This document shows positions 1-37,113 of a DNA stretch of 37,113 nt, one piece after another. How positions within the stretch are numbered: position 1 is the stretch's first letter; each line of letters opens with the position of its first letter. Below the pieces are notes generated by a model. The model made no database searches. It saw nothing but the letters and a program-made list of their open reading frames with translations, and was not told the origin of the DNA. The position numbers were made by a program, and so were the translations under genes. The DNA lies in NCBI GenBank assembly GCA_012729225.1, contig JAAYDO010000049.1, forward strand, positions 1-37,113, read 5' to 3'. Source of the DNA: Bacteroidales bacterium (GTDB lineage Bacteria > Bacteroidota > Bacteroidia > Bacteroidales > Bacteroidaceae).

Positions 1-1
1 C

Positions 2-307
2 AAATGCCAATCGGTGCACTTCTCTGCGCAGATAGCTAGTTTTACCTTGACGTTGATGCAGTACAACATCCTTTGTACGGTGAAGCGATTTGAATCTTAC
101 GAAACCGTTGGTGCTCTCTTTTCTGAGGCCACTGATGATACTCTCGAGTTGTCCATTACGGACAAGATATGGGAACTTATCCTGGATGCCATCCTGGAAA
201 TAGCAGAGCTTGTCTCTGCTGATGCCAGCGAGTTGCTCAGTGCGCTTATTGATGAGAATCCTAAGTTCCATAAACTTTTTAATATGTATAATTTAAACGT
301 CGCTTGA
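2..307 (+). CDS. IS4-type DDE transposase, C-terminal part (cut by window edge)
   Basis: The reading frame is open to the first base and ends in two consecutive stop codons (TGA TGA), so only about the last 101 residues are present. The visible segment (QIASFTLTLMQYNIL, then VKRFESYETVGALF, then a helical acidic tail) resembles the C-terminal end of the IS4-like DDE transposases common in Bacteroidales insertion sequences; this is recognition from memory of the family, not a search. The DDE catalytic residues would lie upstream and cannot be checked, so I cannot say whether the element is intact. The sequence after the stop (about 318-335, ACTTGCGAAACT) could be the element's terminal repeat, but the other end is outside the window. 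Confidence 0.75.
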   Translation, partial: KCQSVHFSAQIASFTLTLMQYNILCTVKRFESYETVGALFSEATDDTLELSITDKIWELILDAILEIAELVSADASELLSALIDENPKFHKLFNMYNLNVA

Positions 308-556
308 TGAATACATATTCACTTGCGAAACTTTAGTATATAATAAAAACATACTCAAATTGTTTTCCCTCATGATGTATCACATTTATATACTCACCGT
401 GAATCAAATGACAATAAATCACTATCAGCCCATGTATTTGATAAATAAGCGACCACAGATGATTACGAGAAAAGAGACAGCCCAATTCAACAGGGTGAAT
501 CATACCATATTGGGGGTATGGTTGGTTGAAGCAAAGGAACTCTATGTATGTGAGGT
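308..556. other. gene-free stretch downstream of the transposase
   Basis: AT-rich sequence with no convincing gene. Open frames across it are short, overlap each other on both strands and have no recognisable product. It leads into the two repeat arrays that fill most of the gap before the end of recG. Confidence 0.5.
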
Positions 557-684
557 CAAAAACGCACGCATGGTTCATGGGGCATCACACCATTGTTCAT
601 GGCCACTTGGAGCATTGTTTGTTTGCCATCGCACCATTGTTCGTTGAAACGTCAAGAATGCTTTGGTCATGTGATGTGTCAAAT
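557..684 (+). repeat. Family A intergenic array, locus 1 (22-bp phased)
   Basis: The core CATTGTTC or a close variant starts at 569 (CATGGTTC), 591, 613 (CATTGTTT) and 635, with a decayed copy at 657, each exactly 22 bp after the last. Flanks match locus 2 at 17922-18092: an AAAACGCA-like left edge and a right edge reading GAATRCTT, then TCATGTGA, then TGTCAAAT. The 22-bp step is not a multiple of three, so the array is not a coding repeat. It sits between the convergent ends of the transposase and recG. Confidence 0.85.
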
Positions 685-800
685 AGCAGAGAAAGTTTAT
701 CGTTTCATGCTCTCAAACGCATGGTCTTATTCACTCTCTCCATAGAATGAAGAATGCGAATCTGACGAACTTGGGTTGATTGCTGAACTTGAAAATAAAG

Positions 801-932
801 AACAGGTATATTCCGTGATCAGCAACCATATGGTATAAGAGTGGCAACTATATGGTATAAGAGTAGTAACTATATGGTATAAGAGTGGCAACTATATGGT
901 ATTTACTCACGAACCATATAGTCTGAGAAAAA
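801..932 (+). repeat. Family B intergenic array, locus 1 (22-bp phased, palindromic core)
   Basis: The core ATATGGT recurs at 828, 850, 872 and 894, with a variant (ATATAGT) at 916, always 22 bp apart. Units read as (C)YATATGGT followed by ATAAGAGTRGYAA; the fullest core ACCATATGGT is a perfect palindrome. The left flank at 801-820 (AACAGGTATATTCCGTGATC) is identical over 20 bases to the flank of locus 2 at 32025-32044 in reverse orientation. The right flank, TCACGAACCATAT then GTCTGAGAAAAA, is also shared. Confidence 0.9.
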
Positions 933-982
933 GAAAATATGCCTCCTTCTTTGTTTGTGTTTTTGCTTGGCGGAAGAGTCCA

Positions 983-3160
983 TCAACTGATTGCTCCCCA
1001 GTTGATATTGGTCTTTCTCAGTTCTCTGAGTCTTCTCCAAAGGATGTCGTTTTCTGTGTTTCGTTCCTCTGGGTCTGAGTCAATGACTGACTGGGCAGTG
1101 TCTCGTGCCAAGGTGAGGATTTGTCCGTCTTTGGCAAGATTTGCAATCTTGAGGTCGAAAGCCATGCCAGACTGCTGTGTGCCTTCAAGATCGCCAGGAC
1201 CTCTTAGTTTGAGGTCTTGTTCGGCAATCTCAAATCCGTCGGTGGTATCTACCATGACTTGCACTCGTTTGCGGGTGGTTTCTCCTATTTCAAACTTTGT
1301 GACCAACACGCAGTAGCTTTGATCGGAGCCTCTACCCACACGTCCACGAAGCTGGTGCAGCTGGCTGAGTCCGAAGCGTTCGGCATTTTCTATAATCATG
1401 ACAGAGGCGTTGGGCACATTTACACCAACCTCTATCACGGTGGTGGAGACGAGGATGTGGGTTTCGTGGTTGGCAAATCGTTGCATCTCCGCATCCTTGT
1501 CCTTCGGTTTCATTTTACCATGAACCTTGCTCACCTTATAGTTGGGGAAGGCACGTGCAATTTCTTCATAGCCAGCCTCAAGGTCTTTGAGATCCAGTTT
1601 TTCTGTTTCTTTGATGAGTGGATAGACGATGTAGATTTGTCGGCCTATAGACAGTTCACGATTCATCAACTCATAGATGCGAGGGCGATGGGCATCGAAC
1701 ATGTGGATGGTGCGGATGGGTTTTCGTCCAGGTGGAAGTTCGTCGATGACACTGACATCGAGGTCGCCATACAGGGTCATGGCGAGTGTGCGTGGGATGG
1801 GGGTTGCTGTCATCACCAACACATGGGGTGGAACAGTGTTTTTCATCCAAAGTTTGGCACGCTGGGCCACACCGAACCGGTGTTGCTCATCAATGACTAC
1901 AAGCCCCAGTTTGTGGAAAAGCACATTGTCTTCTATCACAGCATGTGTTCCCACAAGAATGTCAATGTCTCCAGTGACAAGTCCTTCCAATATAGCGGTG
2001 CGTTTCTTCCCTTTCACTGTGCCAGTGAGCAATTCCACCCTTACAGGCAAATCGGCCAAAAAGCCACATAGTGTCTCTCGATGTTGTTCTGCCAAGATTT
2101 CTGTGGGAGCCATGATGCAAGCCTGACAACCGTTGTCGATGGCAATAAGTGCAATCATAAGTGCTACTAATGTCTTCCCGCTTCCCACATCTCCTTGCAA
2201 GAGCCTGTTCATCTGTCGTTGAGACCTCATGTCGGCTCGGATTTCTCGGATAACACGCTTTTGAGCCTCTGTCAGTTGGAATGGTAGGTGATGGTAGAAG
2301 AAACGATTGAAGTTCTCTCCAATGGTGTTAAAAACCATCCCCTTGTAGCGTAACTGGCGATCCTTCACATAACGAAGAATATTCAGTTGCACATAGAAGA
2401 GTTCTTCAAACTTCAGTCTTAGCTGTGCATGTCTGAGTGACTCTGGTGAAGAAGGGTAGTGAATGTTATGGATGGCATCGTTGTGTGACATCAGATGATG
2501 CTTCTGAACGATGTAGCCGGGTAGTGTCTCTGGTAGGGGAGTCTTGAGAATCTTAAACATGTTGGCCGTGAGTTTGGCCATGCCTGCCGATGTGAGCCCG
2601 CTACGTTTCATCTTCTCTGAGGTGTTATAGCTGGGGCATAGACCCTTGAACACCGATGGTTGTGCATCCAAAGACTCTTGAATATTGGTATTTGTCGGAT
2701 TCTCTTGAAACAAATTGCCTGTGGTGCATGCTTGCTGTTTGATTTCTTCGGGTGCATTCTCCATTTCAGGATGGGCTATTTGAATGCGTCCGTTGAACAC
2801 GTTTGGTTTGCCAAATACAATGTAAGATTTATGGCAGTCGTAGGTCTTTTTGATATATTTGATACCTTGAAACCATACGAGGTCGATAAATCCTGTACCA
2901 TCTGAAAAATGGGCAATGAGTCGCGCACCTCTTCCTTCACCTGTTGTTTCGAAAGAGAGTATTTGTCCGCATAACTGCACATAGGGCATGTTCCCGTTGA
3001 TGTTGCCGATTTTGTAGATACGGCTTCTGTCCACGTATTTATAAGGATAATACACCAGAAGATCGCCAACGGTGGTGATGTGGAGTTCGTTGGCGAGTAG
3101 GGTAGCGCGGTTGGGTCCTACTCCTTGCAGATATTTAATATCTTGACTGAGTATATTCAT
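983..3160 (-). CDS. recG: ATP-dependent DNA helicase RecG
   Basis: RecG remodels stalled replication forks and Holliday junctions, using ATP to drive branch migration. The 725-residue product has the N-terminal wedge region (GVGPNRATLLANELHITTVG near residue 13), Walker A GDVGSGKT at 323-330, the DEQH box at 424-427, TATPIPRT at 451-458 and the late helicase motif RGRVGRG at 605-611. It is somewhat longer than the usual 680-700 residues because of a low-similarity insertion at about 135-172, within or after the wedge domain. It is the last gene of a minus-strand cluster and starts 53 bases after dnaG, so it is probably co-transcribed with it. No hairpin terminator is visible downstream; the repeat arrays begin there. 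Confidence 0.98.
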   Translation of the reverse strand: MNILSQDIKYLQGVGPNRATLLANELHITTVGDLLVYYPYKYVDRSRIYKIGNINGNMPYVQLCGQILSFETTGEGRGARLIAHFSDGTGFIDLVWFQGIKYIKKTYDCHKSYIVFGKPNVFNGRIQIAHPEMENAPEEIKQQACTTGNLFQENPTNTNIQESLDAQPSVFKGLCPSYNTSEKMKRSGLTSAGMAKLTANMFKILKTPLPETLPGYIVQKHHLMSHNDAIHNIHYPSSPESLRHAQLRLKFEELFYVQLNILRYVKDRQLRYKGMVFNTIGENFNRFFYHHLPFQLTEAQKRVIREIRADMRSQRQMNRLLQGDVGSGKTLVALMIALIAIDNGCQACIMAPTEILAEQHRETLCGFLADLPVRVELLTGTVKGKKRTAILEGLVTGDIDILVGTHAVIEDNVLFHKLGLVVIDEQHRFGVAQRAKLWMKNTVPPHVLVMTATPIPRTLAMTLYGDLDVSVIDELPPGRKPIRTIHMFDAHRPRIYELMNRELSIGRQIYIVYPLIKETEKLDLKDLEAGYEEIARAFPNYKVSKVHGKMKPKDKDAEMQRFANHETHILVSTTVIEVGVNVPNASVMIIENAERFGLSQLHQLRGRVGRGSDQSYCVLVTKFEIGETTRKRVQVMVDTTDGFEIAEQDLKLRGPGDLEGTQQSGMAFDLKIANLAKDGQILTLARDTAQSVIDSDPEERNTENDILWRRLRELRKTNINWGAIS

Positions 3161-3213
3161 TCATATGTGGGACGATGGCAGGCTTTCTGGCTGCACATCC
3201 TTCGTGTCATTCT

Positions 3214-5277
3214 TTATTTGACCATTACACGGTCTCCTAACAGTTTTGCCAAATTACGGCGAACGCCACTCAGTTCATTGATGCGTCGCAACGTTTCCAT
3301 CATCTTCTCAGCATTGTTCTTCACTTCTGGGCGTGTCAGGTCTGCATTGCATTTTTTCAGTTCCTCTTCAACAATGGCATTCTTGTAGTCGAGCAAGAGT
3401 CGCTCCAGATAGGGGACAGACATGTCCTCTTCCGATTGTGTCATTTGGTAGGTTTTGCTCAGTTGATAGCGGTCTTCTACAAGATCGGCCGCTTCACGGC
3501 TAATTTCCACATCTTGATTGTTCAGAAGAAATTTGCTGGCGATGAAACCTTCATCATGCACATGTTGGATTGTTTGGCTCAACATTTTTGTGTAGAGTGG
3601 CGAACGTAGTTTAATCCCATCAAAAAGGAGGTCATTGTGTACAAACTCCACTAAACTGATGTGTGTGTCGTTACCTTCTGCATCTACCCCTTGGATGTCT
3701 TTCTCTCCGTATCGGGTTATCAGTGTCATCATCATCCGCTCTAAACCAATGAAGCGTTCAGAACTCTCTTCTTTCAGTTGGAGGGGAGTGCTAATGATTG
3801 GCGATGGGGTCTGATTGATAGGTTCGATAGGCTCTACAGCAGGAGTGGTCTCTATGTTGCCTGTTGCTTCTTGTTCTTCCTCTTGAACTCTTTCTGCTTC
3901 AGATAGTTTGCTCAATCGTTCTTCTCGTTCTCTTTCCCTTTGGGCCTCTTTTTTTAGATTCTCAAGAATGGCTATGCGATTCTTGTTTGCATTTCTCAAA
4001 AGTAGTGCTTCGTCTCTGTTGAGAATTTCAGCACATTCATGCACATAGGTGGAACGGATAATCTCGTCAGGAATGACAGCGATGCTCTTTAGGATGTCTT
4101 CTGTCATCTTGGCAAACTTGATGGGGTCACGTTGGCTATCCTTCATCAAGAGGTTGGTCTTGAAGAGGATGAAGTCTGTTTGATGAGCATCCACGTAAGC
4201 CTTGAATTCCTCGGCATTGTGTTTTCTTGAAAAACTGTCAGGGTCATCTCCATCAGGCAGGAGAAGAATCCTCACATTCATTCCTTCTGCCAACAACATG
4301 TCGGTGCTGCGTGTGGCAGCATGGATACCTGCCTCATCACCATCATAGAGAAGGGTGATGTTATTGGTGAAACGGTGGAGCAAGCGAATCTGCGCCTCGT
4401 TGAGTGCTGTGCCAGAGTTTGCCACCACATTTTCAATGCCACATTGGTGCATGGCTAATACATCGGTGTAGCCTTCCACCATATACACCAAATCTTCTTT
4501 GGCAATCTGCTTTTTGGCTTGGAAAATGCCATAGAGTTCATTTGCCTTGTGATAGATGAGAGAATCGGGTGAATTGACATATTTCTGGTTCACTCCTTTC
4601 GTTCGTGCGTCCAGTACACGCCCTCCGAAAGCCACCACTTTTCCACTGACATTCAACCAGGGAAATATGGCACGTCCTCTGAATCGGTCATAAATGCTAC
4701 CGTTGTCACGTTTTCCACATAGACCTGTATTTACCAGATATTTCTCTTGATACCCTTTCTTTTTTGCCTCGTCTGACATGGCATTAGGGCTATCAAGGCA
4801 GAATCCCAATTTGAACTTTGCAATGATGTCATCCCTAAATCCTCGACTGCGGAAGTATGCCAGCCCTATGGCGCGTCCATCTGGATTGTTCTGCATGGTT
4901 TGGCTGAAATACTTGGATGCCCATTCGTTGATGGCAAACATGCTTTCTCTTTCATCCATCCTCTGACGTTGCTCATCAGTCATCTTCTCTTCTTCAACAG
5001 GAATACCATATTTCTTGGCAAGAAGACGAAGGGCTTCAACATAGGGAACTTGTTCCACCTCCATCATGAAGTGGACAGCGTTTCCACCTTTGCCGCAACT
5101 GAAGCATTTACATACACCTCGGGCTGGTGAAACGGAGAAAGATGGGGTTTTGTCGTCGTGGAAAGGGCACAATCCTTTATAACTTGCACCTGTGCGGCGA
5201 AGCTTGACATAATCAGATACAACATCAACAATGTTGGCGGCATCAATAATACGGTCAATGGTGGATTGTGGTATCAT
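3214..5277 (-). CDS. dnaG: DNA primase DnaG
   Basis: DnaG makes the RNA primers for lagging-strand replication. From the chosen ATG at 5277 (MIPQSTID) it has 687 residues. The N-terminal CHC2 zinc finger is visible as CPFH at 37-40 and CKCFSC at 56-61. The TOPRIM catalytic core shows EGYTD at 268-272 and DGDEAG at 312-317. A charged linker rich in Glu and Arg follows, then the variable helicase-binding C-terminal domain. The frame extends 13 codons upstream to another ATG, but family members begin at MIPQ or similar. It lies 62 bases after folE and 53 before recG, in line with one long minus-strand transcript. Confidence 0.98.
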   Translation of the reverse strand: MIPQSTIDRIIDAANIVDVVSDYVKLRRTGASYKGLCPFHDDKTPSFSVSPARGVCKCFSCGKGGNAVHFMMEVEQVPYVEALRLLAKKYGIPVEEEKMTDEQRQRMDERESMFAINEWASKYFSQTMQNNPDGRAIGLAYFRSRGFRDDIIAKFKLGFCLDSPNAMSDEAKKKGYQEKYLVNTGLCGKRDNGSIYDRFRGRAIFPWLNVSGKVVAFGGRVLDARTKGVNQKYVNSPDSLIYHKANELYGIFQAKKQIAKEDLVYMVEGYTDVLAMHQCGIENVVANSGTALNEAQIRLLHRFTNNITLLYDGDEAGIHAATRSTDMLLAEGMNVRILLLPDGDDPDSFSRKHNAEEFKAYVDAHQTDFILFKTNLLMKDSQRDPIKFAKMTEDILKSIAVIPDEIIRSTYVHECAEILNRDEALLLRNANKNRIAILENLKKEAQREREREERLSKLSEAERVQEEEQEATGNIETTPAVEPIEPINQTPSPIISTPLQLKEESSERFIGLERMMMTLITRYGEKDIQGVDAEGNDTHISLVEFVHNDLLFDGIKLRSPLYTKMLSQTIQHVHDEGFIASKFLLNNQDVEISREAADLVEDRYQLSKTYQMTQSEEDMSVPYLERLLLDYKNAIVEEELKKCNADLTRPEVKNNAEKMMETLRRINELSGVRRNLAKLLGDRVMVK

Positions 5278-5339
5278 GCAGATTAGGGTTGCAAAAATGA
5301 AAGGATGGTGAGGCAAGATGATGCTTGCCTCTCATTTTA

Positions 5340-5903
5340 TTATTTGATGAGGCTTAAGAACTCTTTTCGTTTCTCAATGTTTTCGAACACACCTGTATAG
5401 TAGAGCGTGGTAGTGCTTGAGCCCTGTTTCTCAATACCTCTCATCTGGATACACATGTGTTGAGCCTCAATGGCTACGATTGCGCCCAGGGGATTGAGAG
5501 ATTGTTGCAAGCATTCACAAATGTCCTTGGTGAGATGTTCCTGTACTTGTAGGCGGTGAGAGAAAATATCGACAATGCGTGGAATCTTGCTCAGCCCTAC
5601 AATGTTTCCATTTGGAATGTAAGCCACATGTACTTTCCCGAAGAAAGGAAGGATATGATGTTCGCAAAGAGAATAGAACTCGATGTCTTTGACCAGCACC
5701 ATTTGGTCGTATTCCTCATGGAACATGGCCGATTTGAGTGTGGCAACAGGATCCATTGCATAGCCCTTGGTGAGTTCGAGTAATGTGCGCGCCATACGTT
5801 CGGGAGTCTTGATGAGTCCTTCTCGCTGCGTATCCTCACCGATGACTTCGAGGCTCTTCAAACAGCAGTCTTTTAGTATTTCTATCTGTTCTTCTCTATT
5901 CAT
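5340..5903 (-). CDS. folE: GTP cyclohydrolase I FolE
   Basis: FolE converts GTP to 7,8-dihydroneopterin triphosphate, the first step toward tetrahydrofolate. The 187-residue length fits the type I enzyme. The zinc ligands are visible as C80 and H83 in [20 protein letters not shown] and C151 in QHMCIQMRG. The substrate-binding segment [20 protein letters not shown] is intact. I chose the ATG at 5903 (MNREEQIE) because the 19 codons before it run into the neighbouring gene and do not resemble the family. Only 16 bases separate it from the stop of the SPOR gene upstream, so the two are probably co-transcribed. Confidence 0.97.
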
Positions 5904-5919
5904 TTCTGTTCTTAAGTTG

Positions 5920-6411
5920 TTATTGATAAACAAACACCTCGCTTTTGACAACGATAGCACCTTGTACTAACCTTGCACTTTTCAGTTTGTTGAGATATTC
6001 GTTGGCCTCCTGATGAGTGGCAAAGTCTCCTACACGGCAACGCCAGTTGGGAGATACAAAATCGGTATAAACAGACAGTTCTGGGAATACAGAGGCCACT
6101 TGTGAGCCAGCACGTTGTGCCTTGGTCTCGTCAGCACGCGTGCTGCCACCCCAATACACCTGAATGCGGTATCCACGTGCCTTGTTCTTTTTACCGCTTT
6201 TAATACCTACATCAGATTCTCTCTTGTCCTCCTTTTTCTCTGAAGTGAACTGCTTCTTTCCGTTCACCATATCGTTAAGAATGGAGTCTTGGTGTACTGT
6301 CACTGTGCCTTGTCCCGCACTTTTGCTGGTCAAATGATCCACAAAGTTTTGAGCAGACATGGTGATGGTACACAAAAGAATGGATAGTGTAATCGTGAGA
6401 AGTCTTTTCAT
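5920..6411 (-). CDS. Secreted SPOR-domain protein
   Basis: A 163-residue protein with an N-terminal signal peptide ([20 protein letters not shown], cleavage likely near residue 20), a charged linker, then a SPOR domain from about residue 78. RIQVYWGG at 82-89 and WRCRVGDF at 123-130 are the typical strand motifs. SPOR domains bind denuded glycan strands of septal peptidoglycan, so a periplasmic role tied to the cell wall or division is likely, though the specific function is unknown. The gene lies between tpiA (134-base gap) and folE (16-base gap). Confidence 0.9.
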
Positions 6412-6545
6412 TTTGAGTGAGGAAATTGAGATTTATATGATGTGTTGATTAAAAATAGATGTTGGATGTGCGAGGTGTTGCAAACCTTGTCTTGAGCATT
6501 CGGTGTGACACATCGCACATCCTTCATCATAGATATTTTTATTTG

Positions 6546-7307
6546 TTACTTCTTCCAAGCATCGATAATGCCCTTGAAGTCGGCAGTCTTCAATGAAGCA
6601 CCACCAATGAGACCACCGTCGATGTTTGGTTTAGCGAAGAGTTCGGGAGCGTTTGAAGCCTTGCAAGAACCACCGTAGAGGATAGATGTCTCGTCTGCAA
6701 CAGCCTTGCCATATTTTTCAGCAACAACAGAACGGATGTAGGCATGAATCTCCTCAGCCTGCTCAGCAGTAGCAGTCTTGCCTGTACCGATAGCCCAGAT
6801 TGGTTCGTAAGCAATCACGATGTTCTTGAACTGCTCCTCTGTAAGGTGGAATACAGATCCTTCGAGTTCTGCCTTCACGACAGCATTCTGCTCGTTAGCC
6901 TCACGCTGAGCCAAAGACTCGCCGATGCAGAAGATCACCTGCAAACCGTTAGCCAAAGCGATGTCCACTTTCTCCTTCAAGATTTCAGGAGTCTCATTGT
7001 AGTACTCACGACGCTCTGAGTGACCGAGGATAACATATTCTGCACCTGTAGATTTCACCATCTCAGCAGAAACCTCGCCAGTGAAAGCACCCACTTCCTT
7101 GTCTGCGCAGTTCTCAGCACCGAGGTTGATCACGTTGTGATTGATGATTTCAGATACCTTTGCAAGGTGAATGAATGGAGTGCAGATGATCACACCGCAA
7201 TTGGGTTTGTCTGCTGTGAGAGCCTCGTTGAGTTCCTTTGCCAACTCAATACCTTCCTGAAGATTCTTGTTCATCTTCCAGTTGCCAGCAACAATTTTCT
7301 TTGCCAT
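6546..7307 (-). CDS. tpiA: Triosephosphate isomerase
   Basis: TpiA interconverts dihydroxyacetone phosphate and glyceraldehyde 3-phosphate in glycolysis and gluconeogenesis. The 253-residue length is normal. All catalytic residues are visible: N9 and K11 in GNWKMN, H96 in ILGHSERR, and E168 in [11 protein letters not shown], which begins the phosphate-gripping loop. The C-terminal phosphate-binding GGLIGGASL is also intact. It starts 19 bases after the BT_3928-family gene, consistent with one operon. Confidence 0.99.
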
Positions 7308-7326
7308 AGTTTTGTTATTTTTATAG

Positions 7327-8544
7327 TTAAACTTTATGTTTAGTTGATAGTTCTTCGCTTTTGTTGATTTTTTTGTGTAGATGGGCTTTGTTCTTCTCCT
7401 CTTCTGCCTTCTTTGACCAATCCTGCAAGTCGTCCTCGTTGGGCAGGTTGTAATTGCTCCACTTCTTGATGATCACACCGTCTTTCAGCAACACTAATCC
7501 AGGATTGCCTCTCACAACCGTTTTGAGCATTCGTTCCTCTGCAATATAGTAGCCATATTCTGCTCCCGTGTGGTCGTTCCAGTAAATCTGTGCTCGCTCA
7601 TCTGCCGAGGCTGTCAGGCAATAGAAGGCGGTGTTGTGTTCGCGAGTGTAATCGTATATCTCGTTCACTCGGTCAATGCAGCCTTCATCTGCTTTCATCA
7701 AGTTTGGAATGACCAAGAGAAATGTGTAGCCATCAGCATAGAGAATGTCTTCGGTCATATCTTCATCATTTGCATCAGTCACATAGAAGTTGGCTGTGGC
7801 AAGGTGGCTTGTTTCCACAGGGATACGCCGTGTTTCCACATATTTCCAACTGGAGTCAGGATCTGTATCCTCAACACTTAGTTCCAAAGTCTTGCCATCT
7901 TTCTCATAGATGATTTTGATGTCAAATTTCTTCTGAGAAGAGGTGCTGTCCAGAACTGCTCTCATATCTGTACCCACACTGTAGGGTCGGAAATCCAGAA
8001 CGGGCAGACAGATGATGCAATAGATGGAGTATCCCACAATACTGCAGAGTGTCACAATGGCAATCAGCCATTTGATGCTCGACGAAACAAAGTTCTTTTG
8101 TAGGCTGTAGTTTTTACATACAAGGATGGCAAGAGCAAGTAGCACAATATTTTTTGCCAGCGTGCCTATGTTGCTTAACACCAACACGTCGCCAAAGCAT
8201 CCGCAGTCTTCCACGGGGTTTGCGATAGCGATATATACAGTCAAGAGCGTCATCAACGACATGAAGCCCACCGTAATTCTTGACGTTGTATTTCTTTTGA
8301 TACCAAAGAGAATATATACACCCAAGGTGAATTCTACCAGAGCTAATATGACTGAGCATCCTAACAGAAAGGTGTCGGGCAACCTGAACCATAACATGGC
8401 ACTAACATAGTCTTCAAGTTTGTAGGTTGTGCCCATAGGGTCGTTTGCCTTGATAAACCCACTGAACATGAAGGTTGCAGCCAAGAGCAACCTGCTTGCA
8501 TTTACAGTGATGGTCAAAAGCAGCGACTTAGTTTTCTTCGTCAT
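7327..8544 (-). CDS. BT_3928-family DoxX/MauE-like membrane protein
   Basis: A 405-residue inner-membrane protein. The first 180 residues hold five hydrophobic segments (roughly 11-30, 58-82, 92-109, 128-144 and 158-180) with a CGCFG motif at 114-118 at the start of a loop, as in MauE/DoxX-like redox-partner proteins. Residues 185-405 form a soluble domain, probably periplasmic, with a possibly thioredoxin-like end ([11 protein letters not shown], then [11 protein letters not shown]). Bacteroidales annotation calls this the BT_3928 family; its exact function is not known to me. Its start overlaps the end of the DUF1599 gene by 17 bases, so translation of the two is likely coupled. Confidence 0.88.
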
Positions 8545-9082
8545 GCTGAACTTCGGAGAGTTTGATGAGTCCGAACACGGAATAGTTGATCATGTCGAGG
8601 TAGTTGGCATCAATGCCCTCAGAGATGAGTGTCTGACCGTCATGCCCTTCTATCTGCTTAGTGCGGTTCAACTTCATCAGGATCAGGTCGGTGTAGCTGC
8701 TCACTCTCATGGAGCGCCATGCCTCATCGTAGTCGTGATTCTTTCGCAACATCAGTTCAAGCGCCATCTGGGCATATTTGTCATAATATTCCATGGCCTT
8801 GTCTGCATCCATGTCCTCAGTCTCGGCATAGCCCAACTCCAACTGGATGAGACCTACAATGCCATAGTTCACGATTGCCTGAAACTCTGGGTAGATGCCC
8901 TCATCCACCAATGACACCTCCTTCACCTCAAGGCTTCTAATCCTATTGGCCTTGATGAAGATTTGGTCGGTGACAGATGATGGTCTCATGATGCGCCATG
9001 CCGCTCCATAGTCGTGCAACTTCTTGCTGAAGATGTCACGGCATTCGGCCATGGCTTGTCTGAATTGTTGTTGGGTGTCCAT
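8528..9082 (-). CDS. DUF1599 protein (nucleotide modification-associated domain), internally duplicated
   Basis: A 184-residue soluble protein made of two copies of the same unit. Copy 1 spans about residues 18-85 (KLHDYGAAWRIMRPSSVTDQ, then KANRIRSLE) and copy 2 about 109-178 (KNHDYDEAWRSMRVSSYTDL, then KLNRTKQIE). Each keeps the HDY, AWR, MR.SS.TD and K.NR.. positions. This matches DUF1599 (PF07659), which Pfam links to nucleotide modification; no reaction can be assigned from the sequence. It is the first gene of the tpiA-folE-dnaG-recG cluster and has a clear promoter box 20 bases upstream. Confidence 0.88.
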   Translation of the reverse strand: MDTQQQFRQAMAECRDIFSKKLHDYGAAWRIMRPSSVTDQIFIKANRIRSLEVKEVSLVDEGIYPEFQAIVNYGIVGLIQLELGYAETEDMDADKAMEYYDKYAQMALELMLRKNHDYDEAWRSMRVSSYTDLILMKLNRTKQIEGHDGQTLISEGIDANYLDMINYSVFGLIKLSEVQHDEEN

Positions 9083-9102
9083 ATCTTTCGTCTATTTGAC
9101 TG

Positions 9103-9110
9103 CAAAGTTA
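9103..9110 (-). promoter_or_regulatory. Bacteroidetes -7 box of the DUF1599-recG cluster
   Basis: Reading on the minus strand gives TAACTTTG, a match to the Bacteroidetes TAnnTTTG box, 20 bases before the DUF1599 start. No good TTTG -33 box is seen at the expected distance. The predicted leader is only about 12-15 bases. Confidence 0.65.
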
Positions 9111-9195
9111 CGGAAAAAATAGGAATTAGCGGCTCTTCCACACATGAAATAATGGATGTCTAAAGAATAATTGACCAATCATTCTCTTTTGCCTC

Positions 9196-9234
9196 ATAAA
9201 AAAGCGTCAAGCAATGACAAATTGCTTGACGCTT
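9196..9234 (-). terminator. Rho-independent terminator after the M23 peptidase
   Basis: A perfect 14-bp stem (9202-9215 with 9221-9234, loop of 5) is followed on the minus strand by six T residues. It begins about 33 bases after the M23 stop codon and separates the ndk-M23 unit from the DUF1599 promoter. Confidence 0.92.
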
Positions 9235-9267
9235 ATGGTCTTTAGAAATGGTATCTAAAGTGTGTCT

Positions 9268-10014
9268 TTATCTATGTGCACTTTCTGTGCTTGTAGTATT
9301 CTTTGTTGCACTGCTGCGAGCCACATTACCATTGGAGAATCCGTTCTGGACAATGTAGTAGTCGCTTACTACGTCTTGACGGGCAAAGTCAAATATCAAT
9401 GCAGGGTCGATAGGCTGACCAAGTACTCGGGTCTCAAAGTGGAGGTGAGAGCCAGAAGAACGACCAGTGTTGCCACCCAAGCCGATGGGCTGACCAGCAC
9501 GAACAATCTGATTCTCCTTCACGATCTGCTTGCTCAAGTGACCATAGAGTGTTTCAAGACCGTTGGGGTGGCGAATGACAACATAGTAGCCATAGCCACT
9601 GCCATTGTATTTGCAGATACGTACCTTTCCATCAAATGCAGAGCGGATGGTGTCGCCAATATATACCTTGATGTCAATACCTTCATGCTGACGGCCCCAT
9701 CTTGGACCATAAAGAGAATTGACTTTTCTGCTTGAGGTAGGCATGCAGAAGTTTCTTAAGTCGATTTTGTAGTTGGAAGGAACGACGCCGGCACAACCTC
9801 TGAGGTTGCTTGTCCAGTCCGTATAGATATGGGCAGCAGGGTCGTTGAGGTCAGCAGAGAGAACTGCTGTATTGTTGAGCTTTACGTTTTTTACGTCCTT
9901 GAGTCGTTTGTCGGATGGTGCTTGTCTTGCAATGAGATCTTGAGCGAAAGTGCTCATTGAAATCGTTGAGAGCAAGGCAATTCCAAGTGTTTTTTTAATA
10001 AATGAGAAATTCAC
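9268..10014 (-). CDS. Secreted M23-family peptidoglycan metallopeptidase
   Basis: A LytM/M23 endopeptidase expected to cut peptide cross-links of peptidoglycan in the periplasm. The open frame runs upstream into ndk, but the only sensible start is the GTG at 10014, giving MNFSFIKKTLGIALLS, a good signal peptide cleaved after about TFAQ, and a 248-residue product. No ATG lies in a usable position. The zinc ligands are in order: H110 and D114 in RQHEGIDIK, and H192 in GSHLHFE; YGHLS holds the other conserved His (159). It starts 43 bases after the ndk stop and is closed by a strong terminator. Confidence 0.93.
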   Translation of the reverse strand: MNFSFIKKTLGIALLSTISMSTFAQDLIARQAPSDKRLKDVKNVKLNNTAVLSADLNDPAAHIYTDWTSNLRGCAGVVPSNYKIDLRNFCMPTSSRKVNSLYGPRWGRQHEGIDIKVYIGDTIRSAFDGKVRICKYNGSGYGYYVVIRHPNGLETLYGHLSKQIVKENQIVRAGQPIGLGGNTGRSSGSHLHFETRVLGQPIDPALIFDFARQDVVSDYYIVQNGFSNGNVARSSATKNTTSTESAHR

Positions 10015-10057
10015 AGGTTTTAAAGTGTTATAGGTTTGGTAATTTTTTTGATGGTTC

Positions 10058-10519
10058 TCAATACTCGTCGTTTGCGTACAAGTACTGGAACACGCCAGGT
10101 GTGTAATCATAGATTTCCTCTGGCTTGAAGAATCGGTTTAGTTCAATCACAGCGTTTTCGGGCGAATCGGATGTGTGGATGATGTTCTCCTGAAAACTCA
10201 TACCGAAGTCACCACGGATGGTGCCAGGGGCGGCCTTTCTGGAGTTTGTGCTACCTGTCATTGAGCGTACTGTTTCCACAGCATCAACACCTTCATAGCA
10301 ACAGCACACAACAGGAGAAGCCATCATGGAGTTCTTGATTCGTTGAAAGAAAGGTTTTTCAGCGAGATGAGAATAATGCTCGTTCAGCAATTCATCGGTC
10401 AATTGCATCATTTTCATACCAGCCAAACGCAAACCTTTACGCTCAAAACGGGCAGTGACTTCACCTACGAGTGCGCGTTGTACTGCACCAGGCTTCAAGA
10501 TTACAAGAGTTTTCTCCAT
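10058..10519 (-). CDS. ndk: Nucleoside diphosphate kinase
   Basis: Ndk moves the gamma phosphate between nucleoside triphosphates and diphosphates through a phosphohistidine. The 153-residue length is slightly above the 140-150 typical of the family. K9 in ILKPGAVQR and the catalytic H115 in NIIHTSDSPENA are present, as is the RSMTGSTNSRKAAPGTIRGD segment. The C-terminal tail (PEEIYDYTPGVFQYLY) is a little longer than in Escherichia coli. It is transcribed with its own promoter and probably together with the M23 gene. Confidence 0.98.
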   Translation of the reverse strand: MEKTLVILKPGAVQRALVGEVTARFERKGLRLAGMKMMQLTDELLNEHYSHLAEKPFFQRIKNSMMASPVVCCCYEGVDAVETVRSMTGSTNSRKAAPGTIRGDFGMSFQENIIHTSDSPENAVIELNRFFKPEEIYDYTPGVFQYLYANDEY

Positions 10520-10563
10520 TATGTTTTTTGTCTTCTCTTCGTCCGAGTTTTTTGGGGTTGATT

Positions 10564-10594
10564 GTTCAATACATCATACAAGTGCGTATTGAAC
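10564..10594 (-). other. Hairpin in the ndk leader
   Basis: A perfect 9-bp inverted repeat, GTTCAATAC at 10564-10572 with GTATTGAAC at 10586-10594 and a 13-base loop, lies between the promoter box and the ndk start, inside the predicted untranslated leader of about 89 bases. No T run follows, so it is not an obvious terminator. Confidence 0.55.
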
Positions 10595-10614
10595 CTAAAA
10601 TTCAATTCTCGTTG

Positions 10615-10646
10615 CAAAGTTAGAAAAAATATTTTTGATTTACAAG
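10615..10646 (-). promoter_or_regulatory. Promoter of ndk
   Basis: On the minus strand CTTG at 10646-10643 is followed after 20 bases by TAACTTTG at 10622-10615, close to the Bacteroidetes TTTG-N19/20-TAnnTTTG pattern. It lies directly downstream of xseB, so ndk need not depend on the xse promoter. Confidence 0.7.
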
Positions 10647-10672
10647 CGTGAAACAGAGAAATTACACTTTTT

Positions 10673-10861
10673 TCACAAATCAAGGCATTTCTTTACTTCG
10701 GTCTCCACTTTTGTCAGCTTGTCCTTGCAGAATGTTACAAGTTCCTTTGCTTCCTTCAGATTTGCAGTGAGCGAATCAATGTCCATTTCGCCATTTTCAA
10801 TCTGTTTCACAATCTCCTCAATGCGCTTCATGGCACGTTCGTATGTCATTTTTTCTTCCAT
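10673..10861 (-). CDS. xseB: Exodeoxyribonuclease VII small subunit
   Basis: XseB is the small helical subunit that binds XseA to form exonuclease VII, which degrades single-stranded DNA to short oligonucleotides. The 62-residue length and the pattern TYERAMKRIEEIVKQIENGE followed by DSLTANLKEAKELVTFCKDKL are typical. It starts 16 bases inside the end of xseA, which points to translational coupling. Confidence 0.95.
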   Translation of the reverse strand: MEEKMTYERAMKRIEEIVKQIENGEMDIDSLTANLKEAKELVTFCKDKLTKVETEVKKCLDL

Positions 10862-12147
10862 GTGATGGTTGATTTGATGGTTCCTGATGCTAATGTTGTT
10901 TCTATCTCTTGACCTTCCTCCAGTTGGTTGGCATTGCGCACGGCTTTTCCGTTGATGCGAGTGATGCTGAAGCCAAGTTTCAGGATGTGGTCGGGTTGTG
11001 CGCTCTTCAGTTTGCTCTCTATCATCTCAAGATGCTTCATTTCGTTGAGGATGGAGAGAGGTGCATAGAGCGTGAGTTGTTTGTCTGACATGTCCACTCT
11101 GCCTTTGGCTTGTTCCAATCTCTGAATGCTGCTGTTTGCCAATAGACTGGAGAGCCGGTTGAGTAGTCTTTCCGCCTGTGCCTTTACTGTGGAGAAGAGC
11201 AGGGGAATCTTGCCAGCCAGCAGTTTCAGCCTGATGTCCTCATTGCGAAGCAGTTGTCCAATATGGTCAGCCAGTCTGGCTGAGAGATCTTCCAGCATGT
11301 CGAGTTCCATTTCTTGATGGTGAATGAGAAACTCGGCCGCCGCTGTTGGTGTCTTCACTCGGGTGTGTGAGATGAGGTCTATCACGGTGTCGTCCCTCTC
11401 ATGCCCTATTCCAGTAATGATAGGCAGAGGGAATTGTGCCACATTCTCAGCCAGTTCCAGGGAATCAAATCCTTGCAGGTCGGAGGTTGCACCCCCGCCT
11501 CGTATGATAACCACAGCGTCCCAATCCTCCAGATGCTGGGCTATGCGGTTCAGGGCATCTACTACCGACCGCTCCACATCATTTCCCTGCATGGTGGCTT
11601 GGAAAAGTTCTGTCTTGAAGGCAAGACCACGTGGGTTGTTGTGCAGTTGGTTGCAGAAATCGCCATAGCCCGCAGCCGTTCCTGATGAGATGATGGCTAT
11701 TCGCCGGAGCAGTCGTGGCAGAGGAAGTTCTTTGTTCATGGTGCTCACGCCCTCCTCTTCCAGTTGGCGTAGGATTTCCTGCCGTCTTTTTGCCATGTTG
11801 CCCAGCGTATAGGTGGGGTCAATATCCACAATGTTGAGCGAGAATCCGTACAGTTCGTGGAATGTCACTTCCGCCTCTACCAGCACCTGCATGCCCACAG
11901 CCAGTCGCTGGCCCGTGGTGTTCTCAAACATAGGTTTGATGAAAGCCCACTTGTCGCCCCACACTTGTGCTCTTGCTTTTGCCAAGATGCCATCGCCTCG
12001 TGTCTTCTTCTGCACCAGTTCCAGATAGCAATGCCGATTCACGCTCAGCGCATTAATCTCGGCTTGCACCCAATAGGTGTCTGGCATGTCGAGTTCCACC
12101 ACTCGTCTCACCAGCCCGTTCAGTTCATATAGTGACAGTGCTTTCAT
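10846..12147 (-). CDS. xseA: Exodeoxyribonuclease VII large subunit
   Basis: XseA carries the nuclease activity of exonuclease VII. The 433-residue protein has an N-terminal OB fold (about 1-110) and the catalytic domain with RGGGATSDLQGFDS at 216-229 and TGIGHERDDTVIDL at 245-258, followed by a long coiled-coil segment that gathers XseB subunits. The start ATG overlaps the TGA of the upstream gene (ATGA, 4 bases) and the end overlaps xseB by 16 bases, so the three genes form one compact operon. Confidence 0.97.
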   Translation of the reverse strand: MKALSLYELNGLVRRVVELDMPDTYWVQAEINALSVNRHCYLELVQKKTRGDGILAKARAQVWGDKWAFIKPMFENTTGQRLAVGMQVLVEAEVTFHELYGFSLNIVDIDPTYTLGNMAKRRQEILRQLEEEGVSTMNKELPLPRLLRRIAIISSGTAAGYGDFCNQLHNNPRGLAFKTELFQATMQGNDVERSVVDALNRIAQHLEDWDAVVIIRGGGATSDLQGFDSLELAENVAQFPLPIITGIGHERDDTVIDLISHTRVKTPTAAAEFLIHHQEMELDMLEDLSARLADHIGQLLRNEDIRLKLLAGKIPLLFSTVKAQAERLLNRLSSLLANSSIQRLEQAKGRVDMSDKQLTLYAPLSILNEMKHLEMIESKLKSAQPDHILKLGFSITRINGKAVRNANQLEEGQEIETTLASGTIKSTITWKKK

Positions 12148-12860
12148 CTCATCATTTCAGGTCTTTTGCCCATCAGCATTCTTGAGAAAGTGCCGAAGTT
12201 GCGGTCAAGGTGACTCAGTTCGTATGGCTCAATCTTCAGTGAGAACCGCATGGGCAAGCCCGTCAGTCCAAAGTACGAGCCTATGATGCAGGCAGCATTA
12301 AATGCCATGTCATCATTCCGTTTTGCAAGACTCATGCAACATTCCTGTGCCGTCTTCTTGTCGTCAGCCATCTTGAGTGTCTTGAATATCATGAAAAGGA
12401 TGAGGGGCGTGTTCAGTTTGAGGAGCATTCTCAGTCGTGTTCTTTCTCCATCCACGTGGAAAGCCTCCCACATCTGGTCTATCTGTTCTTCTGTCTTGAG
12501 TTTAGGCAGCATCATGTCACATATCTTGATGGCGGATGCAGGGTCTTTCTCCTTCAAGAACTCATACAGTTCCTTCACGCTTTCCGCTTTGAAGTCCAGC
12601 GTGCCATCCTCTGCCAGATGACCCACAGCCCTCACCCCGCTCAGGTAGGCAGGTCTCTTATATATAATAAGGTGAAGGAGCGTTTCCCAAAATAGACCAT
12701 TTCCCATGTCGCTCAGCACCTCTTCTCTCACCACATGCTCCGTGCGCCTCAGCTCCATGTTGCTTAGGCTGTTCAGCATCTTTGTCAGTCCTGTCCAGTC
12801 CTGCACCTTCACGTATGGCACTATTCTATCTTTCAGTCTCATTGTTCTCTTGCAACCCAT
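12144..12860 (-). CDS. Conserved-looking hypothetical protein upstream of xseA
   Basis: A 238-residue soluble protein that I do not recognise. It has no signal peptide or membrane segment and appears mostly helical, with a HEAT-like feel (MLNSLSNMELRRTEHVV, then ESVKELYEFLKEKDPASAIK). Translation could start at the ATG at 12860 or six codons later at 12842 (MRLKDRIVPYVK). A -7 box lies 32 bases upstream of the first start. Its stop overlaps the xseA start by four bases, so it leads the xse operon; that placement is the only hint of function. Confidence 0.85.
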   Translation of the reverse strand: MGCKRTMRLKDRIVPYVKVQDWTGLTKMLNSLSNMELRRTEHVVREEVLSDMGNGLFWETLLHLIIYKRPAYLSGVRAVGHLAEDGTLDFKAESVKELYEFLKEKDPASAIKICDMMLPKLKTEEQIDQMWEAFHVDGERTRLRMLLKLNTPLILFMIFKTLKMADDKKTAQECCMSLAKRNDDMAFNAACIIGSYFGLTGLPMRFSLKIEPYELSHLDRNFGTFSRMLMGKRPEMMR

Positions 12861-12891
12861 TCTTCACTTTTGTGTGAAATGGAAAGATGTA

Positions 12892-12899
12892 CAAAGTTA
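12892..12899 (-). promoter_or_regulatory. Bacteroidetes -7 box of the xse operon
   Basis: The minus strand reads TAACTTTG, a match to TAnnTTTG. A TTTG lies at 12917-12914 on that strand, but the spacing of 14 bases is shorter than usual, so the -33 element is uncertain. Confidence 0.6.
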
Positions 12900-13018
12900 C
12901 AAGATTTCCTGGTCAAAACCAAGAGAAGCATGAGAAAATATTTCTTACGAAGTGAAAGAATGGAAGGGGAAAAGTCCTCGCCATTGTTTTGCGGGAGGCA
13001 TTTTCTCTTTCTTCAATC

Positions 13019-13051
13019 CTTCGAGATGCCTTCGATATGGTCTCGAGGCTA
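13019..13051 (+). repeat. Family C repeat, locus 1 (11-bp phased)
   Basis: Three units start at 13019 (CTTCGAGATGC), 13030 (CTTCGATATGG) and 13041 (TCTCGAGGCTA), exactly 11 bp apart. About 28 of the 33 positions match locus 2 at 16170-16202 in the same orientation. Confidence 0.8.
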
Positions 13052-13265
13052 ATTCCCTGTAATTTTTGAGTAGTGAAAAAGAATATTGCTCATCACCTCG
13101 CTCTCAAAAGTCTCCCCTTACGCTCATGGTGACGCATGCCTTTTTCACCAAAGGATGACCAACAGGTTTTTGTCAAGTTCGGCGCAACGCAAAAGGTGAA
13201 AAAGAGAAGAGTGTATGTCTAATCACCAAAGAGGTAAGGTCAAGGAGGTTGGAACTGTAAATTAG

Positions 13266-13288
13266 TAACGGAATCCTTCGTTCCGTTA
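13266..13288. other. Small hairpin upstream of the NVEALA cluster
   Basis: TAACGGAA at 13266-13273 pairs with TTCCGTTA at 13281-13288 around a 7-base loop. There is no T run, so its role is unclear; it could be a protein-binding palindrome or a weak transcript end. Confidence 0.45.
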
Positions 13289-13357
13289 AGCCATCTTGAG
13301 TAAATATTGAAAAATATTATTTTTTGGGGGTATATTTTTTTTTTGAGTTTAATTTGT

Positions 13358-13365
13358 TATCTTTG
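13358..13365 (+). promoter_or_regulatory. -7 box of the NVEALA cluster
   Basis: TATCTTTG matches TAnnTTTG and follows a long T tract. The nearest TTTG is only 12 bases upstream, so the -33 element is not standard. Transcription would begin near 13372, ahead of the small ORF at 13426. Confidence 0.55.
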
Positions 13366-13425
13366 TATCGTGAAACATTGTCGAATCAGACATGTTGTCC
13401 CATACTTCTTGTTGCTCGTCATGTC

Positions 13426-13683
13426 ATGGACAGCAAAAGAGGTGAGCAGATAAGGCTACGGATGAAATACGTTGCCGATTGTAATACAGCCGATATAGTG
13501 TTCTCGAAAAAGATGCCTTTGCCGTCTATACAACCATTATTCCTGCAAGAACGTGTTGTAATTCCCTGCCTCTCTGGTGAGTGTGAATTGCAAATCATTC
13601 GAGGAAAATATTTTTCTTCGGATGGATTGGACTGTATAATTGGATTGATGTGTTCAAATATCATAACGCACGGTAAGGATTAA
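13426..13683 (+). CDS. Small ORF of unknown function ahead of the NVEALA gene
   Basis: An 85-residue frame starting at the ATG at 13426 (MDSKRGEQIRLRMKY). The frame is open further upstream, but that part overlaps the promoter. I recognise no domain; it has no signal peptide and contains four cysteines spread along its length. Its stop lies 53 bases before the NVEALA start and the promoter box at 13358 precedes it, so if real it would lead the cluster transcript. It may instead be a fragment or a chance frame in a leader. Confidence 0.4.
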   Translation: MDSKRGEQIRLRMKYVADCNTADIVFSKKMPLPSIQPLFLQERVVIPCLSGECELQIIRGKYFSSDGLDCIIGLMCSNIITHGKD

Positions 13684-13736
13684 AGTCTGCGCCCTTATCA
13701 GTGTGAAGTAACAATCTGCGGACACGGAATTTTAAA

Positions 13737-14129
13737 ATGAAGAAAAAAATGTTTTTGTTGCTGTGCATTGCTGCCGTCTCTATCGTAGCATTCGTTGGCG
13801 CAAAGTCTTTCAAGACAAATGTGAGTGAGAGTGACTATTTGCTGTTGGCAAATGTGGAGGCTTTGGGTAATCCTACCGAGGGAACAACAAAATGTAAAAA
13901 TTCGAATTGGGTTCCAGACCGATTTCTCGAAGCTGTGGACAGAACAGAGCAAGGCACAAGTCATACAAAGGGTGAAATAACGGTAGAATCAGATGGTAAA
14001 ACGTATTCTGGCAATTTTGAAAAAGACCATACGTACATTATTGTTATTACCACAAAAAATTGTTCTGGAATGCAAACAGGTGCTTGTTGTGATCAAAGAA
14101 AAGTGGGCACTACCATAAAAAAGAGATAA
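13737..14129 (+). CDS. NVEALA-family small exported protein
   Basis: A 130-residue protein with an N-terminal hydrophobic signal (MKKKMFLLLCIAAVSIVAFV) followed by DYLLLANVEALG at 33-44, the diagnostic segment of the NVEALA family (PF14055) of Bacteroidales exported proteins. The mature part has four cysteines (C53, C109, C117, C118), suggesting disulfides. The family's function is not established; the conserved segment after the signal resembles a processing or recognition site in a peptide precursor, which is inference. A 13-bp hairpin and then the two lipoprotein genes follow, as in other Bacteroidales clusters pairing NVEALA and beta-propeller proteins. Confidence 0.88.
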   Translation: MKKKMFLLLCIAAVSIVAFVGAKSFKTNVSESDYLLLANVEALGNPTEGTTKCKNSNWVPDRFLEAVDRTEQGTSHTKGEITVESDGKTYSGNFEKDHTYIIVITTKNCSGMQTGACCDQRKVGTTIKKR

Positions 14130-14144
14130 TCAAATTCTATAAAA

Positions 14145-14178
14145 TAGCTTTGTGATGGGAAGCCTCATCACAAAGCTA
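14145..14178 (+). other. Intercistronic hairpin between the NVEALA and propeller genes
   Basis: A perfect 13-bp stem (14145-14157 with 14166-14178, 8-base loop) lies 16 bases after the NVEALA stop and 18 before the next start. There is no T run, so it may protect the 3' end of the upstream mRNA or partly stop transcription, letting the small protein be made in excess of the lipoproteins. Confidence 0.75.
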
Positions 14179-14195
14179 ATAATGAAAGGAAAAAT

Positions 14196-15350
14196 ATGAA
14201 TAGAAAAACTTTGTTGGCATTAACCACAATGTTCGTTTTTGTGGCATGCAATTTTAAGCCTGATAGTGAACAATCTCTGATTGTCGTTTCAGAAAAGGAT
14301 GTTACATCTGTTAAAGATACTATCATCCAAGATATAATTGATTCGATCTCAATCATACCTTTAGAGGAAACGCCTGAATGCCTTCTGGGCAATATCGGAA
14401 AAATACAAAAGGTGAACGATGAGTTTTTTGTTATGGCTGAAGGGAGCAATCGCTTGCCAATGATATACAGATTTAGTCACGACGGGAGATTCTTAAATAG
14501 AATCGGTCGCCTCGGAAATGCACGTGATGAGTATGTAAGGATTGGGAACTTTTTTGTTCTTAACGAAAAAGTGTATGTTACGGATTTAAATAAAAATAAA
14601 TTTTTAATCTATAATGTCAAAGGCGAATTCATAGATAGTCATGACGGTAATGAGAATGTTAAATTTCTACATGATATGTTAGCCCTCGACAATGACAGAG
14701 CCGTTTTTTCCTACAACATCAATTTTAGTGAAAATAATGCATTATATGAGGTCGTTGATTTGAAATCCTTCGAAGTTCTAAACACAATACCAACGACATA
14801 TAAGGCAGAAGGAAGTTTCCCGTATTCTCTAAAAGAAATGGGGCATGATGGCGATCATGTTTTGTTATCACTTCCTTTTGACAACAATGTCTATAAAATG
14901 AATAAAGACAACTTCACTATAGAGAAAGTGTTGTCCCTTGGATTGTGGGGCGACATTCCTTCTTTCGATTCTGATGATTTCGAAGAAATACAGGAGGCGA
15001 TGGAAGAAACAGACATCAACTTGTTGTGTGGTTTTTTTGTTTCTGGTCATAAAATATTGCTTAATTCCATTCAGGGATCGGTGTTGTGGTATAGGGATTC
15101 AGGAAAAGGATTGTACTTGGAGAATGGAATGGACTTAAGTAAAACGAAGCGTTTTCCTTTCCTCCCTCTTTCTGTTTGCTATTCTGACGCCGAAGGATTT
15201 TATTCCGTTTTCTCTGCGGAAATTTTCAGATCAATGATTCAAGAAAAAGGATTGATGAATCAAGAAGAGACTCATTCTCAAAAAGTAACCAGGCCAATTG
15301 GTGAAAACAAGAACCCCGTCATAGTTAAATATATACTAAAGTCTCTTTAA
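14196..15350 (+). CDS. 6-bladed beta-propeller lipoprotein (BF3164-like)
   Basis: A 384-residue lipoprotein: the signal MNRKTLLALTTMFVFVAC ends in a lipobox with C18. The body has the repeating strand pattern of the Bacteroidales 6-bladed propeller family: IQKVNDEFFVMAEG, then IYRFSHDGRFLNRIGRLGNA near residue 90, then VYVTDLNKNKFLIYNVKGEF near 125. The family is commonly found next to NVEALA genes; its ligand is unknown. It would be anchored in the outer or inner membrane facing the periplasm or the outside. The stop is one base before the ATG of the next gene. The coding sequence is visibly AT-richer than recG or gdhA, which suggests transfer. Confidence 0.85.
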   Translation: MNRKTLLALTTMFVFVACNFKPDSEQSLIVVSEKDVTSVKDTIIQDIIDSISIIPLEETPECLLGNIGKIQKVNDEFFVMAEGSNRLPMIYRFSHDGRFLNRIGRLGNARDEYVRIGNFFVLNEKVYVTDLNKNKFLIYNVKGEFIDSHDGNENVKFLHDMLALDNDRAVFSYNINFSENNALYEVVDLKSFEVLNTIPTTYKAEGSFPYSLKEMGHDGDHVLLSLPFDNNVYKMNKDNFTIEKVLSLGLWGDIPSFDSDDFEEIQEAMEETDINLLCGFFVSGHKILLNSIQGSVLWYRDSGKGLYLENGMDLSKTKRFPFLPLSVCYSDAEGFYSVFSAEIFRSMIQEKGLMNQEETHSQKVTRPIGENKNPVIVKYILKSL

Positions 15351-15351
15351 T

Positions 15352-15930
15352 ATGATTTCATTGCGGGAAAAAGGGATATTCTCATCACTCATATTACTAT
15401 CCTTTTTATTTGTTGGATGCACTAATGACAGGGCGATTATGAAGAAAATGGAGACTATTCGATCAAGACCAATAGATCTCTGCTTTTCTGACATGATGTG
15501 TCTTAATCAAGATGGTTTTATATCATCTTATGGCAATGATACAGAAATACCTTACCGTGTTATAGTATTCACAGGGCCTGACGAGTGTTCAACGTGCGCA
15601 CTGAATAGTCTTTCAGAATGGAATGCTTTATTAGATCTCGAAAAAGAAAAGAAAGTTCAACTCGTGTTTATTCTTTGCCCCGAAAAAAGTAAGTTAGAGT
15701 CCACCATCAAGATATATCAATCTTCTGGTTTGGAACATTCTATATTAATAGATACTATCGGTGTTTTCCTTAAAAAGAATCAACACATTCCTGAAGAAGC
15801 TATCTTTCACACATTTGTGCTGGATTCTAAAGGAAATGTCATTCTGGTGGGCAATCCGTTGAAAAATCCTAAAATTCAAGAACTATTTGAAAAGATTCTT
15901 AAGGATTGTGATTCAGTGAGGGATAAATGA
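15352..15930 (+). CDS. Thioredoxin-like lipoprotein with a CxxC motif
   Basis: A 192-residue lipoprotein: a hydrophobic signal ends in LFVGC with C23 as the lipidated residue. The body resembles a thioredoxin fold: YRVIVFTGPDECSTCAL places C79-S-T-C82 after the first strand, followed by a helix, a strand (VQLVFILCPE) and a late strand (TFVLDSKGNVILVGNP). The cis-proline expected before that strand is not clear, so reductase activity is uncertain. It starts one base after the propeller gene, so the two are surely co-transcribed. Reduction or oxidation of the NVEALA protein's cysteines is a plausible job but is inference. Confidence 0.8.
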   Translation: MISLREKGIFSSLILLSFLFVGCTNDRAIMKKMETIRSRPIDLCFSDMMCLNQDGFISSYGNDTEIPYRVIVFTGPDECSTCALNSLSEWNALLDLEKEKKVQLVFILCPEKSKLESTIKIYQSSGLEHSILIDTIGVFLKKNQHIPEEAIFHTFVLDSKGNVILVGNPLKNPKIQELFEKILKDCDSVRDK

Positions 15931-15949
15931 AGTTATGGATGATTGATAT

Positions 15950-16111
15950 ATGGCTGAACAAAACCAAACAATCAATCGTATCCTGAAATCATTCAAAACT
16001 GCGTGCAGGAGCATGACCTTGTTATTGGGTCTGCTCCTGTTTGGCTGTTGCCACACCAGTCTATGCGGCACAAGAGGGAGGGCAAGTGGGTTTGCAAGTG
16101 CCAATAGATAA
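15950..16111 (+). CDS. Possible tiny membrane-targeted protein or frameshifted remnant
   Basis: A 53-codon frame beginning MAEQNQTINRILK, with a hydrophobic stretch MTLLLGLLLFGCC that looks like a signal or lipobox, ending after a short Gly/Arg tail. In the next frame the same DNA reads LAVATPVYAAQEGGQVGLQV, which looks like the end of a signal peptide with its cleavage site. A single frameshift near 16040 would join the two halves into a normal secreted-protein start. No Shine-Dalgarno-like site is seen, so this may be a decayed gene. Confidence 0.3.
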   Translation: MAEQNQTINRILKSFKTACRSMTLLLGLLLFGCCHTSLCGTRGRASGFASANR

Positions 16112-16169
16112 TCATGCATGGCAGTATCCACTATCCACAAAGCACCTCCTCATGTTTCTCCTTATGTTC

Positions 16170-16202
16170 CTTAGAGATGCCTTCGAGATGGTCTCAAGAC
16201 GA
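16170..16202 (+). repeat. Family C repeat, locus 2 (11-bp phased)
   Basis: Units start at 16170 (CTTAGAGATGC), 16181 (CTTCGAGATGG) and 16192 (TCTCAAGACGA), 11 bp apart, closely matching locus 1 in the same orientation. It lies just beyond the 3' end of the DUF4419 gene, between convergent genes. Confidence 0.8.
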
Positions 16203-16209
16203 TTATGGC

Positions 16210-17433
16210 TTATTCTGTTTTAGTTGCTTTGCTCACTTGCCAACCGATGTGTGGCGTGAGCTCGAATGTCTTCTCGTCTTGTTCTGCCCCCCCCATAAAT
16301 CCTGCCACGAATTTCATTGGTGTAGTGGCTACAGTGTTTCCGAAAGCGTCTTCCACTCGATAGATGAAATCGACAGACACCGCCTCGCTTGGCAGTTCGG
16401 AAATGTCGGCAGCACGGATGATGAAATTTGTGCGTTCTCCTTTGTTGGTGTATGGAAAGAACTTGGAGATCCATCCATCAAATTCTGTTCCGCCACCTCC
16501 GCAGTGAGGTCTGATAATTTCATCAATAGGGATTTGTGTGACCATACTTCTCCAAAACTGTTGATCAGGTTTGCCTTGGGCTGTCTTGACAAATTGTTCA
16601 AGTACGGGAATGAGTTCTTCACTCCACCATCCTAATTCATACTGCTCCAAGCAACGGGTTTTATCCAAAATCTTCTGCCAGTCTTCAGCAGTTCCTTTCA
16701 ATGTTATGTATGGAATGCCACATGCCATTCTATTCACTTCGTAGGTGAAATAATGTTCCAATACCTTCATCACTGTAATCTGTGAGGCAATACGGGTGGT
16801 AGGAGTAGTTGTGCTGAAGTTGGCAGTCATTGTGCTTACAATCTCTCCTTTCGTATTCTCCTTCAGCAATGTCTCAAATTGGCTGAAGATAGATGACCAA
16901 TCTACTGGTTTGCTCTTGTCAGGCAATACGTCTGAGTCGTCTTGACCGAGTAGGGGAGCGTCTGATGTGACAGACAACAGGATTTTACCCTCGTGATTCA
17001 CCAGTTTCTCACGCAACTCTTCTGCATGGCTCTTGATATGTTCGGCTATTCCTTGTGAAATCAGCAGCCAGATGTCGTCGGGAGAGAAGGATAGTGGACG
17101 ATGATCCGCATAGGCTGCACACACCATCTTAATAAAGGCATGTCCTACATTCCAAGGTATTTGATCATCGCTGAAACAAGAAACTAATGGCGTGTTGTCG
17201 AAACTCGAACCATAGACTTTTGCGCCCTTTACACTGAATTTGTTTACCAAGAATTCGTTCAATTTTTCACTGTCAGTAGTGGGCAGTAGGGCAGTAGGAG
17301 CTTCTAATTCTTCGTCCACCACAAATGTGATAGATTCCTTTGATGTTCTAATCACGGGGTTCTTCTTTTTCGCAGATGCCTGTGGAATAGCAACTATGGC
17401 TATTAACACCACTAATAATATAATCCTTTTCAT
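16210..17433 (-). CDS. Secreted DUF4419 protein
   Basis: A 407-residue protein with a clear signal peptide (MKRIILLVVLIAIVAIPQASA, cleaved near 21). The mature part matches DUF4419: the segment HAFIKMVCAAYADHRPLSFSPDDIWLLISQGIAEHI near residue 98 and the later CGIPYITLKGTAEDWQKI and GWISKFFPY parts are typical as I recall the family. Its biochemical function is unknown. It stands alone with its own -7 box and a leader of about 40 bases. Downstream it faces the thioredoxin-like gene across the family C repeat. Confidence 0.87.
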   Translation of the reverse strand: MKRIILLVVLIAIVAIPQASAKKKNPVIRTSKESITFVVDEELEAPTALLPTTDSEKLNEFLVNKFSVKGAKVYGSSFDNTPLVSCFSDDQIPWNVGHAFIKMVCAAYADHRPLSFSPDDIWLLISQGIAEHIKSHAEELREKLVNHEGKILLSVTSDAPLLGQDDSDVLPDKSKPVDWSSIFSQFETLLKENTKGEIVSTMTANFSTTTPTTRIASQITVMKVLEHYFTYEVNRMACGIPYITLKGTAEDWQKILDKTRCLEQYELGWWSEELIPVLEQFVKTAQGKPDQQFWRSMVTQIPIDEIIRPHCGGGGTEFDGWISKFFPYTNKGERTNFIIRAADISELPSEAVSVDFIYRVEDAFGNTVATTPMKFVAGFMGGAEQDEKTFELTPHIGWQVSKATKTE

Positions 17434-17477
17434 GTCTCAGACAGTTTTTGATAGGTTGATTTGCTTTTTTGTTGTTG

Positions 17478-17485
17478 CAAAGTTA
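17478..17485 (-). promoter_or_regulatory. -7 box of the DUF4419 gene
   Basis: The minus strand reads TAACTTTG (TAnnTTTG), 44 bases before the start codon. No convincing TTTG -33 box is present at the usual spacing. Confidence 0.6.
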
Positions 17486-17921
17486 TCAGTATATTGCAAT
17501 CATACCAAGAGAGGCATTTCACAAATAATTCACATTTTGTTTTTAAGGATGAAAATAATTCACAAATAATTCACACGACTCTTATAACTGTATGAATGAT
17601 GGGTTGTATAAAATCAAAGTTTGAAGGTATAAGGATGCTGAAATCATGTGGTTTCGACGAATTTGGAAGAAGCAGCAGTAGGTTTGGAACGTTTGTTTGT
17701 CTTTCCATTCATGCTTTTCCGTTTCTTTTTTTGATAAAATTCACAGGCGTTTCTCTTGAAATTCACATGATGTGGAGAAAGGGTGAAGAGATTTTGGAAG
17801 GTTTTGTCGCAGGGCGACTTGACCAAGAAAGTAAAAGATGTTCTCCTTGTTTCTTGTATTCGTTATATCTTGTTTATATACAGACATTTATGAATTCTTG
17901 AAGACTCGGTGCTTATAGGGG
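17486..17921. other. Gene-free stretch upstream of DUF4419
   Basis: No convincing gene. A short direct repeat, ACAAATAATTCACA, occurs twice (about 17520-17533 and 17560-17573), with AAATTCACA variants near 17736 and 17758. Overlapping frames of 60-101 codons on both strands have no recognisable features. Confidence 0.5.
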
Positions 17922-18092
17922 CGAAAACGCATGCTGGTTCGATCGTCATTGAAGCATTGTTCGTTGGTCGTTGAAGCATTGTTCGTTGGTCGTTGAAGCA
18001 TTGTTCGTTGGCACTTGAAACATTGTTCAATGACGATTGAAGCATTGTTCGTTGGAGCACGAAGAATACTTCAGTCATGTGACATGTCAAAT
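17922..18092 (+). repeat. Family A intergenic array, locus 2 (22-bp phased, most complete)
   Basis: CATTGTTC starts at 17955, 17977, 17999, 18021 and 18043, each exactly 22 bp apart, with decayed units in phase at 17933 (GCTGGTTC) and 18065 (AATACTTC). The 14 bases between cores vary around GTTGGTCGTTGAAG. The unit at 18021 reads CATTGTTCAATG, a near-perfect inverted repeat. It lies downstream of sprA and upstream of DUF4419. Both edges align with locus 1. Confidence 0.92.
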
Positions 18093-18194
18093 TGGAGGGG
18101 GATTCTGCTATTTTATCCTCGCAGACATCTGCTTTTGTTTACTCTCCCTAAGAATGAGGATGGGGTGTGATGATGGTATCAAACTCGCACTGCA

Positions 18195-21100
18195 TTACCT
18201 TACCAGTGAGAAGGTCATGCTGACACCGAAGTCGGCAGTAGTGGTAGGGTAGGAAGATTGGGAGACAATAGGCACATTGCGCTGCCAGTCAATGAAACCT
18301 GTGAGGGTGAGCAGTCGGCTGAAGATATAGTCGGCAGATAAACTCATCTTGTAGGCAGTAGCGCCACTTGTGGCTGTGGTCACTGCTGTCTGGATATTGC
18401 GGTTGAGTGCATTTTGCATTCGATAGGAGAATTCTCCACGCACATTGAGGTCATGGCTCACCTGATTGCGGGAGCGTGATGTGGTGTTGGTCTCTTCCTT
18501 CTTGTTCTTGGAGTTTCTGGCATTTCTTCCCTTTCTGCCTCTTGCTTCATTGCTCTGGATGCTCTTTGCCCCAAAGAGGTTGAGATCCTTCACCTTGTAA
18601 CCCATCTTAAACACGATGTCGTTGGAGAAGTTCTCCGTGAGTGCCACACTGGTCATGGACAGATTGAGGGTGCGAATCTTGTTGTATTGCACCCCGGCTG
18701 TCATACCGCTGTTGAAGGTCATGTCCACACCCAGCAGTGGCGAGAATGCCTCGTTGATGCTGACTGTAGAGATGTTGTACATGGAACTTGGCACAGGGTT
18801 GCCTGTGGTGACATTGGTCACAAAGCCCCAGTCGTTCATGTATGACATGAAGTTGGAGAAAGAGTTGTAGGCTCCCACAGAGTAGATGCTCTTGTAGGAA
18901 TGGCTGATGTTGAAACTCTTGAAGTGGTCGGCAAACCACGGAGATAACTTTGTGAGCCCGCTGTAACGAATAGACCAGTTGGGCAGGAGACGTGAGAGGG
19001 CTGGGAAGATGTCGAGCGGTGCTGAGATGGCATTTCCTCCTGTGTAGGCAGAAAGGAAGGCTGGCACCATCACATCGGCAGAGTAGAGTTCCACTCCTCC
19101 ATTGGCGGCATCATAGTCCTTGCCTGCCCACTCGCTCCCTGCTGCGGCAGGATAGGTGGTGGAGGCATAACGCTGTTCGAGACGACCTTGGATGATGGAC
19201 AGGTTGGTCAAGAACTGCTCGAAGTGTTTGGAGTGGTAATTGTTGCTGATGTTGCCACGGCTCTCAAAGGCTGAACTCAAAGAGAGGACGGTCTGGGAGA
19301 AACTGCCGCTCTGAGTGGTTGGCATTCCGTTATACATGAATTGGATGCTCTTAGACTTATTGACAGTGCGGCTGGCATTGAGGTCTATCTTGAGATCCTT
19401 GACTGGTTCAATGGTGGCTTTCAACTGCAAATCCTCCATTGAAGCAGAGGTGGCAGGCGTGGTGATGTTGGAATCATTCTGCATGAGCCATCCATTGCGT
19501 GCAGCCTTCTGAATATAGTTGTCATCTACGGCTCCAAAGGCGAAGCCGAGTCCTGGTGACATCAAGCCATTGATGTTCTTCTGTCCGAAAGCGTCACCAA
19601 CCTCTGTGCGGAAACCAGGAAGGGTGAGTGCATAGGTGTTGCGGTAGGAGATGCTGGCGTTGCGTACCATCATCAATGCACGGGCTATAACCTGAGAGGT
19701 CTTGTACCAAGAGAGGTTTTCGAGTGGTTGTTTAGCCATCACATTGACCTTGACAGGAATGCTGTCGTGGTTCTTAATCTTGATGGTATTGGCATCTGTC
19801 TTCTTGTATTTCAGTTTGTAGGTCTTGCCCTCTGTCGTTGTGGCACGCACGATGAGTCGCTTGGAGTTCTGACCATGCCTGAGTTCTACGTCGGTAGAGT
19901 CGTTGAGTTCCACCTGTTTGGTGAATCCACGTGTCTTCCTGTTGTCATTCTTGCTGTCATCATCATCGTCATCATCATTCTTTGCGGTGGTTCGAGCATT
20001 TCTGGTGGCAGTACGAGCGGTGCTCTTCTTGGTGTTTCCATTCAGTCGCTTCTCTGCATCAGCCAAGAACTTCCACTTCTTGTAGAGTGTCTCAAAGCTG
20101 ATGCGCCCGTTGAGGCTGATTGTGCGCTGAGTGCTGACGGTATTTCCAAGTGAAGTGCCATCTTCAAGTTCTGTGCCACGAGTCCAGTTGTAGTTGGCAT
20201 TATAGGTGCCATCGGCTGTCATCCAGTTGAGAAGAGGTATCTTGTTGAGAGGCACTTGATAAGAACCATTGAAGGTGCTGCGGTAGGTGAGTGGTCGTCC
20301 GAAGGAAGCAATGCTACGTTTGACAGAATCCTTCCATGCTGCATACTCGTCTGGGTAGAGGTTCTTGTTCACTACAGTATAAGGCTCTTCTATCTCGGCA
20401 TGAGTGGTGGAGTTCCACTGCATTCTGAGTGCTTTGAAGATGTCCCACTTGACAGAGAGGTCACGATTCCAAAGGAACTGGTCAGAGAAGGTGACAGGCA
20501 ATTGTGTGCCAGCATCAATGTCGCGCTCCTGAAATTCGTAGTAGCTGCGTGTGATGTCAGAGTTGAACGAGATGCTCTGTGGCAACCACTGCAGATTTTG
20601 AGCCTTGAGGATGTCGAGCCATTTGCTCTTGCCTTTCAGATTCTTGAATGGTTCAAGAGGAGTGTATTTAGGGGCATAGTTGTAGCCCATATTGAAGCGC
20701 CAGTTCTCTTCATTCTCATAGACAATGGTCTCACCTGTCTTGTAGCGTTGGCTGTAACTATAACTGAAGTTGAAGTTGGCAGGGTCGTAAGGCATCGGCT
20801 TGCGGCTCTGTACCCCCGAGCGCCAGTTGCTGAGCGAGAGGTTTTTGTTTTTCACAATAGACTCCGTGAGACTGCTGAGTGAGTCGCGTGCAGCCTTGGT
20901 TCCACATTCGTCAAGGGCATCCTTGAGAAGCATGTCGGTGTCAAATGGATTGTATTTGGGTGAGATTTTCCTCCAAGAATAAGAATAATAGAATGGCAGA
21001 TTCATCTTCCATTTCTCAGGGAAGAATTTGCCAAGCTCAAATTGAGTAGTGATGCTCCATTCGTAGAGGTTGTCAATACGACGCTCATGAACTTTCTCCT

Positions 21101-24100
21101 CCAATCCTCCAAAGCCTGCAGTCTCCATGTGACCGCTGACATTGACCGAACCAAGGTCGGACATCTGCACATTGAGGTTGCCTTGTGCTGCCCAGCCACC
21201 TTCGTCGGAGAAGTCCTTCATGCGGAGTTCATTAGCCCATACCTCCACGCTACCTGTCTTACGACCATTATTGCGCACACCTATCATCATGGCTTTGATT
21301 TCGCCAAGGGAAGGATTTCCGATGATGCTCACCTTGTTGTTGGGCTTATTAGGGTCGTAGGTGTAGTAGAGCTGTGTGTAGGAAGCAGAGCCGTTGGCAC
21401 GGTCTTTGTTTCGTTGATGCTTGAGATCGGTGAAGATGCTAAAGTCTATGTCGAGCATGTTCTCCTCTGGCCATACCGAACGACATCCTTCAAGAGTGTA
21501 GGTGTCGTAGTTGCCAGCAGGGGTGAGGCGAAGTGGAATCTCGTATTCATAGTAGTTGCTCTTGTAGTCACTACCCATACGCACAAAGATGCTCATCTGA
21601 TTGTCCTGTAGTTCTGTGTCTCCCTCCATCGCATTAGCGTGCACAAACATCTGAAGGTGACGGTAGTTACGGAAGTCCATGTTCATGGTCTTATACACGG
21701 CACGGGCATCTCCTGTGGCGAGGTTCTCTACAGTGAGGGCGAGTGCTTGCTCATTCTCCTGTCTGAGCTGAGGCTGTGAAGGGTCGAGCACACGAGTGAT
21801 GCCTGGAGGCAGAACATAATTGACTGGCTTCTTGTCGTTGTTTTCCTCAATATTAACAGATGAAGAAACAATCGTTCCACTCACGCTTGGCTTGTTGTCT
21901 GTGTAGAGTGCCTGAGTGTAGTTGCGCCACTCGCCTTCCACGAGGTCGAGGTTGGCGAGACGAACCACGATGGGTTTTTCAAAGCCTGTCATATACATAC
22001 GCATGAAGCGGATGCTGGAGAAGTCGCTGATTGTGCCTTGTTTCTCTTCATATTCCTCTACAGGGATGCGGAACTGATACCAAGTGACTTTCTCCTTCTC
22101 GCCATTGCGAAGGCCTACGGATGTCTCACGGGAATCGACAATGAAGTTGCGTCCTACAACCATGTCTTCAGGACGAAGGCTGACACGATACTGGTAGAAG
22201 TTCTCATACTCGTTCATCGTGTAGTCTGAATTTACGTCCTCGGCATCAGGTGTGCTCTTGTAGGCTGTGGAATAACGCTCGCCAGACCCACTGGTGTTAG
22301 GTGAGTTGCCTTCTGGTGAGTTGATATATTTGTAACGATCCAGAATAGAAGTGCGAGCCGCGTCCCAGTCACTACCACGGAAATAGTGGTAGTTGTCACC
22401 AGCAGGGTCATTGTAGAGAGAGTCATACACTTGCGGAGTGACCTTGCTCTTTATGGCATTGAGGTATTCGGCATAAGTACCAAAGGTGCGCTCGTCTGCA
22501 TCAGCCAAGCCATTAAGACCAATATCCTGCTTGGGACGTGCTCCACTCTCATTGGAGAAAGAGTACACAACCGACTTCTCGCTGGGCACTCTGCCCCACA
22601 CGGTCTCGTAGTAGGTGGAAGCATCATTGACTGGCATACCACTCTCGTAGGCTTTCTTTCCATCCTTGAGCACGTCTTCACTAATGTCGCCTAAGTTGAA
22701 ATAGAAGTCACCGCCATAGTTGCGGTCGTTCTGTGTATAGATGAATGGGTCAAGCATCCAAAACTCGATGTACTGGATGTTGCTGGCCTCAAAGTCGCTA
22801 TAGTCAATCTTTCTCATCATGCCACCCCAACGTTTCTTTGGATTCTTCAGTCGTGCATGCTCGTCCACATCAGTGTCGAGGTTGTAAGGACCACGCTCTG
22901 TAGGATAATAGGCTAAGTTGAGGATTGGGAGTGTATTGCTTTCTCCTGAGTTTGTGTCGCGGTTTGGATAGACCTCGCGCACATAGACCTCACGCACATA
23001 ATGGTTGGAGAGTTGGTCGAGGTCGTTCTTGATGTGGGCAGGTGTGAGGGATGAGGAACGGCGAGTGAAGAGCGGGTCGATATTATACCATGCCAAACGA
23101 GCACGATTGTATCCATACCTCACATCGTTGGAGAGTTTTCCATATTCGAGATTGGACGGAGTGGATGAGAGCACCCATTCCTTTGGGTTGCTCACATCGT
23201 GAGGTTTCTTGGTGCTCTCGAAGTCATCAAGATAGGAGGCACTGCCTTGAGTGTCCTTGGCTTTTCCTGCTTTGAGTTGTGCATATTCTCCTGTGAAGGA
23301 AATGGAGGATGGTGCTGTCAGGTCGAGGAATGGCAATTTGTCGAGCAAGTTGGTGAGCCATTGTGACTTCTGTTTCCAGTTTACATGAAAACCCCATATC
23401 ATGTTGTTGAGCGGTTCGCTACCCATAGCCACCTTGGAGGTGAGCGGTTTCTCGTTCACCTTGAGGAATGTGCCACCAATGGAAAAGTTCTTGGAGAAGT
23501 CATAGTCCCAGTTCAACCCCAGCATGGTTTTGCGCATGAGCGAGAAGTCGTCTTGGCTCTCGAGGCTCACACTCACATTGGTTCCTGCATCAATAATACT
23601 CTGGTTGATGATAGTCACCACTCCACCGCTATAGTCCACACTATAATCCTGATTCTCCACTAAAGTGACACCACCTGCGGACACAACGACAGAACCTGAA
23701 GGGATGTTCATGCTACCGAGATAAATGGTGTTAGTGCCTGAGCCCTTGAACTCACCAACGAGCGAGAACTTATTCTTCTCTGCCATCTGGCGTGCCACAG
23801 TCTTGGTGGAGTCGTAGAGGGCATCATAGCAGTATTTGTCGGCAATGGCATCATTGCCTATGCGCTGGCGTAGCCATGCGCCAAAAGGCTCAGCCACAGG
23901 GAAGATGATGCGACCGTCCTGTGCTTGCACAGTGTACCCGTCTAAGAAGTCGAACTTGCCGTTAGGATTAGTCTTTCCATTGTCGTCAAGTCGGTCAAGA
24001 TTCATCATCTTGAGAATGGTGGTTTGCTTGAACTGCTCTTCTGGAATATAGTTAAGGCTTACGCCTGTGGTGTCGCTCAAATATTTGATGTCCAACTTGA

Positions 24101-25700
24101 ACTTCTCGCGTTGGATGGATGAAGCCTTGAGGTAGTACACGTTCTTCATCATGAGGTTCCAGTTGCCAAGTTTAGGTGAACCAGAGGTGTTCTTCAGAAG
24201 TTTGACGAAGAGAGCCTTGTCATTGTCGTTTTGGTCGCTGGAGAACTCGCCCACCTGGTAGGTCTGTCCGTTGTAGGTATATTCGTAAGCCACAGCCAGC
24301 ACCTGATTGGGCTGAAGAGTGCTTCTCAAACTGACATATCCCAGATGCTTATTGAGCGTGTATTCAGAAGAGGAGAGCAAACGAGCGTTCTCCACCTTCT
24401 CGTATTCTATACCACCCCTCATGATGGGGTCAAGCACATTCGTGGCCTGATCCATGTTGCGGGCGGCATTGTAGGTGGACACCATGTTGGCATAGAGGGT
24501 GTTGCTGTTGTTCTGAGGATTGGATGCACCAATGCCTGTCCATTCGGTTGTGTTGGCAATCTTCAGACCTTCAGCCAAATCTACAAGACCAATGATGTTG
24601 CGTGTGTTCTCAGTTTGACCGCCTGTGTTGGTCACCCACAATTCAATGCGGTTGATGGTGATGCCACTGGTAATGTTGGGTAAAGTGGCGCACGCTCTGT
24701 CGTAGTTATCGTGGAAATAATGAGCAAGGAAGAAGTGACGGTTTTCGTCATAGTCGTAGGCTTGAATGTCAAAGCTTGTCAGCTGGTCGCCTCCCCTACT
24801 GTTGATGGTAGATGACTTGGTCTTCTTCTGGCTCACTGCTGTCTGCAGACGCAAACGTCCAAACTGAAGATCTGTGCGAATACCGAAGAGAGCGGAAGAG
24901 CCTCTAATCAGGCTTGAGTTGGTTGAAAAGTCAATGTTACCAGCTTCCACAAGTTTGACTATCTCATCTTCTTTGCCTTGATATGCCAACTTCAGATTCT
25001 TCTGACCGAAATCGAAAGTGGCGTCGGTGTTGTAGTTGATGTCAAAATCCATCTTGTCGCCCACCTTGGCATGAACGCTTGCATTGATTTTTTCGTCAAA
25101 ATCAAAGGCTTTGGTCACACGGTTGCGATCTGAGAGGGAAGGGTTATCAACATACTTGTAGTTGTAGCCAAACTTGAGTTGGGCGCTTCCTGAAGTGCGT
25201 ATCTGCACACCGCCAGGACCAAAAATCTTCTCGGCAGGACCAAGGTCGAAGTGCATGTTGGTGAAGTCGAATTTCTCCTTTCCTTTGTTGACAAAGAGTG
25301 AATCGTTTCTCACCTTGAAATAGTTCCGAAAGGCCTTCTGCTCTGACCATTTCATGTATTCTTCAGGTGTCATCATCCAAGGCTGACTCAAGAAACTGTT
25401 GCCCAATTTAGTGCCGACCTTGTATAGACCTGATTTTTCGTCATATACAACCGTGTCGGTTTTTAGGTTGTCTGGATTTCTGAGGTCGAGAGAGTACTCT
25501 TCTGTATGGAGCTCTTTGGGCGAGTCGGTCTTCTTTACCCTGATGGTGTCAGCCATCAGTTCCTCTGCATTTTGTGGAACGGAAGAGGGTGTAGCGATAG
25601 GTACAAACGGATGATAAGCGCTATTGCCAACAGCGGCAATGGTGCTTATGCTTGTCATTATCAATAAGATATATATAATATTCCGAGGTGTGCGCTTCAA
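18195..25700 (-). CDS. sprA: SprA, type IX secretion outer-membrane translocon
   Basis: SprA is the giant beta-barrel pore of the type IX secretion system, passing folded cargo across the outer membrane. The 2501-residue length fits the family (about 2300-2500). After a signal peptide (ending near STIAAVGNSA) come the SprA N-terminal regions, with SFTGEYAQLKAGKA and DDFESTKKPHDVSNPKEW among the recognisable segments, and a C-terminus ending in a strand (FGVSMTFSLVR) as in outer-membrane barrels. The start is TTG: an in-frame stop lies two codons upstream (TGA GGA ATT TTG) and the first internal ATG would destroy the signal peptide. A low-complexity insert near residue 1900 has seven consecutive Asp residues flanked by Arg/Lys/Thr-rich sequence. 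Confidence 0.96.
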   Translation of the reverse strand: MKRTPRNIIYILLIMTSISTIAAVGNSAYHPFVPIATPSSVPQNAEELMADTIRVKKTDSPKELHTEEYSLDLRNPDNLKTDTVVYDEKSGLYKVGTKLGNSFLSQPWMMTPEEYMKWSEQKAFRNYFKVRNDSLFVNKGKEKFDFTNMHFDLGPAEKIFGPGGVQIRTSGSAQLKFGYNYKYVDNPSLSDRNRVTKAFDFDEKINASVHAKVGDKMDFDINYNTDATFDFGQKNLKLAYQGKEDEIVKLVEAGNIDFSTNSSLIRGSSALFGIRTDLQFGRLRLQTAVSQKKTKSSTINSRGGDQLTSFDIQAYDYDENRHFFLAHYFHDNYDRACATLPNITSGITINRIELWVTNTGGQTENTRNIIGLVDLAEGLKIANTTEWTGIGASNPQNNSNTLYANMVSTYNAARNMDQATNVLDPIMRGGIEYEKVENARLLSSSEYTLNKHLGYVSLRSTLQPNQVLAVAYEYTYNGQTYQVGEFSSDQNDNDKALFVKLLKNTSGSPKLGNWNLMMKNVYYLKASSIQREKFKLDIKYLSDTTGVSLNYIPEEQFKQTTILKMMNLDRLDDNGKTNPNGKFDFLDGYTVQAQDGRIIFPVAEPFGAWLRQRIGNDAIADKYCYDALYDSTKTVARQMAEKNKFSLVGEFKGSGTNTIYLGSMNIPSGSVVVSAGGVTLVENQDYSVDYSGGVVTIINQSIIDAGTNVSVSLESQDDFSLMRKTMLGLNWDYDFSKNFSIGGTFLKVNEKPLTSKVAMGSEPLNNMIWGFHVNWKQKSQWLTNLLDKLPFLDLTAPSSISFTGEYAQLKAGKAKDTQGSASYLDDFESTKKPHDVSNPKEWVLSSTPSNLEYGKLSNDVRYGYNRARLAWYNIDPLFTRRSSSLTPAHIKNDLDQLSNHYVREVYVREVYPNRDTNSGESNTLPILNLAYYPTERGPYNLDTDVDEHARLKNPKKRWGGMMRKIDYSDFEASNIQYIEFWMLDPFIYTQNDRNYGGDFYFNLGDISEDVLKDGKKAYESGMPVNDASTYYETVWGRVPSEKSVVYSFSNESGARPKQDIGLNGLADADERTFGTYAEYLNAIKSKVTPQVYDSLYNDPAGDNYHYFRGSDWDAARTSILDRYKYINSPEGNSPNTSGSGERYSTAYKSTPDAEDVNSDYTMNEYENFYQYRVSLRPEDMVVGRNFIVDSRETSVGLRNGEKEKVTWYQFRIPVEEYEEKQGTISDFSSIRFMRMYMTGFEKPIVVRLANLDLVEGEWRNYTQALYTDNKPSVSGTIVSSSVNIEENNDKKPVNYVLPPGITRVLDPSQPQLRQENEQALALTVENLATGDARAVYKTMNMDFRNYRHLQMFVHANAMEGDTELQDNQMSIFVRMGSDYKSNYYEYEIPLRLTPAGNYDTYTLEGCRSVWPEENMLDIDFSIFTDLKHQRNKDRANGSASYTQLYYTYDPNKPNNKVSIIGNPSLGEIKAMMIGVRNNGRKTGSVEVWANELRMKDFSDEGGWAAQGNLNVQMSDLGSVNVSGHMETAGFGGLEEKVHERRIDNLYEWSITTQFELGKFFPEKWKMNLPFYYSYSWRKISPKYNPFDTDMLLKDALDECGTKAARDSLSSLTESIVKNKNLSLSNWRSGVQSRKPMPYDPANFNFSYSYSQRYKTGETIVYENEENWRFNMGYNYAPKYTPLEPFKNLKGKSKWLDILKAQNLQWLPQSISFNSDITRSYYEFQERDIDAGTQLPVTFSDQFLWNRDLSVKWDIFKALRMQWNSTTHAEIEEPYTVVNKNLYPDEYAAWKDSVKRSIASFGRPLTYRSTFNGSYQVPLNKIPLLNWMTADGTYNANYNWTRGTELEDGTSLGNTVSTQRTISLNGRISFETLYKKWKFLADAEKRLNGNTKKSTARTATRNARTTAKNDDDDDDDSKNDNRKTRGFTKQVELNDSTDVELRHGQNSKRLIVRATTTEGKTYKLKYKKTDANTIKIKNHDSIPVKVNVMAKQPLENLSWYKTSQVIARALMMVRNASISYRNTYALTLPGFRTEVGDAFGQKNINGLMSPGLGFAFGAVDDNYIQKAARNGWLMQNDSNITTPATSASMEDLQLKATIEPVKDLKIDLNASRTVNKSKSIQFMYNGMPTTQSGSFSQTVLSLSSAFESRGNISNNYHSKHFEQFLTNLSIIQGRLEQRYASTTYPAAAGSEWAGKDYDAANGGVELYSADVMVPAFLSAYTGGNAISAPLDIFPALSRLLPNWSIRYSGLTKLSPWFADHFKSFNISHSYKSIYSVGAYNSFSNFMSYMNDWGFVTNVTTGNPVPSSMYNISTVSINEAFSPLLGVDMTFNSGMTAGVQYNKIRTLNLSMTSVALTENFSNDIVFKMGYKVKDLNLFGAKSIQSNEARGRKGRNARNSKNKKEETNTTSRSRNQVSHDLNVRGEFSYRMQNALNRNIQTAVTTATSGATAYKMSLSADYIFSRLLTLTGFIDWQRNVPIVSQSSYPTTTADFGVSMTFSLVR

Positions 25701-26116
25701 AATTCCTCAATCAGTATTGTGAGACTTATGCCTCTTTCTTGTTTATACACTAAGAAACGTAAAAAAAACCTTTTTATTGTATATAATATCTCTTTAATGT
25801 AAGTTTGACAAAATCAGCGTATAGCACACTCGCCGTAAAGATACCCTCCCTATGCTTTTCCGATCCTTCGATATGCCTTCGATAGACCTTCGATAGGAGT
25901 ATTGTATAATTCCATCACTTTTTTCTTTTGCAACATGAAGGGAGGTGAGACCGATATGAAGGTTGAGACAGAGAGGGATGTGGGCATTCCATGCCATCAA
26001 TGTCCATTTGGTGATTTTTGGAGAAATGTGATTTTTGTGAATTTATCACCATTCTGCTTTCTTCATGCTTCTTTTATGGTGCAGACTAAAGATGCTTGTG
26101 CCTTAAACTCGGTGAT
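25701..26116. other. Gene-free stretch between ruvA and sprA
   Basis: No convincing gene. It contains an AT-rich sprA leader with a weak -7 candidate (TACGTTTC on the minus strand near 25754-25761) and the third family C repeat. A 75-codon plus-strand frame here has no recognisable product. Confidence 0.5.
25866..25898 (+). repeat. Family C repeat, locus 3 (11-bp phased)
   Basis: CTTCGAT starts at 25866, 25877 and 25888, exactly 11 bp apart (units CTTCGATATGC, CTTCGATAGAC, CTTCGATAGGA). This is the most regular copy. It lies about 170 bases upstream of the sprA start. Confidence 0.82.
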
Positions 26117-26156
26117 GAGGCGAGAGTGAATGCTACATGTCATTCGCCCTCGCCTC
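26117..26156. terminator. Strong hairpin after ruvA
   Basis: GAGGCGAG at 26117-26124 pairs with CTCGCCTC at 26149-26156; after one mismatch (125 with 148) the stem continues inward for seven more pairs, one of them a G-T wobble, closing an 8-base loop at 26133-26140. It lies about 40 bases after the ruvA stop. No T run follows, so it is a probable rather than certain terminator. Confidence 0.55.
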
Positions 26157-26194
26157 GTGTTGTTGATCGGAAGAAAGATTCAGTGCCTTTGTGC

Positions 26195-26800
26195 TTAAAG
26201 CATCTTGAGTGCCAATTTGATGACGTTCTCCACGGGTGTGGAAGGCTCTTCCTTGAGGATTGCTTTGACGGCTTTTGCAACTGGGGCAGGTGAGAAACCC
26301 AACATCTTGAGTGCCTCAACCGCTTCGTTGTAGATTTCGCTGTTGATGGCTGTTGTGGCTTTCCCGCTTTCGTTGGAAGAGGAAGAGGATTCCACTCCGA
26401 GCGACATCACCTTGTCTCTCAGTTCGACAATGATGCGTTGCGAAGTTTTTGCGCCCAAGCCCTTCACCGTCTTGAGCATGCCCTCATTGCCATCCATGAT
26501 GAGTGTGGCAAGTTCGGGCGTGGTGAAACTGCTCAACATGGTGCGGGCTATGTTTCCGCCCACTCCGCTCACACTGATGAGCAGGAGGAAGAGTTCGCGC
26601 TCCTGTTTTGTGGAGAAGCCGAAAAGTACCCATGCGTCTTCACGTATAGATTCATACACGTAGAGTTTTGCTTCATCCTTGCCCTGAAGAGCAGTGTAGG
26701 TGTTGAGACTGATATTGAGAAGATACCCCACGCCATTTGCATCAATAGTTGCTTGTGTAGGGGTTAATTCGTCTATTTTTCCTTTGATGTATTCAATCAT
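26195..26800 (-). CDS. ruvA: Holliday junction helicase subunit RuvA
   Basis: RuvA binds the four-way junction as a tetramer and loads RuvB for branch migration. The 201-residue length is normal. The N-terminal OB fold begins [28 protein letters not shown]. The two helix-hairpin-helix motifs are visible at [16 protein letters not shown] (about 77-92) and [16 protein letters not shown] (about 112-127). The C-terminal RuvB-contacting domain reads [25 protein letters not shown]. No standard promoter box was found upstream, so it may be read through from the aminopeptidase gene 156 bases away. Confidence 0.98.
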
Positions 26801-26956
26801 GTTTTTGTCAATAATTAGAAGATGATGGAATCTTTGTTCGATGTGTAAGAATATGTCTTTTAATGAAAAGGGTCAAGGTGCTTATCTTCTCTCTGGTTAT
26901 ACCGAACGGAGGGTTTCAATTTCTTGATGGGAGAGAAAACCGCCCTTTCTTATTTT

Positions 26957-28801
26957 TTAGATGGGTCTTGTCATTTCCTTGAGCCAAACTTGATGTTCAG
27001 TGTCAAGACGTGGGGACAAGCGTTCATACACGGTCTGCTGATAATTGTTGAACCACTGGCGTTCCTCGTCTGAAAGCATATCCACAATTATGGGTGAGGT
27101 GAGGATAGGGCAAAGGGTGAGGTGCTCGAAGGTGTAGTAAGGGCCAAAAGTGATGCCCTCTGCCTCTCCGCTCTCACAGGGTTGGGCTTCTTGCATCTTT
27201 GCTCTTCCCTTTTCGTCGGAGAAATCAGCATTGACCACAAGCATGGTGTTTTCATGTCGCACCCCATGACTTCCTTCTATGTAGATTCCAGGCTCGTCGG
27301 TGATGGTCATGCCAGGAAGCAATGGAGTGGGACGCCACTGCATGCGGAACTGATGGAGATCGATGGCTTCATGAACAGACATGAATTGACCCACCCCATG
27401 ACCTGTGCCATGAAGGTAGTTGATGCCATATTTCCACATAGCCTCACGGGCAAGTGCGTCAAGCTGAGTGCCATTAGTTCCTTTCGGGAAAACGGCAGAC
27501 CCCAGTTTGATCCAGCCACGAAGCACGAGTGTGTAGTCTCTTCTCATCTCCCAAGTGAGTGGTCCAAGTGGCAGAGTGCGGGTGATGTCGGTTGTCCCAT
27601 CAAGGTATTGCCCTCCTGAATCAATGAGAAGGAGTCCTTCAGGTTTCACTGGGATGTCTGTCTCTGGAGTTGGGTCGTAGTGCACAATGGCGCCATGAGG
27701 GCCATATCCCATGATGCTCTCGAAACTGATGCCCTTGAAAAGGGGTTGCTCTGCACGGAATTGATATAGTTTCTCTGCCAGAGACAATTCGGTCTGACCG
27801 CCCTTAGGCACATTTTCCAATGTCCACTTCATCCATTTGACCATTGCTACACCGTCCTTTTCCATGGCATTGCGATACCCCTTGACTTCTGTCTCGTTTT
27901 TGAAACTGAGCATGCGAGTGACAGGGCTGGTCTTGCGAATGGTTTGCTGGATGGCAGAAAAAACAGCGTGGTTGGTCTTGTCGGGTTGCACGAGGATGGG
28001 GCTTCTGATGGCTTGGAGGTCAGGGATGATTTCATCATATTCTCGAATGCTGACACCTTCTCCTCTTAGATATTTTTCCACCTCGGGCGTAACCTTCTCC
28101 TTACATATATATAAATATGTGTCGGTTGGGGTGATAACTGCATAACTGAGTACAAAGGGGGTGTATGCCACATCGTCACCTCTCAGGTTGAGTGTCCATG
28201 CCACCTCTTCCAGCGAAGAGAGCACGATGGCTTTTCCAAAGGAATATTTAGAGCCAAACACGGCTTGTCGTATGCGCTCAATCTTGGACTTTGCTCTTTC
28301 GCCAGCATACTCCAGCCCTTGGATGAAAGCCTTTCCTTTAGGTACGGATGGGCGGTCTTCCCATATTTCTGCAAAAGGGTCAAGGTCTGTGCGCAACTGT
28401 AGGTTGTGGCTTTTCAAACTTATTTCCATGCTCTCCACCTCTGAGGCTGTGTTCACCCATCCATCTATCGCCACAACGCTTTCCTGCGGAAGAACGCTAC
28501 CCAGCCATTCTGCAATGGTAGGCGTACCTTCCACCTTTTCCTTCATCAACACAAACTCCGTTCCTTCCAGTTGTTTGGCGGCCTGGATGAAATAGCGAGA
28601 GTCAGTCCAGAGGGCAGCTTCCTTGAGTGTCACCACGGCAGTGCCTGCCGAACCTGTGAAGCCACTGATCCAACGACGTGCTTTCCATCTTTCTGGTATA
28701 TACTCGCCAGCATGAGGGTCGGTGCTTGGAACGATAAAGGCGCTAACACCTTCCCTCTTCATGAGATGTCTAAGAACTTCAATCCTGTCTTTTGTTTCCA
28801 A
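26957..28801 (-). CDS. M24-family Xaa-Pro aminopeptidase (long form)
   Basis: The enzyme removes N-terminal residues before proline using two metal ions. At 614 residues it is the long, eukaryote-like aminopeptidase P form: two creatinase-like N-terminal domains, the C-terminal pita-bread domain, and a C-terminal extension. All five metal ligands can be placed: D394 and D405 in IDSGGQYLDGTTDITRT, H468 in HGTGHGVG, E503 in DEPGIYIEGSHG and E517 in RHEN. There is no signal peptide, so it is cytoplasmic. It has its own -7 box and faces away from gdhA. Confidence 0.96.
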   Translation of the reverse strand: METKDRIEVLRHLMKREGVSAFIVPSTDPHAGEYIPERWKARRWISGFTGSAGTAVVTLKEAALWTDSRYFIQAAKQLEGTEFVLMKEKVEGTPTIAEWLGSVLPQESVVAIDGWVNTASEVESMEISLKSHNLQLRTDLDPFAEIWEDRPSVPKGKAFIQGLEYAGERAKSKIERIRQAVFGSKYSFGKAIVLSSLEEVAWTLNLRGDDVAYTPFVLSYAVITPTDTYLYICKEKVTPEVEKYLRGEGVSIREYDEIIPDLQAIRSPILVQPDKTNHAVFSAIQQTIRKTSPVTRMLSFKNETEVKGYRNAMEKDGVAMVKWMKWTLENVPKGGQTELSLAEKLYQFRAEQPLFKGISFESIMGYGPHGAIVHYDPTPETDIPVKPEGLLLIDSGGQYLDGTTDITRTLPLGPLTWEMRRDYTLVLRGWIKLGSAVFPKGTNGTQLDALAREAMWKYGINYLHGTGHGVGQFMSVHEAIDLHQFRMQWRPTPLLPGMTITDEPGIYIEGSHGVRHENTMLVVNADFSDEKGRAKMQEAQPCESGEAEGITFGPYYTFEHLTLCPILTSPIIVDMLSDEERQWFNNYQQTVYERLSPRLDTEHQVWLKEMTRPI

Positions 28802-28858
28802 TGTCTGTCTTTCTTTTAGTGAATGATAGAATAAAGTCTTTGTTTTGTGTTTTTTCTA

Positions 28859-28866
28859 CAAAGTTA
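28859..28866 (-). promoter_or_regulatory. -7 box of the Xaa-Pro aminopeptidase gene
   Basis: The minus strand reads TAACTTTG. TTTG lies at 28893-28890 on that strand, 23 bases away, slightly more than usual. The intervening sequence to the divergent gdhA promoter is very AT-rich. Confidence 0.6.
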
Positions 28867-28925
28867 CACGTTTTATTGTGATTTTGAAACAAATTATTAA
28901 AAAATCGTGTTTTTTTGTAACTTTT

Positions 28926-28957
28926 TTTGGATGTTTGCTATATTTTTTCTAACTTTG
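28926..28957 (+). promoter_or_regulatory. Promoter of gdhA
   Basis: TTTG at 28926-28929, 20 bases, then TAACTTTG at 28950-28957: a full Bacteroidetes promoter. Transcription would begin near 28964, leaving a leader of about 127 bases before the gdhA start. Confidence 0.8.
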
Positions 28958-28983
28958 CACTCGAAAACATGAAACGAAGACAT

Positions 28984-29040
28984 CTGACGCTTCACTCACA
29001 CTCGTTTTTAGGGTTTATGAAAAGGCGTCAGTGAACGAGT
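28984..29040 (+). ncRNA. Structured gdhA leader, possible H-type pseudoknot
   Basis: Two perfect 7-bp pairings interleave: CTGACGC at 28984-28990 with GCGTCAG at 29025-29031, and ACTCGTT at 29000-29006 with AACGAGT at 29034-29040. The order (first strand 1, first strand 2, second strand 1, second strand 2) is that of an H-type pseudoknot. It lies wholly within the predicted leader, about 50 bases before the gdhA start. No riboswitch class is recognised. Confidence 0.5.
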
Positions 29041-29090
29041 TAAGGCAAAAGATAAATCACAATAACTACAATTTTTAAACAAACGTTACG

Positions 29091-30428
29091 ATGGACGCAA
29101 AAAAAGTATTGGAAGACCTCAAGCGTCGATTTCCAAATGAACCTGAGTACATTCAGGCAGTTTCAGTAGTTCTCGGTACAATCGAGGAAGAGTACAACAA
29201 GCACCCAGAGTTTGACAAGGCAAACCTTGTTGAGCGTCTCTGCATCCCAGATCGTATATTCCAGTTCCGTGTTACTTGGATGGATGATAAGGGACAGATT
29301 CAGACAAATATGGGATACCGCGTCCAGCACAACAACGCCATTGGCCCATACAAGGGCGGTCTCCGTTTCCACAAGTCTGTGAACCTCTCAATCCTCAAGT
29401 TCCTTGCTTTCGAGCAGACTTTCAAGAACTCTCTCACAACTCTCCCAATGGGTGGTGGCAAGGGTGGTTCTGACTTCTCTCCACGTGGTAAGAGCGAGGC
29501 TGAGGTGATGCGTTTCTGCCAGGCTTTCATGCTTGAGCTCACTCGTCACATTGGTCCAGATGTGGACGTGCCTGCAGGTGATATTGGTGTAGGTGGTCGT
29601 GAAGTCGCTTACATGTTCGGTATGTATAAGAAGCTCACTCACGAGTACTCTGGTGTCCTCACTGGTAAGGGACTCGAATTTGGTGGCTCACTCATCCGTC
29701 CTGAGGCTACAGGCTACGGTACTGTGTACTTCCTCCGTGCTATGCTCAAGACTTGTGGTAAGTCTATTGAAGGCAAGAAGGTTCTTATCTCTGGTGCTGG
29801 CAACGTTGCTCAGTATGCAGCAGAGAAGATTCTTGAGCTTGGCGGTACTCCAATGACATTGTCTGATTCTAACGGTTATATCTACGATCCAGATGGCATC
29901 ACTCGTGAGAAGCTTGACTTCGTTATGGAACTCAAGAATGTTTATCGTGGTCGTATCAAGGAATATGTGGATAAGTATCCTACAGCTAAGTATGTGGCAG
30001 ATGCAAGACCTTGGAATGAGAAGGCAGACATTGCTCTTCCATGCGCAACTCAGAACGAACTCAACGAGGAAGAGGCAAAGGCTCTTGTTGCTAATGGCGT
30101 TATCGCTGTAGCAGAGGGTGCTAACATGCCAACAACTCCTGGTGCTCAGAAGGTGTTCCAGGATGCTAAGATCCTCTATGCTCCAGGTAAGGCTTCTAAC
30201 GCAGGTGGTGTTTCTGTGTCAGGTCTTGAGATGTCTCAGAACTCTGGTCGCCTCTCTTGGGCTGCTGAAGAGGTTGATGCTAAACTCCTCTGGATTATGG
30301 AGAACATCCACGAGAACTGTGTGAAGTACGGTACTCAGTCTGATGGCTACATCGACTATGTGAAGGGTGCTAACGTTGCAGGCTTCATGAAGGTTGCTAA
30401 GGCTATGATGGCTCAGGGCATCGTCTAA
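29091..30428 (+). CDS. gdhA: Glutamate dehydrogenase (NADP-type, 445 residues)
   Basis: GdhA interconverts 2-oxoglutarate plus ammonia and glutamate, the main ammonia-assimilation route in many Bacteroidales. The length fits the hexameric class of about 445-450 residues, usually NADP-specific. Visible residues: K88 in GPYKGGLRFH, the catalytic K124 in PMGGGKGGSDF, D164 in PAGDIGVGGRE, and the dinucleotide-binding GAGNVA at 235-240. Cofactor specificity is inferred from the class. Codon use is strongly biased (many GGT, GCT, AAG and CTC codons), as expected for a highly expressed gene. A complete promoter, a structured leader and a strong terminator mark it as a single-gene unit. Confidence 0.97.
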   Translation: MDAKKVLEDLKRRFPNEPEYIQAVSVVLGTIEEEYNKHPEFDKANLVERLCIPDRIFQFRVTWMDDKGQIQTNMGYRVQHNNAIGPYKGGLRFHKSVNLSILKFLAFEQTFKNSLTTLPMGGGKGGSDFSPRGKSEAEVMRFCQAFMLELTRHIGPDVDVPAGDIGVGGREVAYMFGMYKKLTHEYSGVLTGKGLEFGGSLIRPEATGYGTVYFLRAMLKTCGKSIEGKKVLISGAGNVAQYAAEKILELGGTPMTLSDSNGYIYDPDGITREKLDFVMELKNVYRGRIKEYVDKYPTAKYVADARPWNEKADIALPCATQNELNEEEAKALVANGVIAVAEGANMPTTPGAQKVFQDAKILYAPGKASNAGGVSVSGLEMSQNSGRLSWAAEEVDAKLLWIMENIHENCVKYGTQSDGYIDYVKGANVAGFMKVAKAMMAQGIV

Positions 30429-30471
30429 TAGACTGAATAATAATTGTAAATATTTTTCTCGAAATAGCAAG

Positions 30472-30503
30472 AGTGCATCGGATACTTTTCGGTGCACTTT
30501 TTT
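30472..30503 (+). terminator. Rho-independent terminator of gdhA
   Basis: AGTGCATCG at 30472-30480 pairs with CGGTGCACT at 30490-30498 (9 pairs, one G-T), followed by six T residues. It lies 43 bases after the gdhA stop. Confidence 0.92.
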
Positions 30504-30513
30504 CTTGTCCTCT

Positions 30514-30545
30514 TTTGGTTGTTCAAGAAAAACAATGTACCTTTG
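30514..30545 (+). promoter_or_regulatory. Promoter of metY
   Basis: TTTG at 30514-30517, 20 bases, then TACCTTTG at 30538-30545: a full Bacteroidetes promoter. The leader is only about 23 bases, leaving no room for a riboswitch. Confidence 0.82.
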
Positions 30546-30574
30546 CACATTGAAATCATTCTAATCAAAATTAT

Positions 30575-31852
30575 ATGAAAAAGAATATTGAAACCATCTG
30601 CGTTCATGGTGGATGGAAACCTACAAAGGGTGAGCCCCAACAGCTTCCCATCTATCAGAGCACTACCTTTAAGTATGAAAACAGCGAGCAGATGGCTCGT
30701 CTTTTTGATTTGAAGGATTCGGGCTATTTCTACACCCGTCTGGCTAACCCTACCAACGATATGGTAGCTAAGAAGATTGCTGCTCTTGAAGGTGGTGTGG
30801 CAGCTGTGCTCACATCAAGTGGGCAGGCAGCCAACTTTTATGCCATATTCAACATCTGTGAGTCTGGCGACCACTTTATCACAAGCAACACTATTTATGG
30901 AGGAACCTTCAATCTCTTTGGAGTGACCATGAAGAAGTTGGGTATTGAATGTACTTTCATTGACCCTGAATGGGATGATGAACGGATAGAGAAAGAGTTC
31001 CGTCCCAACACCAAGTGCTTCTTTGGAGAGACCATCAGCAATCCTGGTGGTAATGTGTTTGATATAGAGCGTTTTGCCAAGATGGCTCACAAGCATGGCG
31101 TGCCTCTCATTGTTGATAATACGTTTGCTACCCCTGTCAATTGTCGTCCTTTCGAGTGGGGTTGTGATATAATTACTCATTCTACCACTAAGTATATGGA
31201 TGGTCATGCCACTCAGGTGGGTGGTTGTGTGGTGGATAGCGGTAACTTTGATTGGACTGCTCACGCAGAAAAGTTCCCTGGTTTGACTTCTCCGGATGAA
31301 AGTTATCATGGACTGACTTACACCAAGGCTTTTGGCAAGATGGCTTATAGCACCAAACTCATTAGCCAGCTCATGCGTGACCTTGGTTCTATCCCTGCTC
31401 CTCAAAACTCATTCCTTCTCAACTTGGGTCTTGAGACCCTTCACCTCCGCATGCGCCAGCATTGTGACAATGCACAGAAAGTTGCTGAGTGGTTGGAGAA
31501 TAATCCAAAGGTGGCTTGGGTTAATTACTGCGGTCTGCCATCCAACAAATATCATGCGCTTGCTCAGAAATATTTACCCAATGGCTCTTGTGGTGTGATT
31601 GCTTTTGGCTTGAAAGGTAGTCGTGAAGAGGCAATCAAGTTTATGGACAATCTTGACTTTATCTCTATCGTGACCCATGTGGCTGATGCTCGCACTTGTG
31701 TGCTCCACCCTGCGAGTCACACGCATCGTCAGCTCACAGACGAACAATTGCGTGAGGCAGGTGTTGCTCCAGATCTCGTGCGTCTTTCTGTAGGTATAGA
31801 GAATGCAGGCGACATCATTGCCGATCTCGAACAGGCGATGGCTAAGATGTAA
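30575..31852 (+). CDS. metY: O-acetylhomoserine sulfhydrylase (MetY)
   Basis: A PLP enzyme of the Cys/Met metabolism family that joins sulfide to O-acetylhomoserine to give homocysteine for methionine synthesis. The 425-residue length and the N-terminal segment ETICVHGGW favour MetY over the shorter (about 380-400) MetB/MetC lyases. The PLP lysine is K206 in HSTTKYMDGHA; D181 in LIVDNTFATP contacts the ring; YTRLANPTND is the family's phosphate and substrate loop. The C-terminal RLSVGIENAGDIIADLEQA is typical. Some close relatives use cysteine-forming or gamma-lyase chemistry, which sequence alone cannot exclude. Confidence 0.93.
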   Translation: MKKNIETICVHGGWKPTKGEPQQLPIYQSTTFKYENSEQMARLFDLKDSGYFYTRLANPTNDMVAKKIAALEGGVAAVLTSSGQAANFYAIFNICESGDHFITSNTIYGGTFNLFGVTMKKLGIECTFIDPEWDDERIEKEFRPNTKCFFGETISNPGGNVFDIERFAKMAHKHGVPLIVDNTFATPVNCRPFEWGCDIITHSTTKYMDGHATQVGGCVVDSGNFDWTAHAEKFPGLTSPDESYHGLTYTKAFGKMAYSTKLISQLMRDLGSIPAPQNSFLLNLGLETLHLRMRQHCDNAQKVAEWLENNPKVAWVNYCGLPSNKYHALAQKYLPNGSCGVIAFGLKGSREEAIKFMDNLDFISIVTHVADARTCVLHPASHTHRQLTDEQLREAGVAPDLVRLSVGIENAGDIIADLEQAMAKM

Positions 31853-31954
31853 TCGTTGATTACGCCAGTTCGGGATAAGTTCTCTTCTGAAAAATCATCC
31901 TGAACAGGTGTGCCTGTTGTGTTCATAACGAATCCTTACTCCATAAGCGCATCG

Positions 31955-32044
31955 TTTTTTTCTCAGACCATATGGTTCGTGAGAAAAAACCATATAGTTA
32001 CTGCTCTTCTACCATACGGTTGCCGATCACGGAATATACCTGTT
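31955..32044 (-). repeat. Family B intergenic array, locus 2 (22-bp phased)
   Basis: On the plus strand ACCATAT starts at 31967, 31989 and 32011 (the last as ACCATAC), each 22 bp apart. The reverse complement aligns with locus 1 at 801-932, including the identical 20-base flank at 32025-32044, but with fewer units, as if two were lost or gained. It lies between the convergent ends of metY and the TrpB2 gene. Confidence 0.9.
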
Positions 32045-32063
32045 TTGCAGAAGTATCAATATG

Positions 32064-32100
32064 ATGAGGGCTCTACCACTTCTTGTAGTAGAGCCCTCAT
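32064..32100. terminator. Strong hairpin between convergent metY and TrpB2 genes
   Basis: A perfect 13-bp stem (32064-32076 with 32088-32100, loop of 11) lies 22 bases after the TrpB2 stop. The T run is poor on both strands, but the placement between convergent genes suggests a shared transcription end. Confidence 0.65.
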
Positions 32101-32121
32101 TATGTATCAGTATTCCTGAAA

Positions 32122-33495
32122 TCAGATGATTTGTTCAAGTTCTGAAAGGTTCTTCGCTACATCCTCGTCCGTTACCTCAAAGTCCTGAAGTGAACCTGAG
32201 AGGAACTGGTCATAAGCCGCCATGTCAATGAGACCATGACCTGATAGGTTGAAGAGGATTACCTTCTCTTCGCCTGTCTCCTTGCACTTCAGTGCCTCAC
32301 GGATGGTTGCTGCGATAGCGTGACTGCTCTCTGGCGCGGGGATGATACCTTCTGCTTGAGCGAAGAGCATGCCTGCCTTGAAAGATTCCGACTGCTTAAT
32401 ATCAACAGCCTCCATGAGTTTGTCCTTGAGGAGTTGGCTGACAATCACACCTGCACCGTGATAGCGCAAGCCACCTGCGTGGATGTTGGCTGGCATGAAG
32501 TTGTGACCGAGCGTGTACATAGGGAGGAGTGGGGTGTAACCTGCCACATCTCCAAAGTCATATTGGAACACACCGCGAGTCAGTTTTGGACAGCTCGCAG
32601 GTTCAGCAGCAATGAAACGAGTCTTTTTGCCCTCTAAAATGTTGTGACGCATGAAAGGGAAAGAGATGCCACCGAAGTTACTGCCACCACCAAAGCAACC
32701 AATCACTACATCTGGATATTCACCAGCCTTTTCCATCTGCTTCTCTGCCTCAAGGCCGATGATAGACTGGTGGAGAGTCACGTGGCTCAACACGCTACCG
32801 AGTGTGTACTTGCAATTGGGAGTGCTCACAGCCAACTCAATCGCTTCACTGATGGCTGTGCCGAGAGACCCTTGGTTGTTAGGATCTTTGGTCAGAATGT
32901 CCTTGCCCGCACGAGTGGACATAGAGGGCGAAGGAGTGACCTGCGCACCATAAGTCTGCATGATGCTGCGGCGGTAAGGCTTTTGGTTATAAGAGATTTT
33001 CACCTGATATACAGCAGCGTCTAAGCCAAAAACCTTTGCCGCATAGCTCAAGGCTGCTCCCCACTGACCAGCACCAGTCTCTGTGGTTATGTTGGTCACG
33101 CCCTGCTTCTTGCAGTAGTATGCTTGTGCGAGGGCTGAGTTCAGTTTGTGGCTACCTACAGGTGACACACTTTCATTCTTGAAATAGATATGAGCAGGAG
33201 TATCAAGTGCCTCCTCCAGTCCGTAGGCTCTCACGAGTGGGGTAGAACGGTAGTATTTATACATGTCGCGCACCTCTTCTGGGATGTCAATCCAAGCATG
33301 CTCCTGATCCAGTTCTTGACGGCTCAATTCTTCAGCAAAGATAGGGAAGAGATCCTCAGGCTTGAGGGGCTCTTTGGTTTTGGGATTAATAGGAGGCAAT
33401 GGCTTGTTTACCATGTCAGCCTGAATATTGTACCACTGTGTGGGTATTTCCTCCTCGGTGAGGAAGAAGCGTTTTTGTTTTGTACTCATTGGCAT
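32122..33495 (-). CDS. TrpB2-type tryptophan synthase beta (PLP enzyme)
   Basis: A 457-residue fold-type II PLP enzyme of the TrpB-like class (TIGR01415, often called TrpB2), longer than the 390-400 residues of the TrpB that pairs with TrpA. The PLP lysine is K117 in SPVGSHKLNSALAQ; TETGAGQWGAAL at 138-149 and CFGGGSNFGGISFPF further on hold the cofactor phosphate loops. The class makes tryptophan from indole and serine without needing TrpA, and is often a salvage enzyme; no trp genes are nearby. Two start codons are possible (33495 or two codons later at 33489). Confidence 0.93.
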   Translation of the reverse strand: MPMSTKQKRFFLTEEEIPTQWYNIQADMVNKPLPPINPKTKEPLKPEDLFPIFAEELSRQELDQEHAWIDIPEEVRDMYKYYRSTPLVRAYGLEEALDTPAHIYFKNESVSPVGSHKLNSALAQAYYCKKQGVTNITTETGAGQWGAALSYAAKVFGLDAAVYQVKISYNQKPYRRSIMQTYGAQVTPSPSMSTRAGKDILTKDPNNQGSLGTAISEAIELAVSTPNCKYTLGSVLSHVTLHQSIIGLEAEKQMEKAGEYPDVVIGCFGGGSNFGGISFPFMRHNILEGKKTRFIAAEPASCPKLTRGVFQYDFGDVAGYTPLLPMYTLGHNFMPANIHAGGLRYHGAGVIVSQLLKDKLMEAVDIKQSESFKAGMLFAQAEGIIPAPESSHAIAATIREALKCKETGEEKVILFNLSGHGLIDMAAYDQFLSGSLQDFEVTDEDVAKNLSELEQII

Positions 33496-33533
33496 ATTTT
33501 GGTTTTAGTTGTTATTTGTTTTCATTTGTCCCA

Positions 33534-33564
33534 CAAAGGTACAATAAAGAGAGAAAAAATCAAA
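33534..33564 (-). promoter_or_regulatory. Promoter of the TrpB2 gene
   Basis: On the minus strand TTTG at 33564-33561 is followed after 19 bases by TACCTTTG at 33541-33534, a full match to the Bacteroidetes promoter. The leader is about 30 bases with no attenuator-like hairpin. Confidence 0.82.
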
Positions 33565-33604
33565 GAAACGAGGGATGAAATATCTCTAAATGGCAAGAAA
33601 TCCG

Positions 33605-33612
33605 TACCTTTG
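33605..33612 (+). promoter_or_regulatory. -7 box of the DUF486 gene
   Basis: TACCTTTG matches TAnnTTTG and lies 20 bases before the chosen ATG at 33632, which helps decide the start. No TTTG -33 box is seen. Confidence 0.6.
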
Positions 33613-33631
33613 TCACCAAATTGTCAAAACG

Positions 33632-34000
33632 ATGAATGGACTTTATACGATCTTGCTGCTGATAGGCAGCAATGTGTTCATGACCCTCGCTTGGTATGGA
33701 CATCTCAAACTTCAGCAAATGAACATCTCCAACAGTTGGCCACTCTTTGCTGTGATAGCCTTCTCATGGGGCATTGCCTTCTTCGAGTATGTCCTTCAGG
33801 TGCCTGCCAACAAGGTTGGTTTTGTGGGCAATGGAGGCCCTTTCACCCTCATCCAACTCAAGGTGATTCAGGAAGTTCTCTCCCTCGCTGTCTTCACCGT
33901 CATTGCAGGCATGATGTTTCAGGGAGAGTCGCTCCACTGGAATCACCTTGCAGCCTTTCTATGCCTGGTGGCAGCGGTTTATTTTGTTTTTATGAAATGA
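33632..34000 (+). CDS. DUF486 / DMT-like small membrane protein
   Basis: A 122-residue protein with four hydrophobic segments: LYTILLLIGSNVFMTLAW near the start, WPLFAVIAFSWGIAFFEYVL, LIQLKVIQEVLSLAVFTVIA, and HLAAFLCLVAAVYFVFM at the end. The QVPANKVGF and QLKVIQEVLSL segments are typical of DUF486, a small family related to drug/metabolite transporters; the substrate is unknown. I chose the ATG at 33632 (MNGLYTILL) because it fits the family length and follows the -7 box; an upstream in-frame start at 33590 would precede the promoter box. Confidence 0.9.
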   Translation: MNGLYTILLLIGSNVFMTLAWYGHLKLQQMNISNSWPLFAVIAFSWGIAFFEYVLQVPANKVGFVGNGGPFTLIQLKVIQEVLSLAVFTVIAGMMFQGESLHWNHLAAFLCLVAAVYFVFMK

Positions 34001-34055
34001 TACATGTCAGCAAATATATGTAACATGTCATAAGTTCTTTGCAAAAAAAGAATGT

Positions 34056-34063
34056 TACCTTTG
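34056..34063 (+). promoter_or_regulatory. -7 box of the GH30 gene
   Basis: TACCTTTG matches TAnnTTTG; a TTTG at 34038-34041 is 14 bases upstream, closer than usual. The leader of about 60 bases holds CATTGG and CCAATG, which could form a 6-bp stem. Confidence 0.6.
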
Positions 34064-34132
34064 CCATTGGTTTCAGAGAAGACGAAGCCAATGACATTTT
34101 TTTATTATAACTAACCCAAAAACCGTATAGAA

Positions 34133-36739
34133 ATGAATAAAAACTGGAAAAGATTAGCATTATCATGTCTGTTGATGGCTGGTGGCATAGCCCCTGCTGT
34201 GGCTCAAACAAAAGCCACCCTCAGAATCGACGCACAGACCAAACACCAGCATATCACAGGATTTGGTGGTTTTGTGTGCAGTCCACAATTCACCTACAAC
34301 CACATGTCCGATACGGAAATTCGCAAGGTGTGGGGAAAGGGCAGCACCCTTGGATGCAACATCATGCGTATCTACATTCCTATTGGTGATGGCACAACCT
34401 CTGGCAATCAGAGAGCATGGTCGCAATCTGTTGCTACAGCAAAGAAGGCCAAGCAGATGGGACTCATTGTGTTTGCTTCTCCTTGGGGACAGCCAGCCCA
34501 GTGGAAGACTAATGGCACAATCAACGCAAAGAACAGTGATGGTACGACAGGTAAACTGAAAAGGGAGAACTGGGCGGATTATGCCAAATATCTGGAGGAC
34601 TACGTGGTATATATGAGGCAGAATGGTGTGGAACTTGATGCTATTTCCATTCAGAATGAACCTGACTGGCCTGCTTCTTATGCAGGTTGCCTATGGGATG
34701 CTGGTGAGATGGCCGAGTTTGTCAAGACCTATGGGCGTCAGATCTGTTGCAAGATAATGGCTCCTGAAACACTTGCTGTGAGCGACAACTATGCCAATGC
34801 ACTCAATCGGACAGACGTGATAGACAATTTCGACATCTATGGTGGCCATCAATATGGTGGCATTCAGTCTGCCTACAAGAATCTTGGCAAGAAAGGCAAG
34901 GAGATGTGGATGACCGAGTATCTCATCAACTGGAATGAGATTGAGAACAATACACGTAACTACGATTTCAACAAAGACTTCTTCAATTTCTTCTCTGCTA
35001 TCAACACCTGCATGTTGGGTGACTTCAATGCTTGGGTACACTATGCTTCCAAGCGATATTATGCCATGTTGGGCGATGGTCAGCGTGGCTCTACCAATGG
35101 TGCTATCACCAAGCGTGGCTATATTATGGCAAACTTCTCACGCTTTGTTACAGGCTCTACTCGTGTGGATGCCAACTGGAGTGGCAACAGCCTGGAGAGT
35201 TCGGCATATATATCTGTCACGGGCGACTCTGTCATGGCGGTTATGGCCAATACCTCCAATGATGCTGTGGCACTCACTGTCGATCTTCCCTTCTACACTC
35301 AAGGGGGTGAACTCTATACCACATCTCAGACCAAGAGTCTTGCCAAGACTCTTGTCACTCCAGAGGAGGAAACTTGTCGCCCAGAGGTGACGATTGCTCC
35401 AAGGAGTGTGAGCACTGTTTTGTTTGTGCGTTCTCGCGATCGTCAGGTGTCCAACATGAAGGGCTCTGTCACTCGTTTTGACCGCATCAACGATATGAGC
35501 ACTACCAAGACTACCTTTGGCGCTGCTTATCGCTTGTCTAATAGTACTCGTACCTTTGACCACTCCAATCCGCTCATATCCAGTCAGACCACAACAGACA
35601 GGGGTTGGGTGGCACTGAACGACCGCTACTCCGAATTGGTTCTCCATGTCAAGAGCGTTTCTTCTACAATGAACTATAGTTCGGCACTCACCACACTCAT
35701 CTATGTGAACAATCAGGGTGAGGTAGCCACCCACAATTATGGTGATATGGATTTGAGCCGTCGAGAAAACTTCGACCTCGTGTTCGACCTTTCTTCAAAT
35801 ACACTTCCAGATGGCTGTCAGGGTGTTATCTCTATCACAAACAACAACTGGTCATCTAAACTCACCATTAATTTTGGTGATGTGTATTTCCGCAACATAG
35901 GCAATTATTCGGCTAAATTGACAGGCACTTATGTGGCAGACGACAGCAATGTACTTGAATATACAAGTGATGCTGCTTGCACGAGTCTTGACATGACTGG
36001 AGTGACAGGTCTTCCTGCTGATCTCCCTTGGCTCAATCATTCCAACAAGGTGGTGTATGTCGGAGCGGAGAGCACCCTTGATGCAGACAATGTCATCAAG
36101 TCTTCTGTTTGCAAGAGTCTGGTGCTTACAGCCGATGGCGGTGATTTCCGTCCTGCTTCAGCCTTCACTGCAGAGGCAACTTCTCTGATGGTAAATGTGG
36201 AGGGCTGTCGCCTTCTCATTCTTCCATTTGCAACCACAGTGCCTGAAGGTGTGACGGCATACGTGATGAATGATGCGGATCAGACTTGGACTTCTATTGC
36301 AACGATACCTGCCCATCAGCCAGTGCTTGTTGAGGCACAGGGTGAAGTCGTCTTCCATGGTGCAGGTGAAGTGTCTTATGCTGCCAATGCTGCAACAGGT
36401 GTGCTCCGAGGCATCTATGTGCAGACGCCACTCTATGCTGGCGACTACATCCTTGGTCAGCAAGACGGTCAGTGGGGCTTTGTGCGCCAAACCTCTGCGA
36501 CCACCACACTGAAGGCATTTGATGCTTATGCCAGCCTCAATGCAACAGAGGACTTCATTCCTCTCACACTTGAACTCTCCACTGGTATCAGCACTCCATC
36601 TATTGCCACTTCTTCAGAAGGTGCTCAATACTACGATGTGCTTGGTCGTCCTCTCACTTCAGAGCAGGCCTGCATCAAGGGACGTCTTGTCATTGTTCGC
36701 ATGGCAAACGGTGCTACACGCAAGATGATGGTCAGATAA
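34133..36739 (+). CDS. Secreted GH30-family glycoside hydrolase with a type IX-like C-terminal tail
   Basis: An 868-residue secreted enzyme likely to cleave xylan-type or related beta-linked polysaccharides. A signal peptide (cleaved after about AVAQ, residue 25) leads into a TIM barrel beginning ITGFGGFVCSPQFTYNHM. The acid/base E176 in ISIQNEPDW and the nucleophile E262 in MWMTEYLINW are in place. The GH30 side beta domain follows to about residue 435, then a galactose-binding-like beta region (about 445-630). Near the C-terminus GIYVQTPLYAGDYILGQQDG and the final YYDVLGRPL to MANGATRKMMVR resemble the end domains of Bacteroidales secreted enzymes and type IX sorting tails. The specificity (glucuronoxylanase or other) cannot be fixed from sequence alone. 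Confidence 0.9.
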   Translation: MNKNWKRLALSCLLMAGGIAPAVAQTKATLRIDAQTKHQHITGFGGFVCSPQFTYNHMSDTEIRKVWGKGSTLGCNIMRIYIPIGDGTTSGNQRAWSQSVATAKKAKQMGLIVFASPWGQPAQWKTNGTINAKNSDGTTGKLKRENWADYAKYLEDYVVYMRQNGVELDAISIQNEPDWPASYAGCLWDAGEMAEFVKTYGRQICCKIMAPETLAVSDNYANALNRTDVIDNFDIYGGHQYGGIQSAYKNLGKKGKEMWMTEYLINWNEIENNTRNYDFNKDFFNFFSAINTCMLGDFNAWVHYASKRYYAMLGDGQRGSTNGAITKRGYIMANFSRFVTGSTRVDANWSGNSLESSAYISVTGDSVMAVMANTSNDAVALTVDLPFYTQGGELYTTSQTKSLAKTLVTPEEETCRPEVTIAPRSVSTVLFVRSRDRQVSNMKGSVTRFDRINDMSTTKTTFGAAYRLSNSTRTFDHSNPLISSQTTTDRGWVALNDRYSELVLHVKSVSSTMNYSSALTTLIYVNNQGEVATHNYGDMDLSRRENFDLVFDLSSNTLPDGCQGVISITNNNWSSKLTINFGDVYFRNIGNYSAKLTGTYVADDSNVLEYTSDAACTSLDMTGVTGLPADLPWLNHSNKVVYVGAESTLDADNVIKSSVCKSLVLTADGGDFRPASAFTAEATSLMVNVEGCRLLILPFATTVPEGVTAYVMNDADQTWTSIATIPAHQPVLVEAQGEVVFHGAGEVSYAANAATGVLRGIYVQTPLYAGDYILGQQDGQWGFVRQTSATTTLKAFDAYASLNATEDFIPLTLELSTGISTPSIATSSEGAQYYDVLGRPLTSEQACIKGRLVIVRMANGATRKMMVR

Positions 36740-36764
36740 ACACATTTATACATACATATATAAT

Positions 36765-36797
36765 AAGGGACTGAATCGCTGTGATTCAGTCCCTTTG
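36765..36797 (+). terminator. Terminator of the GH30 gene
   Basis: A perfect 13-bp stem (36765-36777 with 36783-36795, 5-base loop) ends in CCCTTT, then a mixed T/G stretch. It lies 26 bases after the GH30 stop. Confidence 0.85.
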
Positions 36798-36936
36798 TCT
36801 GTTGTCTCAAAGAGAGAAGTTGAGATACGTTGTCCCGAACTGGTGTGGATTTTATTGGGGAGCAAAATAAAAGTATGTGCGTGTAGAGATGAAACAGTAG
36901 GATTTCCCTGTCATTTCACACTTGAAATGATTGAAG

Positions 36937-36966
36937 CATTCTTCATGTGCAAAAGAACCATTGTTC
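36937..36966 (+). repeat. Family A intergenic array, locus 3 (short)
   Basis: Two units, CATTCTTC at 36937 and CATTGTTC at 36959, are 22 bp apart. The second reads CATTGTTCAATG, matching the unit at 18021. The context ATTGAAGCATT before the first unit also matches locus 2. It lies downstream of the GH30 gene. Confidence 0.7.
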
Positions 36967-37018
36967 AATGGCAACTAATCAAAGAAAATTATTACTGTCC
37001 GCTAAACATAAATTCTCC

Positions 37019-37052
37019 ATGCCCAACCTCTTTATTACCAATGGTTGGGCAT
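37019..37052. terminator. Hairpin near the right edge
   Basis: ATGCCCAACC at 37019-37028 pairs perfectly with GGTTGGGCAT at 37043-37052 around a 14-base loop. A minus-strand frame reading ...PPEVIEN ends at the stop at 37081-37083, so this may be the terminator of a gene that lies mostly outside the window, or part of an insertion-sequence end (note ACTGTCCGCTAAA at 36994-37006). Confidence 0.5.
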
Positions 37053-37113
37053 ATTTGTTCACTTAGACAAGCCCCCCGGATTAGTTTTCGATTACTTCCG
37101 GAGGTGCCTCTGA

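Follow-up and report, generated by a model that had tools for sequence, protein, structure and literature searches.

A dispersed family of short repeats with palindromic cores every 22 bp, mainly beside gene 3' ends, in a Bacteroidales genome

Two arrays in the window

The window, the whole stretch of DNA that was analysed (37,113 nucleotides of contig JAAYDO010000049.1), contained two arrays of one repeat family, here called family B. Copy 1 lay beside the 3' end of a gene for a RecG-type helicase, and copy 2 between two convergent genes for PLP-dependent enzymes. Arrays of two further families, A and C, were also present. The features, in window coordinates, were as follows:

569–656, + strand: family A array of four 22-bp units (569, 591, 613, 635), upstream of family B in the same gene gap
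750–800, + strand: left flank of family B copy 1 (GAATGCGAATCTGACGAACTTGGGTTGATTGCTG...), common to copies of the IS982-type class
801–824, + strand: leader of copy 1, AACAGGTATATTCCGTGATCAGCA, its first 20 bases shared with copy 2
825–922, + strand: family B array copy 1, five 10-bp cores and four 12-bp spacers
923–945, + strand: tail of copy 1 (CTGAGAAAAAG...)
983–3160, − strand: gene for a RecG-type ATP-dependent DNA helicase of 725 aa, with the 3' end toward the copy 1 array
17937–18055, + strand: another family A array of 22-bp units, the second in the window
25865–25896, + strand: family C array, about three 11-bp units (CCTTCGATAGA)
30575–31852, + strand: gene for a Cys/Met-metabolism PLP enzyme of 425 aa, whose stop codon lies 8 bases away from the copy 2 inverted repeat
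31861–31879, − strand: IS982-type terminal inverted repeat (TACGCCAGTTCGGGATAAG on the + strand), right end of copy 2
31880–31966, − strand: tail of copy 2, also found in other copies of the IS982-type class
31967–32020, − strand: family B array copy 2, three cores and two spacers (a-b)
32021–32046, − strand: leader of copy 2
32122–33495, − strand: PLP-dependent enzyme gene (PALP), 457 aa, convergent with the gene at 30575–31852

The original prediction described five in-phase units at the first site and three in reverse orientation at the second, and both arrays were recovered. The copy 1 cores began at 825, 847, 869, 891 and 913 on the + strand, so that the predicted starts from 828 onwards fell 3 bases inside the cores; those of copy 2 began at 31967, 31989 and 32011 in the opposite orientation, and all steps in both arrays were 22 bp. 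The identical 20-base outer flank also held: AACAGGTATATTCCGTGATC at 801–820 was the reverse complement of 32025–32044, with base 21 differing (A/G), and the copies differed in unit number (5 versus 3). The proposed perfect palindromy of the core applied to two of the eight window cores, and to 33 of 94 cores over 26 copies, and failed for the remainder. Copy 1 had one perfect ACCATATGGT, three ACTATATGGT and one ACCATATAGT, and copy 2, read on the + strand, had ACCATATGGT, ACCATATAGT and ACCATACGGT. The spacers of copy 1 followed the order a-b-b-b when read from the gene side. A search for paired cores (≤2 mismatches) gave six matches in the window versus none in each of 100 dinucleotide shuffles, and Tandem Repeats Finder assigned a score of 141 to 822–902.

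Copies, unit order and flanks in the genome

A BLAST search of the window's own genome (G000; 213 contigs, 88.8% complete) yielded 49 pieces, from which 26 places were taken as copies of family B; a further locus, L031, was the 27th (L-numbers denote loci, and other G-numbers other genomes). Weaker pieces and lone cores were left out of this count. The 27 arrays were dispersed over many contigs, with three to five units each and with common flanks, in line with the predicted element that is copied in one block and gains or loses whole units. Units were counted in 26 copies, leaving out L009, which was cut by a contig end and matched L004 at 99% over 127 bases; 14, 8 and 4 copies had three, four and five units, respectively. 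Together they contained 94 cores and 68 spacers. Unit length was kept in the other copies, as predicted, with 66 of 68 steps measuring 22 bp and two (in L027 and L031) 23 bp. Genome-wide, the paired pattern matched 47 adjacent pairs, versus none for a reversed-pattern control.

The arrays followed a simple grammar of palindromic core, spacer a, core, spacer b and core, in which either spacer may repeat. In all 26 copies, the spacer that comes first when the element is read from its right-hand side was nearer type a (TCGTGAGTAAAT), and in 23 the final one was nearer type b (TGCCACTCTTCT). The spacer strings, in the gene-side reading, were ab (12 copies), aab (4), abb (4), abbb (2), aa (2), aaaa (1) and aaab (1); the plain core-a-core-b-core form accounted for 12 of 26 copies, forms with a or b repeated and both kept for 11, and forms with a only for three. 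Such ordered strings indicate that the internal order was preserved when blocks were copied and that single units were added later. Information content was 1.0–1.9 bits at core positions and 0.1–1.6 bits in the pooled 12-bp spacers, and both half-sites (T3 and A8) were changed in only two of the 94 cores. For family B itself, we infer whole-unit change from differences between loci, from other elements and from other species.

Two loci, L016 and L019, shared a 271-bp block with 97.8% identity up to the contig ends. The contig ends C13 and C129 carried the right half of family B only; they were identical over 127 bases and diverged directly after the inverted repeat, and this identity, also found in part in L004, may be an assembly overlap. 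In L027 and L029, another repeat adjoined family B, with GTCTTCACTGATGAC at a spacing of about 22–23 bp.

The flanks of an IS982-derived deletion element were common to 13 of the 27 copies (L001–L006, L008–L012, L015 and L024), and the other 14 had no IS982-type flanks (L007, L013, L014, L016–L022, L025, L027, L029 and L031). In L003–L006, the left flank extended into the last 45–50 codons of an IS982-type transposase and to an end like CCAGTTCGGGATAAG. The IS982-type ends resembled CCAGTTCGGGATAAG/CTTATCCCGAACTGG. A left end was seen in L003–L006 (eroded in two), both ends in L003 alone (right end eroded, as judged by eye), and the matching right end in L002, L008, L012, L015 and L024, as well as at the partial places L057 and L058. 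A recognisable IS982-type end was present in only nine of the 13 flank-sharing copies, and some of these ends were eroded. With both ends present at L003 alone, and one of them eroded, no target-site duplication was discerned. Judged as a miniature inverted-repeat transposable element (MITE), the IS982-type class alone had terminal inverted repeats matching those of an autonomous element. No functional transposase lay inside the copies; a C-terminal remnant occurred in four, with stop codons in two. Transposase fragments, and no intact IS982, were found in this assembly. An autonomous IS982 relative was present in the congener G041, and the full-length congener protein was identified as an IS982 transposase by NCBIfam (NF033520). 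An IS982 transposase acting in trans probably mobilised these 13 copies. In three copies (L001, L010 and L024), family A was joined to family B at the same junction; the composite in the window (569–656 beside family B) recurs at the latter two.

Related repeats and other phased families

The paired pattern of family B was absent from all 44 congeners. In a family-level set of 301 genomes (G000, 20 of the same congeners and 280 of other genera), the sole match besides G000, in G161, was one pair only and was attributed to chance. A scan of the species-genome collection returned three stretches, two of which were arrays of a related unit, AACTATATGGTTTACGRTGTCT. The third, in Ectobacillus (L088), belonged as a single pair to a longer palindrome and was dismissed as chance or a terminator. 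The related 22-bp family was dispersed in Prevotella sp. and uncultured Prevotellaceae assemblies, where its unit (≤3 mismatches) occurred 12 times at four places and 11 times on nine contigs, with repeats 22 bp apart in the 11 loci read. Three related-family copies with one right flank in another species had 7, 5 and 5 units.

The site of copy 2 was compared through 22 congener orthologues of the preceding gene. Downstream of it, five carried a 21-bp array and one (G014) a 23-bp array, and the remaining 16 had no array of period 21–24 within 400 bases. The five 21-bp arrays (L093, L100, L104, L106 and L108; 4, 6, 4, 3 and 3 units) were unrelated to family B. The element holding this array measured 417, 417, 438, 438 and 480 bp with 3, 3, 4, 4 and 6 units, and was 99.3–100% identical between the five species, in which the neighbouring gene was 83–92% identical. 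The elements differed by whole units plus a few substitutions and are the clearest case of whole-unit change, though outside family B. They lay directly behind the gene's apparent terminator, a hairpin with CTTGTTTTT at its end. In three of the species, the DNA beyond the element was also about 99% identical, so that a larger piece was exchanged there. Before its array, the element contained TTG...TACTTTTG, which we take to resemble a Bacteroidales promoter. In G014, the two facing genes around the copy 2 site stood side by side without family B. The 23-bp phased array there (L117) was located 33–84 bases past the stop codon, in the same convergent gap, and contained GTACCCCTCG/CGAGGGGTAC palindromes; units similar to it were seen in G041 and G030.

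Other phased families also occurred in the genome of the window. In 433 kb, family A (22 bp, CATTGTTC anchor) formed 20 chains of at least three anchors, and family C (11 bp, CCTTCGAGATG) formed 16 chains of at least two units. Family A occupied at least 40 places genome-wide, and all 40 scored places, out of 155 candidates, matched. Its leader (...AAACGCACG) and tail (AATGCTTC.GTCATGTGATGTGTCAAAT...) differed from the leader CCTCCCCATGCTTCTGCGAG and tail AGTCTCAGATAATTCCACCACC of family C, which recurred in many copies elsewhere; among the copies listed, the majority in both families had their own leader and tail. At least three unrelated leader-array-tail families, with 22-, 22- and 11-bp units, were present in enlarged convergent gaps. 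Among 51 arrays of period 6–60 in sampled intergenic DNA, 17 had period 11 and 23 had period 22, and a shuffled control gave about one array per set. Congener arrays favoured units of 21–24 bp.

Gene context and interpretation

Genes were called with a simple hexamer model. Both neighbours were called for 17 family B copies, of which 10 lay in convergent, six in tandem and one in divergent gaps; the other 10 of the 27 copies end at a contig edge. The convergent excess over the background (32 convergent of 183 gaps; Fisher p 0.0004) is partly circular, because the elements lengthen the gaps that hold them. Of 23 right ends of the element, 20 faced the 3' end of a gene, compared with 14 of 21 left ends. 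This orientation bias was not significant (Fisher p 0.16; tandem gaps 5 of 6, p 0.22) and is suggestive only. Across all families, 29 intergenic arrays of period 21–23, 44 or 66 in 433 kb of this genome comprised 16 convergent and 13 tandem cases, and none of these period classes was found in the 35 divergent gaps of the same DNA. The 25 arrays of period 10, 11 or 33 were distributed over 16 tandem, six convergent and three divergent gaps. In the congeners G035 and G043, the majority of 21–24-bp arrays lay in divergent or tandem gaps, and a strict convergent rule therefore does not fit. Convergent gaps of at least 60 bp had a median length of 508 bp here (32 gaps), compared with 94–117 bp in five congeners (10, 6, 12, 2 and 9 gaps). 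Correlation peaks in the convergent gaps appeared at lags 22, 44 and 66 (robust z 6.3, 3.7 and 3.4), and a 22-bp peak was not among the top lags in divergent gaps.

We consider family B to be probably a small non-autonomous interspersed repeat of the BOX/BrickBuilt type that spread in blocks, changes by whole units and is tolerated at gene 3' ends. Its build is a leader, dyad-symmetric 10-bp cores every 22 bp and a tail, the basic core-a-core-b-core string being an imperfect palindrome. Copies would have spread as blocks, those with IS982-type flanks in trans by the IS982 transposase, and unit number would shift in whole units as a result of slippage or of unequal recombination between similar cores. 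Copies lie mainly beside 3' ends, and most of all in convergent gaps; the simplest explanation is that such sites tolerate insertion. A non-autonomous parasite like BOX or BrickBuilt with whole-unit slippage is the least demanding account, beside which a role as RNA or as a phased protein array is possible. The original prediction as a whole was partly supported.

The boxB unit of BOX, at about 45 bp, is longer than the unit of family B. In Streptococcus pneumoniae, the accessible text on BOX describes boxA, a variable number of boxB and boxC, foldable, over-represented between convergent genes and interpreted as a non-autonomous parasite (PMC3049150). Compared by architecture, family B resembled it in build, unit-number variation and convergent excess; BOX belongs to another phylum, and that text gave no counterpart of the two-turn palindromic units (PMC3049150). 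Among the literature matches listed, no Prevotella repeat was closer than BrickBuilt, described in the part of the source consulted as a MITE of Porphyromonas gingivalis with 23-nt units in 1 to 22.8 copies at 19 places (PMC4596501). Like the BrickBuilt described there, family B is an intergenic Bacteroidales repeat of leader, tandem units and tail with variable unit number; whole-unit expansion and contraction, insertion-sequence-like ends, and partial leaders and tails are further likenesses (PMC4596501). It differed in having a 22-bp unit built on a palindromic core, with spacers of two types, and in its IS982-type ends (CCAGTTCGGGATAAG) instead of ends such as GAGACCTTTGCA/TGCAAAGGTCTC in the BrickBuilt text; many copies lacked any insertion-sequence end. 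We class family B as a new repeat of this kind, distinct from both BrickBuilt and BOX. It would be a second transposon-borne minisatellite in the Bacteroidales, beside BrickBuilt, and would serve as a copy-number-variable typing marker for a putatively Prevotella-like lineage.

Other known systems agreed less well. REP/BIME elements, in the sections available, are short palindromes downstream of genes, as in family B, mostly between convergent or unidirectional genes (PMC3733652); they are described as single or in inverted pairs, whereas family B is in tandem phase. The RAYT-type transposase domain PF01797 (Y1) was not found in G000, which is 88.8% complete, and six of 14 controls were positive. 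Plasmid iterons are likewise direct repeats about 22 bp apart, but family B was dispersed on many contigs between ordinary genes and had no match among 72,556 plasmid records. Viral contigs gave no exact pattern matches, and a CRISPR array, with constant repeats and unique spacers, did not agree with 12-bp spacers of two recurring types.

A different reading, which we regard as unlikely, is that of a 3'-end RNA element: the array would be transcribed from the neighbouring gene, its long hairpin would stabilise or process the mRNA, and unit number would tune the effect. By prediction, the family B core and the core-a-core-b-core string can form a hairpin. Folding of 26 copies against shuffles gave a mean z of −3.1 for the gene-sense strand and −2.6 for the other, compared with −0.95 for 60 control stretches; family A (20 copies) gave −2.3 and −2.1, family C (10 copies) −0.2 and 0.15, and 22 congener arrays of 21–24 bp −3.95. 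A hairpin that we specified had 83% of cells paired, versus 23–43% when slid. Gene-sense folds contained the outer core-core stem and GUGAGU/ACUC in several of 15 folded copies, and G-U cells outnumbered A-C cells on that strand (67 versus 26), a hint of RNA that is weak because the copies are related. G-T pairing is taken as a sign of transcription in the parts of the REP/BIME work available (PMC3733652). The way the right end faces genes would also suit such an element, although the bias was not significant, and a simple scan showed nothing like a terminator hairpin from the stop codon to the array in 10 of 16 copies; it found terminators, however, at only 17 of 64 convergent 3' ends. Covariation (25 rows, L009 and L031 left out) argues against the RNA element, since it was not above chance: among 500 column shuffles, 62 reached the score and 148 the percentage paired. 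RNAalifold yielded the core-core stem only, with no pair changed on both sides, and the aa and aaaa copies (L021, L024 and L027) lacked a complementary spacer. Rfam gave no matches in the window at the gathering score, and none for L001, L012 and five congener loci at an E-value cut-off of 0.1.

A wider reading, which we also regard as unlikely, is that in these bacteria the space behind genes, above all convergent ones, may be a niche repeatedly colonised by unrelated leader-array-tail repeats; a common host factor or DNA mechanism that reads or produces helically phased dyads there, such as a topological sink where transcripts converge, would explain this. The only property common to these repeats would be a unit of one or two helical turns. 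Its basis is that families A, B and C occur in convergent gaps four to five times longer than those of five congeners, and that congeners have other 21–24-bp units, even at the same site. Why short intergenic minisatellites retain one- or two-turn periods is a testable question: if helical phase is selected, a DNA-bound factor should exist, and if it is not, the mutational mechanism itself should be helically periodic.

The original prediction saw in the palindrome a protein site on one face of the helix. That the cores are phased DNA-binding sites, with a putative dimeric host protein on each core at intervals of two helical turns, perhaps serving as a topological or nucleoid anchor in the space between convergent genes, appears doubtful. 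The conserved cores beside freer spacers, the near-constant spacing and the rarity of cores altered in both half-sites would suit it, as would unrelated families with periods of 22 and 11 bp here and 21–24 bp in congeners, near multiples of 11 bp. An 11-bp period is ascribed to negatively supercoiled DNA in the available text of one study (PMC4132750). However, the same core symmetry also yields a hairpin, and a pitch of about 11 bp per turn is needed for 22 bp to equal two turns. Species-specific cores (none of 44 congeners) would require a fast-changing partner, unit copying also preserves spacing, and tolerance of insertion alone can account for the location. A local minisatellite duplicated once over 31 kb, to which the 20 bases of flank common to both window copies might point, has practically no chance of being correct, as it is refuted by the genome-wide BLAST copies (27 places on many contigs, so that the flank was not confined to two sites) and the outer flanks of the window copies are not alike.

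Promoters of the Bacteroidales are of a type other than sigma-70, and no sigma-70-type promoters were found in either window gap. The terminator scan gave one weak match near copy 1, at 705–724, and none in the gap of copy 2. A long hairpin (GAGGGCTCTACCACTTCTTGTAGTAGAGCCCTC, seen by eye and not reported by the scan) was located at 32064–32104, between copy 2 and the PALP gene. This hairpin is probably a two-way terminator, and copy 2 separates the 425-aa gene from it.
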